A stretch of DNA of 64,000 nt from assembly GCF_025755255.1 (NCBI RefSeq), contig NZ_JALIEB010000002.1, positions 39,282-103,281 on the forward strand, read 5' to 3'. The translations under genes and the position numbers were made by a program. A model generated the notes under the pieces. That model was given only the letters and a program-made list of their open reading frames with translations, did not search any database and was not told where the DNA came from. Below, in pieces: positions 1 to 64,000 of this stretch. Position 1 is the first letter of the stretch; each line of letters begins with the position of its first letter. Origin of the DNA: Roseobacter sinensis. GTDB lineage: Bacteria > Pseudomonadota > Alphaproteobacteria > Rhodobacterales > Rhodobacteraceae.

Positions 1-84
1 GGGTTCGGGTTCGGGTTCGGGTTCGGGTTCGGGTTCGGGTTCGGGTTCGGGTTCGGGTTCGGGTTCGGGTTCGGGTTCGGGTTG
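1..84. repeat. Perfect hexanucleotide tandem repeat inside ftsY
   Basis: GGGTTC occurs 13 times in a row without a substitution from base 1 to 78, followed by one GGGTTG variant at 79-84. On the minus strand it is read in the ftsY frame as alternating Glu-Pro codons (GAA CCC), and the variant gives Gln-Pro. The array touches the window edge, so its true length is unknown. Because the unit is 6 bp, copy-number change would lengthen or shorten the protein without a frameshift. The lack of any synonymous variation suggests recent slippage expansion. Confidence 0.97.
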
Positions 85-369
85 AAAAAGCTCCGGATCA
101 GGCCCCGGGTCAAGCGGTTTGTCAGGCGTGAGCTGTTGCTCGGGTTCGACAGGCTCCGGCGCCGCTTCAGCCGCTTCTGCTGGGCTTGCCATGACCTCAT
201 CAACGGGCGCCTGAACAGCCTCCTCGGCTGGTGAAGCCGCGGGCTGGGGCCGGGGGTCGGGCGCAACGACCTCCTCGACACCGCCCTCCTCGACGATCGC
301 TTCCAGCCCCTCGTCGATCTTCGATGAGGATTTGAACAGCCGATCTTTGAGTTTCTTGAAAAATGCCAT
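1..369 (-). CDS. ftsY: Signal recognition particle receptor FtsY, N-terminal part (truncated by window edge)
   Basis: Only the first 123 codons are visible. FtsY is the membrane-associated SRP receptor GTPase that docks ribosome-SRP complexes at the Sec translocon. The start ATG at 367-369 opens with MAFFKKLKDRLFKSSSKIDE, the basic amphipathic N-terminus typical of alphaproteobacterial FtsY, followed by a long acidic, Pro-rich A domain. That A domain ends in the visible region in a run of Glu-Pro dipeptides. The NG GTPase domain lies beyond the window, so the call rests on the N-terminal signature and the acidic linker. It is transcribed in the same direction as the glycosyltransferase at 411-1220, 41 bp away. 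The dipeptide run is unusual for its sequence purity. Confidence 0.85.
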   Translation of the reverse strand, partial: MAFFKKLKDRLFKSSSKIDEGLEAIVEEGGVEEVVAPDPRPQPAASPAEEAVQAPVDEVMASPAEAAEAAPEPVEPEQQLTPDKPLDPGPDPELFQPEPEPEPEPEPEPEPEPEPEPEPEPEP

Positions 370-410
370 CAGATCATCGTCCCAAGCCGTGCCTGCTGCA
401 ATCCCTTGTT

Positions 411-1220
411 TTAGGCATATCGTTCCAGCGCATCCTGCCACAAGCTGCCTGGCTCAGGTGCATGCGCCGCCTCCGTCTTCTTGTGAATGTGCAGTCCGAT
501 GTAGTCAGGATCGTCATAGAAGAACGCCCAGGGCACGGGCTTGAATACATCTTCGTTGCGGGCATCCGACCAGTGATAAAACCGATCTTGCGGATGCGCC
601 TGACCAAACACACCGTGACGGCGCGCCAATTGCCGAAACGCTTCATTGCCATACATGGTAATACCCAGATCGGATGGTGAAAAGGCGGTTCGCGTCAGCC
701 GGTAGACCATCGGACGCAGGACGCGGCGCTTGAACTCCAGCCAGTCCGGTGTGAGGTCATCCTGCATGATCAGCCGCACGTATTCGTCAATGATCGGGCT
801 GTCTGGAGGCAGGTAGAACACCGATGCTCCGATCCCGCCGTTGCTCTCGCGTACGAAGTAGACCTTGTCCGCCGCATACTCGAAGGGCTTGAACATCAGC
901 ACATCGGTATCGAGCCAAAGCCCGCCGCCGGCCTTTTGCAGGAAGACGCGGAAAAAATCACTGAACTGGACCGTCGGCAACCACGACACCTGATCCTTTT
1001 TGGCCACCGGCACGAGGCGCTCCAGCAGGGCGCGGTCCAGGATAGCATTGCCATCTTTCACCGTCACGCCCGCCGGGACGTTGGCGACGTCGCCGAAGGT
1101 GTAGAGTGTCACCGGCATGCCTGTCGCGACCATGGACGACAGGCAGACCCTGTCGACCAGTCGCAACGGCCCATCAAACCACATACTGGCAAGTTGGGTT
1201 TTTGTTGCTCCCACTGTCAT
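411..1220 (-). CDS. GT32-type glycosyltransferase with DXD motif
   Basis: This 269-residue protein carries the DXD sugar-nucleotide/metal motif in the context GGGLWLDTDVLMFKPF near residue 100. That context is characteristic of the glycosyltransferase sugar-binding (DXD) family, GT32 or capsular polysaccharide synthesis type. There is no signal peptide or membrane segment, so a cytoplasmic or peripheral enzyme acting on a cell-surface glycan is likely. Acceptor and donor cannot be inferred. The ATG at 1218-1220 follows a G-rich stretch and gives a full-length family N-terminus. It lies 77 bp downstream of the diaphorase gene and 41 bp upstream of ftsY on the same strand. No other glycan genes are nearby. 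Confidence 0.8.
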   Translation of the reverse strand: MTVGATKTQLASMWFDGPLRLVDRVCLSSMVATGMPVTLYTFGDVANVPAGVTVKDGNAILDRALLERLVPVAKKDQVSWLPTVQFSDFFRVFLQKAGGGLWLDTDVLMFKPFEYAADKVYFVRESNGGIGASVFYLPPDSPIIDEYVRLIMQDDLTPDWLEFKRRVLRPMVYRLTRTAFSPSDLGITMYGNEAFRQLARRHGVFGQAHPQDRFYHWSDARNEDVFKPVPWAFFYDDPDYIGLHIHKKTEAAHAPEPGSLWQDALERYA

Positions 1221-1297
1221 CGTGCCCCCGAACCGTCAAAACGCGCGACGTTTAGCAGGCCGCGAGAGTGATTGAAACCGCTCTGCCGCGCGCGGGC

Positions 1298-2998
1298 TCA
1301 GATCTCGTCGGGGAAGTGCTTCATGGTCAAGCGAATGGGGTTTGGTGCCGCCTGCCCCAACCCGCAGATCGAGGCATCGACCATCGCGGTGCTGAGCTCT
1401 TCCAGAAGCCCCTGGTCCCAGCGGTCGGCCTGCATCAGCTTCACTGCCTTCTCACAGCCGACCCGGCAGGGCGTGCATTGCCCGCAGCTTTCATCCTCGA
1501 AGAACCGCAGCATGTTGAGCGCGGCGGCCTTTGCCGAGTCCTGTTCGGAGAGCACAACCACGGCCGCGGAGCCGATGAAACTGCCCAGCGGCTGCAGCGT
1601 ATCGAAATCAAGCGGCACGTCGTTGATCGAGGCGGGCAAGAGCCCCGAGGACGGGCCGCCCGGCTGGTACGCCTTGAACACATGCGCTTCGGCCATGCCG
1701 CCTGCGGCCTCGATGATGTCCATGATCGTGGAGCCTGCGGGCAGCAGGTACACGCCCGGCTGCGCCACGCGGCCCGAGACGGAATAGCTCCGCAGCCCCT
1801 TGCGCCCGTTCTTCTCGGTGCCCGAGAGCACCTCCGGCCCTTCGCGGCAGACCCGCGCAACCCAGTGCAGCGTTTCCACGTTATGCACCAGCGTCGGACG
1901 ACCAAAGACGCCCACCTGTGCCACGAATGGCGGGCGGTGACGCGGCATCCCGCGCTTGCCCTCGATGCTCTCGATCATCGCGCTTTCTTCGCCGCAAATA
2001 TAGGCCCCCGCGCCGCGACGCAGGTCGATGTAGCCCGGCTCGACGATCCCGGCCTGTTCCAGTGCCGCGATCTCGCGGCGCAGGATTTCGAGCACGGCGG
2101 GATACTCGTCGCGCATGTAGATAAAGGCCGTCTCGGCCTCAACCGCCCAGGCCGCGATCAGCATGCCTTCGAGGAAGAGATGCGGGACGCGCTCGAGATA
2201 GTAGCGATCCTTGAACGTACCCGGCTCACCCTCGTCACCGTTCACCGCGAGATAGCGTGGGCCGGCGTTCGCCCGCACGAAGCCCCATTTCTTGCCCGAG
2301 GGGAAGCCTGCACCACCCAAGCCCCGCAGACCGGAGGCGAGCACCTTGTCCTGCACGACGTCCCAGTCGCCGTTTGCCCGCAGCTCTTTCAGTGCGGCAT
2401 AGCCGCCCTCTGCCACATAGGCCGCATAATCCTGATAGTCGGGGATATGCGCATGGGTGTCACCTGCGGCAATCGCGGCCTGCACCTTCTGCGGCGTCGC
2501 GTGGTCGATATGCGCGTGGCCGAGCTCCAGAACAGGCGCCGTGTCGCAGCGGCCCATGCAGGGGGCACGCAGCACCCGCACCTCGGCGGGGTCCAGGCCC
2601 TCCTCCAGCGCCGCCTTCAGCTGCTGGGCCCCTGCCAACTCGCAGGAGAGCGAGTCGCAGACCCGGATGGTCAGCGCAGGCGGCGGTGTCTCACCTTCCT
2701 TCACCACGTCGAAATGCGCATAGAAGGTCGCGACCTCATAAACCTCAGCCATCGACATCCGCATTTCCTCGGCCAATGCGCGCAGATGCGCGGCAGAAAG
2801 ATGGCCATAGGCATCCTGGATCTTGTGCAGGTGCTCGATCAGAAGGTCCGCACGGCGGGGGGCGTCGCCCAGCAGCGCGCGCACCTCGCCCCAGGCGTCA
2901 TCCTGCAGCTGACGGCCCTTGGTGTGGCGGCGGCCCTTGCCCTTGCCGGACTTCCAGACGCCCTTGCGCGGGGATTTGTCAGCCGTGTCCAGTGCCAT
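1298..2998 (-). CDS. Fused NADH-dehydrogenase/formate-dehydrogenase diaphorase subunit (NuoE-NuoF / FdsG-FdsB type)
   Basis: The 566-residue protein fuses a thioredoxin-like [2Fe-2S] NuoE/FdsG domain to a NuoF/FdsB flavoprotein domain. The first domain is about residues 25-180, with paired cysteines in VCDSLSC and APCMGRC. The second shows the FMN/NADH region LGGAGFPSGKKW, NGDEGEPGTFKDR, GAYICGEESAMIESIEG, and the [4Fe-4S] cluster SCGQCTPCRVGC near the C-terminus. Such modules move electrons between NAD(H) and a molybdenum formate dehydrogenase or a hydrogenase. I chose ATG 2996-2998 because GGGAGAG precedes it and a longer reading has no family support. No catalytic subunit sits on either side: alkB is divergent upstream and a glycosyltransferase lies downstream. 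Confidence 0.85.
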   Translation of the reverse strand: MALDTADKSPRKGVWKSGKGKGRRHTKGRQLQDDAWGEVRALLGDAPRRADLLIEHLHKIQDAYGHLSAAHLRALAEEMRMSMAEVYEVATFYAHFDVVKEGETPPPALTIRVCDSLSCELAGAQQLKAALEEGLDPAEVRVLRAPCMGRCDTAPVLELGHAHIDHATPQKVQAAIAAGDTHAHIPDYQDYAAYVAEGGYAALKELRANGDWDVVQDKVLASGLRGLGGAGFPSGKKWGFVRANAGPRYLAVNGDEGEPGTFKDRYYLERVPHLFLEGMLIAAWAVEAETAFIYMRDEYPAVLEILRREIAALEQAGIVEPGYIDLRRGAGAYICGEESAMIESIEGKRGMPRHRPPFVAQVGVFGRPTLVHNVETLHWVARVCREGPEVLSGTEKNGRKGLRSYSVSGRVAQPGVYLLPAGSTIMDIIEAAGGMAEAHVFKAYQPGGPSSGLLPASINDVPLDFDTLQPLGSFIGSAAVVVLSEQDSAKAAALNMLRFFEDESCGQCTPCRVGCEKAVKLMQADRWDQGLLEELSTAMVDASICGLGQAAPNPIRLTMKHFPDEI

Positions 2999-3213
2999 TG
3001 TGCGGTCTCTCCCGTCCCGGGCCAGCCGGGTGTATGTCAGTGCATTCAATTGGCCGGACCCTATCAGCCCGGCTGCGCATAGGGTACTGCGAAAGCCGCC
3101 CTGCCCACACTCCAGAAACGACACTCTGTGTCTGATCAGAAACTTCCGGCATTAACTGACACAGTGCAGCGCGCTTGGAGCAGGGGCCGGATCACGGTAA
3201 ACAGATCGCTAAC

Positions 3214-4302
3214 ATGACTGAGCGTGTGTCTTCTCTTCTCTTTGCCTCCGCAAGCCTTGGTCCCGCGGTCCTGCTGCTGCTCGGCGCAACTCTGGGGGGA
3301 AGCTGGCCCGTGATCGGGCTGCTGAGCATCACCGCAGGGATCGCGGTGCTGGATCGCACTGGCATCGAGCTTGCAGCGGGCGCCGGACAGGACAGCTGGC
3401 TGCCCGTGACCGTCGGCACGCTGCATTTTGCGCTGCTGGGTGCCGGGGTCTGGGCCGTGGGCGCCGGCACGCATCTGGGTATCGCCCAAAAGCTCGCCCT
3501 GGCGCTCGGCATCGGCCTCTATCTCGGACAGGTCTCGAACGCCTGCGCGCATGAGCTCATCCACCGCGGCAACCGCAGGCTCCGCGCGCTGGGGACCGCG
3601 ATCTACTGTTCGATGCTCAACGGCCACCATGTCTCGGCGCATCTGCTTGTGCATCACGTGCATGCGGGAACGGCAAAGGATCCGAACTCGGCTCCGCTGG
3701 GTCAGGGCTTCTGGCGGTTTTTCGGGCAGGTCATCGTGGGCGAATTCGTGGCCGGGTTTCAGGCCGAGGCCCGCCGCCTGCAGAACCGTCCGATCTGGCA
3801 TCCCTATGCGCTCTACGTCGCGGGTGGTCTGGTGACAGTGGGTGCGGGGTATGCGCTCGGCGGTCTGATGGGCTTCGCCCTGGTGCTGGTCTTTGCACTG
3901 CACGCGCACCTGCAACTGATGCTGTCGGACTACCTGCAACATTATGGCCTGCGGCGGCGCATCGATGCGGATGGCCGCCCCGAACCGATGGGTCCGCAGC
4001 ACAGCTGGAACGCGCCGCGCGGGTTTTCCGCCGCGCTGATGCTGAATGCGCCCCTGCATTCCGATCATCACATGAACCCCGCGCGGCGGTTTTCGAACCT
4101 GCGGCACGATGCGGCCCAGATGCCGACCCTGCCCCGGTCTGTCCCGGTCATGGGCGCGCTGGCGCTTGTGCCACCGCTGTGGCGCAAGGTGATGGACCCA
4201 AAGGTGCGCACCCATATGCGCCACACCCCATCAAATCACGGCACCTTCATGCCGAAACCCGAGCCGCAGACTGGCTCTCGACCCACCCTTCTGTCAGAGT
4301 AA
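3214..4302 (+). CDS. alkB: AlkB-family membrane di-iron alkane/fatty-acid monooxygenase
   Basis: A 362-residue membrane protein with hydrophobic segments in the first 110 residues and the histidine boxes of integral-membrane non-haem di-iron monooxygenases. These are HELIH near residue 115, the NGHHVSAHLLVHH region near 140-150, and PLHSDHHMNP near 275; YLQHYGL is the usual companion motif. Members hydroxylate terminal carbons of alkanes or related chains using O2 and electrons from rubredoxin or ferredoxin. The ATG at 3214 is preferred over an in-frame TTG at 3175, giving MTERVSSLL. It is divergent from the diaphorase gene and followed after 4 bp by a small secreted protein. No rubredoxin gene is adjacent. 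Substrate is not readable from sequence. Confidence 0.85.
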   Translation: MTERVSSLLFASASLGPAVLLLLGATLGGSWPVIGLLSITAGIAVLDRTGIELAAGAGQDSWLPVTVGTLHFALLGAGVWAVGAGTHLGIAQKLALALGIGLYLGQVSNACAHELIHRGNRRLRALGTAIYCSMLNGHHVSAHLLVHHVHAGTAKDPNSAPLGQGFWRFFGQVIVGEFVAGFQAEARRLQNRPIWHPYALYVAGGLVTVGAGYALGGLMGFALVLVFALHAHLQLMLSDYLQHYGLRRRIDADGRPEPMGPQHSWNAPRGFSAALMLNAPLHSDHHMNPARRFSNLRHDAAQMPTLPRSVPVMGALALVPPLWRKVMDPKVRTHMRHTPSNHGTFMPKPEPQTGSRPTLLSE

Positions 4303-4306
4303 TCCC

Positions 4307-4720
4307 ATGGTATCTGTTTCCAAACTCACATGTGTTCTTGCTGGCGTCTTCTGCCTGATCGCCCTGCCGCTCGCCGCGCAACCGCCCATGAGCGCGCAGG
4401 AATTCGACGACTACACCCGCGGCAAGACGCTGTTCTACGGCGAGAACGGCGTGGCCTACGGCGCGGAGGAGTACCTCGACAACCGCAGGGTCATCTGGTC
4501 CTTCCTCGATGGCGAGTGCAAATCGGGCACCTGGTACGAGCAGGCGGACCAGATCTGTTTTGTCTATGAAGACAACCCCGCCCCGCAGTGCTGGACCTTT
4601 CACAAACAGGACGGGCGACTGATCGCGCGGTTCCAGAACGCGCCCGGCGCGACGGAGCTGTACGAGGCCGGTGATCTGAACGAGGAGATGGTCTGCCTCG
4701 GCCCCGACGTCGGTGTCTGA
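4307..4720 (+). CDS. Small secreted protein of unknown function
   Basis: This 137-residue protein begins with a clear Sec signal peptide (VSKLTCVLAGVFCLIALPLAA, cleavage near AQP). The mature part has four cysteines in the pattern GECKSGTWY...QICFVYED...PQCWTFH...VCLG. This suggests two disulfides in a small beta-rich periplasmic domain. The stop of alkB and the ATG are 4 bp apart, so the two are almost certainly co-transcribed. I recognise the general type from roseobacter genomes but cannot assign a function. It faces xseA convergently across 93 bp. Confidence 0.75.
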   Translation: MVSVSKLTCVLAGVFCLIALPLAAQPPMSAQEFDDYTRGKTLFYGENGVAYGAEEYLDNRRVIWSFLDGECKSGTWYEQADQICFVYEDNPAPQCWTFHKQDGRLIARFQNAPGATELYEAGDLNEEMVCLGPDVGV

Positions 4721-4813
4721 GGCCGACCGACGCGACGTTTCCCCGAAACATCGGAGCGCCCTTTGCGTTTGAGCGGCGCGAGGCGCGCACAGCGAAGGTG
4801 AACAGCCGCCGCG

Positions 4814-6355
4814 TCAGAACAGCGAGCCCTGCTCGGGCGGTTTGGCAGAGGATTTGCGCGGAGCGGTCTTGCCGCCCACGGTGACCCTGCCATCGGCGAA
4901 TTGAATCTCAAGCGTCTGCGCGGTCTTGGCCGTCTTGCTGTCGGTGACAACCGCGCCTGCGCTGCGCACCACCGCAAACCCGCGCTCCAGCGTCGCCTCA
5001 TAGCCAAGCGTCCGGCGCAGCCGTTCGGCGGCCTCAAGCCGCGTGCGCCAGGCCGCGACGTTGCGCTGGCCCGCGTCGGAGAGCCGCTGCGACAGCTGGG
5101 CAAACTCCCGCAGCTTCCGGTGGCGCTCCTGCTGCAGGGCCGCGGGGCGAAACCGCCGCGTCGTCGCGACCAATTTCTCCCTGTTGCGCGCAATCGCGCG
5201 GTGCAAGGCAGGTCCGAGCCGCGCCGAGGTGTCGGACAGCCGCCGCGCCTCTGTGCTGAGGCCGCGGCGCAGGGTCGACGGACGCAGCGATCCGCTGATA
5301 TCCGCCAAACGCACCTTGCGCCGCTGGACACCGGCGATCAGCGCCGGGCCCAGACGGGTCGAGACCATGTCGAGCCGCTGGCGCGGGGTGTCGAGCAACG
5401 CCTCTGCGCGCGGCAAGGCCCGCGCCATGTCGCGCAGGCGCTGATCGCGGCGGGTCAGCCCCTGGCTCAGCGCCTGCCGCATCCGCGCGTCCTGACCATC
5501 AAGCCAGGCGATCAGCTCGTGCCGCACCGGCACCGCCAGCTCCGCTGCCGCCGTGGGCGTGGGCGCGCGCTTGTCCGAGACATAATCGATCAGCGTTGTA
5601 TCCGTCTCATGCCCGACCGCGGAGATCAGCGGGATCTCCGAGGCGGCAGCGGCGCGCGCCACGCTCTCCTCGTTGAAGCCCCAGAGGTCTTCGACCGACC
5701 CGCCGCCTCGCGCCACGATCAGCAGATCGGGTCGAGGCAGTGCGCCGCCGGGCGTGAGCGCGTTGAAGCCTGCGATGGCCCGCGTGACTTCAGGCGCGCA
5801 TTTCTCGCCTTGGACAGCGACGGGCCAGATCAGAACCTTGCGCGGGAACCGATCGCGCAGCCGGTGCAGAATGTCGCGGATCACGGCGCCGGACGGCGAG
5901 GTCACCACACCGATCACCTCCGGCAGATAGGGCAGCGGCCGCTTGCGGGCGGGATCGAACAGCCCCTCCGCCTCCAGCGTCTTCTTGCGCTTTTCCAGAA
6001 GCGCCATGAGCGCGCCCATGCCCGCCGGTTTGATGTCCTCGATGACGATCTGGTATTTCGACTGCCCGCCAAAGGTGGTCACACGGCCCGTGGCCACCAC
6101 CTCCATGCCTTCCTCGGGCTGGGTCTGCAACCGGGCAGAGACGCCTTTCCAGATCACCCCTGAGATCACCGACCGGTCGTCCTTCAGATCGAGGTAGATG
6201 TGGCCCGACCGCGGGCGCGACACGCGCCCAACTTCTCCCCTGATCCGCACATGGCCGAACTCGCCCTCGATCACCCGTTTGATGGCGCCCGAGATCTCGG
6301 TAACGGTGAACTCGGGGCTGTTCAGGCCTTCGTCGGGCGCGTCGATCAGGTCCAT
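4814..6355 (-). CDS. xseA: Exodeoxyribonuclease VII large subunit
   Basis: This 513-residue protein matches XseA throughout. It has an N-terminal OB-fold DNA-binding domain ([27 protein letters not shown]...[10 protein letters not shown], residues about 15-110), then the catalytic core with [27 protein letters not shown] and [24 protein letters not shown] long coiled-coil-prone region rich in Arg and Leu follows. With XseB it degrades single-stranded DNA processively in both directions. The length exceeds E. coli XseA (about 456) because of the extended C-terminal part. It is divergent from purD, with 77 bp between the start codons, a shared promoter region. xseB is not in the window. Confidence 0.95.
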
Positions 6356-6432
6356 TTCGGCTCCGGCTTGTCACGGGGGTGCCCGCAGCATAGAACGCCC
6401 GAGATGCGAGGCCAAGCAGATCAGGAGCGCCC

Positions 6433-7704
6433 ATGAACATTCTCATCCTTGGCAGCGGCGGGCGCGAGCACAGCCTCGCCTGGGCGGTGATGCAGAACCC
6501 AAAATGCGACCGGCTGATCGTGGCGCCCGGCAATGCCGGCATCGCCGAGATTGCCGAATGTGCCGCGCTCGACATTGAAGATGGCAGCGCGGTGGTCACC
6601 TTCGCCGAGGAAATGGCGGTGGATTTCGTGATCGTCGGGCCCGAAGCGCCGCTGGCCGCCGGTGTCTCGGACCGGCTGCGCGCCGCGGGCGTGCCGGTCT
6701 TCGGGCCCAGCGGGGCGGCTGCGCGGCTCGAAGCCTCGAAGGCCTTCACCAAGCAGATCTGCGATGCCGCAGGCGCGCCCACGGCGGCTTACGGCCATTT
6801 CACCGACGCCACTTCCGCCAAGACCTATGTGCGAGAACAAGGCGCGCCCATCGTGATCAAGGCCGACGGTCTCGCTGCGGGCAAGGGGGTGATCATCGCC
6901 GAGACTGAGGCAGAGGCGCTCGCCGCCATCGACGATATGTTCGGCGGTGCCTTCGGCGACGCGGGCGCGGAGGTCGTCATCGAAGAGGTCATGCAAGGCG
7001 AAGAGGCCTCCTTCTTCGTGCTCTGCGATGGCGAGACCGTGCTGCCCATCGGCACCGCGCAGGACCACAAGCGCGTGGGCGAGGCCGACACCGGCCCAAA
7101 CACCGGTGGGATGGGCGCGTACTCCCCGGCTCCAGTGATGACGGACACCGTGATCCAGGCCGCGCTCGACCAGATTGTGCGCCCGACCATGGCCGAGATG
7201 GTGCGGCTAGGCACCCCCTACCAGGGCGTCCTCTTCGTCGGGCTGATGATCGAAGACGGTCAGCCGCGCCTCGTCGAATACAACGTCCGCTTCGGCGATC
7301 CGGAGTGCCAGGTGCTGATGCTGCGCCTCGGCGCGCAGGTGCTGGACCTCATGCAGGCCTGCGTCGAAGGGCGGCTGGCCGAAGCCCGGGTGAATTGGGC
7401 TGCAGACCACGCCATGACCGTGGTGCTGGCATCCCAAGGCTACCCCGGCGCTTATGAGAAAGGCTCCATCATCCGCGGCCTCGACAGGCTGCCGGAAGAC
7501 AGCCGCCACATGGTCTTCCACGCCGGCACGGGCCGTGATGCGGGGCAGTTCACCGCCACAGGCGGCCGTGTTCTGGCCGTGACCACCCGTGCCGATAGCC
7601 TGCAGGCCGCCCGCGACGCCGCCTACGCGATGGTGGATCAGATCGACTGGCCCGAAGGGTTCTGCCGCCGTGACATAGGCTGGCGGGCGCTCAAGCGCAG
7701 CTGA
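6433..7704 (+). CDS. purD: Phosphoribosylamine-glycine ligase (GARS)
   Basis: The 423-residue length is the family norm. The protein opens with MNILILGSGGREHSLAW, the N-terminal nucleotide-binding loop of PurD, and shows the ATP-grasp signatures VIKADGLAAGKGVIIA, EASFFVLCDG, the loop AQDHKR(V)GE and the RFGDPECQ(V)L segment. It catalyses the second committed step of purine synthesis, joining glycine to 5-phosphoribosylamine with ATP. AGGAG lies seven bases before the ATG, which fixes the start. purA, also in purine synthesis, is in this window but not in the same operon. It converges with the FG-GAP protein gene over a 9-bp gap. Confidence 0.97.
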   Translation: MNILILGSGGREHSLAWAVMQNPKCDRLIVAPGNAGIAEIAECAALDIEDGSAVVTFAEEMAVDFVIVGPEAPLAAGVSDRLRAAGVPVFGPSGAAARLEASKAFTKQICDAAGAPTAAYGHFTDATSAKTYVREQGAPIVIKADGLAAGKGVIIAETEAEALAAIDDMFGGAFGDAGAEVVIEEVMQGEEASFFVLCDGETVLPIGTAQDHKRVGEADTGPNTGGMGAYSPAPVMTDTVIQAALDQIVRPTMAEMVRLGTPYQGVLFVGLMIEDGQPRLVEYNVRFGDPECQVLMLRLGAQVLDLMQACVEGRLAEARVNWAADHAMTVVLASQGYPGAYEKGSIIRGLDRLPEDSRHMVFHAGTGRDAGQFTATGGRVLAVTTRADSLQAARDAAYAMVDQIDWPEGFCRRDIGWRALKRS

Positions 7705-7713
7705 TCCCGCGCC

Positions 7714-8460
7714 TCAGAGATCGCAGGCGAGTGCGCGCGCAAAGGCCGGGCGGCTGGTGTCGTCCCCCAAGCGCCGCGTCGAAAACCCTGACGCATCGAA
7801 CCGGACGGCGACCAGCTCGGCCCAATCGGCACGTGCCAGGATCATTTCCGGCGCACCACCACACGTGCGAATCCCGCCTGCGATGTCCGTCTCTCCGATC
7901 CGGTGATTGGTCAGCCCCGGCAGATCCGCCAGCGGTGTCAATTGCCGCGCCTCATAGCGCCAGAGTCGCAAGGTCTTCGCCAGGTGCGGGCGGTCGATGT
8001 AGGCCAGTTCCATCCTGCCGTCGCCGTCCAGATCCGCAGCCCCAACCGGTGCCAGCCAGCGAAAGCGGGTGCCGATGAAGGGCGTCGCGGTGATGCGGCC
8101 GTCCGGCCCATAGATGGCCAACCGCGCGCCGTCGCTCTGGCTGCTCTCCACCACGATCACCTCTGCCTCACCGTCGCCATCAAGGTCGGCGACCCGCGGC
8201 GCCGTGTCTTCAAAGACCAGATCATCCGGCAGTCCGAAGCGGCGTTCGCCGCCATCCGCCAGCGACACCGCAAGGGTCGTGTACTCGATCGCATCCCCCA
8301 GAACCGCATGGGCGTAGCGCTCCGTCGGTCCGTCGTAGGCGGCTGCCGTTATCTCGCCGGCGGCCACTGCCTCCCCGTGCCACAGGCACGCGGCCAGCAG
8401 TGCGCGGCGCGCGAAACCGCGCCACCCGCGCGCGGGCAGACGCCGCGCCTTGGGTCCCAT
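7714..8460 (-). CDS. Secreted FG-GAP/VCBS repeat protein
   Basis: A 248-residue exported protein. The basic N-terminus and hydrophobic stretch (RRALLAACLWHGEAVAAG) look like a signal peptide, with several arginines before it. The mature part holds two calcium-type FG-GAP loops, VADLDGDGEAEVIVVE near residue 90 and AADLDGDGRMELAYID near residue 140, implying a partial beta-propeller. The open frame runs further upstream into the ferredoxin gene, but ATG 8458-8460 is the first start that places the signal peptide at the N-terminus and avoids that overlap. It lies 101 bp downstream of the ferredoxin gene on the same strand. Ligand or partner is unknown. Confidence 0.75.
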   Translation of the reverse strand: MGPKARRLPARGWRGFARRALLAACLWHGEAVAAGEITAAAYDGPTERYAHAVLGDAIEYTTLAVSLADGGERRFGLPDDLVFEDTAPRVADLDGDGEAEVIVVESSQSDGARLAIYGPDGRITATPFIGTRFRWLAPVGAADLDGDGRMELAYIDRPHLAKTLRLWRYEARQLTPLADLPGLTNHRIGETDIAGGIRTCGGAPEMILARADWAELVAVRFDASGFSTRRLGDDTSRPAFARALACDL

Positions 8461-8561
8461 CAGAGCATGTCTCGTCAAAGCGCCCTCAGGCCTGCGGCCA
8501 TCCACCAGAGGCTCGGCCGCAAGACAGTGTATTGGATGTTTCGGATCAGCCGTGACACGCT

Positions 8562-9050
<489 letters not shown>

Positions 9051-9067
9051 TCAGCCGCGCCTGTCGC

Positions 9068-9093
9068 AAAAAAAGAGCGCCCGAACCGGGCGC
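9068..9093 (-). terminator. Rho-independent terminator of htrA
   Basis: GCGCCCG (9077-9083) and CGGGCGC (9087-9093) form a 7-bp GC stem with a 3-nt loop. On the minus strand it is followed by seven T residues (A run at 9068-9074). It lies 34 bp past the htrA stop codon and is oriented for that gene. Confidence 0.85.
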
Positions 9094-9126
9094 CCTCTCA
9101 TTTCATCTCTTGGATGCGCCTCAGCG

Positions 9127-10602
9127 TCACTCCGTCAGCGACAACGCCACGAAACGCGGATCACCGGCGCGGCGCACCAGCAGCAGCAGCGACTTGCGGC
9201 CCGCGTCCTTCGCGGCCGCGATGCGCTCTTCCAACTCTGAGATGCTGGTCACCTTCTGCTGTCCCGCCTCGGTGATGATATCCCCGGCGCGCAGGCCCTT
9301 CTCGAAGGCTTCCGTCGTCTCGTCGACCTCGGTGACCGCGAGACCTTGCGTCTTGTCGTCGACGCCCAGCTCTTCGCGGATCTCATCCGTCAGCGTTGTG
9401 AGGCTGAGGCCCAGCACATCCTTCGTGGTCGGCTCGTCCTCGCCATCCGGGCCTGCGGCCACCGCTGGCACGGCCCCTTCAGCCTCTTCGCGGCGGCCCA
9501 GCGTCACCCGCAGGGTTTGCGTCGCACCTTCGCGCAGGACGGTCACACGCACGGTCTCACCGACCGGGCTGTTGCCCACCTCACGCACCAGACCACGGGT
9601 GTCTTCGACATCCTTGCCAGCGAAGCTGATGATCACATCGCCCGCTTCCATCCCGGCCTCACGCGCAGGCCCTTCGGGCACATCCGTCACCAACGCGCCC
9701 GCGGTCGACTCAAGCCCCATCGATTCCGCCAGATCGTCGGTCAGATCCTGGATGCGCACGCCCAACCAGCCGCGGCGCGTTTCGCCGAATTCCTTGAGCT
9801 GATCCACAACTCGGGTCACAACGTTCGACGCCATCGAAAACCCGATACCGATGGAGCCGCCGTTGGGCGACAGGATCGCGGTGTTCACGCCGATCACCTC
9901 GCCATCCATGTTGAACAGCGGCCCGCCCGAGTTGCCGCGGTTGATCGCCGCATCGGTCTGGATGTAATCGTCATAGGTGCCGCTCAGCGCCCGGTTGCGG
10001 GCCGAGACGATCCCGGCGCTGACAGAGAACCCCTGCCCCAGCGGGTTGCCCATGGCCACCACCCAATCCCCAACCCGCGCCAGATCGCTGTCCGCAAAGG
10101 ACACAAAGGGCAGCGGCCCTTCCGCCTCCACCTTCAGCAGCGCGATATCGGTGTTGGGGTCGGTGCCGATCACCTCGGCCTTGAGCTCGCTGCCGTTGAA
10201 AAACTCGACCAGGATCTCGTCGGCGCCTTCGATCACGTGGTTGTTGGTCACCACATAGCCATCCTCGGAGATCACGAAACCGGACCCCAGCGCGGACGAA
10301 CGGCGCGGGCGGTTGCCATCGCCATTGTTGCGATCCTGGAATTCTCGGAAAAAGTCCTCGAACGGCGATCCCTCTGGCACGATGCCCTGCGGACCGGTGC
10401 GGCCGGCGACGACGGTCGATGTGGTGATATTGACCACCGACGGGCTGATCTTCTCGGCCAGTGGCGCGAGGCTTTGTTGCTGGGCCAATGCGCTCAGCGG
10501 CTGAACCAGCATGAACGCCAGCGTCAGGACCGCCAAGAGCAACAGCCGCATCTGGATGGGGATGAGGCTGATGTTGGACATGGATACGGCCTTGGGCTGC
10601 AT
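9127..10602 (-). CDS. htrA: Do/HtrA-family periplasmic serine protease
   Basis: A 491-residue protease. A signal peptide or anchor occupies residues 18-41 (MRLLLLAVLTLAFMLVQPLSALA). The trypsin-like domain has the triad His122 (TNNHVIEGA), Asp152 (NTDIALLK) and Ser225 (RGNSGGPLF), followed by two PDZ domains (about 275-370 and 395-490). It degrades or refolds damaged envelope proteins. The start at 10600-10602 is set by CAGGAGAC seven bases upstream. It lies downstream of hflK-hflC-DUF2065 with a 186-bp gap, an arrangement common in alphaproteobacteria. A strong terminator follows. The mucD or degP name would fit equally. Confidence 0.95.
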   Translation of the reverse strand: MQPKAVSMSNISLIPIQMRLLLLAVLTLAFMLVQPLSALAQQQSLAPLAEKISPSVVNITTSTVVAGRTGPQGIVPEGSPFEDFFREFQDRNNGDGNRPRRSSALGSGFVISEDGYVVTNNHVIEGADEILVEFFNGSELKAEVIGTDPNTDIALLKVEAEGPLPFVSFADSDLARVGDWVVAMGNPLGQGFSVSAGIVSARNRALSGTYDDYIQTDAAINRGNSGGPLFNMDGEVIGVNTAILSPNGGSIGIGFSMASNVVTRVVDQLKEFGETRRGWLGVRIQDLTDDLAESMGLESTAGALVTDVPEGPAREAGMEAGDVIISFAGKDVEDTRGLVREVGNSPVGETVRVTVLREGATQTLRVTLGRREEAEGAVPAVAAGPDGEDEPTTKDVLGLSLTTLTDEIREELGVDDKTQGLAVTEVDETTEAFEKGLRAGDIITEAGQQKVTSISELEERIAAAKDAGRKSLLLLVRRAGDPRFVALSLTE

Positions 10603-10788
10603 ACGTCGTCTCCTGAAAATCTCTGTCCGGCCTTGCGGCCGTGTTGTGCTCTTTGACTGCGTGATTTGATCACTAGAGTGCATTTAGGGTGACCGTCACG
10701 CAACATCAAAGATGTATCAGTCTGCCACAGTTTCAACTGTACGTGACCGTCGCGTGAGGCAGGCTTGCCTGCAACCGCCCCTTGCGGA

Positions 10789-10992
10789 TTACCCCAGACC
10801 GGCCCCGAGTTGCGTTGCGAACCACACCAGAATGAAGCCGCTGACCACGATCAGAAGCCCCAATTGCCGCACGGCGCTCTCGGGCAGCGCGCGCAGCGCT
10901 TCCAGCATACGCTCAATAAGCGAAGGGGCCAGCGCATAGGCCAGCCCCTCGATGATCATCACAAGACCAAGCGCCAGCAGCAGCGTGCTCAC
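10789..10992 (-). CDS. DUF2065 (YjeT-like) small membrane protein
   Basis: A 67-residue protein with two membrane helices (LLLALGLVMIIEGLAYALAP and LLIVVSGFILVWFATQLG), the size and topology of the DUF2065/YjeT family. It starts with GTG at 10990-10992 in a GTGA overlap with the hflC stop, so translation is coupled. Members regularly follow hflC and are presumed to assist the HflKC complex, but no activity is established. Confidence 0.9.
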   Translation of the reverse strand: MSTLLLALGLVMIIEGLAYALAPSLIERMLEALRALPESAVRQLGLLIVVSGFILVWFATQLGAGLG

Positions 10993-11888
10993 CGCGACTC
11001 GCCCTCTTCGGACCGCACGCCCTGATCAGAGCGCAGGTAGTTGAAGAACTCGCTGTCCGGCGACAAAACCATCGTCGAGTTGCTGCCTTTCAGGGCCCGC
11101 TCGTAAGCCGTCAGCGACCGGTAGAATTCAAAGAACTCAGGATCCGCGCCAAAGGCGGCCGCAAAGATGGCATTGCGCTCCGCATCGGCCTGGCCGCGAA
11201 TGATATCGGCTTCACGGGTCGCATCAGACGTCAGCTCAACCACCGTCCGGTCGGCAAGTGCGCGCACTCTTTGTGCAGCCTCTTCCCCCCGCGCGATCTC
11301 ATCCGCCGCTTCCCGCTCCCGCTCGGCCCGCATCCGGGCGAAGGTCGCGTCGAGGTTCTGCTCGGGCAGGTTTGTCTGTTTCAGGCGCACATCGACCACC
11401 TCAAGGCCCAGCGGCAGGGCGCGCAGCCGCGCCTGTTCGGTGATCCGCGCCATCAACCCGGCCCGATCCGCCGAGAGAATGGTATTCGAGGTCACGCCAT
11501 CGGAGCCCAGCACCGCCCGGATCGTGGGGTTCAGGATCCCTTCAAGCCGGTCTTCAGCAGCCCGCAGGCCGCCAACACCCACCGCCTGGCGGAACCGCGT
11601 CACATCGGAAATCCGGTACCGCGCGAAGGCGTCGACGACCAGGCGACGGTCATCCGATGGTGTGACTTCCGTCACTTCGGTGTCGAGCGACAGTATCCGA
11701 TCGTCGTAGCGCACGACCTCCTGGATCAGGGGGATCTTGAACGCCAGACCCGGGTCTTCCTTGATCGACTTGATCTGTCCGAATTGCAGAACCAGGGCCT
11801 TCTCACGTTCATCCACGATGAAGACCGAGCTCAGTAGGCCGACAATCGCAATCACGACAATCGGCAACAAGAACTTGCCAGCACGCAT
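10989..11888 (-). CDS. hflC: HflC subunit of the HflKC protease-modulator complex
   Basis: A 299-residue SPFH/prohibitin-family protein with one N-terminal membrane helix (FLLPIVVIAIVGLLSSVFIV). A band-7 domain (VDEREKALVLQFG...) and a charged coiled coil follow (residues about 185-245, MRAEREREAADEIARGEEAAQR). HflC and HflK form a large cage in the inner membrane around FtsH and restrain its proteolysis. The start overlaps the hflK stop by one base (TGATG), and its stop overlaps the DUF2065 start, so the three genes are coupled. Length and domains are normal. Confidence 0.97.
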   Translation of the reverse strand: MRAGKFLLPIVVIAIVGLLSSVFIVDEREKALVLQFGQIKSIKEDPGLAFKIPLIQEVVRYDDRILSLDTEVTEVTPSDDRRLVVDAFARYRISDVTRFRQAVGVGGLRAAEDRLEGILNPTIRAVLGSDGVTSNTILSADRAGLMARITEQARLRALPLGLEVVDVRLKQTNLPEQNLDATFARMRAEREREAADEIARGEEAAQRVRALADRTVVELTSDATREADIIRGQADAERNAIFAAAFGADPEFFEFYRSLTAYERALKGSNSTMVLSPDSEFFNYLRSDQGVRSEEGESR

Positions 11889-13042
11889 CAGTTTGTTCCT
11901 CCTGCCACAGTCCCGCGGCGCAGCTCATTCAGCGGCAGGTAGGGCACGACCCCCTGTCCGCCGCCGCCGCCCAGATCGTTCTCGAGAATAATCTTGTCCA
12001 CATCGCCAAACACCCGCTCCATGGTCTCCAGGTAGAGACGTTTGCGGGTCACCTCCGGCGCCTTCGCATATTCTTCCAACACCGAGACAAAGCGCGCGGC
12101 CTCACCCTGGGCCTCGTTCACCTGCTGGGCGCGATAGGCCTCGGCCTGCTCCAGCAGGGCTGCGGCCTCACCCCGCGCGCCCGCCGTTACCCGGTTGGCA
12201 TAGGCATCCGCCTGACGCTCCAGCCGGTCGCGTTCCTGCTCGGCCGCCTGCACTTCGCGGAAGCTGTCGATCACCTCGCGCGGCGGGTCGGCCTTGTCGA
12301 GGTTGAGACGGATGATGTTCACGCCACTGTCGTAGGCATCGAGCGTACCCTGGATCAGCTGCTCCGCTTCATCGGCGATGACCTGACGATCGCGGTTGAG
12401 GATCGGGGCCAGCTGGTTGCGCGCAATCACTTCGCGCATGGCCGATTCCGACACGGCGCGGATCGTCTCCTGCGCCTCCGCCAGATTAAAGAGGAATTTG
12501 GCCGGATCGCTGATATTCCAGACCACCTGGAAGTCGATGTCGATGATATTCTCGTCCGTGGTCAGCATCAGCCCGCTGTCCACGCGCGCGCCGATGTCCT
12601 CGGTCTGTTCGCGTGTCACCGGCAGCACCTCTGCGGTGACCAGCGGCCAGGGCGCGAAGTTCAGACCTGGGTCGCCAGTGGCGTAATACTCTCCAAGAAA
12701 GAGTTCGACCGACTGTTCTTCCGGTGCCACTGTGTAGAAACTGGCCAGCCCCCAGGCCAACACAGCGCCGACGACGCCGAGCCCAACGGTGCCACGCGTG
12801 AAGGCCGGGCCGCCGCTGCCGCCGCCCTGTCCGCCCTGTCCGCCGCTGCCGCCCTTTCCGCCCATCAGAACACGCAGGCGTTCCTGGCCTTTCTTGACCA
12901 GCTCGTCGATTTCCGGGATCTGCGGGCCCTCTCCGCCCGGGCCGCGCGACCCGCCGCCATTGTTCCCACGGTTCGGCCTGCGCGGTCCATCGTCACCAGA
13001 ATTTCCACCGCCGCCCCAAGGGCCGCCATTATTCCCAGCCAT
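11888..13042 (-). CDS. hflK: HflK subunit of the HflKC protease-modulator complex
   Basis: A 384-residue partner of HflC. It has a Gly/Pro/Arg-rich cytoplasmic N-terminus (residues 1-75, including runs of GG such as GGKGGSGGQGGQGGGSGG), a membrane helix near 85-105 (VGLGVVGAVLAWGLASFYTV), a band-7 domain beginning VAPEEQSVELFLG, and a coiled-coil region rich in Ala, Glu and Gln. The conserved alphaproteobacterial opening MAGNNGGPWGGGGN supports the start. It is the first gene of hflK-hflC-DUF2065 and lies 75 bp downstream of gor on the same strand. Confidence 0.97.
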   Translation of the reverse strand: MAGNNGGPWGGGGNSGDDGPRRPNRGNNGGGSRGPGGEGPQIPEIDELVKKGQERLRVLMGGKGGSGGQGGQGGGSGGPAFTRGTVGLGVVGAVLAWGLASFYTVAPEEQSVELFLGEYYATGDPGLNFAPWPLVTAEVLPVTREQTEDIGARVDSGLMLTTDENIIDIDFQVVWNISDPAKFLFNLAEAQETIRAVSESAMREVIARNQLAPILNRDRQVIADEAEQLIQGTLDAYDSGVNIIRLNLDKADPPREVIDSFREVQAAEQERDRLERQADAYANRVTAGARGEAAALLEQAEAYRAQQVNEAQGEAARFVSVLEEYAKAPEVTRKRLYLETMERVFGDVDKIILENDLGGGGGQGVVPYLPLNELRRGTVAGGTN

Positions 13043-13117
13043 TCAGTCTCTTTCCCTCCTAAATCGCCTCATATGCGATTGAAAATCATGCCATAGGTAC
13101 GCAAGGTTGCGCGGAAT

Positions 13118-14581
13118 TCAAGCCGTCCGGATCGGTGTCCGCATCGTCACGATCTCTTCGGACATAGTCGGATGGACCGCAACAGTGCGGTCGAAATCCT
13201 CTTTGGTCGTGCCCATCTTGATCGCGATACCCGCCAACTGGATCATTTCGCCCGCATGCGGTGCGACGATGTGACAACCCAGAACCTTGCGGGTCTCTTT
13301 GGATACCACAAGTTTCATCAAAACGCGATCCGGTCGTCCGGCAAATGCGGTCTGCATCGGACGGAACGACGTGCAATAGATCTCCACAGGCTCCTGATCA
13401 CGGGCATCCTCCTCGCTCAGGCCCACGGTGCCCATCTCGGGCTGCGTGAAGATTGCGGAGGGGATCAGATCGTGATCCACCGGCGTCGGATTACCTTTGA
13501 AGACCGTCTCCACGAAGGCCATGCCTTCCCGGATCGCGACCGGCGTGAGGTTCACCCGGTCGGTGACATCGCCGATGGCATAGATCGACGGTACGGCGGT
13601 CTGACTGTAGGCATCGACCTCGATCTGCCCGCGGCGGCCCAGTTTCACCCCGACCTCTTCAAGGCCCATGTCCTTGGTGTTGGGATCACGCCCGGTGGCG
13701 AAGAGAACCATGTCGAAGACGCGCTCACCACCGTTGGTCGACTTCACCCAGATCGGGCCGTTGGCATCCTTCGCCTCGGTCTGCATCTCGCGCCTTTGCT
13801 TCACGTCCGCACCCATCGCGGCATCGGAGGCCGTACCGGTCCAGCTGGCGGTATGGTCATCGCCCGCCGGGGCCATTTCCACGATGTTGGTGCCCACGCG
13901 CAGGTCGATGCCGCGTTCGCGCATGGATTCGGCCACGAGGCCGCGGGCTTCGTCGTCGAAGCCCCGCAGGATCTGGGCGCCGCGATAGTACTGCGTCACC
14001 TCGACACCCAACCCGTTCATGATGCCCGCGAACTCACACGCGATGTAGCCGCCGCCGACGATCAGAAGCGACTTCGGCAGGGATTCAAGGTGAAAGATAT
14101 CGTCCGAGACGATGCCCAACTGCGCATTGACCGTGTCGGGCCGTACCGGATGACCGCCTGTGGCGATGAGAATGTGTTTGGCGCTCTTGGTCTCGCCGGT
14201 CGCGAGCTTGACCTCATGCGGCCCCGCCACGGTTGCCCGCGTATCGAAGGTGTCGACACCAGAGCCCTTGAGCAGGTTCCGGTAGACCTGTTCGAGCCGG
14301 TCCAACTCGGTGTTCAGGCGTGTCTGGAACGAGTGCCAATCGAACGGGCCCTGTTTCAGATCCCATCCGTAGGAGGCGGCGTCCTCCACGACACCCGCGT
14401 ATTCGCTGGCAAAGACCATCAGCTTTTTGGGCACGCAGCCCCGGATCACGCAGGTGCCGCCATAGCGGTCCTCTTCGGCCAGCGCGACCTTGGCGCCGGC
14501 TTCACCGGCCGCCACCCGGGCCGCCCGCACACCGCCCGACCCGCCGCCAATTACAAAGAGATCGTAGTCGAATTGGCTCAT
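13118..14581 (-). CDS. gor: Glutathione-disulfide reductase
   Basis: A 487-residue FAD/NADPH disulfide oxidoreductase. It shows the FAD loop IGGGSGGVRAAR, the redox-active pair Cys44/Cys49 in GGTCVIRGCVPKK, the NADPH-binding loop VGGGYIACEFAGI, the second FAD site YAIGDVTDRVNLTPVAI, and the C-terminal HPTMSEE carrying the proton-relay histidine of the partner subunit. It reduces oxidised glutathione in the cytosol. The CVIRGCVPKK form is the glutathione-reductase type. There is an insertion of about 25 residues (around 245-275) not present in the 450-residue E. coli enzyme. It lies 97 bp downstream of rpiA, in the same direction. Confidence 0.95.
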   Translation of the reverse strand: MSQFDYDLFVIGGGSGGVRAARVAAGEAGAKVALAEEDRYGGTCVIRGCVPKKLMVFASEYAGVVEDAASYGWDLKQGPFDWHSFQTRLNTELDRLEQVYRNLLKGSGVDTFDTRATVAGPHEVKLATGETKSAKHILIATGGHPVRPDTVNAQLGIVSDDIFHLESLPKSLLIVGGGYIACEFAGIMNGLGVEVTQYYRGAQILRGFDDEARGLVAESMRERGIDLRVGTNIVEMAPAGDDHTASWTGTASDAAMGADVKQRREMQTEAKDANGPIWVKSTNGGERVFDMVLFATGRDPNTKDMGLEEVGVKLGRRGQIEVDAYSQTAVPSIYAIGDVTDRVNLTPVAIREGMAFVETVFKGNPTPVDHDLIPSAIFTQPEMGTVGLSEEDARDQEPVEIYCTSFRPMQTAFAGRPDRVLMKLVVSKETRKVLGCHIVAPHAGEMIQLAGIAIKMGTTKEDFDRTVAVHPTMSEEIVTMRTPIRTA

Positions 14582-14678
14582 TCTGGGCGCCTTTCAGGGT
14601 CTTTCGGTCTTGGAGACCTCTATATAAGCGGGTGGCCAACCATTGCCACATCACCTCGCCGTTAAGCGCGCGGCAGTC

Positions 14679-15467
14679 TCAATCCGACAAATCGGCGAAG
14701 AGGTTGTCACTTTCCACAAAGTCGAGCTGGCCGGTTTCGACCGTGCCGGTCTCGATGTCGCGCATCTCGACCCGGCCATCGCCATAGCCGACGATCACCC
14801 GGTCGCAGATGTCGATGAAGAGGCCGTTTTCCACCACCCCCGGCAGCTGGTTCATCGCCAGCGCCAGGTGCTGGGCATTCCCAATCCGCTTGAGGTGCAG
14901 ATCGATGATGTAATTGCCCTCGTCGGTCCGGAACGGCGCATCGCCGTCCCTCCGCAGCGTGCTGTCGCGCCCCAGCACATCCATCGAGACCAGGGTTTCC
15001 TCCACCAGCGCTTTCGTGGTCTGCCAGCCGAAGGGGATCACCTCGATGGGCAGGGGAAAGGCGCCGAGTGTCTCGACCTCCTTGCCTGCATCCGCGATCA
15101 CCACCATCTGGTCGGAGGCGGTGGCCACGATCTTTTCCTGCAAGAGCGCGCCGCCGCCGCCTTTGATCAGATTGAGCCGCCCGTCGAACTCGTCCGCGCC
15201 GTCGATGGTCAGATCGAGCCACTTCGCGTCATCGAGTGTCGTGACCTCGATCCCGACCTCGCGGGCCAGCTCGGCCGTCCGCGTCGACGTCGGCACGCCG
15301 GTGATGTGCAGCCCGTCCTGACGCACCATCTCGCCGAGGCAGCGGACCAGCCAGGCCGCGGTGGAGCCTGTGCCAAGCCCCACCCGCATGCCGCTTTCCA
15401 CCATCTGCGCTGCCCGTTTGGCAGCGACGAATTTGGCCTTATCGATGGGCGAGAGTTCAGGCGGCAT
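14679..15467 (-). CDS. rpiA: Ribose-5-phosphate isomerase A
   Basis: A 262-residue enzyme of the non-oxidative pentose phosphate pathway that interconverts ribose 5-phosphate and ribulose 5-phosphate. Visible signatures are VGLGTGSTAAW, TIDGADEFD, KGGGGALLQEKIVA and the acidic/lysine active-site region. The start is ATG 15465-15467 (MPPELSPIDKAKFVAAKRAA), with AAGGA upstream. A longer open frame reaching 15638 runs across the promoter shared with the divergent GST gene and has no family similarity. Probably co-transcribed with gor. Confidence 0.97.
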   Translation of the reverse strand: MPPELSPIDKAKFVAAKRAAQMVESGMRVGLGTGSTAAWLVRCLGEMVRQDGLHITGVPTSTRTAELAREVGIEVTTLDDAKWLDLTIDGADEFDGRLNLIKGGGGALLQEKIVATASDQMVVIADAGKEVETLGAFPLPIEVIPFGWQTTKALVEETLVSMDVLGRDSTLRRDGDAPFRTDEGNYIIDLHLKRIGNAQHLALAMNQLPGVVENGLFIDICDRVIVGYGDGRVEMRDIETGTVETGQLDFVESDNLFADLSD

Positions 15468-15636
15468 GGCAGGGTCCTTCGAGCAGGCGTTTGCCGCCTT
15501 ATAGGAAACTCGTGCATGCAGTGCGAGAGCTGATTTCGCAACCCATGGCCCGGGGCCCGACGGCCAGCGCGCCAGCAAGGGGAAAAGGGTCGTTTTTCGC
15601 AGGCCGCGGCCGCGGGAATCGCCCCATGGTCGCCCC

Positions 15637-16329
15637 ATGACCGAGCCCGCCTATACCTTGCACTACGCCCCCGACAATGCCTCGCTGATCGTGCGACTGG
15701 CGCTCGAGGAGCTGGGCCTGCCCTATCGGACCCGGCTGGTCGACCGGCGCCGGGCGGCACAACGCGCGCCGGCCCACCTGGCCTTGAACCCCGCCGGGTT
15801 GATCCCCGCCTTGGAGACCCCGGACGGTCCCATCTTCGAAACCGGTGCCATTCTGCTCTGGCTGGCGGACCGGCACGGTGACCTGATACCACCTCCCAGG
15901 GACCCTGCGCGCACCGACGCGCTCAAGTGGTTGTTTTACCTGTCGAACACGCTGCACCCGGCGCTGCGGATGCTGTTCTACCCTTCGCTCTATGTGGGCC
16001 CGGACGCAGCGCATCAGGCGCAATTGCGGGCACAGACCCGTGCGAATATCCTGCGGCATGTCGCGATCCTGGAGGCGGATTGCGACCCGCGCGGCACGCC
16101 TTCGGTGCTCGATCTCTACCTGGCTCCGATGCTGCGATGGCTGCAACTCTACCCGCGCGAGAGCGATCGCAGCTGGTTTGAGCTTGCGTCTTTTGCAAAG
16201 CTGCACCACATGGCTCTCATGCTCGAAGGGCGCGCCAGCACTCACGCTGCCCAAACCGCCGAGGGCCTGGGCCCCACACCATTCACCGCGCCGCAGGCGC
16301 CCCAGCCTCCCGAAGGGACCGCAACCTGA
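15637..16329 (+). CDS. Glutathione S-transferase family protein
   Basis: A 230-residue GST-fold protein. The thioredoxin-like N-terminal domain (YTLHYAPDNASLIVRLALEELGLPY, with LNPAGLIPALETPDGPIFETGAILLWL) is followed by the helical C-terminal domain. The N-terminal SLIVRLALEEL layout fits the bacterial GST superfamily; the exact class and substrate are unclear. Its stop and the sdaA start overlap by one base (TGATG), indicating translational coupling with serine deaminase. The last 20 residues are Pro-rich and probably disordered. Confidence 0.85.
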   Translation: MTEPAYTLHYAPDNASLIVRLALEELGLPYRTRLVDRRRAAQRAPAHLALNPAGLIPALETPDGPIFETGAILLWLADRHGDLIPPPRDPARTDALKWLFYLSNTLHPALRMLFYPSLYVGPDAAHQAQLRAQTRANILRHVAILEADCDPRGTPSVLDLYLAPMLRWLQLYPRESDRSWFELASFAKLHHMALMLEGRASTHAAQTAEGLGPTPFTAPQAPQPPEGTAT

Positions 16330-17702
16330 TGTTCCTCTCCGTCTTCGAGATGTTCAAGATCGGCATCGGCCCCTCTTCGTCGCACACGATGGGCCCGATG
16401 GTGGCCGCGGCGCGCTTTCTTGACCTCATGCGCGCCTCCCCCTTCGCCTTTCACGGGGTGCGGGCCTCGCTGCACGGATCGCTCGCCTTCACCGGGGTGG
16501 GCCACGCCACCGATCGCGCCACGATCCTGGGGCTCGCGGGCTTCGTACCGGACACCTATGACCGCGAGAAGGCGGATGCAGCGCTGGCCACGATCAAGGC
16601 TCAAAAGACCCTCCAGCCGGAAGGTCTGCCGCAGCTTGCTTTCGACCCTGGGTCGGATCTGATCTTCGATTTCGACACGCCACTGACCGGCCACGCCAAC
16701 GGCATGATGCTGATGGCAACGGACGCGCAGGGCGATGTGATCCTGCGCGAGGTCTACTATTCCATCGGCGGCGGTTTCGTGATGACCGAAGCCGAGCTTG
16801 CCGCCGGCAAGGATACGGACGAAGGCGCTCCGGTGCCCTTCCCCTTCAAGACCGCCGCACAGATGCTGGAGATGGCCAGCGCCTCGGGCCGCTCCATCGC
16901 CGAGATGAAGCGCGCCAATGAGACGGCGCGCGGTGGCGCGGACAACCTCAGGAGCGGCACCAGACGGCTCTGGCAGGTGATGAACGACTGCATCGACCGC
17001 GGACTCACGACCGAAGGCACGCTTCCCGGCGGTCTGATGGTCAAACGGCGCGCCAAGGGGATCCACGACAAGCTGATGGCCGAACGCGGGATGAACCTGA
17101 CCGCGCCGCATACGATCAACGACTGGATGAGCGTCTATGCCATGGCGGTGAACGAGGAGAACGCTGCCGGAGGTCAGGTGGTCACGGCGCCGACCAATGG
17201 GGCCGCGGGGGTTCTGCCGGCCACGCTGCGCTACTACCTCGACCACGTGCCCGGCGCCTCGGAGGCACATATCGAGGATTTACTGCTCACCGCCGCCGCC
17301 ATCGGCGGACTGGTGAAGTACAACGCCTCGATCTCCGGCGCGGAAGCGGGCTGTCAGGCGGAGGTGGGCTCTGCTGCCGCCATGGCCGCCGCAGGGCTCT
17401 GCGCGGTCATGGGCGGCACGCCGGAACAGGTGGAAAACGCCGCCGAGATCGCGCTGGAACACCACCTCGGCATGACCTGCGATCCGGTGAAGGGCCTCGT
17501 GCAGGTGCCTTGCATCGAGCGCAACGGCCTCGGCGCGATCAAGGCGGTGTCGGCCGCCTCGCTTGCCCTGCGCGGGGACGGCACGCATCTGGTGCCGCTC
17601 GACGCCTGTATCGAGACCATGCGGCAGACGGGCGCAGACATGTCCGAGAAATACAAGGAGACCTCGCTCGGCGGCTTGGCTGTGAATGTGCCAAACTGCT
17701 GA
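16329..17702 (+). CDS. sdaA: L-serine ammonia-lyase (iron-sulfur dependent)
   Basis: A 457-residue single-chain [4Fe-4S] L-serine dehydratase converting L-serine to pyruvate and ammonia. The N-terminal beta domain has MFLSVFEMFKIGIGPSSSHT with the conserved SSSHT. The C-terminal alpha domain has NGAAGVLPA, SGAEAGCQAEVG, MTCDPVKGLVQVPCIERN with the cluster cysteines, and a near-terminal MSEKYKETSLGGLAVN. Length equals the E. coli SdaA/SdaB class. The ATG overlaps the GST stop codon. A possible role is serine catabolism, consistent with amino-acid-based nutrition. Confidence 0.96.
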   Translation: MFLSVFEMFKIGIGPSSSHTMGPMVAAARFLDLMRASPFAFHGVRASLHGSLAFTGVGHATDRATILGLAGFVPDTYDREKADAALATIKAQKTLQPEGLPQLAFDPGSDLIFDFDTPLTGHANGMMLMATDAQGDVILREVYYSIGGGFVMTEAELAAGKDTDEGAPVPFPFKTAAQMLEMASASGRSIAEMKRANETARGGADNLRSGTRRLWQVMNDCIDRGLTTEGTLPGGLMVKRRAKGIHDKLMAERGMNLTAPHTINDWMSVYAMAVNEENAAGGQVVTAPTNGAAGVLPATLRYYLDHVPGASEAHIEDLLLTAAAIGGLVKYNASISGAEAGCQAEVGSAAAMAAAGLCAVMGGTPEQVENAAEIALEHHLGMTCDPVKGLVQVPCIERNGLGAIKAVSAASLALRGDGTHLVPLDACIETMRQTGADMSEKYKETSLGGLAVNVPNC

Positions 17703-17763
17703 AAGTTGAGTCGCCCGGTAAGCTTTTCTTGCATTGATTGAGACGCGCGCCTACGGTCCGGAA

Positions 17764-18693
17764 ATGTCCCCCGACCGCCCCCTTCTTGGTATCATGTTGA
17801 TGCTTGGCTTTTGCGTCCTGGCACCTGTGGGCGATGCGGTCGCGAAGATCCTCGGGCAGACGGTGCCCGTTGGCCAACTCGTTCTCGTGCGCTTCGCCGT
17901 TCAGGCCGTCGTTCTGATCCCGCTGGTCTGGTGGACGGGCCGCGCGTGGCAAATGCGCAGACGGGTCGCGATCCTCACATTCATACGCACCCTGCTGCAT
18001 ATCCTCGGAATCGGTGCGATGGTCACCGCGCTGAAGTACCTGCCGCTGGCAGACGCAGTGGCCATCGCTTTCGTGATGCCGTTCATCATGCTGGTTCTGG
18101 GCAAATTCGCACTGAACGAGGAGGTCGGCTCGCGGCGGCTTCTGGCCTGCCTCGTCGGGTTCATCGGCACGCTGCTTGTGGTTCAACCCAGCTTTCAGGA
18201 GGTGGGCTGGCCCGCGCTTCTGCCAGTTGGCGTCGCGGTGAACTTCGCGCTTTTCATGCTGGTGACCCGCCAGATCGCCCGCGAAACGGACCCCATCGGC
18301 CTGCAGGCGGTCAGCGGCGTCATGGCAATCTGCGTCATGGTACCCGTCCTGATCGCGTTCCAAGGGTCGGGCGTGTGGGATTTGCAGCTGATTGCAGCCA
18401 GCTCCCACGAATGGCAGCTGCTCCTGAGCATCGGGCTCTTGGGAACGATTGCGCATCTGCTGATGACGTGGTCGTTGCGCTATGCGCCCTCGGCCACCGT
18501 CGCACCAATGCAGTATCTGGAGATCCCATTTGCCACCGTGATCGGGTTCATCGTCTTCGGCGACCTGCCGAACCCGCTGGCCAGCCTCGGCATTCTGATC
18601 ACGATCCTGGCGGGGCTCTATGTGGTGCTGCGCGAGCGGGCCACCGCGCGGGCACTGGTATCGCCTGCAAAATCTCCGCAACCTCTGCCATGA
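17764..18693 (+). CDS. EamA/DMT-family inner membrane transporter
   Basis: A protein of 309 residues with about ten hydrophobic helices and two EamA halves. The first runs from LLGIMLMLGFCVLAPVGDAVAKILG, with the typical KYLPLADAVAIAFVMPFIM motif, and the second from about residue 145 onward. The family exports metabolites such as amino acids or purines, but the substrate is not predictable. I chose ATG 17764 over an upstream TTG (17734) because it begins directly ahead of the first helix. Its final 95 bp overlap the convergent thiN gene. Confidence 0.88.
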   Translation: MSPDRPLLGIMLMLGFCVLAPVGDAVAKILGQTVPVGQLVLVRFAVQAVVLIPLVWWTGRAWQMRRRVAILTFIRTLLHILGIGAMVTALKYLPLADAVAIAFVMPFIMLVLGKFALNEEVGSRRLLACLVGFIGTLLVVQPSFQEVGWPALLPVGVAVNFALFMLVTRQIARETDPIGLQAVSGVMAICVMVPVLIAFQGSGVWDLQLIAASSHEWQLLLSIGLLGTIAHLLMTWSLRYAPSATVAPMQYLEIPFATVIGFIVFGDLPNPLASLGILITILAGLYVVLRERATARALVSPAKSPQPLP

Positions 18694-19318
18694 AACGGCG
18701 CGGCAAGATGCAGAGCATCGCAGGCGCGTCGATCTGAAGCGTCAGATCACCGGTCGCCCGGTTCGACGTGCCCGACCGGCCATCAGGCGCAAAATCCAGC
18801 CCCGAGATGGGCCACTCCAGCCCCTCCGAGCGTCCCGTCACCGCCCCCATCGGAAAGAGCGACACCCGCGTGCCCGGAGACATCGGGAGATGCAGGTCGC
18901 GCGGGCAGAGGAAGATGATGTCTTCGGCGCCGAGCATCACGCAAGGGAGATCCGGACGCATCACGAGCGTGTGCAGCGCGGCCAGTTGATGGTCGATCCG
19001 ACGCCCGGAGAAGCCCACAGCGATCACCAGCGGGGCCAAGATGTGACGCAGCGCCTTGTCGAAATCCGTGCTGTCCTGTTCCGCGATCCGATGCTGACGC
19101 TCTGGTGGGATCTGCGCCCGCGCCGCCTCCGAGATCGAATCCATATCGCCGATCACCGCCTCAAGCGGGACGCCCGCAGCCAGGACCGTTTCGGCCCCGC
19201 TGTCGGCGGCAACACAGGTCGGCGCAAGTGCAAGAGCGGCCGCGAGATCCCCGTCGGCGACCGCCCCCGCGCCCACAAGGGTCACTGGTTTCGATTTAGT
19301 AACAATTTTAGTGTTCAC
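18599..19318 (-). CDS. thiN: Thiamine pyrophosphokinase
   Basis: A 239-residue enzyme that phosphorylates thiamine to thiamine diphosphate. Recognisable parts are VTLVGAGAV, the substrate and metal site AADSGAETVL...VIGDMDSI, the STDFDKALRHI segment, the GFSGRRIDHQLAALHTL core, and the C-terminal beta domain ending in LQIDAPAMLCILPR. The open frame begins with GTG 19318, but a later GTG at 19285 is possible because the first ten residues are AT-rich and Lys/Thr-rich. The last 30 residues (VAEILQAIPVPARW onward) lie outside the family core and overlap the end of the EamA gene by 95 bp on the opposite strand. Confidence 0.9.
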   Translation of the reverse strand: MNTKIVTKSKPVTLVGAGAVADGDLAAALALAPTCVAADSGAETVLAAGVPLEAVIGDMDSISEAARAQIPPERQHRIAEQDSTDFDKALRHILAPLVIAVGFSGRRIDHQLAALHTLVMRPDLPCVMLGAEDIIFLCPRDLHLPMSPGTRVSLFPMGAVTGRSEGLEWPISGLDFAPDGRSGTSNRATGDLTLQIDAPAMLCILPRRFMAEVAEILQAIPVPARWPARAAPHRAPPGS

Positions 19319-19456
19319 CTAAGTTTAACGCCCATTTTGGAAACAGAACATATTGTCGCCACAAAATGATACCGTAATGAGCACAGATTCGCGCCGGTTC
19401 GGACTTTCCTCATATGGTAAACAGTTTGTTGCGACTACGCTGAGGATGTGCATCCG

Positions 19457-22225
19457 ATGACGAACAACAACAATACGATTCTGACTGTTTCCTACGGGAC
19501 GTTCTCGTGCACGCTGGAAGGCTTCGACGATTCTTTCGGGACGATGAAGGATATTGCCGAGTACTTTCGTGACCTCGCGGCAGATGATCGGTTCTTTGGG
19601 GCCGAGCCACCGCAACCGGATGCGGAGATGCTCACCCGCATCGCCGAACGCGACGTCTCCCGCAAGGTCGAGGCGCGCGCTGACGGCGGAAAGATCTTGC
19701 TGAAGGCGCGTGACGCCGATGCGCCGGATAATGCCGACGCGACACCCCCGTCACCTCCCGCCATAGTTGCACAACATCAGGACGGCCAAACCGCTGCCAT
19801 CGACGCTGCACCGGTCGAGAAAGAGGCCTCCGAAGCAGCAATGGATCAGGACGACGTCGTGGAGCCTGTCTCGACCGCGGCAGAGCCCGGGGCCGTCGAT
19901 GCACCGCTCGCGGACGATCAGAGGGGGGCCACCGATCTGCCTGCCGCGGTTGAAGACGCAGGCGAGACCGGTTCAGACCCCAATGTTCCGGCAACAAAAT
20001 CGGACGAACGCCCAGAAGTGGTAACAGGCGACGAGACCGATACCACAGCGCCCGCGATCGCACATGCCTCGACTCTCGCGGAAAACAGCATAGCGGAACC
20101 CGAGGTTTCCTCTGCGGGCGATCCCGGCGCAGAGGTCGAAGATGCCGACGGCAATGAGACGATCGAGACCGCTGCACAGACACCTGAAAATGACACGTCT
20201 GCACAGGTCGCCGGACCAGACCGCTCACCGCCCGCGATATCCGCAAGCCTTGCCGCAAAGCTGCAGAGGATCCGCGATGTCGTGTCCCAACAAGACACCG
20301 ACCCGAGCCCGGGCGACACCATCTCCTCAGCCGACGAGGCCGCCGAGCCCCGCGAGGGCCGGAAAGAGGTGGAACCGCAGTCGGACAATGCGGAGAACCG
20401 GCCTTTCGTCCTTGGGCCCGCCTTCGAGGCGGAGACGCCTAGCGCCGATCCACAGAACGATGTCGCCTTAGTTGACGAGACGGGAGGCCCCAACGAAGAA
20501 CAGGCCAACATCGAGCCGGACGCAGACCATGCGGAGGGCCAGGCCCTCGCCGTTGCCTTGGACGAGGTCGACCCGAGCCGGGACGACGACGTGTCATCTG
20601 CTGAAATGGCGAGCGAACCAACGAACGAAAACACTGAGGTCGAGCCTCAATCCGCCAGAGACTATGCCTTCGCCTATGGGTCTGCCTCAAAAGCGGAAGA
20701 CATCGACGACGGTGCCGAAGAAGACACCCCCATCGCGCAAGAAGAAACATCGTGCGGCGACCAAGAGACGGACGTGAAAGCGGAACCCGAACAGCCCGAG
20801 GATCACACCTTCGCCGCCGCCACGGATGAAACCGACGCCAACCCGGACGACGAGATCTCATCCACCGAAGTGGTGACCAATCCTGCGGACGAACAAACCG
20901 AGCTCGAGCCCGAGCCCCAATCCGCAAGGGACTATGCCTTTGCCTATGGGTCCGCCTTGAAGACGGACGACAACGCCCCGGTGGCGCAAGACGAAACTGA
21001 CTTGGGTGACGAAGAGATCACCGTGGAGACCGAGCCCGAACATGCGGAGGATCAGACCTCTGTCTCCGAGCCTGTCGCCGATGTGGGTGACAAGGACACG
21101 GCGCCTGATGCCGAGAATCAAGGTGCGGACGATGCACAACAGCGTGACGAGGACGAGGAGCTTGCAGCCCTTCTGACACGGATCGACGCGGCAGCAAACG
21201 TGCATGACGGCCATATGCCCGATTTCACCGATGAGATGGCAACCTATGACGCTCTCTATGAGGTCGAGTCGCAGCGTCTGGAGACGATCGCCGAGCATGA
21301 GCAACACGCGGAATCGGAGGCCGCAGAGGCGCAGGACGAGCGGCCTGCCGCCAAGGGTCGGGTGTTGAAGGTCGACCGGGCCGATCTGGAAGCCGCACTC
21401 GACAGCGGCGAGCTTGAGGAATTCGCAACGGAGACTGCCACGACGCTCTCGGCAGCGGAGGAAGAGGAGCTTCAGCGCGAACTCGATGCGGTCGCGGCCG
21501 AGGCCACCGGCGCCGAGGACCCGGCCTCGGCAGAGGGGCACGGCCTGCCATCTATCGACGGTGACGCGGCGGACGATCTTTCACGCCTGATGGCCGCCGC
21601 AGATCAGCATATGGAAGAGCCGGAAGGCGCGACCCGGCGCAGCGCCTTTGCGCATCTGCGGGCAGCCGTCGCTGCAAGGTTTGCCGACAAGACCATGCAA
21701 AAGGACGCAACCCACGCAGACGGCACCAACCCCTATCGCAGGGATCTGGCGCAGGCCGTCAAACCGCGGCGTCCCCTGGCCTCTCGTGCGCGCACCGAAC
21801 GTCCCGCGGACGCGCGTCCCGCACCGCTGAAGCTCGTGGCCGAGCAGCGGATCGACACCACAGCGCAACCCGGCGGAGACCCGGTCACGCCGCGCCGCGT
21901 AGCTGCCACTTTGGAGAACGACCACGAGCTCACCCAAGACACCGGGTTTGCCGCGTTTGCAGAGCAAATGGGTGCGAGCGCCCTACCCGAAGTTCTCGAA
22001 GCGGCGGCCGCCTATCTCAGCTTCGTGGAGGAGTACGAGCAATTCTCGCGGCCCCAGCTGATGAGCCGGGTGCGCCAGGTCGACTGTGGGGACTTCAGCC
22101 GTGAAGACGGTCTGCGCGCGTTTGGCCAGTTGCTGCGTGCCGGCAAGATCGAGAAGATCGAGGGCGGGCGGTTCACCGCATCCGACACCATCGGGTTCAA
22201 GCCGGACAACCGCGCTGCAAGTTGA
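19457..22225 (+). CDS. Large acidic repeat protein of rhodobacterial type
   Basis: A 922-residue very acidic protein. A conserved N-terminal domain (residues 1-75, MTNNNNTILTVSYGTFSCTL...FGTMKDIAEYFRDLAADDR) is followed by about 550 residues of Glu/Asp/Ala/Pro-rich low-complexity sequence with three 88-90-residue repeats. A basic, Arg-rich region and a C-terminal folded segment (VEEYEQFSRPQLMSRVRQVDCGDFSREDG...GRFTASDTIGF) resembling a winged-helix or regulatory tail come next. I recall homologues in other Rhodobacteraceae, sometimes labelled as chemotaxis CheA, but no kinase motif is visible here. GAGGA ten bases before ATG 19457 favours this start over GTG 19448. Function is unknown. Confidence 0.8.
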   Translation: MTNNNNTILTVSYGTFSCTLEGFDDSFGTMKDIAEYFRDLAADDRFFGAEPPQPDAEMLTRIAERDVSRKVEARADGGKILLKARDADAPDNADATPPSPPAIVAQHQDGQTAAIDAAPVEKEASEAAMDQDDVVEPVSTAAEPGAVDAPLADDQRGATDLPAAVEDAGETGSDPNVPATKSDERPEVVTGDETDTTAPAIAHASTLAENSIAEPEVSSAGDPGAEVEDADGNETIETAAQTPENDTSAQVAGPDRSPPAISASLAAKLQRIRDVVSQQDTDPSPGDTISSADEAAEPREGRKEVEPQSDNAENRPFVLGPAFEAETPSADPQNDVALVDETGGPNEEQANIEPDADHAEGQALAVALDEVDPSRDDDVSSAEMASEPTNENTEVEPQSARDYAFAYGSASKAEDIDDGAEEDTPIAQEETSCGDQETDVKAEPEQPEDHTFAAATDETDANPDDEISSTEVVTNPADEQTELEPEPQSARDYAFAYGSALKTDDNAPVAQDETDLGDEEITVETEPEHAEDQTSVSEPVADVGDKDTAPDAENQGADDAQQRDEDEELAALLTRIDAAANVHDGHMPDFTDEMATYDALYEVESQRLETIAEHEQHAESEAAEAQDERPAAKGRVLKVDRADLEAALDSGELEEFATETATTLSAAEEEELQRELDAVAAEATGAEDPASAEGHGLPSIDGDAADDLSRLMAAADQHMEEPEGATRRSAFAHLRAAVAARFADKTMQKDATHADGTNPYRRDLAQAVKPRRPLASRARTERPADARPAPLKLVAEQRIDTTAQPGGDPVTPRRVAATLENDHELTQDTGFAAFAEQMGASALPEVLEAAAAYLSFVEEYEQFSRPQLMSRVRQVDCGDFSREDGLRAFGQLLRAGKIEKIEGGRFTASDTIGFKPDNRAAS
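20321..21118 (+). repeat. Three tandem coding repeats of 88-90 codons
   Basis: Units begin at the Ile/Val-Ser-Ser triplets at about 20321, 20591 and 20855, spaced exactly 90 and 88 codons. Units two and three share the nearly identical block EPQSARDYAFAYGSA, and unit one has the diverged EPQSDNAENRPFVLGPAF in register. DNA of units two and three also matches closely in this block. It lies within the acidic linker of the 922-residue protein. Confidence 0.8.
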
Positions 22226-22267
22226 TCTGAAGGCCCATTGAGTTGCCGCGCGTTGTCGACGGGCCGC

Positions 22268-22492
22268 CTAGGGTTCGGACCGGTCCGGGTCGGCTTGGCC
22301 GATGCCCTTGAAGATGAACTTGAACGGCAGCGCCCAAAGAACTCCCAACAGAAGGTAGACCAGCAGTTCCACCAGCAACGAGGGGCGCTCAAGCCAGTTG
22401 ATCACCGTAACGGCAATGACGATATAGGCGGGCAGCCCCACCAGCAGGATCAACAACGACAAACGGCGACGGTTTTTGTAGCTGACGGGCAT
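22268..22492 (-). CDS. DUF2842 small membrane protein
   Basis: A 74-residue protein with two membrane helices (LLILLVGLPAYIVIAVTVINW and LLVELLVYLLLGVLWALPFKFIF) and the basic start MPVSYKNRRR. This matches DUF2842, a family confined to alphaproteobacteria with no known function. It lies 8 bp downstream of purA on the same strand and is likely co-transcribed. Confidence 0.88.
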   Translation of the reverse strand: MPVSYKNRRRLSLLILLVGLPAYIVIAVTVINWLERPSLLVELLVYLLLGVLWALPFKFIFKGIGQADPDRSEP

Positions 22493-22500
22493 CGGCTCTC

Positions 22501-23796
22501 TCAGTCGGCAAACGGATCCGTCACGAGGATGGTGTCGTCCCGCTCCGGTGAGGTGGAGAGTAGGGCGACAGGACAGTTGATCAACTCTTCGACCCGGCGG
22601 ACATATTTGATGGCGTTGGCAGGCAGATCGGCCCAGCTCCGCGCGCCTTCAGTGGATTCGGACCAGCCCGGCATGTCCTCGTAGATCGGCGTGCACCGCG
22701 CCTGATGATCCGCGGCCGTGGGCAGGTAGTCCATCCGTATCCCGTCGAGCTCATAGCCGACGCAGATCTTCAGTGTGTCGAACCCATCCAGCACATCGAG
22801 CTTCGTCAGCGCAATGCCTGTCACTCCCGAGGTGGCGCAGGTCTGGCGCACAAGCACGGCATCGAACCAACCGCAGCGCCGCTTCCGCCCGGTCACGGTC
22901 CCGAACTCGCGGCCACGCTCGCCGAGCCGCTGACCGTCCGCATCTTCCAGCTCCGTCGGGAACGGACCCTCGCCAACGCGGGTCGTATAGGCTTTCACGA
23001 TCCCCAGCACATAGTTGATCGATCCCGGCCCGATCCCCACGCCAGTCGCGGCCTGCCCGGCAATCACGTTCGACGAGGTGACAAAAGGATAGGTCCCGAA
23101 ATCGATGTCGAGCAGCGCGCCCTGCGCGCCTTCGAAGAGAATGCGCTTGCCGGCCTTGCGTTCCTCGTTCAGCACCTTCCAGACCGGGGCGGCATATTGC
23201 AGGATATCGGCGGCAATCTCGCGCAGCTGCGCCAGCAGCGCGTCGCGGCTCACGGGCTCGATGCCCAGACCGCGACGCAACGGGTCGTGATGCTGCAACG
23301 CCCTGTCCACGCGCGCTTCCAGCGTCGCCGGGTCGGCGAGATCCGCCACGCGCACCGAACGCCGCCCCACCTTATCCTCATAGGCCGGACCGATCCCGCG
23401 CCCGGTTGTGCCGATCTTGGTGCCCGCGCTGGCCGCATCCTCCCGGGCGCGGTCCAGCTCACCGTGGATCGGCAAGATCAGCGGGGTATTCTCTGCAATC
23501 ATCAGCGTCTGCGGCGTGATCTCAACCCCCTGCTCCCGGATCATCTCGATCTCCTTCAGCAGATGCCAGGGGTCGAGGACGACGCCGTTGCCGATGATCG
23601 AAAGCTTGCCGCCGCGCACGACGCCCGAGGGCAGCGCGTTCAGCTTGTAGACCTCACCGTCGATGACCAACGTGTGGCCCGCGTTGTGTCCGCCCTGAAA
23701 GCGGGCGATCACATCCGCGCGCTCGCTGAGCCAGTCCACGATCTTGCCCTTTCCCTCATCGCCCCATTGCGCACCGACGACGACGACATTTGCCAT
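22501..23796 (-). CDS. purA: Adenylosuccinate synthetase
   Basis: A 431-residue enzyme joining IMP and aspartate with GTP to form adenylosuccinate, the first step to AMP. Visible signatures are [25 protein letters not shown] at the N-terminus (P-loop and catalytic Asp), the [10 protein letters not shown] loop, [14 protein letters not shown], and [11 protein letters not shown] near the C-terminus. The start ATG 23794-23796 has GGAAGGGA upstream; the frame extends further but without family similarity. It precedes DUF2842 in the same direction and faces away from the small membrane gene at 23948. Confidence 0.97.
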
Positions 23797-23947
23797 GGCT
23801 GGTCCCTTCCGATGTCGTTCAAACCCGCGCCGGTATAGCGGCACCGCCCGACCGGCGAAAGCGAAAAAGCGGCCCGAGATTGCCCATGGACAAGCGCCGC
23901 GGCGCAAGCATAGGTTTGCCGAAAGATCGCGGAAAAGGCAGGCAGAC

Positions 23948-24343
23948 ATGGGGTTTCTGACACGGTGGTTCTTCGCGTTTGGGCTGCTCACGCTGACGTT
24001 CAATCCCACGCAGTACAACTATCTCAACTGGGTCCGCGACTACGGCGACATGAACCTATCGATCGCTGTCCTGCTGGGGCTGCTGCTGGCGATCGGCTAT
24101 ATCATCTATCTGCGTGCCACGCTGCGTTCAATCGGGGCGGGCGGGATGATCCTGGTGCTTGCCGTCGTTGGCGCGCTGATCTGGGTGCTCTACGATCTGG
24201 GCATCCTGCGGCTGGACAACTCCAGCTTCAACGTCTGGCTGGGTCTCGTTGCCCTGTCGCTTGTCCTCGGCATCGGGCTGAGCTGGAGCCACGTGCGACG
24301 CGCGCTGTCCGGTCAGTCCGACGTGGATGACGTCGACGAATAG
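23948..24343 (+). CDS. Four-helix small membrane protein (DUF6524-like)
   Basis: A 131-residue integral membrane protein with four predicted helices. It opens with [27 protein letters not shown] and ends in an acidic tail (SDVDDVDE). I recognise this opening as a small alphaproteobacterial family, I believe DUF6524, of unknown function. The domain number is from memory. It starts at ATG 23948, after purA's divergent promoter. Its final 31 bp overlap the 3' end of the nitrile hydratase accessory gene on the opposite strand. Confidence 0.75.
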
Positions 24344-24657
24344 CCGGCCAGGGTCACCGGCTCACCGTGGGGTGTGCCGAGATAGGCCGCTTCCCAATCT
24401 GCCTTGACCGCGGCCACCTGATCCGCCTGCGCAAGGTCCAGACCGGCGAGAAGCGCTTCGAGCGTTTCGATCCAGGCGGTGAAATAGTCATCGCCTCCGT
24501 CGAGGTCCTTGTGAAGCCCGTGGCGTTCCAAGGTCGCCCCGAACCGGCGCGCCCAGTCCGGCCAGTCGAAGTGCCCCGCCTCGTGCAGATGCACCGTCAG
24601 GGCAAAGACCTGAGCGTGCCACGGCTCATTGAACACCGGCTCGGGTGCTCCGCTCAT
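24313..24657 (-). CDS. Nitrile hydratase accessory/activator protein (P14K/NhlE-like)
   Basis: A 114-residue protein of the nitrile hydratase activator family, with PEPVFNEPWHAQVFALTVHLHEAGHFDWPDWARRF and ALLAGLDLAQADQV, resembling an isolated beta-subunit N-terminal domain. Such proteins deliver cobalt to the alpha subunit in cobalt-type enzymes, acting as self-subunit-swapping chaperones. The start at 24655-24657 overlaps the beta-subunit stop (ATGA), and a longer frame up to 24681 would extend into that gene. Third gene of the operon, converging with the small membrane gene over 31 bp. Confidence 0.88.
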   Translation of the reverse strand: MSGAPEPVFNEPWHAQVFALTVHLHEAGHFDWPDWARRFGATLERHGLHKDLDGGDDYFTAWIETLEALLAGLDLAQADQVAAVKADWEAAYLGTPHGEPVTLAGYSSTSSTSD

Positions 24658-25325
24658 GCGGGCTCCAGATAGCTTTGCCACAGATCGAGGATCACCTCGT
24701 CGCGCGGATGCTCCGGGTGGCTCCAGAGCTCTGTGGCGGGAAAGGCCACCGCGTAGAGCGGCTCGGCCGCATCGCCCAGACGGTGTGCCGAGCTGTCGGG
24801 CAGCACATGCGTGCCGTGATAGCGGATCACCCGGCCGGTTGCACCGGCAGCATATTGCGGCAGGCGCGTGTGCCCGCCATCGACCAGCGTGTTGGCCGCG
24901 ATCCGGCGCGTTCGCACCGGGTCTCCGGGTTGAAAGCGCTGTTCCACATTGCTGGGCCGTGTCGCCGGCCCGCCCTTGGCGAGCACATCCGCAACCGCCT
25001 CGGCGCGCAGGGTGGTCTCGGCCATGGGTGCTGCGGCGGCCGCCGCGCCGGCCAACTCATCCCGGCTGACCAGGTCGCTCTCGATCAGCAGATCGGCCAG
25101 CGCGGCGATCCATTTCTCATAATAAGAGAACCGCGCATAGTCCGCCGGTGCAAGCCCCTCGCGGGCATGGCGCGACACATCGAGGTTCCATTTGCCGTGT
25201 GCCCCCGCAGCCAGCGTGATCGCAAGCGCCCGCTTGTGCCACTCGGCGTGAAACAGCAGTGTCTCAGGCTCCGGCACCACCGGCCCGTCGCCGTATCGGC
25301 CCCCCATGTCATGCGGCCGCGTCAT
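24654..25325 (-). CDS. nthB: Nitrile hydratase subunit beta
   Basis: A 223-residue beta subunit of the nitrile hydratase heterodimer. The opening [16 protein letters not shown] is the family signature, followed by [17 protein letters not shown] and the C-terminal domain with [23 protein letters not shown] and PLYAVAF. It packs against the alpha subunit and contributes arginines near the active-site metal. The ATG at 25323-25325 overlaps the alpha stop (ATGA), so the subunits are translated in a coupled way. No frameshift is seen, and the length matches stand-alone beta subunits. Confidence 0.93.
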
Positions 25326-25948
25326 GACGCCGTCTGCTCGGGAGCCAGCGCCAGCCCGGTCCCGATCATGCTGTCGCGTGTGACCAGATCCATAAGCGCC
25401 GTCTCGCTCCATCCTTCGGTCCCTGCCGGACGCCGGGGGATCACGAGATACCGCACCTCTGCGGTCGAATCCCAGACCCGCACGGCCGTCTCCTCGGGCA
25501 GCGTGACCCCGAACTCCGCCAGCACAGCCCGCGGCGCGCGCACCGCCCGTGCGCGATAGGCGTCGGATTTGTACCACCCCGGCGGGACACCCAGCAGCGG
25601 CCATGGGTAACAGCTGCACAAGGTGCAGACGACCATGTTGTGCACCTCGGGCGTGTTCTCTGCCGCCACGATATGTTCGCCCTGCCGGCCGAAATAACCC
25701 AAATCGCTGACCGCTGCGGTCGCGTCCTCCAGAAGCGCGGCCCTGAACCCCGCATCGGACCAGGCCTTCGCAACCACATGCGCCCCGTTGCGCGGGCCGA
25801 TTTTGTGTTCATAGGTATCGATGATCGCATCCAGCGCTGCCGGATCAACGAGCCCCTTGCGGGTAAGGATGGTTTCGAGCGCCTTGACCCGCAACGCAGG
25901 ATCAGGCGGTAGCAGCGTATGCGGATGATCTGGATCATCATGGGGCAT
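25322..25948 (-). CDS. nthA: Nitrile hydratase subunit alpha, cobalt type
   Basis: A 208-residue catalytic subunit that hydrates nitriles to amides. The metal-binding loop reads [15 protein letters not shown], with cysteines at 108, 111 and 113. Threonine in CTLCSC is the marker of the non-corrin cobalt class; the iron class has serine there. Further family motifs are [13 protein letters not shown] and [16 protein letters not shown] chose ATG 25948 ([10 protein letters not shown]), which gives the usual His/Asp-rich start, over GTG 26038. It heads a three-gene operon alpha-beta-accessory; no amidase or cobalt transporter is adjacent. Confidence 0.92.
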
Positions 25949-26269
25949 GACGCGACTGTGCGGCGCGGCGCGCGACTTGTCCAGCGCTGCGATGCCGGAC
26001 TTATCCACAGGCGCACATTTGAACGCGATTTCTGGCACCGGATGTGATACACTTTTTACGTGAAGCGAGTCTGCAGCGCCTCAATTCCAGGAATTTCCTC
26101 TTAGTTGCGCGCATGAGAGAGTAGCTTCGACAGACCGCCGCCTGGCGGAAACATCCGGCGGCGGTCTTGCTGTGTGACCGGGTGACAGCGTTGCGGCAAT
26201 CCTCCCTTGCGAGCGGCAGCAAACTTGCCTAGATAGCCCGAAAGCCAACCGAACCGCATTGGGTCATTC
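25949..26269. other. Intergenic region between nthA and secG, with a long hairpin
   Basis: This 321-bp gap separates divergent nthA and secG and must hold both promoters. It contains an 11-bp perfect inverted repeat, AGACCGCCGCC at 26132-26142 and GGCGGCGGTCT at 26157-26167, with a 14-nt loop. On the plus strand it is followed by TGCTGTGTG, not a T run, so it does not look like a standard terminator. No convincing ORF, tRNA or known RNA was seen. Confidence 0.5.
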
Positions 26270-26638
26270 ATGGAAAACGTCATCCTGATCGTGCACCTTA
26301 TCCTCGCGCTGAGCCTGATCGCCGTCGTGCTGATGCAGCGCTCGGAAGGGGGCGGTTTGGGTATGGGCGGAGGCGGCGGAGGCGGCGCCATGACGGGTCG
26401 CGCAGCGGCCACCGCCCTGGGCAAGGTCACCTGGCTTTTGGCGATCGCCTTCATCTGCACATCGATCACGCTGACGATCTTTGCCGCCGAGAATGCCACC
26501 GGGTCGTCGGTTGTCGACCGGCTTGGTGTCACGCCACCCGCGCAGGCCGACGCCGAGGCCCCCGCGGTGCCCGAGAGCGACCTTTTGCTGCCGCCGAGCC
26601 CGGACGACAACGCGCCGCTGGTGCCCACCCTAGATTAA
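26270..26638 (+). CDS. secG: Preprotein translocase subunit SecG
   Basis: A 122-residue protein with the two SecG membrane helices (MENVILIVHLILALSLIAVVLMQ and VTWLLAIAFICTSITLTIFA). They are separated by the conserved LMQRSEGGGLGMGGGGGGG glycine-rich loop. The C-terminal tail (residues 85-122) is acidic and Pro-rich, typical of alphaproteobacterial SecG. It supports SecYE during protein export. pyrG follows 170 bp downstream in the same direction, the common alphaproteobacterial order. Confidence 0.95.
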   Translation: MENVILIVHLILALSLIAVVLMQRSEGGGLGMGGGGGGGAMTGRAAATALGKVTWLLAIAFICTSITLTIFAAENATGSSVVDRLGVTPPAQADAEAPAVPESDLLLPPSPDDNAPLVPTLD

Positions 26639-26667
26639 TCTCTAACTACAACCCCTTGCGGATGTGA

Positions 26668-26690
26668 GATGTTTTGCAACATCATGTTGC
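26668..26690. repeat. Overlapping alternative dyads between secG and pyrG
   Basis: GATGTT (26668-26673) can pair with AACATC (26678-26683) across TTGC. The same AACAT bases also belong to the 15-nt odd palindrome GCAACAT-C-ATGTTGC (26676-26690). The two structures are mutually exclusive. They sit about 120-140 bp before the pyrG start, in its probable leader or promoter. No T run follows. Confidence 0.45.
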
Positions 26691-26808
26691 GTGCCGTCTT
26701 GCCTTCCACCTCCGAATCCTGTTAGGCTTAAGTCCCGTGGAGCTGTGACGTTCGCAGCCGATCCAAGCGGATTTTTGACCGCACAAAGGCACGGGAGCAG
26801 TTCAGGCC

Positions 26809-28455
26809 ATGGCACGTTACATCTTCATCACCGGCGGTGTGGTCTCTTCGCTCGGTAAGGGGCTCGCATCGGCGGCTCTGGGTGCGTTGCTGCAGGCGCG
26901 TGGCTTCTCGGTGCGGCTGCGCAAGCTCGATCCCTATCTCAACGTCGATCCCGGCACCATGTCGCCGTTTGAGCATGGCGAAGTCTTCGTGACGGATGAC
27001 GGTGCTGAGACCGACCTCGACCTTGGGCACTACGAACGCTTCACCGGCGTGCCCGCCCGCAGCAGCGATTCCGTCTCGTCCGGGCGGATCTATTCCAACG
27101 TGCTCGAGAAGGAGCGGCGCGGCGACTATCTCGGCAAGACGATCCAGGTCGTTCCGCATGTGACCGACGAGATCAAAGCATTCCTCGACATCGGTGCGGA
27201 CGAGGTCGATTTCATGCTCTGCGAAATCGGCGGCACCGTTGGCGACATTGAGGGCCTGCCATTTTTCGAGGCTATTCGCCAATACAGTCATGACAAGCCG
27301 CGCGGACAGTGCATCTTCATGCATCTGACACTTTTGCCGTATCTCGCGGCCTCGGGCGAGCTGAAGACCAAGCCGACCCAGCACTCGGTGAAAGAGCTGC
27401 AGAGCATCGGCATCGCACCGGACATCCTCGTCTGCAGGTCCGAGCAGCCGATCCCGGAGAAGGAACGCGCCAAGATCGCGCTCTTCTGTAACGTGCGCAA
27501 GGAGGCGGTGGTCGCCGCTTATGATCTGAAAACGATCTACGACGCCCCCCTCGCCTATCACGAGCAGGGGCTCGACCAGGCGGTGCTCGACGCCTTCGAT
27601 ATCTCCCCCGCTCCGCGCCCCGATCTGACCGTCTGGCAGGATGTCTCCGACCGGGTGCATCACCCCGAAGGCGAAGTTAAGGTCGCCATCGTCGGCAAGT
27701 ACACCCAACTCGAGGACGCCTATAAATCCATTGCCGAAGCGCTCACCCACGGCGGCATGGCCAATCGCGTTAAGGTCAACGTCGAATGGGTCGATGCCGA
27801 GGTGTTCGATCAATCCGACGATGTTGCCCCACATTTGGAAGGGTTCCACGCGATCCTCGTGCCGGGCGGCTTCGGGGAACGCGGAACCGAAGGAAAGATC
27901 AAGGCCGCCGAGTTCGCCCGGACCCGGAAGGTGCCTTACCTGGGCATTTGTCTGGGGATGCAGATGGCCGTGATCGAGGCGGCGCGCAATGTGGCCGGAA
28001 TCACGGCCGCGGGCTCGGAAGAGTTCGACCACGAAGCCGGCAAGAAACGGTTCGAACCCGTGGTCTATCACCTCAAGGAGTGGGTCCAGGGCAATGCCAA
28101 GGTCTCGCGCAAGGTCGAGGATGACAAGGGCGGCACCATGCGTCTCGGCGCCTATGACGCCGTTCTGACCGGCGGATCGCGGGTCGCCGAGGTCTACGGC
28201 ACCACCACCATCGACGAGCGCCACCGTCACCGCTATGAGGTCGATATCAAATATCGCGACAAGCTTGAGGACGCCGGCCTGTGCTTTTCCGGCATGTCTC
28301 CCGACGGCAAGCTGCCCGAAATCGTCGAGTGGCCCGATCATCCTTGGTTCATCGGTGTCCAGTTTCACCCCGAGCTGAAGTCGAAGCCCTTCGATCCGCA
28401 TCCGCTGTTCAAAGACTTCGTGCGCGCAGCGAAAGATATTTCTCGCCTGGTCTGA
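26809..28455 (+). CDS. pyrG: CTP synthase
   Basis: A 548-residue two-domain enzyme making CTP from UTP, ATP and glutamine. The amidoligase domain (1-270) begins [25 protein letters not shown] and includes the [14 protein letters not shown] segment. The class I amidotransferase domain has GGFGERG, the nucleophile Cys in [14 protein letters not shown], and the catalytic His/Glu in [19 protein letters not shown]. All motifs are intact and the length is standard. It is the last gene of the secG-pyrG segment. Confidence 0.98.
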
Positions 28456-28608
28456 AATCTCGGTGAGCGACGATCCGCGCGCCGGTCGGCGGCTTATCGC
28501 GCCTTTCCGGCGAACATAGGCCGATCAAGCCTTTAGCCCCTTTTCTCACGATGAATCTCGCGCATAACGTGTCGCCGAATTGGGGATTGATTTTGGGGAG
28601 TTTCTACC

Positions 28609-29274
28609 TTGATACATAAAATTTTACCGATTGCTGTCGCGTTCTGCGCGGTATCCGGCGGGGCGTCGGCGGGCACCGTCAGTTTCATGGCCAGTTTTTC
28701 TGGGGATCGTCTGTCCGAGCTACAGACCGAAGACGGCGACACCTGCTTTGCCGGAGACGACAGTTGCTATCCGTCCGACTTCAGCCCAAGCAGCGCCGTC
28801 CAATCGTACCTGGCGCCGTTTGCGGGTTTGGCCGTCGGAGAGGAGCTTCCGTTCGAGTTTGAGCTGATGCCGACCTCGGACGCCGACTGCGCGCTCGGCG
28901 ACGCGTTCGACTGCCGGGTGGGAACCAGCTATGACGAGACCAGAACGGCCTCCGGTGAATTGAGCGAGCTCGAAGTCTTCGATGCCGCTGGCGATTATGA
29001 CCTGCGGATCGACACCGAGGCCGACACCGTGGACTTCTTTGGCGCGGCGGGTGATTTCCTGCCGGCAGGATGTACAGCTGCGGATGGTGCCGCTCTGGAG
29101 TTGCCGGATGGGTACTGCGGTTTCTTCGGATACCAGGCGAGCTTTGAACTGACGTCCGAAATCAGCGAAGACCCTGACGGGCACGTCACTCCTATTCCGC
29201 TGAACGCGTCGATGGTCTTTGCGCTGTTTGGCCTGGCGTCCTTGGCCGGTTTCAGCCGCGCAAAACGGCCCTGA
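28609..29274 (+). CDS. Secreted protein with VPLPA/PEP-CTERM-like sorting signal
   Basis: A 221-residue exported protein with an N-terminal signal peptide (KILPIAVAFCAVSGGASAG) and a C-terminal sorting tripartite. The latter is a Pro-containing motif PIPLNAS, a hydrophobic helix MVFALFGLASLAGF, and the basic end SRAKRP. This matches the layout of VPLPA-CTERM/PEP-CTERM exosortase substrates, although the motif itself is a variant. The middle has six cysteines and many acidic residues, suggesting a disulfide-stabilised beta domain. There is no ATG near the signal peptide; TTG at 28609 with GGGGAG eight bases upstream is the best start. The exosortase is not in this window. Confidence 0.78.
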   Translation: MIHKILPIAVAFCAVSGGASAGTVSFMASFSGDRLSELQTEDGDTCFAGDDSCYPSDFSPSSAVQSYLAPFAGLAVGEELPFEFELMPTSDADCALGDAFDCRVGTSYDETRTASGELSELEVFDAAGDYDLRIDTEADTVDFFGAAGDFLPAGCTAADGAALELPDGYCGFFGYQASFELTSEISEDPDGHVTPIPLNASMVFALFGLASLAGFSRAKRP

Positions 29275-29356
29275 GGCCCTCGGGACGTGCGGGGCGGCTA
29301 TTGCCCCGCGCCACATTGGCGATTGCGCCCTGTCCGCTTTGCGGTAAACCCGCGGC

Positions 29357-30142
29357 ATGCTCAGCTATCAACACATCTATCATGCGGGCAATCTCGCCGA
29401 TGTGCACAAACACGCCCTTCTGGCGTGGATGCTCGATTACCTGACGCGAAAAGACAAACCGGTCACCTACATCGAAACGCATGCAGGACGCGGCCTCTAC
29501 GATCTTGATGACCCGGCCGCCCGCAAGACCGGCGAAGCCGCAGAAGGGATCGAGAAGGTCGGCACCTGGTTCGACGCCGATCATCCCCTGAGCCGCGCTC
29601 TGCGATCCGTGCGTTCGGCCCATGGGCCGCGTTGCTATCCCGGCTCGCCGCTCATCGCTGCGGAGCTTTTGCGCCCGACCGATGCGGTACATTTCGCCGA
29701 GTTGCACCCCCAGGAACACAGCGCGCTCTCGGCAGCGCTCGCGCGGACCTCGGCCAAGTGCTACCGGCAGGACGGCTTTGCCCTGGCCCATGCGCTCACC
29801 CCGCCAACGCCCCGGCGCGGGCTGATGCTGATCGACCCGAGCTACGAGATAAAGACCGACTATACCGAGATCCCGCGCCACATCGCCAAGATCGTGCGGG
29901 CGTGGAATGTCGGCACAATCTGCCTGTGGTATCCGATCCTCGCGCGAGCGGCCCACGAACAGATGGTGGCGCAACTGGAAACGGCCCACCCCGCAGCCCT
30001 GCGGCACGAGGTTCGCTTTCCGCCGGCGAGGCCCGGGCATGGTATGGTCGGCTCGGGGCTCTTCGTGATCATGCCGCCTTATGGCCTGTCGGATGAGGCC
30101 GCGCGACTCGCGGCCCTGTTCAGATCGCTGATGCCAGCCTGA
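29357..30142 (+). CDS. rlmJ: 23S rRNA (adenine-2030 N6)-methyltransferase
   Basis: A 261-residue methyltransferase (formerly YhiR/ComJ). The N-terminal MLSYQHIYHAGNLADVHKHALLAWML is the family signature. The SAM loop ETHAGRGLYDL near residue 40 and the catalytic tetrad in LMLIDPSYEIK near residue 160 (DPSY, where the family usually has DPPY) are visible. It adds a methyl group to A2030 of 23S rRNA. A following LWYPI motif is also family-typical. It is transcribed alone, 82 bp after the CTERM gene. Confidence 0.95.
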   Translation: MLSYQHIYHAGNLADVHKHALLAWMLDYLTRKDKPVTYIETHAGRGLYDLDDPAARKTGEAAEGIEKVGTWFDADHPLSRALRSVRSAHGPRCYPGSPLIAAELLRPTDAVHFAELHPQEHSALSAALARTSAKCYRQDGFALAHALTPPTPRRGLMLIDPSYEIKTDYTEIPRHIAKIVRAWNVGTICLWYPILARAAHEQMVAQLETAHPAALRHEVRFPPARPGHGMVGSGLFVIMPPYGLSDEAARLAALFRSLMPA

Positions 30143-30190
30143 TCCTTTTGTGCACTAGGCAGATACCGGTTTGCGTGCCAAGGTATTGCC

Positions 30191-30841
30191 ATGCGTTTGA
30201 CCCTTGCTCTCTGTCTTGTCTGCGCCAGCCGCGTCGCCGCCGCCTGTGGCGCGCCGGTTTGCCTCGTCGATCCCGAAGCCCTGGCGTTGACGCAGGTCAT
30301 CACCTTTGAAGAAACCCGCGCCAGCTATGGCCCAGGCCATGCGATCCCGGATGTGCTCGCCCTCGATGGCGCGAGTTTCGCCGAACGCTTCGCGGGGCAG
30401 GTCCTGTCCGCCAACGGCAATCACGATGTTGTCACCGGTGCCGTCCTGCCCCCGCTGACCCTGATGCCGGGCGCGGAGGGCGAAAACCTTTCGGTTGTCT
30501 ACTTCGGGGGCAATCATGTGCTGAACGGCTATGGGGTTGCCGGGTATCCGAAGCGGCATGCGCAGGGCGAAGGCGCGATTGCGGTTCTTTTCGATGTGGA
30601 CCAGTCCGCCCTGTCCTTTCAGCTGCGCGGCGGTGAAGACGGCGCGGCCACGGCGGTGTTCTACCGGCGCGGCGGGCAGGAGATCATGACGGTGGAGCTG
30701 CCGCCGGTGGGGGAGTTCGCCTTCGGGTTTCTGCGGGCGACGGGCGAGGCAGATATCGCAGGCGTCTTGATCACCAATACCGATCCGGAGGGCCTCGCCC
30801 TGGACAACCTGCGCTTCGGAAAATCCCCAGACCTCAGCTAA
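30191..30841 (+). CDS. Secreted protein of unknown function
   Basis: A 216-residue exported protein. The signal peptide is RLTLALCLVCASRVAAACG, with cysteines at the cleavage region (ACGAPVC). The body has a beta-sandwich look, with VITFEETRASYG near the start and the C-terminal block FLRATGEADIAGVLITNTDPEGLALDNLRFG. That block resembles the end of PEP-CTERM-associated carbohydrate-binding-like domains. No sorting tail is present. AAGG stands eight bases before the ATG. It ends 6 bp before the first TerB gene and may be co-transcribed with it. No function is assigned. Confidence 0.72.
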   Translation: MRLTLALCLVCASRVAAACGAPVCLVDPEALALTQVITFEETRASYGPGHAIPDVLALDGASFAERFAGQVLSANGNHDVVTGAVLPPLTLMPGAEGENLSVVYFGGNHVLNGYGVAGYPKRHAQGEGAIAVLFDVDQSALSFQLRGGEDGAATAVFYRRGGQEIMTVELPPVGEFAFGFLRATGEADIAGVLITNTDPEGLALDNLRFGKSPDLS

Positions 30842-30847
30842 GTTTTT

Positions 30848-31285
30848 ATGTTCGAACGCCTTTTTCCCCGTCGAAAGCCTGACCCGACGCCCCTGCCGCA
30901 ACCCAATGCGCAACTCGCACTGGGCGCCCTACTGGTGCGTGTGGCCATGGCCGACCGCAGTTATCAGGCCACTGAAGTCGGACAGATCGACCGCATCCTC
31001 TCCGCCACCTTCGGGCTCAAACCGCTCGAGGCCGCCAAGCTGCGCGCCACCTGCGAGGCACTGGAGCGGCACGCCCCGGGCACGCCGGAGTTCGCCCGGA
31101 TCCTGCGCGACGAGGTCGACTACGAGGCGCGCAAGGCGCTTGCGGATGCGATGTGGAGCGTGGCTCTGGCCGATGGCGAGCGCGACGCAGATGAAGAGGT
31201 GCAGCTTCTGGCGATCGAAACCGCACTTGGCCTCAGCGATGAGGACATCGCCGCGGCACGACAGGCGGCTTTGCGGCAGGAGTGA
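30848..31285 (+). CDS. TerB-like (tellurite resistance family) protein, first copy
   Basis: A 145-residue all-helical protein with the TerB-family pattern: LALGALLVRVAMADRSYQATEVGQIDRIL followed by an acidic helix and ALADAMWSVALADGERDADEEVQLLAIETALGLSDEDI. The DG...E pairs could bind metal, as in TerB. No TerC, TerD or TerZ genes are near, so a classical tellurite operon is absent and the role is open. The downstream gene at 31323 is a paralogue. Confidence 0.82.
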   Translation: MFERLFPRRKPDPTPLPQPNAQLALGALLVRVAMADRSYQATEVGQIDRILSATFGLKPLEAAKLRATCEALERHAPGTPEFARILRDEVDYEARKALADAMWSVALADGERDADEEVQLLAIETALGLSDEDIAAARQAALRQE

Positions 31286-31322
31286 CATTGGCAGCCCGCA
31301 AAAACCCGACTATATCGCGGTC

Positions 31323-31763
31323 ATGTTTGCTGATTTCGTGAAACGCCTTACGCAACCGACCCCGGAGCCGCTGCCTGATGAGGATGCGCGCCTCGCGCTC
31401 ACCGCCCTGCTTGTGCGCATCGCACGCTCCGACAACGACTACAGCGCCGGTGAAAGGGAGCGGATCGACCAGATCACCGCGCGCCGCTACGGGCTGGGCC
31501 CGGGTGCAACGGCTGCCCTGCGGGCCGAGGCGGAAGCCCTGGAGGCCGAAGCGCCCGATACCGTGCGATTCACCCGCGCCATCAAGGATGCCGTGCCCTA
31601 CGAAGAACGCCGCGCCGTGGTGCAGGCGCTCTGGCAGGTGGTGCTGGCCGACGGCGCGCGGGCACAGGAAGAGGACGCGCTGGTTCGCATGGCGGCCAAT
31701 TTTCTGGGCATCAGCGACCGCGATTCCGCACTGGCCCGGCAGGCTGTCGACAATAGCGGATGA
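31323..31763 (+). CDS. TerB-like protein, second tandem copy
   Basis: A 146-residue paralogue of the preceding gene. The two align along their whole length: LALTALLVRIARSDNDYSAGERERIDQI against the first copy, and ALWQVVLADGARAQEEDALVRMAANFLGISDRDS at the C-terminus. The start is ATG 31323; the frame upstream overlaps the first copy and is a shadow. The stop overlaps the next gene's start by four bases (ATGA). Tandem duplication followed by divergence is the simplest history. Confidence 0.82.
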   Translation: MFADFVKRLTQPTPEPLPDEDARLALTALLVRIARSDNDYSAGERERIDQITARRYGLGPGATAALRAEAEALEAEAPDTVRFTRAIKDAVPYEERRAVVQALWQVVLADGARAQEEDALVRMAANFLGISDRDSALARQAVDNSG

Positions 31764-32500
31764 CGGCCAGCCTGCCGATGTACGACACCGCCAGCACACG
31801 AGCGGCAAACGATCGGCTGTGGGCGTTGATCCGCTCCGCCCACGGATCCGGCCCCGAGGTTCTGGACCGCCAGACCGATCCGCATGACACTTGGAACAAC
31901 CCGGATCTGCTGCTGTCGCAAACCTGCGGCTTGCCCTACCGCAGCGGTCTGCATGAGCGCGTCGCCTTGGTGGGAACGCCTGATTATGGCGTCGAGGGGT
32001 GCCCGCCCGGCTTCTATCGTTCGGTCGTCGTGATCCGCAAGACCGACCCGCGCGACGCTCTCGCCGCTTTCGAGGGTGCCGTCTTGGCCCGCAACGATGC
32101 CCGCTCGCAATCCGGCTGGGCGGCCATGGAAGGGCATCTGTCGGAAAACGGGCATAGGTACAGCTTCCTCGGCCGCACGCTGGACACAGGCAGCCACGCC
32201 GCCTCCGCGCAGGCGGTGGCAGAGGGCCGCGCCGATCTCGCCGCAATCGACGCGGTGACCTGGCGCCTGCTGTCGCGCGACACCGAGGTCGCGACGGATC
32301 TGCGGGTGCTGGTATCGACCCGGCCCACGCCCGGACTGCCCCTGATCTCGGCAAAGCGGGATGAGACGGCACGCCTGTTCGACGCCGTCGATCAGGCCAT
32401 CAAGGCCCTCAGCCCCCCCGACCGCGCGCGGCTCATGCTGCAGGGGGTCGTGAAGATCCCAGCCTCCGCCTATCTGGCCGAGCCGCTGCCACCGCGCTGA
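31760..32500 (+). CDS. PhnD/SsuA-like periplasmic-binding-fold protein without signal peptide
   Basis: A 246-residue protein with the phosphonate/aliphatic sulfonate binding-protein pattern. Visible are CGLPYRSGLHERVALVGTPDYG, VVIRKTDPRDALAAFEGAVLARND, SGWAAMEG, the SHAASAQAVAEGRADLAAIDAVTW hinge block, and the STRPTPGLPLIS segment. Typical members are exported and feed an ABC importer. Here the start MTASLPMYDTAS has no signal peptide and no permease is adjacent. It is coupled to the second TerB gene by an ATGA overlap. A cytoplasmic ligand-sensing or scavenging role is possible but unproven. Confidence 0.78.
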   Translation: MTASLPMYDTASTRAANDRLWALIRSAHGSGPEVLDRQTDPHDTWNNPDLLLSQTCGLPYRSGLHERVALVGTPDYGVEGCPPGFYRSVVVIRKTDPRDALAAFEGAVLARNDARSQSGWAAMEGHLSENGHRYSFLGRTLDTGSHAASAQAVAEGRADLAAIDAVTWRLLSRDTEVATDLRVLVSTRPTPGLPLISAKRDETARLFDAVDQAIKALSPPDRARLMLQGVVKIPASAYLAEPLPPR

Positions 32501-32610
32501 AATCATCGGCGCGCCTGGTAATTTTCCGCACCTGACCCTGCGGAAGGCGACGATTCCCGCATTCCACATTGCAAAATGCGCAAAATTGACCCCTTATACC
32601 GCCTTGAATC

Positions 32611-33405
32611 ATGCGTAGGGCTGGCATCTTGGCTGTTGAGCAACCGGTTATTGAAATCAAAGACCTGCACAAGGCGTATGGCGCGCTGGAGGTGCTCAAG
32701 GGGGTCAGCATTTCCGCGCCGAAAGGCCATGTGATCTCCCTGATCGGATCGTCGGGTTCCGGCAAGTCCACGCTGCTGCGATGCTGCAATCTGCTCGAAG
32801 ACAGCCAGCAGGGCGAAATCATATTCAAGGGCGAGCCGGTATCGTGGAAAGGTGAGGGCCATCACCGCCGCCCCGCGGATCCTGCACAGGTGCTGCGCAT
32901 CCGCACCAATCTGTCCATGGTGTTCCAACAGTTCAATCTCTGGGCCCATATGTCGATCCTGCAGAATGTGATGGAGGCGCCGCTCACGGTGCTGCGCCGC
33001 GACCGGGACGAGGTGGAACAGGCCGCGCGCGCCTATCTCGACAAGGTGGGCATCGGCGACAAATGCGACGTCTACCCGGCCCAGCTCTCCGGCGGCCAGC
33101 AGCAGCGCGCGGCGATCGCGCGCGGGCTCTGCATGGAACCCGAAGCGCTGCTCTTTGACGAGCCGACCTCGGCGCTCGACCCGGAACTGGAGCAGGAGGT
33201 TGTGAAGGTGATCAAGGACCTCGCCGCCGAGGGACGGACGATGATCATCGTCACCCATGACATGAAACTGGCCGCTGATGTGTCGGACCACGTGGTCTTT
33301 CTGCATCAGGGGGTCATCGAAGAACAAGGGCCGCCCGAGACGCTCTTTGGCGCGCCCAAATCCGAACGATTGCGCGGGTTTCTTTCTGCAACCCACGCGG
33401 CGTAA
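32611..33405 (+). CDS. ABC transporter ATP-binding protein, polar amino acid/opine type
   Basis: A 264-residue ATPase of the HisP/OccP family. Walker A is GSSGSGKST, the Q-loop follows VFQQFNLWAH, the signature is LSGGQQQRAAIARGL, and Walker B is ALLFDEPTSALDPE with the H-loop in VTHDM. It energises import through the two permeases at 34260-35099 and 35096-35902 with the binding protein at 33433. ATG 32611 was taken, though TTG 32629 is possible. It is the first gene of a cluster that continues into gamma-glutamylation enzymes. Confidence 0.93.
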   Translation: MRRAGILAVEQPVIEIKDLHKAYGALEVLKGVSISAPKGHVISLIGSSGSGKSTLLRCCNLLEDSQQGEIIFKGEPVSWKGEGHHRRPADPAQVLRIRTNLSMVFQQFNLWAHMSILQNVMEAPLTVLRRDRDEVEQAARAYLDKVGIGDKCDVYPAQLSGGQQQRAAIARGLCMEPEALLFDEPTSALDPELEQEVVKVIKDLAAEGRTMIIVTHDMKLAADVSDHVVFLHQGVIEEQGPPETLFGAPKSERLRGFLSATHAA

Positions 33406-33432
33406 ACTAATCAAAAACAAGGGAGTACTCTC

Positions 33433-34158
33433 ATGAAACACCTCATTCTTTCGACAGCGGCCCTGGCGCTCTCGGCCGGGTTGGCGCTGGCCGACGGTCA
33501 CGGCAAGACCGTGCGCCTTGGCACCGAAGGCGCCTACCCTCCGTACAACTTTCTGAATGACGCAGGCGAAGTTGCCGGGTTCGAGCGCGATCTGGGCGAC
33601 GAGCTTTGCGCGCGCGCCGAGCTGACCTGCGAATGGGTCACCAATGAGTGGGACAGCATCATCCCCAACCTCGTCTCGGGCAACTACGATGTCATCATCG
33701 CGGGCATGTCGATCACGGACGAGCGGGACGAGGTGATCGACTTCACCCAGAACTACACGCTGCCCGACCCATCGGCCTATGTGGCCGCCTCGGCAGACGT
33801 GGATCTGGAGAACGGCGTTCTGGCGGCACAGACCAACACCATCCAGGCCGCCTTTATCGCTGAAAGCGGGGCAACGCTGGTCGAATTTGCGACACCCGAA
33901 GAGACCATCGCGGCCGTGAAAAACGGCGAAGCGGACGCTGTGCTGGCCGACAAGGCCTTCCTGACACCGATCGCGGATGCCGATCCGGACCTGATGATGC
34001 TGGAGCAGGAAGAGCTGATCGGCGGTGGTATCGGGCTGGGCCTGCGCGAAAGCGACACGGAGCTGAAAGAGAAGTTCAACGCCGCAATCACGTCCATGAA
34101 GGACGATGGCTCGCTGAACGCGCTTTTGACCAAGTGGGAAATTTCCGGTCAGTTCTGA
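33433..34158 (+). CDS. Periplasmic solute-binding protein, family 3
   Basis: A 241-residue protein with signal peptide MKHLILSTAALALSAGLALA and the extracellular solute-binding family 3 fold. Key segments are VRLGTEGAYPPYNFLNDAGEVAGFERDLGDELC, VTNEWDSIIPNLVSGNYDVIIAGMSITDER, and the C-terminal KFNAAITSMKDDGSLNALLTKW. This class binds polar or basic amino acids, opines or related amines. It starts 28 bp after the ATPase gene, with AGGGAG upstream. A strong stem-loop after its stop may stabilise its mRNA, consistent with the need for excess binding protein. Confidence 0.93.
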   Translation: MKHLILSTAALALSAGLALADGHGKTVRLGTEGAYPPYNFLNDAGEVAGFERDLGDELCARAELTCEWVTNEWDSIIPNLVSGNYDVIIAGMSITDERDEVIDFTQNYTLPDPSAYVAASADVDLENGVLAAQTNTIQAAFIAESGATLVEFATPEETIAAVKNGEADAVLADKAFLTPIADADPDLMMLEQEELIGGGIGLGLRESDTELKEKFNAAITSMKDDGSLNALLTKWEISGQF

Positions 34159-34168
34159 TAGGATAGCA

Positions 34169-34191
34169 GGGGGCGGCCATCGGCTGCCCCC
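34169..34191 (+). promoter_or_regulatory. Intra-operon stem-loop after the binding-protein gene
   Basis: GGGGGCGGCC (34169-34178) pairs with GGCTGCCCCC (34182-34191), ten pairs including one G-U, with a 3-nt loop. No T run follows, so it is unlikely to be a full terminator. Hairpins at this place in binding-protein operons are known to slow 3' decay and let the binding protein be made in excess over the permease (as in malE-malF). Confidence 0.7.
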
Positions 34192-34259
34192 CGTGACTTT
34201 GTGGGGGCGATATTTTTAGCTTTTGTACAGATCCCAGCGTTCTGCCGGACTGGCAGTGG

Positions 34260-35099
34260 ATGGCGTGCTACCTGACCACGGGCAAGCATATGTCCATCTA
34301 CTTCTCCGTCATCACGGTGCTGGTTCTGCTTGCGATCACGGCGCCCATCGCTCTGCTCTTCGGGTTCGGTGGCGCGTCGGCGGCCCGCTCGCAGATCGCG
34401 CCGCTGCGGTGGTTCGGCAAGGGCTACATCGCTGTTGTCAGGGGCGTCCCCGACATCGCCTTTTTTCTGTTTTTCGTGATCGCGCTCGATCAGGGCATCG
34501 AGTATCTGCGCCACAAGGTGCTCTGCCCCGACTGGTCCGAGCCGATCCGGCAGGGCAATGACTTCGTCGTATGCCAGGCCGCGAAAATGCCTCTGGGCAG
34601 CGCGCCGCAGTGGGTGCATGAGACCTATGGGTTCGCACTCGCCGTCCTGACCTTCGCCATCGTCTTCGGGGCCTTTGCGGCCAATGTGCTCTTCGGTGCG
34701 ATGCGCGCCGTCCCGCGGGCACAGTTGGAGACCGCCGAAGCCTACGGCATGACGCAGCGCCAGACCTTCTGGCGCGTGCTGGTGCCGCAGATGTGGGTCT
34801 ATGCGCTGCCCGGCCTCAGCAACCTCTGGATGGTGCTGATCAAGGCCACGCCGCTTCTGTTTCTGCTGGGCGTGGAAGACATCGTCTATTGGGCCCGCGA
34901 GCTGGGCGGCACCAAGACCCCCCGGTTCACCGACTATCCGCACGGTGACTGGCGCATGTGGTACTTCCTGGCGCTCCTGGTCTTCTATCTGCTCTTCACC
35001 CGCGTCTCCGAGGTCGTTCTGGCGCGCATCATGGCGCGGCTGACCCATGGGCAGGCGACGGCGGCGGGCGAAGCACAACGCAAGGCGGCGGTGGCGTGA
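34260..35099 (+). CDS. ABC transporter permease, polar amino acid type (first)
   Basis: A permease of 279 residues from ATG 34260. The first helix is SIYFSVITVLVLLAITAPIALLFGFGG, and the conserved EAA loop is AQLETAEAYGMTQRQTFWRVLVPQ near residue 155. The closely related end helices finish with TRVSEVVLARIMARL. In-frame codons continue upstream to a stop at 34194 (encoding ...FCTDPSVLPDWQW before the ATG), which looks like family sequence. The true start may therefore be a non-ATG codon such as ATT 34212 behind GTGGGGG. Its stop overlaps the second permease (GTGA). Confidence 0.88.
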   Translation: MACYLTTGKHMSIYFSVITVLVLLAITAPIALLFGFGGASAARSQIAPLRWFGKGYIAVVRGVPDIAFFLFFVIALDQGIEYLRHKVLCPDWSEPIRQGNDFVVCQAAKMPLGSAPQWVHETYGFALAVLTFAIVFGAFAANVLFGAMRAVPRAQLETAEAYGMTQRQTFWRVLVPQMWVYALPGLSNLWMVLIKATPLLFLLGVEDIVYWARELGGTKTPRFTDYPHGDWRMWYFLALLVFYLLFTRVSEVVLARIMARLTHGQATAAGEAQRKAAVA

Positions 35100-35902
35100 G
35101 CTGCTTGCAGACGATCCAGGATTACGGTCTGAGGGCCATCGGCATCGGTGAACGCCTGCTGCCGCGCGACGACTTCACCCTGTGTCAGCAATTCACGCTG
35201 ATCGGGTCCGGTATGATCTGGAACATCTACTTCGGCCTCTTCGCGCTGCTGATGGGGTTCTTTCTCGCCACGGCCCTTGCGATGGGAAAGGCGTCCTCGC
35301 GCGCGGTGCTGCGCAAACCGGCGGAGTGGTTCATCTTTCTGTTCCGCGGCTCACCGCTCTTTATTCAGTTCTTCTTTGCCTACTTCCTGTTCCTTAACCT
35401 GAAGTCCGTCTCGCCGATCTTTGACCCCTTCACGGCAGCCTGGCTCGGCGCGCTGATCGTGCTCTTCTTCAACACCGCCGCCTATTCGGGCGAGATCTTC
35501 TTCGGCGCGCTCCAGTCGATCCCCAAGGGCGACACCGAAGCCGCCGATGCCTACGGTCTCTCCGGTTGGATGCGGTTTCGGCGGATCATCTGGCCAACGA
35601 TGCTGCGGCTCGCCTGGCCCGCCTATACCAATGAGGCCATCTTCCTCTTTCATGCAACGGCGCTGGTGTTCTTCTCGGGCTTTCCGGCCTGGCAACAGCG
35701 CGGCGACGCCCTCTACTATGCCAATTACTTTGCGGACAAGACCTTCAACCCCTTCGTGCCCTACCCGATCCTCGCTTTCTATTTCATTTTGCTGACACTC
35801 GTGGTGATCGCCCTCTTCGGCTTGGTCAACGCGCGCCTGAACCGGCATTTGCCGCAAGACGTCCGGCCCAGAATGAGGTTGCGCCCGAACTTGATCCGGT
35901 AG
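35096..35902 (+). CDS. ABC transporter permease, polar amino acid type (second)
   Basis: A 268-residue permease starting at GTG 35096 (SCLQTIQDYGLRAIGIGERLL), coupled by GTGA to the first permease. It has the inner-membrane helices of the HisMQ family and the EAA loop SIPKGDTEAADAYGLSGWMRFRRIIWPTMLRLAWP. The fragment FRGSPLFIQFFFAYFLF is also typical. With the first permease it forms the channel of the importer. It ends 61 bp before the first glutamine-synthetase-type gene, with a perfect palindrome in the gap. Confidence 0.92.
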   Translation: MSCLQTIQDYGLRAIGIGERLLPRDDFTLCQQFTLIGSGMIWNIYFGLFALLMGFFLATALAMGKASSRAVLRKPAEWFIFLFRGSPLFIQFFFAYFLFLNLKSVSPIFDPFTAAWLGALIVLFFNTAAYSGEIFFGALQSIPKGDTEAADAYGLSGWMRFRRIIWPTMLRLAWPAYTNEAIFLFHATALVFFSGFPAWQQRGDALYYANYFADKTFNPFVPYPILAFYFILLTLVVIALFGLVNARLNRHLPQDVRPRMRLRPNLIR

Positions 35903-35909
35903 TATCCGT

Positions 35910-35925
35910 CAATTTGATCAAATTG
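35910..35925. promoter_or_regulatory. Perfect 16-bp palindrome, candidate operator
   Basis: CAATTTGATCAAATTG reads identically on both strands and is AT-rich in a GC-rich setting. It lies between the second permease and the first ligase, 38 bp before the ligase ATG. The form fits a homodimeric HTH regulator; GntR-type operators are one possibility. No regulator gene is in this cluster, and no second copy was noticed upstream of the transporter or aminotransferase genes. Confidence 0.6.
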
Positions 35926-35963
35926 TCAGGCGCTGGCCGTCGCCACCCGCCCCCTGGTGAAAC

Positions 35964-37298
35964 ATGAAGAACTGGCTTCGCAAAAATCCTCAGGTGCGCA
36001 CCATCCGTGTGGCCGCCTCCGATCTGAATGGGCAGGCACGCGGCAAGCGCATCCCGGCCCGCTTCGCTGACAAGGCCATCGAAGGCGGCACACGCTTTCC
36101 CATGTCGGTGCTCAACCTCGACATCTGGGGCGAGGACATCGACGACAGCCCGCTGGTCTTCGAGCATGGCGACCGCGACGGGGTGCTGAAGCCGACGGAG
36201 CGGGGATTCATGCCCATGCCCTGGCTCGATGCACCGACCGCCCTGCTGCCGATCTGGATGTTCCATGAAGACGGGCGGCCTTACGACGGCGATCCCCGCC
36301 ATGCGCTGAAAACCGTGCTCGACCGATACGCCGCGCGCGGGCTGACCCCTGTTTGCGCGGTCGAGCTCGAATTCTTCCTGATCGACGATTCCGGCCGGAC
36401 CCTGCAGGTGCCGCCTTCGCCGCGCTCCGGCAAGCGCCGTGTGGCGGGCGAGATCCTGTCCTTGCGCGCGCTCGATCAGTTCGACACGTTCTTCACCGAT
36501 CTCTACGACGCCTGCGAGGAGATGGACATTCCCGCCGATACAGCGATTTCCGAATCCGGTCTGGGGCAGTTCGAGATTAACCTGATGCACTGCGATGATG
36601 CGCTGCGCACGGCGGATGACGCATGGCTCTTCAAGATGCTGGTCAAGGGCATGGCGCGCAAGCATGGGTTTGCGGCCAGCTTCATGGCGAAACCCTATGA
36701 AGACTATTCGGGCTCGGGGCTGCATGTGCATTTCTCGGTGCTGGATGCAGAGCGCAACAATGTCTTTGACAACGGCGGGCCCGAGGGCAGCGACCTTTTG
36801 CGCCACGCGGTGGCGGGCTGCCTCGATGCGATGCCGGGCTCGGCGCTGATCTTTGCGCCGCATGCCAACAGCTTTGACCGGATGGTGCCAGGCGCCCATG
36901 CGCCCACGGGCATCAGCTGGGCCTATGAGAACCGCACCTCGGCCATCCGCATCCCGTCGGGGGCGCCGGCGGCCCGGCGCATCGAGCACCGGGTCGCCGG
37001 TGGCGACGTGAACCCGTATCTCATGTTGGCGGCGGTGTTGGGCGCCGCCATTGCGGGGATCGAGGATGCGGCTGAACCGCCCGCCCCGATCACCGGCAAC
37101 GCCTATGATCTCGATCTGCCGCAGATCCCGCGCGATTGGAAATCCGCGATCGACGCCTTTGAGCAGAGCCCGCAGGTCGCGCGCATCTTCGCGCCTGACC
37201 TCATCCGCAACCTTGTTCTGACCAAGCGGCAGGAGTTGCACTACATGCAGGAGTTGTCCCCTGCCGAGCAGGTCACTATCTACCTCGATACGGTATGA
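35964..37298 (+). CDS. Glutamine-synthetase-family ligase (PuuA-like), first copy
   Basis: A 444-residue glutamine-synthetase-fold ligase. Catalytic segments are CAVELEFFLID (Glu metal ligands), ISESGLGQFEINLMH, GSGLHVHFSVLD with the ATP/metal histidine, and HANSFDRMVPGAHAPTGISW followed by ENRTSAIRIP. The sequence is shorter than GlnA and lacks its adenylylation loop, so it fits PuuA-like enzymes that attach glutamate to an amine using ATP. The actual amine is unknown. The ATG at 35964 opens with MKNWLRKNPQVRTIRVAASD. The operon continues with an amidotransferase 7 bp later and a second ligase. Confidence 0.9.
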   Translation: MKNWLRKNPQVRTIRVAASDLNGQARGKRIPARFADKAIEGGTRFPMSVLNLDIWGEDIDDSPLVFEHGDRDGVLKPTERGFMPMPWLDAPTALLPIWMFHEDGRPYDGDPRHALKTVLDRYAARGLTPVCAVELEFFLIDDSGRTLQVPPSPRSGKRRVAGEILSLRALDQFDTFFTDLYDACEEMDIPADTAISESGLGQFEINLMHCDDALRTADDAWLFKMLVKGMARKHGFAASFMAKPYEDYSGSGLHVHFSVLDAERNNVFDNGGPEGSDLLRHAVAGCLDAMPGSALIFAPHANSFDRMVPGAHAPTGISWAYENRTSAIRIPSGAPAARRIEHRVAGGDVNPYLMLAAVLGAAIAGIEDAAEPPAPITGNAYDLDLPQIPRDWKSAIDAFEQSPQVARIFAPDLIRNLVLTKRQELHYMQELSPAEQVTIYLDTV

Positions 37299-37305
37299 GG
37301 CACGC

Positions 37306-37983
37306 ATGAAAATTGGCATACTGATGACGGGCCATCCGCCGGACACGCTGCTGGAAGACGGGCTCTACGACACCTACTTTGAACGTCTGCTGGACGGGCA
37401 CGGGTTCGGCTTCGAGGGCTGGCCGGTCTGCGACGGCATCTTCCCGGACACGGTCGAGGCTGCGGACGGCTGGCTGATCACCGGCTCGAAACACGGCGCT
37501 TATGAGGATCACGACTGGATCCCGCCGCTTGAGGACTTTATCCGCGCGGCCCATGCGGCACGGCGGCCGATGATCGGCGTCTGTTTTGGCCACCAGATCA
37601 TCGCGCAGGCCATGGGGGGCCGCGTGGAGAAATTCGCAGGCGGCTGGGCCATCGGACGCACCGAATACAACATCGCCGGTCAGACCATGGCCGTAAATGC
37701 CTGGCATCAGGACCAGGTCGTGATGAAACCGGACAGCGCCGAGGTCTTCGCCAGCAATGCCTTCTGCGAAAATGCGGGCCTCGTCTACGGCGACCGGATG
37801 TGGACGATCCAGCCGCATCCCGAGTACGGGTCCGACTTCATCGACGGGCTGATCCGCACCCGCGGCAAGGCTCTGGTGCCGCCGGCGCTGCTGGAGGACG
37901 CATGCCAACGCCTCGATCAGCCCACCGACCGGATGGCGGTCGCCGACATGATGGCGGCGTTTTTCAAGAAAGAGAGGGCCTGA
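37306..37983 (+). CDS. Class I glutamine amidotransferase-like protein
   Basis: A 225-residue stand-alone GATase1 domain. The nucleophile is in MIGVCFGHQIIAQAMGG, the His-Glu pair in WTIQPHPEY near residue 170, and ITGSKHGAYED is the usual oxyanion-loop region. In the Puu pathway the amidase PuuD releases GABA from gamma-glutamyl-GABA. This protein could play the equivalent role, although by sequence it is closer to the GMP-synthase-like class. It sits between two PuuA-like ligases: 7 bp after the first, and overlapping the second start (TGATG). Confidence 0.88.
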   Translation: MKIGILMTGHPPDTLLEDGLYDTYFERLLDGHGFGFEGWPVCDGIFPDTVEAADGWLITGSKHGAYEDHDWIPPLEDFIRAAHAARRPMIGVCFGHQIIAQAMGGRVEKFAGGWAIGRTEYNIAGQTMAVNAWHQDQVVMKPDSAEVFASNAFCENAGLVYGDRMWTIQPHPEYGSDFIDGLIRTRGKALVPPALLEDACQRLDQPTDRMAVADMMAAFFKKERA

Positions 37984-39341
37984 TGGCCGACTGGACAAGC
38001 AACCTTCCTGCGGCCGCGCAGGTCTATCTGGAGGGGCGCCGGCTGGACGAGGTGGAGTGCATCATCTCCGACCTGCCGGGGATTGCACGCGGCAAGGCGG
38101 TGCCCGCGTCGAAATTCGCGCGGCAGGACTACTTCCACCTGCCCGACAGCATCTTTTTCCAGACCATCACGGGCGATTGGGGCGAGGCCGCCGGAGAGGA
38201 CGGGTTTATAGAGAAGGACATGATCCTGAAGCCGGACATGAGCACCGCGACCGCGGCACCCTGGACCGGCGACTGGACCTTGCAGGTCATCCATGACGCC
38301 TATGACAGGGCCGATGTCCCGGTGCCCTTCAGCCCGCGCAATGTACTGAAACGCGTCTGCCAGCTCTATCGCGACAAGGGATGGAAGCCGGTCGTCGCCC
38401 CCGAGATGGAGTTCTTCCTGATCGCGCGCAATCTCGACCCCGCGAAAGACATCGAACCGATGGTCGGGCGCTCTGGCCGACCGGCGGCCGCGCGCCAGGC
38501 CTATTCGATGACGGCGGTGGATGAGTTCGGCCCGGTGATCGACGACATCTACGATTTCGCCGAGGCGCAGGGCTTCGAGATCGACGGCATCACCCAAGAG
38601 GGCGGCGCGGGACAGCTCGAGATCAACCTGCGCCATGGTGATCCGGTGAAGCTGGCCGATGAGGTCTTCTACTTCAAGCGGCTGATCCGGGAGGCGGCGC
38701 TGCGCCACGACTGCTTTGCGACCTTCATGGCGAAACCGATTGCCGACGAGCCCGGCAGCGCGATGCATATCCACCATTCCGTGCTCGACCTGGAAACGGG
38801 CGCCAACATCTTCTCGGGCGAGGACGCGGAGGAGACCGAGGCATTCCAGCACTTCATTTCCGGTTTGCAGCGCCACATGCCCGCCGCCATGGCGGTGATC
38901 GCCCCTTACGTGAACAGCTATCGCCGTTACGTGAAAGATCAGGCGGCCCCGATCAATCTGCAGTGGGGGCGCGACAACCGCACCACGGGTATCCGCATTC
39001 CGCTGTCGAGACCGGAGGCGCGGCGCGTCGAGAACCGCCTCGCAGGGATGGACTGCAACCCTTACCTCGGCATCGCGGCGAGCCTCGCCTGCGGCTATCT
39101 CGGACTCATCGAGCAGCAGGACCCCGCGCCCGAGTTCAAGGGCGATGCCTATGACGGCGAAGGCGACATCCCGCGGGTTCTGGGCTCGGCCCTCGATCTC
39201 TTCGAGGGGGCGACCGAGCTGCACGATGTGCTGGGCAAGGAATTCTCGCGAGTTTACTCCATCGTGAAGCGTGCGGAGTACGACGAGTTCCTACAAGTGA
39301 TCTCGCCTTGGGAAAGGGAGCATCTGCTGCTGAACGTCTGA
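37983..39341 (+). CDS. Glutamine-synthetase-family ligase (PuuA-like), second copy
   Basis: A 452-residue ligase with the same fold as the copy at 35964 but clearly diverged. Segments are APEMEFFLIA, EGGAGQLEINLRHGD, GSAMHIHHSVLD, VNSYRRYVKDQAAPINLQWG and DNRTTGIRIP. The start ATG 37983 overlaps the stop of the amidotransferase, indicating co-translation. Two different ligases in one operon could use different amines, act in sequence, or form a hetero-oligomer. No catalytic residue appears missing in either. Confidence 0.9.
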   Translation: MADWTSNLPAAAQVYLEGRRLDEVECIISDLPGIARGKAVPASKFARQDYFHLPDSIFFQTITGDWGEAAGEDGFIEKDMILKPDMSTATAAPWTGDWTLQVIHDAYDRADVPVPFSPRNVLKRVCQLYRDKGWKPVVAPEMEFFLIARNLDPAKDIEPMVGRSGRPAAARQAYSMTAVDEFGPVIDDIYDFAEAQGFEIDGITQEGGAGQLEINLRHGDPVKLADEVFYFKRLIREAALRHDCFATFMAKPIADEPGSAMHIHHSVLDLETGANIFSGEDAEETEAFQHFISGLQRHMPAAMAVIAPYVNSYRRYVKDQAAPINLQWGRDNRTTGIRIPLSRPEARRVENRLAGMDCNPYLGIAASLACGYLGLIEQQDPAPEFKGDAYDGEGDIPRVLGSALDLFEGATELHDVLGKEFSRVYSIVKRAEYDEFLQVISPWEREHLLLNV

Positions 39342-39401
39342 GCTGGGTCAGACGGCGCGGCGCCGCGCAAGGGTGCGATTTCGGGAGGGTGGCCGGTCCG
39401 T

Positions 39402-40709
39402 ATGGTAGACCTGCTCTATGCCAATGATGAAGTGGGTGCGTACCCCAAGAGCTGGTATGCGGCCAGCACCGATGCGCTTGCCCCCTTCGCCAGCCTGGAC
39501 GGCGAGGTCACGGCGGATGTCTGCGTGATCGGTGCGGGCTACACCGGGCTCTCGGCCGCACTGCATCTGGCGCAAGCCGGCCGCAGGGTGGTGGTGCTCG
39601 AGGCGCATCGGGTCGGCTTTGGCGCATCGGGACGCAATGGCGGCCAGTTGGGCAGCGGTCAGCGGGTCGAACAGGACGCGCTGGAGCGCATGGTAGGCAA
39701 AACCCGCGCGCGGGCCTTGTGGGAGCTTGCAGAAGACGCCAAGGCGCTGGTGAAATCCCTGGTTGCGGAGCACCGGATCGACTGCCACCTGAAACCGGGC
39801 ATCGCCTACACCGCCTCCCGCACGTCCGATGTCAGCGACCTGCACGCCTATGCGGCCCATCTGGCCGACGCATATGGTTATGCGAAGGTGGAGGCTTTGG
39901 ACGCCCAGGCCTGCCATGCCCTCTGCCCCTCGCCCGACTACAAGGGCGGGATCCTCGACATGGGCGCGGCGCATCTGCATCCCCTGGCCTTCGCGCTTGG
40001 TCTCGCACGGGCCGCACAGGAGGCCGGTGTGACGATATTCGAACGCTCCTGCGTCCGCCGCCTCGATCATGGATCACCCGCCACCGTCCGCACCGAAGCC
40101 GGGCGTGTCCGCGCCGATCACGTGATCCTGGCCTGCAATGGCTACCTGTCGTCGCTTGCGCCGATGGTCTCGGCCCGGGTGATGCCGATCAACAACTTTA
40201 TCGTCGCCACAGAGCCCCTGGGCGAAGGCGCTCAGAAGGTGCTGACGCGGGATGTCGCCGTCGCGGACAGCCGGTTTGTGGTCAATTACTTCCGGCTGAG
40301 CCATGACGGGCGGCTGCTCTTTGGCGGCGGTGAGAGCTATGGCTACAGGTTTCCAAACGACATTGCAGCCACGGTCCGCAAACCGTTGGAGGTGGTGTTT
40401 CCCCATCTCAAGGGCGTCAAGATTGATTACGCCTGGGGCGGCACACTCGGGATCACCATGAAACGATTCCCCTACCTTGCCCGCGTCGCGCCGAACGTTC
40501 TGTCGGCCTCGGGCTATTCCGGTCACGGCGTTGGCACCGCGACACATGCGGGCAAGCTGATGGCCGATGCCATCGCGGGGGAGGCCGATGGGTTCGACAC
40601 CATGGGCTGCGTGCCGACCCCTGCCTTTCCGGGCGGTGGCGCGCTGCGCAGCCCGCTGCTCGTGCTTGCGATGAGCTGGTATGCCCTGCGGGACCGCCTC
40701 GGCTTCTGA
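39402..40709 (+). CDS. PuuB-like FAD-dependent oxidoreductase
   Basis: A 435-residue DAO-family flavoenzyme. The FAD loop is VCVIGAGYTGLSAALHLAQAGRRVVVLEA near residue 40, with GFGASGRNGGQLGSGQ, and the C-terminal YSGHGVGTATHAGKLMADAIAGE closes the flavin site. This family includes gamma-glutamylputrescine oxidase PuuB. In this context it probably oxidises the gamma-glutamylated amine to an aldehyde. No aldehyde dehydrogenase (PuuC) is nearby, so the next step is elsewhere or different. It is 60 bp downstream of the second ligase. Confidence 0.9.
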   Translation: MVDLLYANDEVGAYPKSWYAASTDALAPFASLDGEVTADVCVIGAGYTGLSAALHLAQAGRRVVVLEAHRVGFGASGRNGGQLGSGQRVEQDALERMVGKTRARALWELAEDAKALVKSLVAEHRIDCHLKPGIAYTASRTSDVSDLHAYAAHLADAYGYAKVEALDAQACHALCPSPDYKGGILDMGAAHLHPLAFALGLARAAQEAGVTIFERSCVRRLDHGSPATVRTEAGRVRADHVILACNGYLSSLAPMVSARVMPINNFIVATEPLGEGAQKVLTRDVAVADSRFVVNYFRLSHDGRLLFGGGESYGYRFPNDIAATVRKPLEVVFPHLKGVKIDYAWGGTLGITMKRFPYLARVAPNVLSASGYSGHGVGTATHAGKLMADAIAGEADGFDTMGCVPTPAFPGGGALRSPLLVLAMSWYALRDRLGF

Positions 40710-40797
40710 CCCCTCGGCCCGCGTCACAAACTATTCACTTGGCGATCACGCCGCTTAGATTTAGTATTTCCGAAAATCAAATTAAGGAAATGCGAAT

Positions 40798-41985
40798 ATG
40801 ACGCTTCCCGACATGCATGCGGCCGAGCCCATCCCAGAGGCGGCGCGGGCGGAAATCGACCGGCTGCTGCTGAGCGGCGATCTCTTTCGCTATACGGCAC
40901 CGTCTGGTTCACCGGTGGCTCTTCTGGAAGCAGAGTTCGCCGCTCTGATGGGCCGCAAGTATGCGCTGGCTGTCTCGTCCTGCTCAGCGGCCCTGTTCCT
41001 ATCGCTCAAGGCGCTTGACCTGCCCAAAGGCGCAAAGGTGTTGATCCCGGGTTTCACCTTCGCGGCGGTCCCCTCCTCGGTGGTCCATGCGGACTGCGCG
41101 CCGCTGCTCTGCGAGGTGGGTGAGAATTATCGTGTCGACCTCGAGGATTTTGCCGCGCGACTGCCACAGGCCGATGCGGTGATCATCAGTCACATGCGGG
41201 GTCACACCTCGGATATGGATGCAATCATGGCGCTCTGCGATGCAGCGAACGTGCCGGTGATCGAGGATGCCGCCCACTCGCTCGGCACGGTCTGGCGCGG
41301 GCGGAAGATCGGCACGATCGGGCGCGTCGGCTGCTTTTCCTTCCAGTCCTACAAAATGGTCAACGCCGGCGAAGGCGGGATTCTGATCACCGATGATGCT
41401 GACCTCGTCGCGCGCGCAATCATCATGTCGGGCGCCTACGAGCACAATTGGAAGAAGCATCCGGTGCTGCAAGAGGCCTTCTCGCGGCACCAGAACAAGC
41501 TGCCGCTCTACAATCTGCGCTTGGGCAACCTGTCAGCGGCCCTGATCCGCCCGCAGCTCGACGCTCTGCCGCAACGGGTGCGCAACGGGCGGCGGAACCA
41601 TGACTACGTGGCCGAAAAGCTCAATGCCTCGCCCTTCATCGACGTGCCCGCCCCCCTCGACGGAGAAGAGCGCGCGCCCGACAGCATTCAGTTTAACCTC
41701 GTTAGGCTCGATGAGCCGACCATCGCGGCTTTCGCAGCCGCAACAGAGGCGGCAGGCGTGAAGGTCCAGGTGTTCGGACAGAGCACCGACAACGCGCGGG
41801 CCTTCTGGAACTGGCAGTTCATCGAGGACTTGCCAGAGCTGCCGCGTACGCGCGCCATGCTGATGCGCGCCTGCGATGTCCGGCTGCCGGTGCAGCTGAG
41901 CCAGAGCGCATTGGATGCGGTTGTCGAGGTGTTGTTGGCCGCGATGGCGCAGGCCACCGACGCAAGCCGGCCGGCCGTGGCATAG
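40798..41985 (+). CDS. DegT/DnrJ/EryC1/StrS-family PLP aminotransferase
   Basis: A 395-residue PLP enzyme. The acidic pair is in VPVIEDAAHSLG (residues 156-157), and the Schiff-base lysine is Lys186 in FSFQSYKMVNAGEGG. The fold is that of sugar aminotransferases, but in this cluster, away from any sugar-nucleotide genes, an amine or amino-aldehyde substrate is more plausible. The AT-rich 88-bp gap upstream (around 40720-40797) may carry its own promoter, and AAGGAAATG stands near the start. It converges with phaR over a 4-bp gap. Confidence 0.88.
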   Translation: MTLPDMHAAEPIPEAARAEIDRLLLSGDLFRYTAPSGSPVALLEAEFAALMGRKYALAVSSCSAALFLSLKALDLPKGAKVLIPGFTFAAVPSSVVHADCAPLLCEVGENYRVDLEDFAARLPQADAVIISHMRGHTSDMDAIMALCDAANVPVIEDAAHSLGTVWRGRKIGTIGRVGCFSFQSYKMVNAGEGGILITDDADLVARAIIMSGAYEHNWKKHPVLQEAFSRHQNKLPLYNLRLGNLSAALIRPQLDALPQRVRNGRRNHDYVAEKLNASPFIDVPAPLDGEERAPDSIQFNLVRLDEPTIAAFAAATEAAGVKVQVFGQSTDNARAFWNWQFIEDLPELPRTRAMLMRACDVRLPVQLSQSALDAVVEVLLAAMAQATDASRPAVA

Positions 41986-41989
41986 CGGG

Positions 41990-42553
41990 CTATTTCAGCT
42001 TCGAAAGCTTGTCCTGAAGGTCGGCGAGCTGCTTCTTGATCGCGTCGAGGTCTTCGCCGCTTTCACCGCCCGCGTCCTCGTCCTCCGCGTCCGGCGCGCT
42101 CCATCCACTTGTCGTTCCCAGACCGCCGGTCATGGCTTTCAGGAACGCCTTTTGCTGCGCCTGCATCAGTTCGAAGCCGGGCATCTTGGCCATCGGGTTC
42201 ATCGCGGTCATCTTGTCCATCATCTGGCTTTGGCCGTCGCGCAGCATCTCAAAGGAGGCCTGCAGGAACTGCGGAACGATGCTCGCGGTCGGAGACATGT
42301 AGCTGCGCACCAAGTCGTTCAGAACATCGACCGGCAGAACGCTTTCCCCCCGGCTTTCATGCTCGGCGATGATCTGCAAGAGGTACTGCCGTGTCAGGTC
42401 ATCGCCTGACTTCAGATCGACAATCTGAACCTCGCGGCCCTCCCGGATCAGGGTCGCGATATCTTCCAAAGTCACGTAGTCGCTGGTCTCGGTATTGTAG
42501 AGGCGACGGCTGGCATAGCGCTTGATCAGCAACGGTTTGTCTTTTTCTGCCAT
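41990..42553 (-). CDS. phaR: Polyhydroxyalkanoate synthesis repressor PhaR
   Basis: A 187-residue PHA-granule-responsive repressor. The N-terminal domain (IKRYASRRLYNTETSDYVTLEDIATLIREG, residues 10-40) is the DNA-binding family signature. The following region (VQIVDLKSGDDLTRQYLLQII) belongs to the PHB accumulation regulatory domain, and the tail is acidic. PhaR represses phasin synthesis until its binding to nascent PHA releases it from DNA. A CTGC-ATT-GCAG site 23 bp before its ATG suggests autoregulation. It lies downstream of phaP but is separated by a terminator. Confidence 0.95.
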   Translation of the reverse strand: MAEKDKPLLIKRYASRRLYNTETSDYVTLEDIATLIREGREVQIVDLKSGDDLTRQYLLQIIAEHESRGESVLPVDVLNDLVRSYMSPTASIVPQFLQASFEMLRDGQSQMMDKMTAMNPMAKMPGFELMQAQQKAFLKAMTGGLGTTSGWSAPDAEDEDAGGESGEDLDAIKKQLADLQDKLSKLK

Positions 42554-42575
42554 GAGACTTCTCCCTCATCCGGCG

Positions 42576-42586
42576 CTGCATTGCAG
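42576..42586. promoter_or_regulatory. PhaR-type operator upstream of phaR
   Basis: CTGC-ATT-GCAG is an exact match to the CTGC-N3/4-GCAG pattern I recall for Paracoccus PhaR. It sits 23 bp before the phaR start codon, in a position that would block its promoter or leader. Confidence 0.65.
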
Positions 42587-42604
42587 CTTAGGACAGGGTT
42601 TTGC

Positions 42605-42639
42605 AAAAAGAAAGGGCGGGCTTCCGAAAAAGCCCGCCC
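42605..42639 (-). terminator. Rho-independent terminator of phaP
   Basis: GGGCGGGCTT (42614-42623) pairs with AAGCCCGCCC (42630-42639), ten perfect pairs with a 6-nt loop. On the minus strand it runs into TTTCTTTTT. It is 49 bp past the phaP stop and separates the phasin message from phaR. Confidence 0.9.
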
Positions 42640-42688
42640 TCGAATTAAGCGCCATTCAGGGAGGAAACAGGCGCGAACCAGGAACTGG

Positions 42689-43135
42689 TTACTTTGCAGT
42701 TGCTGCTTTCTTGACCGCAGCAGTTGCCTCTTTGGTGGCTTTCTTAACGGCGGCGGACGCGTCTTCGCTCATGTCCTTGCCGGCAGCCATCATCAACTCA
42801 ACGGTTTCCATCTGTGCTTTTTTCGCGACTTCGGCGAAAGCGGCCATATGCTCGGCGGCGGTTTCCGAGTAGGCCGAGGCGAAGTCGGTCATTGCTTTCG
42901 CGTAGTCGACCGGCTCGTCTTTCGCTTTCGACATCTCGGCCAGTTTGGCCAGGGTCTCTTGGGTCCATTTGCTGGAAATCTCGGTCGACTTCTCGGCAGC
43001 GGTCAGCGCCACGCCAGAAAGCTTCTCGTTCAGCGATGCGGTTGTCTTGAATGCGTCTTCCATCGCTGAAGTGTCGATCGGGAACGCACCCATGACGTCT
43101 TTGAGCATCGCGGTCAGGTCAGGTGTCTTGGTCAT
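42689..43135 (-). CDS. phaP: Phasin, PHA granule-associated protein
   Basis: A 148-residue helical, Ala/Lys/Glu-rich protein of the phasin family (MTKTPDLTAMLKDVMGAFPIDTSAMEDAFKTTASLNEKL...). It has an amphipathic body and an Ala-Lys-rich C-terminal tail (AAVKKATKEATAAVKKAATAK). It coats polyhydroxyalkanoate granules and controls their size. I chose ATG 43133-43135, with AGAGGA upstream; the longer frame crosses the promoter. A near-consensus promoter and a PhaR operator lie 55-107 bp upstream. The terminator at 42605-42639 ends its transcript. The phaR, phaP and phaC genes run in the same direction. Confidence 0.93.
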   Translation of the reverse strand: MTKTPDLTAMLKDVMGAFPIDTSAMEDAFKTTASLNEKLSGVALTAAEKSTEISSKWTQETLAKLAEMSKAKDEPVDYAKAMTDFASAYSETAAEHMAAFAEVAKKAQMETVELMMAAGKDMSEDASAAVKKATKEATAAVKKAATAK

Positions 43136-43190
43136 ATCTTCAATTCCTCTTGCGCCTGCGGGAGCATCCCGCTTCTCTGCGTCTGCAAAA

Positions 43191-43219
43191 GATATACATG
43201 CTGCACCGCGGCATTTCAA
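43191..43219 (-). promoter_or_regulatory. Predicted sigma-70 promoter of phaP
   Basis: On the minus strand a TTGAAA -35 (43214-43219) and a TATATC -10 (43191-43196) are separated by exactly 17 bp. The spacer carries one arm of the inverted repeat described for 43199-43242. The -10 is about 55 bp from the phaP ATG. Confidence 0.75.
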
Positions 43220-43242
43220 GTCTTTTTTTCTGCGGTGCAGCA
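43199..43242. promoter_or_regulatory. PhaR operator region of phaP: long inverted repeat with a CTGC-N3-GCAG site
   Basis: TGCTGCACCGC (43199-43209) and GCGGTGCAGCA (43232-43242) are perfect 11-bp inverted repeats, 22 bp apart. The second arm contains CTGC-GGT-GCAG (43230-43240), an exact PhaR pattern. The arms bracket the -35 element of the phaP promoter, an arrangement suited to repression. Confidence 0.75.
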
Positions 43243-43275
43243 TCTTTCTTGACGTTAAGGAAAGCGCCGCTGGAA

Positions 43276-45081
43276 TCAGAGAGTTGCCTTCTTGGCCACG
43301 TAGGTGCCGGGCGCATCGCAGAGCGCCGGGTGCGTCGATGCACCGGGTTCGCGTGCGGGAATCAGTTTGCCCGCCCGCGCATTCAGCCAGGTCTCCCAGC
43401 GCGGCCACCATGAGCCTTCATGGAACTCCGCCTGCGCCTGCCACTCCTCGTGGGGCAGCGAGAGGTCGGGGTTGGTGTAATGGCCGTACTTGATGCGTGT
43501 GGGCGGATTCACGATGCCGGCAATGTGACCCGACTGGGTCATGATGAAGGTCTTGTCCTTCGACCCCATCTGCTGGATGCCGCGATAGCTGTCCTTCCAC
43601 GCGGCGATGTGATCGGTCTCGCAGGCAATGGCGCAGAGCGGCACGTCGACATCGCCCAGTGTCAGCTTGTGGCCCAGCAGGTCGAACCCGCCCTGGGCCA
43701 GCTCGTCCCGCTGGCACAGACCGCGCAGATACTGCATCGCCATCTTCGCGGGCAGGTTGGCGCCGTCGCCATTCCAGTAGAGCAGATCGAAGGCGGGCGG
43801 CGTTTCCCCCATCATGTAGCTCTTGATCGCGGGGCCATAGATGAGATCGTTCGAGCGCAGGAAGGAAAAGGTCCGGGCCATGATGACCGACGGCAGAACC
43901 CCCTTGTCCTCCACCTCCTCCTCGATACCGTCGATGAAATCGTCGGTCAGGAACGGCGCGAACTCCCCCTGATCCGAGAAGTCCGTGAGCGCGGTGAAGA
44001 AGGTGGCCGATTTGACCGATTTGTCTTTACGCTGTTTCAGCAGTGACAGTGTCAAGGCAAGGGTGGTGCCCGCGATACAATAGCCGATCACGTTCACCTG
44101 GCGCTCCTTGGTGATGGCCTTCACCTCGTTGATCGCGGTCAGGTATCCATCCTCGATATAGTCTTCCATCCCGACGTCGCGATAGGTCGGGTCGGGATTG
44201 ACCCAGGAGACCACAAAGACGGTATGGCCCTGATCCACGACCCATTTCACCAGACTGTTCTGCTCCTTTAGATCAAGGATGTAGTATTTGTTGATCCAGG
44301 GCGGGAAGATGATCAGCGGGGTCTTGTAGACCTCATCGGTGCTGGGGCTGTACTGGATCAACTCCATCATCCTGTTTCGGAACACGACCTTGCCGGGTGT
44401 CGTCGCGATATTGCGCCCCAGTTCGAAAGCGCCCTCGTCTGCCAGCTTTACGACGAGCTCACCCTTGTTCGCTTCCAGATCGCTGATCAGGTTTTCAAGC
44501 CCCTTGACGAGGCTCTGGCCCTCGGTTTCCAATGCTCGCTCCAGCGCGTCGGGATTGGTCGCGAGGAAATTGGTCGGCGACATCATGTCGACGATCTGAC
44601 GGGCAAAGTACTCCAGGCGGTTCTTTTCCTTCGGCTCCAGATGTGTGACGCCCTGCACTGCGGCCTGCAGTGCTTCGGCGTTGATGAGATACTGTTTCTT
44701 CACGTAGTTGAAGTACGGATGCGTGTCCCAGAGCGGGTTCGAGAACCGCCGATCCGAAGGGCCCGGATCTTCCGGCGCGCTGAACTTGCCCTTTGTCAAC
44801 TCATGCTGCGCCGCGACGAATTGCTTCATCGTGTCCGACCAATAGCTCATCTGGTGCTCGAAGATCTTGGCCGGATTCTTGACTGCCTCGGCCCAATAGG
44901 CTTGTGCTGCACGGCCGAAAAGCTCTTGATTCGGCGCGTCCAGAGCCGGATTGTGCGACTGCCGGTTGGTCAGAACCCGCTGCAACCGCTCTGACAGCTC
45001 CTCGACCTTCTTCAGGTTTTCGGTCATCTTCTCAAGGGTTTCACCGGAGGGAACCACGCCGCCGTCAGAAGATATTGTCAT
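43276..45081 (-). CDS. phaC: Class I polyhydroxyalkanoate synthase
   Basis: A 601-residue poly(3-hydroxyalkanoate) polymerase. The N-terminal domain (about 1-230) precedes the alpha/beta-hydrolase catalytic domain with the lipase-like box GYCIAGT, nucleophile Cys335. Many class I enzymes have GYCVGGT there. Other marks are IIFPPWINKYYILDLKEQNSLVKW, WNGDGANLPAKM and the His in MTQSGHIAGIVNPP. It polymerises (R)-3-hydroxyacyl-CoA at the granule surface. ATG 45079-45081 is preferred, with GAGGGA nine bases upstream; an ATG at 45090 would sit on that ribosome site. It is divergent from phaZ. Confidence 0.95.
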   Translation of the reverse strand: MTISSDGGVVPSGETLEKMTENLKKVEELSERLQRVLTNRQSHNPALDAPNQELFGRAAQAYWAEAVKNPAKIFEHQMSYWSDTMKQFVAAQHELTKGKFSAPEDPGPSDRRFSNPLWDTHPYFNYVKKQYLINAEALQAAVQGVTHLEPKEKNRLEYFARQIVDMMSPTNFLATNPDALERALETEGQSLVKGLENLISDLEANKGELVVKLADEGAFELGRNIATTPGKVVFRNRMMELIQYSPSTDEVYKTPLIIFPPWINKYYILDLKEQNSLVKWVVDQGHTVFVVSWVNPDPTYRDVGMEDYIEDGYLTAINEVKAITKERQVNVIGYCIAGTTLALTLSLLKQRKDKSVKSATFFTALTDFSDQGEFAPFLTDDFIDGIEEEVEDKGVLPSVIMARTFSFLRSNDLIYGPAIKSYMMGETPPAFDLLYWNGDGANLPAKMAMQYLRGLCQRDELAQGGFDLLGHKLTLGDVDVPLCAIACETDHIAAWKDSYRGIQQMGSKDKTFIMTQSGHIAGIVNPPTRIKYGHYTNPDLSLPHEEWQAQAEFHEGSWWPRWETWLNARAGKLIPAREPGASTHPALCDAPGTYVAKKATL

Positions 45082-45102
45082 GTTAATCATTCCCTCGTAT
45101 GT

Positions 45103-45114
45103 TTGCACCTGCAG
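45103..45114. promoter_or_regulatory. Near-consensus PhaR site between phaC and phaZ
   Basis: TTGC-ACCT-GCAG matches the N4 form of the CTGC-N3/4-GCAG pattern with one mismatch (T for the first C). It lies in the 110-bp divergent gap, where it could act on both phaC and phaZ. It is weaker than the two exact sites, so the assignment is tentative. Confidence 0.4.
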
Positions 45115-45191
45115 CATCACGTCGTAGGCTTTCAGGGGGCGAAGCGACTGTTCGGTGCCGGTGCGACCGGAGTGTAACAAGGAGACCCCTT

Positions 45192-46472
45192 ATGCGCTAT
45201 ATGGCGACTTACGACTTGATGGAAAGCCTCCGCAATACCAACCAATGGCTCGGTGCAACGGCCCACGCCATGGCAGCTTACCCAGCGTTCGCGTTGATTC
45301 CCAACCCAAGTGTCGCCTGGATGCGCGCCTGGGGCGAGGTGACCGAACGGACCTTCCAGCGCATGGTGGTCAAGCCGGACTGGAACATCCCCGCGGTGCC
45401 CACAAAGGATGGGCGCGATCATCTCGTTCACACCGAAGTCGTGGTACAGCGTGCGTTTGGCGATCTCGTGCATTTCGAGGTGCCGGGCCGGGACGTGCCC
45501 GACCGCAAGGTGCTTCTGGTCGCCCCGATGTCCGGCCACTATGCGACCCTCCTGCGGTCAACGGTGATCAGCCTGCTGCCGGATGCGGATCTCTATATCA
45601 CGGATTGGCATAATGCGCGCGACATCCCCGTCAGCGCCGGCAAGTTCGATGTCGAAGATTACACCCTCTACCTTGTCGATTTCATGAAGGAGCTGGGCCC
45701 CGACACCCATGTGATCGCGGTCTGCCAGCCCGCCCCGCTCGCCCTTGCCGCAACCGCCTATCTGGCCGAGGAAGACCCCGCAGCGCAGCCGCGCAGCCTG
45801 ACCCTGATCGGTGGCCCCATCGACCCCGATGCTACGCCCACGGACGTGACCGACTTCGGACATCGGATGACGATGGGCCAGCTCGAAGAGCTGATGATCC
45901 AGCGCGTCGGCTTCAAATACCCGGGCGTCGGCCGCATGGTCTATCCCGGCCTGCTGCAGCTGTCCTCCTTCATCTCGATGAATGCCGAAACCCATGCCAA
46001 GGCCTTCACCGACCAGATCTCGCGCGTGGCGCGCGGCGAGGCGGCCGATCACGACAAGCACAACAAGTTCTACGACGAGTATCTCGCCGTGATGGATATG
46101 ACCGCGGAATTCTACCTCAGCACCGTCGAGCGCATCTTCAAGAATGGCGAGATTGCGAAGAACATGTTCTCGGTTGCCGGCAAGCCCGTGGACATCGGCA
46201 AGATCACAACGGTCGCGGTCAAGACGGTGGAAGGCTCCAAGGATGATATTTCCGCGCCCGGCCAATGCGTCGCCGCGCTGGATCTTTGCACCGGCCTGCC
46301 GGACGAGAAGAAGGCCAGCCACCTCGAAGAAGGCGCGGGCCACTACGGTATCTTCGCTGGCAAGAGCTGGCGGCGCAACATCCGACCGCTGGTGCTCGAT
46401 TTCATCGACGCAAACAGCGGACATCCCCCGAAGAAGACCCGCAAGGCCGCGAACAAGAACGCCGCCGCCTGA
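45192..46472 (+). CDS. phaZ: Intracellular polyhydroxyalkanoate depolymerase
   Basis: A 426-residue intracellular PHA depolymerase that mobilises stored polymer. The catalytic-cysteine motif is in HVIAVCQPAPLALAATAYL near residue 180, typical of this class in place of a serine box. Further family blocks are PDADLYITDWHNARDIP and AGHYGIFAGKSWRRNI, the latter with the catalytic histidine near the C-terminus. Start ATG 45192 (MRYMATYDLMES) has AAGGAG eight bases upstream. It is transcribed divergently from phaC. The Lys-rich tail (PPKKTRKAANKNAAA) may touch the granule or DNA. Confidence 0.94.
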   Translation: MRYMATYDLMESLRNTNQWLGATAHAMAAYPAFALIPNPSVAWMRAWGEVTERTFQRMVVKPDWNIPAVPTKDGRDHLVHTEVVVQRAFGDLVHFEVPGRDVPDRKVLLVAPMSGHYATLLRSTVISLLPDADLYITDWHNARDIPVSAGKFDVEDYTLYLVDFMKELGPDTHVIAVCQPAPLALAATAYLAEEDPAAQPRSLTLIGGPIDPDATPTDVTDFGHRMTMGQLEELMIQRVGFKYPGVGRMVYPGLLQLSSFISMNAETHAKAFTDQISRVARGEAADHDKHNKFYDEYLAVMDMTAEFYLSTVERIFKNGEIAKNMFSVAGKPVDIGKITTVAVKTVEGSKDDISAPGQCVAALDLCTGLPDEKKASHLEEGAGHYGIFAGKSWRRNIRPLVLDFIDANSGHPPKKTRKAANKNAAA

Positions 46473-46482
46473 ACCAAGGCGA

Positions 46483-47193
46483 TCAGCGCAGAACCAGCGG
46501 TTGCTGCATCCAGTCCCGCAGCGCCTGCGTGGTCTCGCCCGGCTGCTCGAGCGTGGGCAGGTGGCCCGACTGCTCCAGAACACGCAGCGTCGCATAGGGT
46601 ATGAGCTCTGACATCGCCTCGTGCCGCTTCACCGGACAGAGTGCATCATGCGCACCGCACAGGACCAGCGCGGGCACCTTGCACTTGCGCAGCGTGCTCT
46701 GCTGATCGCGGCGACGTTGCAGCGCGCGCGACTGCCGCACGAAGACCTCCGGCCCCAAGGCGTCCGCCATATCCATCACCAGATCGAGCACCTCCTGCCG
46801 ATAGGGTCCCGGCGCGAGGTAGTTGGGCTTCATCTCGTCCCGCATCACATCGAGCATGCGCCCGGTCCGCGCTGCCACGATCTGCGGTTCGCGCGCGGCG
46901 GCGACCTGCGGGGTCTCGGCCAGCGGGTTCGTGTCCATCAGCGCGATCCGGCTGACGCGATCCGGTGCGCGGCGCAGGATCTCCATGGCGACGATCCCGC
47001 CCATGCTGAGGCCTGCGAGGGCAAAGCGTACAGGGAGTTGGTCGAGCAGCCCCGATGCGATCTCCTCGATCCGTTCGCCTTGCGTGATCGGCGCCACCAT
47101 GACGGCGGTATCGGCGGACAGTTCGGCAATCTGCGGGCCGAAAAGTCGCGCGTCGCACATCAGCCCGGGCAAGAGAACCAGCGGTTCAGCCAT
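46483..47193 (-). CDS. Alpha/beta hydrolase
   Basis: A 236-residue single-domain alpha/beta hydrolase. The nucleophile elbow GLSMGG is in FALAGLSMGGIVAMEIL near residue 62, the acid is in VLCGAHDALCP near 180, and the His is in EQSGHLPTLEQP near 212. All three catalytic residues are present. It is family-level only; the substrate cannot be predicted. It is convergent with phaZ over a 10-bp gap and independent of the operon at 47328-49176, from which it is separated by 134 bp. Confidence 0.85.
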   Translation of the reverse strand: MAEPLVLLPGLMCDARLFGPQIAELSADTAVMVAPITQGERIEEIASGLLDQLPVRFALAGLSMGGIVAMEILRRAPDRVSRIALMDTNPLAETPQVAAAREPQIVAARTGRMLDVMRDEMKPNYLAPGPYRQEVLDLVMDMADALGPEVFVRQSRALQRRRDQQSTLRKCKVPALVLCGAHDALCPVKRHEAMSELIPYATLRVLEQSGHLPTLEQPGETTQALRDWMQQPLVLR

Positions 47194-47327
47194 GCGCCGC
47201 CCGCCCCGAAGATCGACCGTGCCCGCTGCTCATCTGATGCCTTGCTGCCCCCAACACATTATGCGGAGTGTTACCCGCTATGGTCGCAACCACAAGCCCC
47301 GCGGGAACATAGGGGTGGGCTTCCGCC

Positions 47328-47981
47328 TCAGGGCGTTGGCGCAATGGCCTCGGGATAGTCGATCCCGCGGAACGCTGGGAAATCTGCGTAGCGCACCCGG
47401 CGCGCCGCAAGAGCCTCGCCCGGTTCGTCACCAGCGCGCAGCAGCATGCCCTTGGGCGCGATGTAGCTCGATATGGTGCGCCGCGGCTCGGGCCGCCAGA
47501 CCAGGTTGAACGCGGCAAGCTTCGGAAAGAACCAAATCTCCGAATAGGGCAGATGATCATGCAGCCACCAGGCCAGATCGCGCCAGTCCCGCCCGGCCTG
47601 ATACTGATCTGCGAACCAGGGGATCGCCAGCGAAGTGCCTGCGATTGCAGCGGCTCCGCGGCCACGATCCCAGATATGGCATTCGATCGGATTGTCGTTG
47701 GCCGCGCAATTCAGGCGATTGCGGTTGCCGTACCCGTTGAGCTCGGGCGAGCGATAGCCGGAGCGGATGGCGAGGCGCCCGAAGGTCTCTTCCAGCGGAT
47801 CGAGCAACTGCGTGCAGAGCATCCGACCCGTCTCAATCGCGAGGTCCGGGTCGGGCGGCACATTCCGGACCTGATGCATGTTGCCGATCTCGGAATAAAG
47901 GAAGTCGCGCATGTAGAAATGTCTCGACAGGCGGACCCGACCCAGCGTCTCCAGGCTCCACATGGACTTCGGACTGAGCAT
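47328..47981 (-). CDS. Peptidase M15-like protein with degenerate metal site
   Basis: A 217-residue protein with an M15A-like layout: RDFLYSEIGNMH, LDPLEETFGRLAIRSGYRSPELN near residue 75, and ECHIWDRGRGAAAIAG where an active M15 enzyme normally has SxHxxGxAxD. The serine and the aspartate of that motif are replaced, and the later H-x-H type site (LHDHLPYSEIWFF) is also altered. It may therefore bind without cleaving peptidoglycan. No signal peptide is seen. Coupled by TGATG to the VOC gene, it is last in a three-gene operon. Confidence 0.7.
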   Translation of the reverse strand: MLSPKSMWSLETLGRVRLSRHFYMRDFLYSEIGNMHQVRNVPPDPDLAIETGRMLCTQLLDPLEETFGRLAIRSGYRSPELNGYGNRNRLNCAANDNPIECHIWDRGRGAAAIAGTSLAIPWFADQYQAGRDWRDLAWWLHDHLPYSEIWFFPKLAAFNLVWRPEPRRTISSYIAPKGMLLRAGDEPGEALAARRVRYADFPAFRGIDYPEAIAPTP

Positions 47982-48415
47982 CAGGCCTCCCCGTAGCCCA
48001 TCCAGCGAAAGGCGCCATCTTCACGCAGCGGGGAAAACGGGTTGTACGCGATCTCCCAGATGTGGCCTTCGGGATCGGCGAAATAGCCGTGGTATCCTCC
48101 CCAGAACACCTCCTGTGCCGGTTTGAGAATGCGCGCGCCCGCGATCTCTGCGCGGCTCAGGACTTCGCCGACCTCGGCCCGATCCCTCAGATTATGGGCA
48201 AGCGTGCTCGCGCCGCACCCCAGGGCGTCCACCGGCAGGCCGATGTCTTCGACCAGCTTGTCGAGCGGGTAAAGCCCCAGCGTCTGACCGATCAGGTCAT
48301 AGGCGATCACGCCGTCCGGCGAGGGCGTGCGCGACCAGCCGAGCGCATCGTAGAAGGCCGACAGCCGCTCTATGTCGCGGGCGCCGAGCGTGATCAGGCT
48401 GATGCGCTGCTCCAT
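47981..48415 (-). CDS. VOC (glyoxalase/bleomycin resistance) family protein
   Basis: A 144-residue single VOC module: ISLITLGARDIERLSAFYDALGWSRTPSPDGVIAYDL at the start and EVFWGGYHGYFADPEGHIWEIAYNPFSPL at the end, with potential metal ligands His and Glu in the final strand. The PEGHIWEIAYNP tail is typical of the COG0346 group. Substrate unknown. The stop and start overlap neighbouring genes by one base on each side, so it is translated with the hydrolase and the M15-like protein. Confidence 0.88.
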   Translation of the reverse strand: MEQRISLITLGARDIERLSAFYDALGWSRTPSPDGVIAYDLIGQTLGLYPLDKLVEDIGLPVDALGCGASTLAHNLRDRAEVGEVLSRAEIAGARILKPAQEVFWGGYHGYFADPEGHIWEIAYNPFSPLREDGAFRWMGYGEA

Positions 48416-49176
48416 CAGACCGTCTCCGCCGCTACTGTCAGGACCTCGGTGAGAGCCGCTTCGATCAAGGCAAGACAGCGGTCATCGGAAAAGCGATGGT
48501 CGGCATCCTTCACCAGCGTCAGGCGCATGTCGTCGCATGTGGCGTGATCCAGAAGCCGCAGCGCCGTTTCGGTCGTGACCGCAGTATCGGCGGTGCCCTG
48601 CAAGCAGCGCACGGGGCACGGCAGAACCAAGGGGCTGCGCAGGACGAGATTGGCCCGCCCATCCTCGATCATGCGGCGCGTGATCACGTAGGGCTCCATG
48701 TAATCGGACGGCAGTTCGACGCGCCCCTCGGTTGTGACTTGCGCGCGTTGCGCCTCGGAGAAGCCCGCCCAATAGCTGTCTTCGGTGAAGTCTGGAGCGG
48801 CCGCGATCGTGACGAGGCCAGCCAGCCTCTCGGGCATTCGCCGTGCCAGCAGCAGGGCCTGCCAGCCCCCCATGGAAGAGCCCACCGGGACAATCGGGCC
48901 CTCGGTCAGCCCCGCAACGATGGCGGCGGTGTCCTCCGCCCAGTCACCGATCGCGCCTTCTTCGAAACTTCCCGAGGACTCGCCGTGTCCCGAGTAGTCG
49001 AACCGCAGGAAGGCGCGGCCTTCCTGCTGGGCCCAGGCCTCCAGATGCAGCGCCTTCGTTCCCTTCATGTCCGACTTCAGCCCGCCGAGAAACACGACCC
49101 AGGGCCCGGCACCATCGGTCTGGTGATAGGCGAGCCGTCGGCCATCCGGGCCGTCGAAGAAAGTGGGAGAGGTCAT
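48415..49176 (-). CDS. Alpha/beta hydrolase, first gene of a three-gene operon
   Basis: A 253-residue alpha/beta hydrolase. It has FLGGLKSDMKGTKALHLEAWAQ, RFDYSGHGESSGSFEEGAIGDW and the nucleophile elbow VGSSMGGWQALLL near residue 107. A C-terminal DADHRFSDDRCL carries the His. This SxMKGxK pattern is typical of palmitoyl-thioesterase-like (ABHD10-type) bacterial hydrolases, though the substrate is unknown. ATG 49174-49176 is chosen, with AAGGA eight bases upstream. It is divergent from the ArsR-SRPBCC regulator across a dyad, so it is a likely target of that regulator. Confidence 0.87.
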   Translation of the reverse strand: MTSPTFFDGPDGRRLAYHQTDGAGPWVVFLGGLKSDMKGTKALHLEAWAQQEGRAFLRFDYSGHGESSGSFEEGAIGDWAEDTAAIVAGLTEGPIVPVGSSMGGWQALLLARRMPERLAGLVTIAAAPDFTEDSYWAGFSEAQRAQVTTEGRVELPSDYMEPYVITRRMIEDGRANLVLRSPLVLPCPVRCLQGTADTAVTTETALRLLDHATCDDMRLTLVKDADHRFSDDRCLALIEAALTEVLTVAAETV

Positions 49177-49247
49177 GCACACGGTCCTTTTGTCCGCGAT
49201 CATGTGGCGCAGCGACCGCACCCGCAATCCCCTCACAAGAGATTTTT

Positions 49248-49285
49248 TACGTTACCATGTTGTCACGTGACTATATAGTAACGTA
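49248..49285. promoter_or_regulatory. Nested dyad operator between hydrolase and ArsR-SRPBCC genes
   Basis: The outer arms TACGTTAC (49248-49255) and GTAACGTA (49278-49285) and the inner palindrome GTCACGTGAC (49262-49271) share exactly one centre, 49266.5. The right spacer is TATATA, which could serve as a -10 region. It lies 11 bp before the regulator ATG and 71 bp before the hydrolase ATG. Confidence 0.7.
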
Positions 49286-49296
49286 TAAGATCTCCC

Positions 49297-50061
49297 ATGG
49301 ATTCGATCTTCAAAGCCTTGGCCGACCCCACCCGCCGCAAGCTGCTTGACAGTTTGCGCGCCAAACCCGGGCAGAGCCTGCTGGACCTGCAAGGCCAGCT
49401 TGAGATGTCGCGATTTGGCGTGATGAAACATCTGGGCGTTCTTGAAGAAGCGAACCTGATCGTCACCAAGAAAGTGGGACGGTTCAAACATCATTACCTG
49501 AACGCCCTGCCCTTGCAGGATGCGATTGACCGCTGGATCGACCCCTACCGGGTCAAACCGGCGGCACGAGCAGCTCTCGACCTCAAATCCAAACTGGAAG
49601 GAACCACGCCGATGCGCGATGCCAAGCCCGACTTCATGATGCAAACCTTCATTCGCTGTACCCATGACGCCCTATGGGACGCGCTGACCGACCCCGAGCA
49701 GATGAGCGCCTATCACTTTCTCGCCGCGCGCGTCGTCAAGCAGGGTGACACTTACGTCTACGAGCACGCCGATGGCAGCAGAATGCTGACCTGCAAGACG
49801 CTGGAGATCACGCCGAAGTCCCGCATCGCTGCCACCTTCGAACCTGGATGGGACGAAACGCTGCAACCCTCGCGGCAGGTCTTTCTGCTGGTCCCGGAGG
49901 GTGATCACATGAAGCTCGTCATCGAACACTACGATCTGACCCACCCCGTCGTTCCGGGCGAGGGCATTCATGACGGCTGGGCCCGCTTTGCCTCGGGTCT
50001 GAAGAGCTGGCTGGAAACCGGCGAGACCGTCAAGTTCAACGATCATGCGATGGCGGGTTAA
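49297..50061 (+). CDS. ArsR-type winged-helix fused to SRPBCC (AHSA1) domain
   Basis: A 254-residue fusion. Residues 1-90 are an ArsR-family winged helix (IFKALADPTRRKLLDSL, recognition region LEMSRFGVMKHLGVLEEANLI, wing VGRFKHHYLN). Residues about 110-254 are a START-like SRPBCC ligand-binding domain (DFMMQTFIRCTHDALWDALTDPEQMSAY...). The likely role is a ligand-controlled repressor in which the hydrophobic cavity replaces the metal site; no CxC motif is visible. A nested dyad lies just upstream. MAPEG follows 3 bp after its stop, likely co-transcribed. Confidence 0.88.
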   Translation: MDSIFKALADPTRRKLLDSLRAKPGQSLLDLQGQLEMSRFGVMKHLGVLEEANLIVTKKVGRFKHHYLNALPLQDAIDRWIDPYRVKPAARAALDLKSKLEGTTPMRDAKPDFMMQTFIRCTHDALWDALTDPEQMSAYHFLAARVVKQGDTYVYEHADGSRMLTCKTLEITPKSRIAATFEPGWDETLQPSRQVFLLVPEGDHMKLVIEHYDLTHPVVPGEGIHDGWARFASGLKSWLETGETVKFNDHAMAG

Positions 50062-50064
50062 GCG

Positions 50065-50481
50065 ATGGAGATTTCAGCGCTTCCCGCGGAGTTGAGCGTC
50101 GTCATCTGGCTGGCGCTCTTCGCAGCCTCGCTCTGGATCCCCTACATCGTCGGGGTGAACATGCACCCGCAACAAGGCGTGGACGACTTTGCGCGCCCGC
50201 CGCCTCTTGTGGGGTTCCCGGAGTGGGTGCACCGTGCGCATCGCGCACATCTCAATCTTCTGGAACAGCTGGTCCCGTTCGCGGTCTTGGTCCTCGTCGT
50301 GGACCGGCTCGATGGCTTTTCTGCACTCACGCAGTGGACCGCGATCATCTTTCTATGCCTGCGGGTCGCCCATGCCATCGGGATGATCTCGGGCCTCGCG
50401 CGCTTCCCGCTAAGGCCGATCCTGTTCACGGGCGGGTGGCTCTGCTGCCTTGTGATGGGTTACGCGGCCTATACGGCGTGA
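50065..50481 (+). CDS. MAPEG-family integral membrane protein
   Basis: A 138-residue protein with four hydrophobic helices and the MAPEG pattern (WVHRAHRAHLNLLEQLVPFAVLVLV, then AIIFLCLRVAHAIGMISGL). The family includes membrane-associated glutathione transferases and eicosanoid enzymes, and bacterial members are mostly uncharacterised. It starts 3 bp after the ArsR-SRPBCC gene, so it may be part of the same response. The enzymatic substrate is not predictable. Confidence 0.85.
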   Translation: MEISALPAELSVVIWLALFAASLWIPYIVGVNMHPQQGVDDFARPPPLVGFPEWVHRAHRAHLNLLEQLVPFAVLVLVVDRLDGFSALTQWTAIIFLCLRVAHAIGMISGLARFPLRPILFTGGWLCCLVMGYAAYTA

Positions 50482-50502
50482 CAAATCGAAGGTCCGGTGC
50501 GG

Positions 50503-50748
50503 CTACCCGCTCACGTAGGGGGTCGCGCCGGGCCGATAGAATATCTTCTGATTGTGAAGTCGGCCAAGCAGCTCTTCGGTCTCACGCTGGTCCGCCTCGA
50601 TCACCGCAATCGACTGCATGTCCGCCGGGTTGTCATCGGCCAACGCACGCCGCATCTTGCACAGCTCCCGGCCCCGCGCGCGCAGCGCTTCTTCAATCAG
50701 ATCGACGTCTTGGATGCTCAACTCGAACGTCTTGTTATAGCGTGGCAT
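50503..50748 (-). CDS. Small conserved protein of unknown function
   Basis: An 81-residue basic/acidic protein, MPRYNKTFELSIQDVDLIEEALRARGRELCKMRRAL, largely helical, with no membrane segment. AAGGGGA six bases before ATG 50746-50748 supports the start and argues against the longer frame to 50829. Its helical, charged character and small size resemble conserved Rhodobacteraceae proteins of unknown role. It faces MAPEG (convergent, 21-bp gap) and is divergent from thrS. Confidence 0.7.
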   Translation of the reverse strand: MPRYNKTFELSIQDVDLIEEALRARGRELCKMRRALADDNPADMQSIAVIEADQRETEELLGRLHNQKIFYRPGATPYVSG

Positions 50749-50931
50749 GGCGTCCCCTTTTTGGCGCTGAGTTTCCGATTGGAAACATGTCGGATTTAAC
50801 ACATCAACGGTCGCAGTCAACGTATTCATAGGTATACCGCTTGACTCTGCCCGGCGCAGGCGCGATCAGCACGCCACATAACCCGCAACCGGGCGTCTCG
50901 TAGGCGCCAAACCGACGAGGAGTGCCAGCCG

Positions 50932-52890
50932 ATGGCTCCGAAAGACACCGCGATCTCTCTCACTTTTCCCGATGGCAACGCACGCAGCTTCGAGGCTGGC
51001 GTGACCGCTGGCGATGTGGCGGCCAGCATCTCCACCTCGCTGCGCAAGAAGGCCATCTCCGCCACGGTGAATGGCGCGCATTACGATCTGGCCTGGCCCA
51101 TCGAGGAAGATGCCACCATCGCGATTCACACCATGGCGGATGAAGAGCAGGCCAACGAGCTGGTGCGCCATGACCTTGCCCATATCATGGCCCGCGCGGT
51201 GCAGGAGATCTGGCCCGACACCAAGGTCACCATCGGTCCGGTGATCGAGAACGGCTGGTATTACGACTTCGACCGGGCGGACCCCTTCACCCCCGAAGAC
51301 CTCGGCCTCATCGAGAAGAAGATGAAGGAGATCATCAACAAGCGTGACCCGGTGCGCACCGAGGTCTGGGACCGCGCGCGCGCGATCAAGCATTATGAAG
51401 ACAACGGTGAACCTTACAAAGTCGAACTGATCGAGGCGATCCCGGGTGACGAACCGCTGCGCATGTACTGGCATGGCGACTGGCAGGACCTCTGCCGTGG
51501 TCCGCACCTGCAGCACACCGGACAGGTGCCCGGCGATGCCTTCAAACTGATGTCCATCGCGGGCGCCTATTGGCGCGGCGACAGCGATCGCGCGATGCTA
51601 CAGCGCATTTACGGCGTCGCCTTCACCGGCAAGGAGAAGCTGCGCGCCCATCTCAACATGCTGGAAGAGGCCGCCAAGCGCGACCACCGCAAGCTGGGCC
51701 GCGAGATGGACCTCTACCACATGCAGGAGGAGGCGCCGGGCCAGGTCTTCTGGCACCCCAACGGCTGGACCATCTACACCACTCTGCAGGACTACATGCG
51801 CCGCAAGCAGCGCGCAGGCGGCTATCGCGAGATCAACACCCCGCAGGTCGTGAACCGCAAGCTCTGGGAAGCCTCGGGTCACTGGGAGAAATACCAGGAG
51901 CACATGTTCATCGTTGAGGTGGAGGAGGAGCACGCGGCTGAGAAAGCCGTGAACGCGCTGAAACCGATGAACTGCCCCTGCCACGTGCAGGTGTTCAATC
52001 AGGGCCTCAAGTCCTATCGCGACCTGCCGCTGCGCCTGGCCGAGTTCGGCGCCTGCACCCGATATGAGCCCTCCGGCGCGCTGCACGGCATCATGCGCGT
52101 GCGCGGCTTCACCCAGGACGACGCGCATATCTTCTGCACCGAAGCGCAGATCGAGGCGGAGTGCGCGAAGTTCATCAACTTCCTTGCAGATATCTACACC
52201 GATCTGGGCTTCGAGAAATTCGAGATCAAATTCGCCACCCGGCCCGAAAAACGCGTGGGCAGTGACGAGAGCTGGGATCACGTGGAAGGGGCGCTGGAAG
52301 CCGCCATCAAGGCAACCGGGCGTGACTTCACGCTGGAGCCGGGCGACGGCGCCTTCTATGGCCCCAAGCTCGACTTCTACCTGACCGACGCCATTGGCCG
52401 GGTCTGGCAGTGCGGCACCTTCCAGGTGGACCCGAACCTGCCCGAACGGCTGGGGGCCACCTATATCGGCGAGGACGGCGCCAAGCACCGGCCCTACATG
52501 CTGCACCGCGCCTGTCTGGGATCCTTCGAGCGGTTCATCGGGATCCTGATCGAGAACTCCGCCGGCAAGCTGCCCTTCTGGCTGGCCCCGCGTCAGGTGG
52601 TTGTAGCTTCGATCATCTCGGATGCAGATGAATATGTGCAGGACGTCGTGGACACGCTGAAGGCGGCCGGCGTGCGCGCCGAAGCCGACGTGCGCAACGA
52701 GAAGATCAACTACAAGGTCCGCGAACACTCGGTGGGCAAGGTACCTGTGATCCTCGCCGTCGGCGCACGCGAAGTGGACGAGCGCACCGTGACGGTCCGC
52801 CGGCTTGGCGAAAAACAGACCACCGTCGAGGCGCTTGGGGCTGTAGCAGAGGCTCTGGGACGTGACGCGACGCCCCCGGATCTGCTGTAA
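50932..52890 (+). CDS. thrS: Threonyl-tRNA synthetase
   Basis: A 652-residue class II synthetase. The N-terminal TGS domain ([25 protein letters not shown], residues 5-65) is followed by the editing domain with [16 protein letters not shown]. The catalytic domain has the zinc cysteine in [10 protein letters not shown], the motif 2 region [19 protein letters not shown], and motif 3 [17 protein letters not shown]. The C-terminal anticodon-binding domain ends the chain. It charges tRNA-Thr and edits serine. GAGGAG lies upstream of ATG 50932. A terminator hairpin follows the stop, before the bufferin operon. Confidence 0.98.
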
Positions 52891-52898
52891 CAATTGCC

Positions 52899-52931
52899 CG
52901 CCTCACGCCGTAAAACCGTCGGTGTGAGGCG
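52899..52931 (+). terminator. Terminator hairpin of thrS
   Basis: CGCCTCACGCCG (52899-52910) and CGGTGTGAGGCG (52920-52931) form a 12-pair stem with one G-U, around a 9-nt loop, beginning 9 bp after the thrS stop. The trailing T run is weak (TGATTCCTGT), so termination may be partial. Confidence 0.7.
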
Positions 52932-53053
52932 TGATTCCTGTAACATTCCGTAATCTTCGCCAAGATTTCCGCGCAGAGAGCCAACATCTGCTGACGGCTG
53001 CGTGAGGCACAGGCTCGTGAGTGGAATGTCGGTTTCCCAGCCTTTAGCTTTTG

Positions 53054-53087
53054 CCCTATCATTGGCCACCATGGTCCTCAAATAGGG
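53054..53087 (+). promoter_or_regulatory. Inverted repeat covering the ribosome site of the bufferin precursor gene
   Basis: CCCTAT (53054-53059) and ATAGGG (53082-53087) are inverted repeats 22 bp apart. The right arm contains the AGGG of the likely Shine-Dalgarno AGGGA, nine bases before ATG 53097. If formed in RNA, the stem would hide this site. The inner sequence contains ACCATGGT. Confidence 0.4.
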
Positions 53088-53096
53088 AATGAAATC

Positions 53097-53399
53097 ATGT
53101 CGAATACGATGAAAACAGTCGCAATCGTTGGAGCTGTTGCTGCGGCGATGACCGCTCAGGTGACCACAGCTCAGGCGGCCGCCAAGGAGAAATGCTATGG
53201 CATTTCGTTGGCCGGTGCCAATGACTGTGCTGCGGGCCCGGGTACAACCTGCGCCGGCACATCTACGGTTGACTATCAAGGCAACGCTTGGACCCTTGTG
53301 GACGCAGGCACGTGCACAGAGATCGAACTGCCGGCAATGGCCGACGGCACACCGCGCCAAGGCTCGCTGGAAGAACTGGACCGCGACCTGCCTGCATAA
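53097..53399 (+). CDS. DUF2282 bufferin-type precursor peptide (BufA1-like)
   Basis: A 100-residue precursor. Residues 1-28 form a Sec signal peptide ([23 protein letters not shown]). The mature DUF2282 core begins [15 protein letters not shown] and has four cysteines, Cys33, Cys44, Cys52 and Cys73, spaced CYG...NDC...TTC...GTC. In bufferins, DUF692 enzymes convert such cysteines to thiooxazole groups and the exported peptide binds copper, as established for Caulobacter. The tail past residue 78 is acidic. ATG 53097 is the natural start; an in-frame ATG at codon 5 could also serve. bufB-like follows after 96 bp. Confidence 0.88.
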
Positions 53400-53495
53400 G
53401 GCCGGATCTGAAAGACTTGCGTTCGGCGACAACTGGTCGCCGGACCTCTCTCATCTGAAGATACCCGAGACCCCAACGTCCGTCAGAGGGCCAAA

Positions 53496-54350
53496 ATGCT
53501 GGACAATTCTCCCCGTTTCGACCACCTGCCCGCAGCCCCCGGCGTCGGCTACAAGCCGCAGCATTTCGACGAATTGCGCGCAGAGCCGGGCCCTGTTGCA
53601 TGGCTCGAGATTCATGCCGAGAACTACATGGGTGACGGCGGACGGCCGATCGCACAGCTGCGCGCGCTCTCCGAACAATTCGCAGTGTCGGTGCATGGTG
53701 TCGGTCTCAGCATCGGCGGTGAGGGCCCGCTTGATCCCGCGCATCTGGCCCGTCTGAAACACTTGGTGGGCTGGTTGCAGCCCGCGAGCTTCTCGGAGCA
53801 TCTGGCCTGGTCGACCCACGGAGCCGAATTCCTCAACGACCTGCTGCCGCTGCCCTACACCGACGAAACGCTTGCGCGCGTGGCCGATCACATCGATCAG
53901 GTCCAGTCCACCCTCGGCTGTCAGATGCTTCTGGAAAACCCGTCGAGCTACCTCGCCTTTGCCGAAAGCACGTGGTCCGAGACCGACTTTCTGAGCGAGC
54001 TGGTCCGCCGCACCGGGTGCGGCCTGCTGCTCGACGTCAACAACGTCTTTGTATCGGCCACCAACCTCGGTCTCTCGGCCCGCGACTACATCGATGCCTT
54101 CCCGCTGCATGCGGTTGGGGAAATCCACGTCGGCGGTCATGACGAAGAGACCGACGAGCATGGCACACCCTTGCTCATCGACAGCCACGGCGCGCCGGTC
54201 GTCGATCCGGTCTGGTCGCTGCTTGAGATCACGCTGGCAAAGTCCGGCCCCCGCCCGATTCTGGTCGAGTGGGATACGGATGTCCCGGACTGGCCGACCT
54301 TGCGGAGCGAGGCAGACCGCGCAGCGAAGGCGCTGTCGCCGGTCCGATGA
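53496..54350 (+). CDS. DUF692 multinuclear iron oxidative enzyme (BufB-like MNIO)
   Basis: A 284-residue TIM-barrel-type DUF692 protein. Likely metal-site segments are LEIHAENYMGDGG (near 38-48), VSVHGVGLSIGG (His67), FSEHLAW (Glu101/His102), LLENPSSY (Glu147), LLLDVNNV (Asp180), EIHVGGHDEE (His211, His215), DSHGAPV (His231) and VEWDTDVP (Glu258). These match the multinuclear non-haem iron enzymes that rewrite cysteines of ribosomal peptides, as in MbnB and BufB. The ATG at 53496 opens MLDNSPRFDH; AGAGGG precedes it. Its stop overlaps the bufC-like start by four bases (ATGA). Confidence 0.9.
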   Translation: MLDNSPRFDHLPAAPGVGYKPQHFDELRAEPGPVAWLEIHAENYMGDGGRPIAQLRALSEQFAVSVHGVGLSIGGEGPLDPAHLARLKHLVGWLQPASFSEHLAWSTHGAEFLNDLLPLPYTDETLARVADHIDQVQSTLGCQMLLENPSSYLAFAESTWSETDFLSELVRRTGCGLLLDVNNVFVSATNLGLSARDYIDAFPLHAVGEIHVGGHDEETDEHGTPLLIDSHGAPVVDPVWSLLEITLAKSGPRPILVEWDTDVPDWPTLRSEADRAAKALSPVR

Positions 54351-55102
54351 TCGTCACTCAAACAAGATTTCGCGGCGCCTTGCTGGATCCGACTCAGGCG
54401 GTGCCGGAGGGCTTGCTGGATGGTGCGGATCAGCCCGCGGGCCGCCGCTTCGCTGTCTACCGGAACAATGTGGTCGTCTCGCTGACCGAGGCGCTGCAAG
54501 TGGCCTTTCCGCTGGTCTACAAACTCCTGGGCGCGCAGACATTTGCCAGGCTGGCTGGCATTTACGTCCGCGCGCACCCGCCGAGCTCGCCGCTGATGAT
54601 GCACTATGGCGCGGCGCTGCCCGGCTTTCTGGAGACCTTCGAACCGCTGGCACATCTGGGCTACCTGGCCGATTGTGCGCGGCTCGATCTGGCCCTGCGG
54701 GCCGCCTATCACGCCGCCGACGCCCCGGCGCTGGCGCCCGAACGGCTGCAATGCGCACCTGAGGCGCTCGTCGGCATGAGCCTTGCTCTGCACCCTGCAA
54801 CGCGGATCGTCCGGTCGCGCTGGCCGCTCTACGATATCTGGCGGCTGAACAACGAGGCTGACGCACCGAAGCCGCGCGCGGTGGCGCAGGACGTGCTCAT
54901 CACCCGGCCGGAGTTCGACCCAAGCCCGCATCTGCTGCCCGAGGGTGGCGCTCTCTGGCTTGAAAGCCTCGCTTCGGGTCAAACATTTGGCGCGGCGCAT
55001 GACACCGCTCTGGCCGCGGTTCCCGACTTCGATCTGGCGCAGGCTCTGACCCTTGCGCTGCAAACCAGCGCCCTGACGGACGACAAGACAAAGGACGATT
55101 AA
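54347..55102 (+). CDS. DUF2063 partner protein of the DUF692 enzyme (BufC-like)
   Basis: A 251-residue protein. The N-terminal half is the DUF2063 putative DNA-binding-like domain (FRGALLDPTQAVPEGLLD, RRFAVYRNNVVVSLTEALQVAFPLVYKLLGAQTF), the domain found in MbnC/BufC partners that deliver the precursor to the MNIO enzyme. The C-terminal half is a beta domain (VRSRWPLYDIWRLNNEA...GALWLESLASGQTF). In the known systems it is a specificity subunit, not a transcription factor. ATG 54347 overlaps the bufB-like stop. The next gene starts directly after its TAA. Confidence 0.88.
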   Translation: MIVTQTRFRGALLDPTQAVPEGLLDGADQPAGRRFAVYRNNVVVSLTEALQVAFPLVYKLLGAQTFARLAGIYVRAHPPSSPLMMHYGAALPGFLETFEPLAHLGYLADCARLDLALRAAYHAADAPALAPERLQCAPEALVGMSLALHPATRIVRSRWPLYDIWRLNNEADAPKPRAVAQDVLITRPEFDPSPHLLPEGGALWLESLASGQTFGAAHDTALAAVPDFDLAQALTLALQTSALTDDKTKDD

Positions 55103-55651
55103 ATGATCTCTCTCTATGCTTCGGCGACCAACCGTCTCTCGCAGGCGGATTGGCTGCTTGCCACGCTCGCGCGTTTTGTCTTTGCCGCCACGCTGCTGAT
55201 GTATTTCTGGGTCTCGGGGCTGACCAAGCTGGGCGACGGGATCGGCGGCCTGTTCAGCCCGTCCGTGGGTGCCTACGCCCAGATCTTTCCCAAGGCGATG
55301 GAGGCTGTCACCTATGACGTGACGCAGCTGTCGATGTTTCATTGGGCGGTCGTCGTCGCGGGCACCTGGGCCGAGTTCATCCTGCCGGCGCTGATCGTCC
55401 TGGGCCTTCTGACGCGCCTCTCTGCGCTGGGGATGATCGGCTTTGTCATCGTCCAGTCCCTGACGGATCTGATCGGTCATGGCGGGTTGGAGCACAAGGA
55501 GACTTTTGGCGCCTGGTTCGACCGCTTTCCCGACAGCGCGATCCTCGATCAGCGTGCCTTCTGGATCTTCATCCTGCTGGTGCTGGTCATCAAGGGCGCA
55601 GGGCCGCTTTCGCTCGACGCCGCGTTGCGCCGGCGCGCCTCTGCCGAGTGA
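55103..55651 (+). CDS. DoxX-family membrane protein of the bufferin operon
   Basis: A 182-residue DoxX-like protein with four predicted helices (LLATLARFVFAATLLMYFWVSG, AVVVAGTWAEFILPALIVLGLL, LGMIGFVIVQSLTDLIG, FWIFILLVLVIKGAGPLSL). DoxX genes often close bufA-bufB-bufC operons; the role is unknown, with quinone-linked or electron-delivery functions proposed. The ATG abuts the bufC-like stop (TAAATG). A conserved HGG segment near residue 127 could be functional. It is the last gene of the operon. Confidence 0.88.
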   Translation: MISLYASATNRLSQADWLLATLARFVFAATLLMYFWVSGLTKLGDGIGGLFSPSVGAYAQIFPKAMEAVTYDVTQLSMFHWAVVVAGTWAEFILPALIVLGLLTRLSALGMIGFVIVQSLTDLIGHGGLEHKETFGAWFDRFPDSAILDQRAFWIFILLVLVIKGAGPLSLDAALRRRASAE

Positions 55652-55657
55652 GCCGCG

Positions 55658-55978
55658 TCAGGACACGCCGAGCGCCCTTTGTGTGTCCGCGCCCCACCCC
55701 AGATACATATCGGTGCCTGACACAATCAGCGGCCGCTTCATCAGGCTTGGATGGGCCTTGAGCAGGTCGCGCGGGTCGGCCGCGCGCTGATCTTCGTCAA
55801 GTCCGCGCCATGTTGTCGACCGCGTGTTCACCAAAGCCCGGCCAAACTGTTCGAGTGCGGCGGTCAGCACGTCATCCGGCACGCCATCGGCCCGAACGTC
55901 CGCGAAACTGGCCTCGGGCAAGGCCTTCAGCGCCTTTCTGCATGTGTCGCATGTCTTCAGTCCATATAGTCGCATCAT
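55658..55978 (-). CDS. ArsC/YffB-family thioredoxin-fold protein
   Basis: A 106-residue ArsC-type (Spx/YffB) protein. The N-terminal MMRLYGLKTCDTCRKALKAL has Cys10 in the position of the arsenate reductase nucleophile, plus Cys13. The family block FGRALVNTRSTTWRGL and the C-terminal LMKRPLIVSG are also present. Arsenate reduction or thiol-dependent regulation are both possible; no arsenic genes are near. Either of two adjacent ATGs (55978 or 55975) may be used. It converges with doxX over a 6-bp gap. Confidence 0.85.
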   Translation of the reverse strand: MMRLYGLKTCDTCRKALKALPEASFADVRADGVPDDVLTAALEQFGRALVNTRSTTWRGLDEDQRAADPRDLLKAHPSLMKRPLIVSGTDMYLGWGADTQRALGVS

Positions 55979-56075
55979 TTACTCACAATTCCGAAAATTT
56001 GGGGCTGAAATCAGCAGCTTTCTTCCCGTTTAGCTTGATTTTTACAGAGGAAGGGCAATCTCTTAAAGGGCAGAA

Positions 56076-56133
56076 CATACGATTGACATCGTATGAATTG
56101 CATGCAGACGCCGCCCCAGTGCTTTTGGGGCGG
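56076..56133 (+). promoter_or_regulatory. Structured 5' leader of the cold-shock gene
   Basis: Two hairpins precede cspA. The first is CATACGAT (56076-56083) with ATCGTATG (56088-56095) and a TGAC loop. The second is CCGCCCCA (56111-56118) with TGGGGCGG (56126-56133). The palindrome TGCATGCA (56099-56106) lies between them. A consensus TTGACA (56083-56088) overlaps the first hairpin, so it may belong to promoter or leader. An AGGAGG near 56148 follows. Confidence 0.5.
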
Positions 56134-56163
56134 TCCAGTAAGACAAAAGGAGGCACGGAAGGA

Positions 56164-56370
56164 ATGCCAAATGGCACCGTGAAGTGGTTCAACACCACAA
56201 AAGGCTACGGCTTTATCGCTCCGGAAGGGGGCGGCTCGGATGTGTTCGTTCACATCTCGGCGGTTGAAAGATCGGGTCTGACCGGTCTGGCCGACGATCA
56301 GAAAGTGAGCTTCGAACTGGCAGAGGGCCGCGACGGCCGGCAAATGGCCAGCGACCTGAAACTGCTATAA
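56164..56370 (+). CDS. cspA: Cold-shock domain protein
   Basis: A 68-residue single cold-shock domain with the RNA-binding motifs RNP1 (KGYGFIAP) and RNP2 (VFVHISAV). It begins MPNGTVKWFNTTKGYGF, standard for alphaproteobacterial CspA. Such proteins bind single-stranded nucleic acid and melt RNA secondary structure. ATG 56164 is preceded by AGGAGG and a second purine-rich tract. A structured leader upstream suggests post-transcriptional control, as in other csp genes. Confidence 0.95.
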   Translation: MPNGTVKWFNTTKGYGFIAPEGGGSDVFVHISAVERSGLTGLADDQKVSFELAEGRDGRQMASDLKLL

Positions 56371-56486
56371 TCGCAACACCAACAGGCCGTGCGATCAAAC
56401 GGGCGACCAACGCGTCGGCCGTGCAGAGGGTACGTTTACGTCTTATTCGCTGAACCGACATAGCATCATCGTGTCGGTAAACGGCC

Positions 56487-56747
56487 GTGGCAGATTTCTT
56501 ATCCATATTGGCGCTCTACGACGCATGGGACGCAGCCGCCCGCGTGGAGGCCTCGAGCCGCGAAGAGGCCATGCAGTGCATGGCCTACTATGATCGTGTT
56601 AAGGTGCATTTCATGAGCTCGGAAGACCAGCGCCCTGCATCGTCGCGCGAAGCCTTCCTGGCCTTCAAGGCCTGGGAGCGGGATCACCCTGGTGTTGTCG
56701 CTCGGCTCCGCGGCTCATCGACCAACTACGCCGATTTGGGCGGGTAA
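56487..56747 (+). CDS. Small hypothetical protein
   Basis: An 86-residue frame beginning with GTG 56487 (ADFLSILALYDAWDAAARVEAS). It is rich in Ala, Glu, Arg and Phe, helical, with no membrane segment. Codon use is GC3-rich, consistent with real coding, and no gene on the opposite strand competes convincingly. No ribosome site is clear, and the family is not recognised. It lies between cspA and the P450 gene. Confidence 0.4.
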   Translation: MADFLSILALYDAWDAAARVEASSREEAMQCMAYYDRVKVHFMSSEDQRPASSREAFLAFKAWERDHPGVVARLRGSSTNYADLGG

Positions 56748-56913
56748 GGGTGGGGCCGATGCACTCCAACCCCAATGGCTGAGAACGTCCACGGGATGCG
56801 GATGATCTCTCCAAAGAGAGAGCGAGATCGCCAAGCCGTAAGTCCACAGTCGGAATGCGCATATCGCAGCAAAGGGCCTGACCAGGACGTGGCCCCCCAC
56901 GCCCGGATCTCCA

Positions 56914-58092
56914 CTAGATCTCTGCGTGAAGCGCTGCATAGCCGCGAAACCGAATCCGGCCACCTGCCCTGCGCGCGGTGATCCGGTAATGCGGATAGCT
57001 TTCGAGAAAGCGCGCAAGGGCAATCCGGCCTTCCATACGGGCCAGCGTCAGCCCGACGCAAACATGCGGCCCCGCCGCGAAGGCAAGATGCCGGTTCGGA
57101 TGCCGGGTGATATCGAAGACCTCGGGCCGCTCAAAGACCTCCGGATCGCGATTGGCCGCCCCGATGCAGAGATGCAAGTTGGTGCCCTTGGGAATGCGGT
57201 GGTCACCGACGGTCACATCTGCCGCTGTCTCGCGATTGCCGAACTGGTTGGGCGCGCGGAAGCGCAGCACCTCTTCAATCGCCTTCTCCATGAGATCCGG
57301 ATCCTGAAGCAGACGCTGACGCTGATCCGGATGATCAGACAACAAGCACAGCGCATTGCCGATCAGGTTCGTCGTCGTCTCATGGCCGGCGTTCAGAATG
57401 AAGATGCAATTCTGGATCAGCTCGATGTCTGACAGCTGTCCATCCTCGTCGCCCTGGATCAGACGCGTCAGAACGTCGGTTTCGGGATCGCCCGGGTCGG
57501 CCCGCCGACGCGCGATCAGATCCTGCAAATACGCCTTGAACGCGAGGACGGCCTGATGCCCGCGGGCCAGTTGCGTCTCGGTCAGCGTCGGCTCCAGCGC
57601 GCCGAGGATGGCCAGCGACCACGCCCGCAGCGGCCCGCGCTCCTCCATCGGCACATCGAGCAGGTTGCCGATCACCTGGATCGGGATCGAAGCGGCGAAA
57701 TCCGCGATCAGGTCGGGCGCTGACGGCATGGCCTCCAACAATGCGTAAATCGTGGCGACAAGCCCCGGCTCCATGCGCCGCAGCGCTTTCGGCGTCAGCG
57801 CGGAGGTCATGATACGCCGCACCCGCGTGTGCAGCGGCGGGTCGTTGAAAACGAGGCTGGTGGTGTGGTGCTCGAAGAGCGGCGACCCCTCACCGAACTT
57901 CGGTGCGAACGCCGCTTTCTTATCCGATTTGAAAAGGCTCACATCCCGATAGATCGCGCTGAGATCGGCGTGGCGCGACAGCAGGACCGACCCGTCCGGC
58001 TGAGGGCAGACCGGGGCTTCGCGCAGGAGCGCATCGTAATAGGGAAACGGGCTCTCAACGAAATCGGCAGGGGGCGCTGCGAGATTGAACAT
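56914..58092 (-). CDS. Cytochrome P450
   Basis: A 392-residue bacterial class I P450. Key sites are the I-helix oxygen-activation motif LNAGHETTTNLIGN near residue 235, the K-helix EEVLRFRAP, and the haem-binding loop FAAGPHVCVGLTLAR around residue 340 with the cysteine ligand. The loop has Ala-Ala at FAAG, where FGxG is usual. It would insert oxygen into a small hydrophobic substrate using ferredoxin-fed electrons. No ferredoxin reductase is adjacent; a stand-alone ferredoxin is at 8562-8885. It is transcribed alone. Confidence 0.93.
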   Translation of the reverse strand: MFNLAAPPADFVESPFPYYDALLREAPVCPQPDGSVLLSRHADLSAIYRDVSLFKSDKKAAFAPKFGEGSPLFEHHTTSLVFNDPPLHTRVRRIMTSALTPKALRRMEPGLVATIYALLEAMPSAPDLIADFAASIPIQVIGNLLDVPMEERGPLRAWSLAILGALEPTLTETQLARGHQAVLAFKAYLQDLIARRRADPGDPETDVLTRLIQGDEDGQLSDIELIQNCIFILNAGHETTTNLIGNALCLLSDHPDQRQRLLQDPDLMEKAIEEVLRFRAPNQFGNRETAADVTVGDHRIPKGTNLHLCIGAANRDPEVFERPEVFDITRHPNRHLAFAAGPHVCVGLTLARMEGRIALARFLESYPHYRITARRAGGRIRFRGYAALHAEI

Positions 58093-58273
58093 GCGCGCAG
58101 TCTGCGCCCATCAAGCGGCTTGTCAATGGACCGGCACGGGGGGCCCCGATCCCCGGAAGAACAGATCGCAGATGCGCGCCGCAGCACAGGTTCAAGGACG
58201 AAGCTTATCTGATGACGGGGCGTTCAGCAGCCCTTGGGCAGGCGGAGGTGTCCCTGAGCAAGCATCGCATAGG

Positions 58274-58600
58274 TCATCCGCCACGCGTGCAGTCAAGGCA
58301 CCGCGGCGTCGCCGGGTCGGAGACAAGACGCGCGGGGGCGATCTCCTCACCGCAGTCGGTGCAATAGCCGTACTCTCCATCCTCGAGCCGTTGCAGGGCG
58401 GCGCGGATGCGCTGGCGCTCGGCCTGTCGCCGCCGGGCCTGCGCCTGCGCCATGGCCTGGTTCTGCAGCGCATCCATGCGTGAGAGTCGCCCCACCGCCT
58501 GCTGATCGAGCGTCACGGTCTTCTGCCCATCGAGGCCGGCCGCGTCCTCGGCATCGAGGGCGTCGAGGCGGGCGGAGAGGGCAGCGCGCGGGTCGGTCAT
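58274..58600 (-). CDS. DksA/TraR-type zinc-finger protein
   Basis: A 108-residue protein with the C-terminal C4 zinc finger of the DksA/TraR family: CTDCGEEIAPARLVSDPATPRCLDC, cysteines 80, 83, 101 and 104. An N-terminal coiled coil (about 30-72, LDQQAVGRLSRMDALQNQAMAQAQARRRQAERQRIRAALQRL) precedes it. It is shorter than DksA (about 140-150), so it may be a small RNA-polymerase secondary-channel binder. The aspartates of a DksA-like coiled-coil tip are not obvious. An unrelated frame at 58192-58473 overlaps it and is a shadow. Confidence 0.85.
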   Translation of the reverse strand: MTDPRAALSARLDALDAEDAAGLDGQKTVTLDQQAVGRLSRMDALQNQAMAQAQARRRQAERQRIRAALQRLEDGEYGYCTDCGEEIAPARLVSDPATPRCLDCTRGG

Positions 58601-58673
58601 TGCAAGAGCCTATATCGGCCGCGCAGGCGGGCAAAGGGGGTCCGCGGGCGGCGCGGGCCGGCGGGGGATAGGC

Positions 58674-58955
58674 TCAGCGGCGGACGAGCCGGCGCAAGGT
58701 GTTCAGCAACTGCACCCCGATGCGCGCCTGGAACGTGAGGCCCGTGGCCCCGCCCTCCATCCAGGCGATCCGCGCGGGCAGACGGTGATGCATCACCTGC
58801 AGCGTGACCGCGGCCCCCGCCGGCAGGGGTGGCACGCCCTCAACCCCGGCACCCTCCTCATGCACGTTCACGACCGTGATCCGGTGTGCGACGCCGCCCA
58901 CCAGAAGGCTGGCCGAATAGCGTGTCGGCGCGCGCGTCTTGCGCCAGTGTTGCAT
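58674..58955 (-). CDS. PilZ-like domain protein
   Basis: A 93-residue protein that resembles a single PilZ domain: RAPTRYSASLLVGGVAHRITVVNVHEEGAGVEGV, the strands ALTL-like AAVTLQVMHHRLPARIAWMEGG, and ATGLTFQARIGVQLLNTLRRLVRR at the end. PilZ domains bind cyclic di-GMP through an RxxxR and a D/NxSxxG motif. Here the RxxxR part can be read as RAPTR, but the second motif is replaced (VNVHEEGAGVEG). Binding is therefore uncertain. It lies alone, 73 bp upstream of the DksA-like gene on the same strand. Confidence 0.65.
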   Translation of the reverse strand: MQHWRKTRAPTRYSASLLVGGVAHRITVVNVHEEGAGVEGVPPLPAGAAVTLQVMHHRLPARIAWMEGGATGLTFQARIGVQLLNTLRRLVRR

Positions 58956-59077
58956 GTGTCAGGGTCCAGATCGCTTGAAAAACAAGCGGGTGCTACCAAA
59001 AGAGGCTTAACAATGCCCTAAGGGCGCCGCGATGTGCGGCGGGTGCCGCGGGCGTGCCGAAGGCATAGATGAAAGTC

Positions 59078-59103
59078 GTAGGCCGGGCGTCCGCCCGGCC
59101 TGC
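59078..59103 (-). terminator. GC-rich hairpin, probable terminator of the thyX operon
   Basis: GTAGGCCGGGC (59078-59088) can pair with GCCCGGCCTGC (59093-59103), eleven pairs including one G-T, with a 4-nt loop. It lies 57 bp past the stop of the coiled-coil gene at 59161, in the direction of that operon. The minus-strand tail (ACGACTTTCATC) is only weakly T-rich, so it may be partial. Confidence 0.5.
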
Positions 59104-59160
59104 ATTCCTAGATCGAGGCGCTGTGAAACACATAAATTAGTGAACTCATAGAAGCGACTA

Positions 59161-59406
59161 TCACTCACTGTCCGGTTGACCCAGGCGGTTGGTCGGCTTT
59201 GAAAAATCGTCGTCTTCGTCATCATCGCCGATTATTCTAGTCGATCTTCGCCTTCTATCATCGCCAGGAAAATCATACCCTCGACGAACTCGTTCATGTT
59301 GAACGGACTCTTCAAGCTCCTTAATTCTTTCGATTTCTCTAATTATTTCGATTTCTCTAATATTTTCAGCTATTTGGCTTTTTCTCTTCTCTTTGTCTTC
59401 GCTCAC
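59161..59406 (-). CDS. Short charged coiled-coil protein, second gene of an AT-rich pair
   Basis: An 81-residue protein starting at GTG 59404-59406, coupled to the membrane-protein gene by a one-base overlap, with GGAGG seven bases upstream. Residues 1-45 are a Glu/Lys/Ile-rich helix (EDKEKRKSQIAENIREIEII then REIERIKELEESV) that suits a coiled coil. The tail has the basic RRRRSTRI and the acidic GDDDEDDDF clusters. No family was recognised. Base composition is visibly AT-rich against neighbours, with codons such as ATA and AAT. Confidence 0.6.
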   Translation of the reverse strand: MSEDKEKRKSQIAENIREIEIIREIERIKELEESVQHERVRRGYDFPGDDRRRRSTRIIGDDDEDDDFSKPTNRLGQPDSE

Positions 59407-59951
59407 TACGATCCTCCGAAAATAAAAAAGGTTAAGCCCCAAAATGGTAGCTGTAGAAATGTGAACACAATTGCCGTGAACATATCACGTTGCGCACGCC
59501 CGAGCAAAACCTCATTCCTATCGAAACGACTTTCCTTGCTCATTGACAAGGTTCTCAGTAATTCCGGATCGGAGAAAGAAGGTCCTTTTTTTTCCAGCTT
59601 CTCGATGAGAGCTTTGGGTGAGTCTTCAAATCTCCAGCCCTTGCTTGGACTCAAAATTCTCAATGCAAAAACAATTGAGGTTGAAAAAGAAAAGATCGCC
59701 ATTGCAACCGAAAACGGTAATCCCAACATGAAGCTGGAGGCATCAAAAATACTGCCGCCATGCGATTCAGCGGCTTCAAATACGAGGCGTGAAAAGAGGG
59801 TTCCGGTAAGGCCACTAACCGCAGCAACGACTGAAGCTTGAGACCGTAGGGCGCGCAAGTCGGCACGCTGCTGACTTAGGCTTTCGCAAGCACTTTCGTA
59901 GGCTATCTCATGGAGAAGTTTTCGCGATGCTGAATAGTCGAACTTACCCAT
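59406..59951 (-). CDS. Three-helix membrane protein, first gene of an AT-rich pair
   Basis: A 181-residue membrane protein starting 3 bp after the thyX stop (TAG-ATT-ATG). Hydrophobic segments are near 38-57 (ASVVAAVSGLTGTLFSRLVF), 74-100 (FMLGLPFSVAMAIFSFSTSIVFALRIL) and 157-178 (FTAIVFTFLQLPFWGLTFFIF). A basic cytosolic loop lies between the second and third. Two-helix-plus-one layouts of this size occur in effector proteins of bacterial defence systems, but I could not identify the family. AT-rich codon use unlike thyX suggests recent acquisition. Confidence 0.7.
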   Translation of the reverse strand: MGKFDYSASRKLLHEIAYESACESLSQQRADLRALRSQASVVAAVSGLTGTLFSRLVFEAAESHGGSIFDASSFMLGLPFSVAMAIFSFSTSIVFALRILSPSKGWRFEDSPKALIEKLEKKGPSFSDPELLRTLSMSKESRFDRNEVLLGRAQRDMFTAIVFTFLQLPFWGLTFFIFGGS

Positions 59952-59954
59952 AAT

Positions 59955-60860
59955 CTACCCAATCACTCCCTGAAACTCCCGCCATTCGCCCTTGCTCATA
60001 CCGGAGGTCTCCTGCGTGACCTCCTCTCCGGCGAGCATCTTGCGGATGCACTCCAGCGCGCGGCCTGAGAGGGTGGCTCCGCCCAGGCGGTAGTCCTCGA
60101 AGGCGCCGTAGGCGGCCGGGACCCAGTCCTTGACCATCGCGCAGATGGCCTCGGCGTAGACGCGGATTTCATATTGCGCATGGGCGTCGGCGCGCAGGCG
60201 CAGGAAGTGGAAGAGGTTGTGCAGGTCCACCTTCCAGTACCATTGGGTGTAGACGTTGGCGGGCAGGTTCATGCGGGCAAGCTCGCGCGCGAGGCCCTGT
60301 TGACCCTCCTGGCTGATCATCTCCTCGTAGTGGTCATAGCAGCGCATGGCGTCCTGTTGCAGGTAGCGCAGGACGCGTTCGGCCTCCTCCCCGGTGAGCG
60401 CTTCCCCCCGGCCCTGGTTGTTGACGACCGACTGCGCGGCCAGATCATCGGGCGCGGGGATGTAGAATTCACGGTCGAGGATCGAGTAGCGGGCGGAGTA
60501 TTCGTTGACGTTGGCGGTGCGGTGGCGGATCCACTGGCGCGCCACGAAGACCGGCAGTTTCACGTGCAGCTTGATCTCGCACATCTCGAAGGGTGTGGAG
60601 TGCCAGTGGCGCATGAGGTAGCGGATGAGCCCCTCGTCATTCTGCACGGATTTGGTGCCACGCCCATAGGAGACGCGGGCGGCCTGGCAGATCGCGGCGT
60701 CGTCGCCCATGTAGTCGATCACGCGGACAAAGCCGTGGTCGAGCACGGGCTGCGCGGTGTAGAGGTGCTTTTCCATGCCGGGGGCGGTGGCGCGCAGGGT
60801 GGGCGTGGTTTGCTGGCGTTGTTCGTCGATTTCGGCTTGGTGCTCGGGGGTGAGCGGCAT
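59955..60860 (-). CDS. thyX: FAD-dependent thymidylate synthase ThyX
   Basis: A 301-residue flavin thymidylate synthase that makes dTMP from dUMP using NADPH and methylene-tetrahydrofolate. The ThyX signature appears as [15 protein letters not shown] near residues 113-127 (family form RHRxxSxNExSxRY). Further conserved blocks are FARQW-like [11 protein letters not shown] and [11 protein letters not shown]. It lacks the Asp/Cys chemistry of ThyA. The N-terminal 25 residues ([12 protein letters not shown]...) are variable. A two-gene AT-rich unit starts 3 bp after its stop. Confidence 0.97.
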
Positions 60861-61043
60861 GGGGGCATCCTTTCGAGGGCGTGAGTCGGCTACGACTATA
60901 TCTGGGCGCGGGGCGTCGCGGAACAGCTATATGCTGTATTTTGGCGACGGATTTCGCCTCGCGATGCTCAGCGCGATGTGACTGGTATCGCCGGGCGGGC
61001 GTGCTAGTGTTGCGTCAAATCAATGGAGTGATGGAGGGGCGGC

Positions 61044-61472
61044 ATGAGCCTGAAGTATCTGCACACAATGGTCCGGGTGAAGGATCTGGAGAAATCGATC
61101 GCGTTTTACGAGCTGTTGGGGCTGAAGGAGACGCGGCGGATGGACAGCGAGGGCGGGCGCTTCACGCTGGTCTTCATGGCGCCGCCGGGGCAGGAAGAGT
61201 GCCCGGTGGAGCTGACCTATAACTGGGATGGCGACGAGGGGCTGCCGAGCGACAGCCGGCATTTCGGGCATCTGGCCTACCGCGTGGGCAATATCTACGA
61301 GGTGTGCCAGCATCTGATGGACAATGGGGTGACGATCAACCGGCCGCCGCGCGACGGGCATATGGCCTTTGTCCGCTCGCCCGACAACATCTCGATCGAG
61401 CTCTTGCAGGAGGGCGATCACCTTCCGCCCGCCGAGCCGTGGGCGAGCATGGAAAACACAGGGCACTGGTGA
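61044..61472 (+). CDS. gloA: Lactoylglutathione lyase (glyoxalase I)
   Basis: A 142-residue glyoxalase I. It opens MSLKYLHTMVRVKDLEKSIAFYELLGLKE. The metal ligands are His7, Glu56 (PVELTYN), His76 (GHLAY) and Glu119 (ISIELLQ), as in the nickel/cobalt-type enzyme. It isomerises the hemithioacetal of methylglyoxal and glutathione. GGAGG is upstream of ATG 61044. The stop overlaps the GTG of the following DUF1194 gene (GTGA), so detoxification and the von Willebrand-like proteins are translated together, which is unusual. Confidence 0.95.
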   Translation: MSLKYLHTMVRVKDLEKSIAFYELLGLKETRRMDSEGGRFTLVFMAPPGQEECPVELTYNWDGDEGLPSDSRHFGHLAYRVGNIYEVCQHLMDNGVTINRPPRDGHMAFVRSPDNISIELLQEGDHLPPAEPWASMENTGHW

Positions 61473-62179
61473 TCCGCGCCGCCCTCTGCGCGGGTGCTGT
61501 GCTGGCGGCGCCGGCCGCGGCGGAGTGCCGGCTGGCGCTGGTGCTGGCGCTCGATGTGTCCAGTTCAGTCGATGCGGCAGAGGACGCCTTGCAGCGCGGC
61601 GGTCTGGTCGCCGCTCTCACTGCCCCTGAGGTGGAGGCGGCGTTCTTTGCCAGTGACGACCCGGTGGCGCTTGCGGTCTACGAGTGGTCGGGACGCTACA
61701 ACCAGGAACTGCTGCTTGACTGGACGCTGATCGACAGCCGCGCGCGGCTGCATCACGTGGCGGAGACGCTGGCCCGCAGCATCCGAAGCCACAACGATTT
61801 TCCCACGGCCATGGGCTACGCGCTGGGGTACGGGTCGCGGTTGCTGGAACGGGCGCCGTCCTGTCTCCATCGGACGCTGGATATGGCCGGCGACGGGCAG
61901 AACAACGAGGGGTTCAGCCCGGCACTGGCCTATGCCGAGTTCCCCTTCGACGGCGTGACGGTGAACGGTCTGGTGGTCAACGGGGCGGATTACGAGGCCG
62001 AGACAGGGCTGATCGCGTTCTATCAGAGCCAGGTTCTGCATGGACCCGGGGCATTTCTGGAGATTGCACAAGGGTTCGAGGACTACGAGCGGGCAATGCG
62101 GCGCAAGCTGGAACGCGAGTTGTCGCCACCCGTGATCGGTGCCCTGCCCCCCGGAGTCGTAACGGAACCGAAGGGATGA
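61469..62179 (+). CDS. DUF1194 secreted von Willebrand-like protein, first copy
   Basis: A 236-residue exported protein starting at GTG 61469, overlapping gloA. The signal peptide is IRAALCAGAVLAAPAAAEC. The body is a von Willebrand type A-like (DUF1194) domain: LALVLALDVSSSVDAAEDALQRGGL with a MIDAS-like DxSxS motif, then VYEWSGRYNQELLLDWTLI and CLHRTLDMAGDGQNNEG, ending with FEDYERAMRRKLEREL. Metal-dependent ligand binding is plausible. The paralogue at 62176 overlaps it (ATGA). Length is normal for the family. Confidence 0.88.
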   Translation: MIRAALCAGAVLAAPAAAECRLALVLALDVSSSVDAAEDALQRGGLVAALTAPEVEAAFFASDDPVALAVYEWSGRYNQELLLDWTLIDSRARLHHVAETLARSIRSHNDFPTAMGYALGYGSRLLERAPSCLHRTLDMAGDGQNNEGFSPALAYAEFPFDGVTVNGLVVNGADYEAETGLIAFYQSQVLHGPGAFLEIAQGFEDYERAMRRKLERELSPPVIGALPPGVVTEPKG

Positions 62180-62898
62180 CACGTTTGGCCGCGCTCCTTT
62201 TATCGAGCGTTCTTGCTGCGATGACGGGCGCTGTTCATGCCGGTGACTGCCGGCAGGCCCTGGCGTTGGGGCTCGACGTGTCAGGCTCGGTCGATCTGCG
62301 CGAATACCGGCTGCAAATCGACGGGCTGATTACTGCGCTCAACGATCCGGAGGTCGTGCGTATCCTGATGTCGGCGCCACAAGCTCCGGTGGCGCTCCTG
62401 GTGTTCGAGTGGAGCGGTCCTGCGGATCAGGCCATTCTGGTGCCTTGGACGAAAGTGACCGACCGCGAGGCGCTGGCGGGCATCAGCGCAATGCTGGCTG
62501 ATGCGGAGCGGCGGGATGCAACCCCCGGCACGGCCCTGGGAGTCGCCATGAAGACAGGCGCGGACTTTCTCGACCAGCAACAGGGTTGCTGGAAGCGCAC
62601 GCTGGATATCTCTGGAGACGGACGGTCGAACCTGGGGCCAGAGCCGCGAAACGTGCGTGACGCCATTGGCGCGCGGGGCATTACCATCAACGCGCTGGTA
62701 ATCGGGGCGGATGCGCCGGCAAGCGGCGATCTGCGTCAGACCGAGATCACCGAGCTGTCCTCCTACTTTCGGACACATGTGATCACAGGTCGGGATGCCT
62801 TCGTGCAGACGGCCTTGGGCTTCGAGGATTATGCCGCTGCGATGACCGCGAAGCTGAAGCGCGAACTTGACGGCCTCGCAATCAGCGGGCTTCAGTAG
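62176..62898 (+). CDS. DUF1194 secreted von Willebrand-like protein, second copy
   Basis: A 240-residue paralogue of the preceding gene. The signal peptide is TRLAALLLSSVLAAMTGAVHAGDC. It has the MIDAS-like LALGLDVSGSVDLREYRLQIDGL, FEWSGPADQAILVPWTKV, CWKRTLDISGDGRSNLG and the end FEDYAAAMTAKLKREL, each aligned to the first copy. ATG 62176 is in a four-base overlap with the first copy's stop. The two arose by tandem duplication. Its end overlaps the convergent MarR-type gene by 7 bp. Confidence 0.88.
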   Translation: MTRLAALLLSSVLAAMTGAVHAGDCRQALALGLDVSGSVDLREYRLQIDGLITALNDPEVVRILMSAPQAPVALLVFEWSGPADQAILVPWTKVTDREALAGISAMLADAERRDATPGTALGVAMKTGADFLDQQQGCWKRTLDISGDGRSNLGPEPRNVRDAIGARGITINALVIGADAPASGDLRQTEITELSSYFRTHVITGRDAFVQTALGFEDYAAAMTAKLKRELDGLAISGLQ

Positions 62899-63404
62899 AT
62901 GTAGCGGATCTGATCCGACCAGTAGCGCTCCATCCGCTTGAGCGACCGCGTGATATCATCGATACCGTCTGGCCCCAGAACACCTTTGGCTTCCAGACCA
63001 TCGGCATGGCGCGAGAACAGGTCGGACACGACATGGCGGATCTTCTGCCCCTTGTCGGTCAGGCGCACGCGCACCGAGCGGCGGTCGATCTCGCAGCGCT
63101 GGTGGTGCATGTACCCCGCGTCAACGAGCTTCTTCAGGTTGTAGCTGACGTTGCTGCCCTGGTAGTAGCCGCGGCTTTTCAACTCGCCCGCGGTGACTTC
63201 ATTGTCGCCGATATTGAAGAGCAGCAGCGCCTGAACCGCGTTGATCTCCAGCACGCCCACACGCTCGAATTCATCCTTGATGACGTCCAGCAGCAGGCGG
63301 TGCAACCGCTCGACCAGTGACAGGGCTTCGAGATAGCTGACCATGAACCCTTGCGTCCGGTTCATGCCAGATGTCTCCGATGGAATTTGATCTTGAATGC
63401 TCAT
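62892..63404 (-). CDS. MarR-family winged-helix regulator
   Basis: A 170-residue MarR-type dimeric winged-helix protein: FMVSYLEALSLVERLHRLLLDVIKDEFERVG, NAVQALLLFNIG, and the DNA-binding core VTAGELKSRGYYQGSNVSYNLKKLVDAGYMHHQRCEIDRRSVRVRLTDKG in the expected order. It resembles the rhizobial LdtR group, which responds to small ligands and controls envelope genes. The target is unknown. No clear operator was noted upstream. It is transcribed alone. Confidence 0.88.
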   Translation of the reverse strand: MSIQDQIPSETSGMNRTQGFMVSYLEALSLVERLHRLLLDVIKDEFERVGVLEINAVQALLLFNIGDNEVTAGELKSRGYYQGSNVSYNLKKLVDAGYMHHQRCEIDRRSVRVRLTDKGQKIRHVVSDLFSRHADGLEAKGVLGPDGIDDITRSLKRMERYWSDQIRYIY

Positions 63405-63497
63405 CTCCGCGCTCCGACTCGTTCCAATTTGGTCGGAATTTGCGCGAGAAACGCCAATAATTCGTTAAAAGGGAGCAAATGCGCCGTACGGTGGGTG

Positions 63498-63764
63498 TCA
63501 GGCCCCGACGCGCGGCAGCCCACCGATAATCTGCGCCATCAGCGCCGCGTATCGCGGCGGCGGCGCCACCTGCCCGCTGACCCATTGATAGAGGTCGTGA
63601 TCGTTCTCGCTGAGCATCTCGTCATAGAGGCCAAGCTCCGCCTCATCCATGCCGGCCAGATTGGCCTCGGCGAAGGGGTGCAGGATCACGTCCATTTCCT
63701 TGATCCCACGCCGCATCGAGCGCATTTTCAGCCGTTTGATGCGATGTTCACGCGGCTCGCTCAT
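63498..63764 (-). CDS. sdhE: Succinate dehydrogenase assembly factor SdhE
   Basis: An 88-residue SdhE (SDHAF2/YgfY) protein that assists covalent flavinylation of the succinate dehydrogenase flavoprotein. The signature RGxxE is visible in RSMRRGIKEMD near residue 18, followed by a helical body ending YQWVSGQVAPPPRYAALMAQII. The length fits the family. ATG 63762-63764 overlaps the end of the XRE gene by 17 bp. No sdh genes are in the window. Confidence 0.93.
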   Translation of the reverse strand: MSEPREHRIKRLKMRSMRRGIKEMDVILHPFAEANLAGMDEAELGLYDEMLSENDHDLYQWVSGQVAPPPRYAALMAQIIGGLPRVGA

Positions 63765-64000
63765 GCTGCTCTTCTTTCAGGGCCGCCCGCAGCTTCTTCT
63801 CCAGCCGGGCCATCTGCTCGGCCCGCGCGATCATGTCGATGCGCAGATCGCGCATCTCATTGAGGATATCCTGCGCGGATGCGGGCAAGCTCGCCTCTTC
63901 CATGGGCGCATCCAGCCCCTCGCCTTGCCCATTGATCAGCCACATCATCGAAACATTGAGCAGACCCGCCATCATCGACAAGCGATTGGCGCGCGGCTCA
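63748..64000 (-). CDS. XRE-family HTH regulator, C-terminal part (truncated by window edge)
   Basis: Only the last 83 codons are visible. The beginning reads EPRANRLSMMAGLLNVSMMWLINGQGEG, the end of the XRE helix-turn-helix fold in a form common among alphaproteobacteria. A linker and a coiled-coil helix follow (ILNEMRDLRIDMIARAEQMARLEKKLRAALKEEQHERAA). It overlaps the sdhE start by 17 bp. The TTG at 63981 is inside the gene; coding continues past the window. Confidence 0.8.
   Translation of the reverse strand, partial: EPRANRLSMMAGLLNVSMMWLINGQGEGLDAPMEEASLPASAQDILNEMRDLRIDMIARAEQMARLEKKLRAALKEEQHERAA

Follow-up and report, generated by a model that had tools for sequence, protein, structure and literature searches.

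A Buf1-type bufferin operon of Roseobacter sinensis and a putative tandem-palindrome operator upstream of it

We have analyzed a 64,000-nucleotide stretch of the Roseobacter sinensis genome (contig NZ_JALIEB010000002.1), here called the window, and describe an operon which by its sequence is of the Buf1 bufferin type and whose genes are arranged as in the copper-induced operon of Caulobacter. The gene cluster itself is ordinary, being one more bufferin operon of an already known type; the unexpected part, and the one worth following, is its regulatory arrangement. Taken as a whole, the locus is very probably best explained as a Buf1-type copper-buffering peptide operon that would be switched on by an activator bound to a tandem palindrome and that carries a hairpin between its first two genes. 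Both the operator-like element upstream and this hairpin were absent from the original prediction.

Gene set, products and distribution

The genes of the operon and the signals next to them are the following, all on the + strand:

53084..53089, +: likely bufA ribosome binding site AGGGAA, read from the sequence
53097..53399, +: bufA, Buf1 precursor of 100 aa (PF10048, E 2e-24)
53421..53445, +: 10-bp stem-loop between bufA and bufB, from folding of the gap and stem counts
53496..54350, +: bufB, MNIO bufferin maturase of 284 aa (PF05114, E 2.5e-101)
54347..55102, +: bufC, DUF2063 plus RRE-type partner (PME type 1) of 251 aa (PF09836, E 5.8e-24)
55103..55651, +: doxX, DoxX-family membrane protein of 182 aa (PF07681, E 1.2e-6)

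The original prediction had placed a DUF2282 precursor, an MNIO enzyme, a DUF2063 partner and DoxX in this order at 53097-55651, and the coordinates of the reading frames agree with it, as do the junctions it described, with bufB and bufC overlapping by ATGA and the TAA of bufC abutting the ATG of doxX. The profile searches it had proposed for DUF2282, DUF692 and DUF2063 have been run, and all four proteins exceed the curated Pfam cut-offs (85.8 bits against 22.4 for BufA with the DUF2282 model PF10048; 29.5 bits against 23.6 for the doxX product with PF07681). Its placement of the cluster among the bufferins is borne out by profile models of both Pfam and NCBIfam as well as by the BufC fold, and bufA, bufB and bufC, the core gene set of Buf1, lie together with doxX at one locus. 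The presumed roseobacter host is indeed a Roseobacter: the BufA of one same-genus genome is identical to that of the Roseobacter cerasinus locus (L004).

The four cysteines of BufA (residues 33, 44, 52 and 73) stand in the CYG/NDC/TTC/GTC pattern that had been claimed and are invariant in 15/15 aligned precursors. As judged by eye, the N-terminus is hydrophobic and Ala-rich with AQA-A at residues 25-28, and residues 11-27 form a helix in the AlphaFold model, which is of low confidence and as a whole unusable (pLDDT 50). NCBIfam models gave no match for BufA. Reported Buf1 carries thiooxazoles on the two central cysteines only, while the outer two form a disulphide (PMC12452194). Since the central cysteines are the modified ones there, C44 and C52 would by position be the thiooxazole sites here, which refines the earlier assignment to cysteines in general. 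The C-terminus of BufA, R-x-GSL-xx-L-x-RDLPA (residues 76-100, window 53322-53399), lies mostly outside the Pfam match. Its conservation is strong among the precursors read from Rhodobacteraceae, and many of the class-wide precursors end in a similar GSL tail; it may serve in recognition or folding.

BufB scores 367.5 bits against the NCBIfam model NF050167 MNIO_BufB ('MNIO family bufferin maturase'; cut-off 310) and stays below the cut-offs of the remaining MNIO models of NCBIfam, those for oxazolin and methanobactin enzymes included. A PDB sequence search with BufB matches 3BWW, the TglHI enzyme and MbnB. Throughout 81 sequences (the best 80 of at least 572 relatives plus the window) its His, Asp, Asn and Glu residues are near-invariant, among them H67, H102, E147, D180, N183, H211, H215, D229, H231 and E258. 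We take these to be residues of the type expected at the metal site, the assignment of those that bind iron coming from work on MbnB.

For BufC, a PDB sequence search with the single sequence or with a profile returned nothing meaningful. The AlphaFold model of the protein is confident (pLDDT 91.3), and a fold search with it gave three PDB matches at E < 0.001, namely two TglHI entries and 3DEE (NGO1945). The model aligns to TglHI chain A over 267 columns and to 3DEE over 216; chain A is taken as the partner TglI because the DUF692 enzyme is chain D of 8hci. As modeled, BufC is folded like the MNIO partner proteins.

The 96-base gap between bufA and bufB folds with a z of -2.85 in the window. 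Its median over 81 gaps is -2.76, whereas leader stretches from 80 loci give -0.06, and a perfect stem of at least 9 bp (G-U allowed) is present in 68/81 gaps against 3.5% of shuffles, these counts referring to the best 80 of at least 572 relatives and, for the gaps, the window. The hairpin is thus conserved as structure, its sequence being variable among the 24 loci that were aligned. Because a T-rich tail follows in only 7/81 of the same gaps, simple termination is less likely than a role in processing or in protecting the mRNA, and the hairpin may set the peptide-to-enzyme ratio.

Profile searches find one DUF2282 gene and one MNIO gene in the own genome. Our sample of relatives consists of the best 80 of at least 572 confirmed BufB matches and leans to close relatives; within it, all four buf genes are present in 80/80, which sets the gene set far from chance, and the bufB-bufC overlap is four bases long in 76/80 when the bufC start nearest the bufB stop is taken. 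The neighbours in the same sample are thrS (78/80), an arsC-like gene (72/80) and csp (70/80), some contigs ending early. DUF2282 occurs in 140/198 family genomes and in 100/289 genomes of the class sample. The buf locus is syntenic and widespread, and an earlier list of RiPP genes expressed in biofilms includes DUF692 genes from Sulfitobacter (PMC11278168).

Several further features were seen around these loci. Paired adjacent DUF2282 matches at G007:C18:55492-55990 and G100:C45:5470-6052 are probably tandem bufA genes. A membrane-like ORF of 136 aa lies between doxX and the arsC-like gene of Silicibacter/Ruegeria lacuscaerulensis (L012:8145-8555), and a similar gap is present in other Ruegeria loci, the window being without it. 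At 56043-56399 of the window, the Rfam cspA thermoregulator model matches the cold-shock gene together with its leader at 24.6 bits, well under the gathering score of 78. Upstream of thrS, the window encodes what we take to be an ArsR-type HTH protein fused to an SRPBCC-like domain (49297-50481), adjoined by a small, presumably MAPEG-like membrane protein.

A conserved block upstream of bufA

The alignment of upstream regions contains one conserved block. Two features are proposed in front of bufA:

52992..53020, +: tandem palindrome TNAC-N6-GTGA-N2-CAC-N6-GTGA, proposed buf operator, from its fixed spacing in conserved upstream regions
53045..53050, +: likely -10 hexamer TAGCTT, 24 nt past the element, from (T/C)(T/A)A--TT columns in 72 non-redundant upstream regions

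The 29-bp element ends 76 bp before bufA and is its sole exact match within the window. Among 80 upstream regions, formed by the window and 79 relatives (best 80 of at least 572; L031 omitted, its upstream sequence being too short), it occurs with at most 2 mismatches in 79/80 and exactly in 65, compared to 0/80 after shuffling. Each of 19 genus genomes, the own included, holds one exact copy, with a further 1-mismatch match in two of them; a reversed control pattern gave 3 matches with at most 1 mismatch across all 19. A DUF2282 gene follows right behind the element in 17/19 of these genomes by script and in the remaining two by a looser pattern. In the own genome, the only other 1-mismatch match to the 31-bp form lies inside a reading frame (C27:104982), and the 29-bp form has one more (C27:404952).

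The link extends to the family, where 43/43 exact copies precede DUF2282 in a tally by eye and where, allowing at most 1 mismatch, 81/140 DUF2282-bearing genomes have the element at a distance of 153-228 bp ahead of the domain. With the reversed pattern as control, 198 family genomes yielded 6 matches, again by eye. Sixteen other places in family genomes, all with one mismatch, are not upstream of DUF2282; ten of the 16 were inspected by eye, and in nine of these no regulator gene could be recognised next to the match, the tenth being a second site within a buf operon (L229, below). Of the 30 family loci with the best scores, 17 are within 2 mismatches of the element. Among 30 class-wide loci (one too short), none is within 2 mismatches, the best having 3, a value equalled by one shuffle; the element therefore seems confined to the family.

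Column conservation was read from 72 non-redundant regions out of 113. Beyond the core pattern, a G after TNAC and a C or T before each GTGA are conserved in them, as are a T two bases past the block (imposed by the pattern for the 19 genus loci only) and a further TNAC ten bases upstream of it, which reads CAAC in the window. We interpret the block as a tandem pair of dyads offset by 15 bp, whose centres would fall near -44 and -59 relative to the likely start, the position of an activator. A literature search over titles and abstract openings, with subscription journals mostly outside its reach, returned no account of such an element.

Two loci differ in the number of copies. One has a second 1-mismatch copy between bufA and bufB, besides the upstream one (L229:1720-1750, G063:C9). 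The other is an array of 15-bp dyads with two overlapping 1-mismatch copies and no bufferin link (L223:1396-1456, G191:C22), situated, as judged by eye, between alpha/beta-hydrolase-like and SDR-like genes; a related regulator may bind there. In two further loci (L042, L051) the thrS-bufA inserts were also read, as was the ORF that follows doxX in L012, and none looks like a regulator.

Palindrome and SigF/NrsF control within the family

A search for NrsF (PF06532) gave 0 matches in the own genome, which is 99.58% complete, with Caulobacter positive as control. The SigF-type promoter GTAAC-N17-CGAA has no exact match in the window, and its 1-mismatch matches there number 3 against 5.8 expected by chance; the single one before bufA (52887-52912) overlaps the thrS stop. 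Caulobacter-type SigF/NrsF control thus seems, from the sequence, not to carry over to this genome.

Across the family, NrsF is over its cut-off in 28/198 genomes, a 29th match falling under it. The 140 genomes with DUF2282 divide into 1 with both element and NrsF (G155), 80 with the element only, 21 with NrsF only and 38 with neither (Fisher p 1.7e-8, kinship ignored). Where NrsF lies within 5 kb of DUF2282, the element is present in 0/16 genomes. The region upstream of bufA was read in 58 of the 59 element-negative genomes (G098 omitted, its gene lying at a contig end), and a precursor ORF was available in 55 (20 with NrsF, 35 NrsF-free; G130, G014 and G059 left out). Within these, GTAAC-N17-CGAA occurs exactly in 11/20 NrsF genomes and 0/35 NrsF-free ones, while a weaker element with 2-3 mismatches shows the reverse (0/20 and 15/35); one shuffle per region produced neither. 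By these criteria, 9/20 and 20/35, respectively, have neither promoter type. The SigF-type pattern is exact in 1/80 close upstream regions (best 80 of at least 572) and in 6/28 class-wide loci.

We read this as two arrangements, with a sigma switch in some genera, the palindrome apparently in most, and an unsettled remainder. On balance we lean to the view that in most operon-bearing Rhodobacteraceae SigF/NrsF has been replaced by a putative single-target factor acting at TNACG-N4-CGTGA-NN-CACG-N4-CGTGA near -44/-59. Because the two arrangements are almost mutually exclusive in the family, the metal sensor would have been exchanged and the chemistry kept.

That the block is no operator for a transcription factor but a promoter for an ECF sigma factor, or else an RNA element within the transcript, is in our judgement quite unlikely. 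The distance from TGACGG to the second CGTGA, about 18 bases, is roughly that of an ECF promoter, yet the block is two-fold symmetric and tandem and has a separate -10-like box 24 nt downstream, and is therefore expected to precede the start site. Moreover, the known SigF-type promoter differs from it in sequence and sorts with NrsF as counted above, and Rfam gives no match at the block up to E 1, which speaks against an RNA element. The Pfam text for PF09836 names a putative DNA-binding domain, and NGO1945 was given a DNA-binding description in 2009. That BufC is a DNA-binding regulator of the operon and not a maturation partner is nevertheless highly improbable: its best folds are the TglHI entries, presumably TglI, followed by NGO1945, for which the current view is that of a typical partner of MNIO enzymes (PMC12452194); its gene shares the four-base overlap with bufB; and the literature names DUF2063 proteins as the partners most often found with MNIO enzymes (PMC12452194, PMC13097082), whereas none of the 30 class-wide loci showed the element. 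A separate transcription factor at the palindrome is the reading we prefer.

Proposed role and comparison with known systems

For modification, export, copper binding and induction, including the thiooxazole chemistry of the Roseobacter BufA, we infer by analogy what holds for the Caulobacter relative. The published Buf1 model comprises a signal-peptide precursor, thiooxazoles made by BufBC, an outer disulphide and periplasmic copper chelation (PMC12452194). Along these lines, BufA would be made with a Sec signal peptide and presented in the cytoplasm by BufC, the RRE partner, to BufB, an iron-dependent oxidase that would convert Cys44 and Cys52 into 5-thiooxazoles. The modified BufA would then be exported, form the Cys33-Cys73 disulphide and buffer excess copper in the periplasm, with DoxX as a presumed accessory membrane protein. 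A transcription factor other than SigF/NrsF would bind the tandem palindrome and activate the promoter, and the hairpin would keep bufA mRNA above bufBC mRNA.

With the same peptide chemistry, the main role might lie with gold, silver, chromate, cadmium or oxidative stress instead of copper, which we consider rather unlikely. The gig operon of Cupriavidus CH34 responds to gold and silver besides copper and has no effect on copper resistance, perhaps masked by other determinants (PMC8224329), and the neighbouring genes checked here (thrS, arsC-like, csp) are not copper genes and are uninformative on this metal. Against this stand the reports that Buf1 chelates copper and aids growth in copper excess (PMC12452194) and that, among chromate, cadmium and copper, growth with copper was strongly impaired by loss of sigF (PMC8224329). 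CCNA_03363-03366 of Caulobacter are strongly copper-induced and the sigF mutant is copper-sensitive (PMC8224329, PMC3511200), a phenotype that reflects the whole regulon and not the buf operon alone (PMC8224329). Copper buffering remains the role we prefer.

Among the closest described systems is the Buf1 operon of Caulobacter vibrioides (CC3254-CC3257 / CCNA_03363-03366), which has the four families in the order found here (PMC3511200). It differs in that the Roseobacter genome has no NrsF match and the window no exact SigF-type promoter, with the tandem palindrome instead, and in that one MNIO and one DUF2282 gene stand here against a second paralogous operon in Caulobacter (PMC3511200). The gig operons of Cupriavidus metallidurans and Legionella pneumophila, which have been assigned to the bufferin clusters (PMC12452194), contain the same four families in other host groups, Legionella with three further homologous regions, compared to the one operon here. 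Oxazolin/captophorin clusters (HvfABC, fontiphorin), with copper-linked 5-thiooxazole, likewise combine an MNIO enzyme and a DUF2063 partner with a Cys-rich peptide (PMC13097082), but the precursor is DUF2282 here and has EGKCG repeats there, and the HvfB, HvfC and HvfX models score under their cut-offs (HvfB 227.2 against 360, HvfC 32.2 against 142, HvfX 26.2 against 80 bits). Methanobactin MbnABC also has an MNIO enzyme acting on cysteines of a copper peptide, and BufB matches MbnB structures by sequence; its precursor, partner and product are all different, and the NCBIfam MbnB model gives 58.9 bits against a cut-off of 325.

In summary, the promoter finding gives a handle on the activation of bufferin operons that lack SigF/NrsF, and the single exact genomic copy makes the 29-bp element a straightforward bait for a pull-down of the sensor. 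The hairpin is a simple candidate explanation for the production of more peptide than enzyme. Many roseobacter genomes carry bufferins as a regular component in conserved synteny, and many coastal marine bacteria thus probably make a peptide that by analogy would buffer copper.
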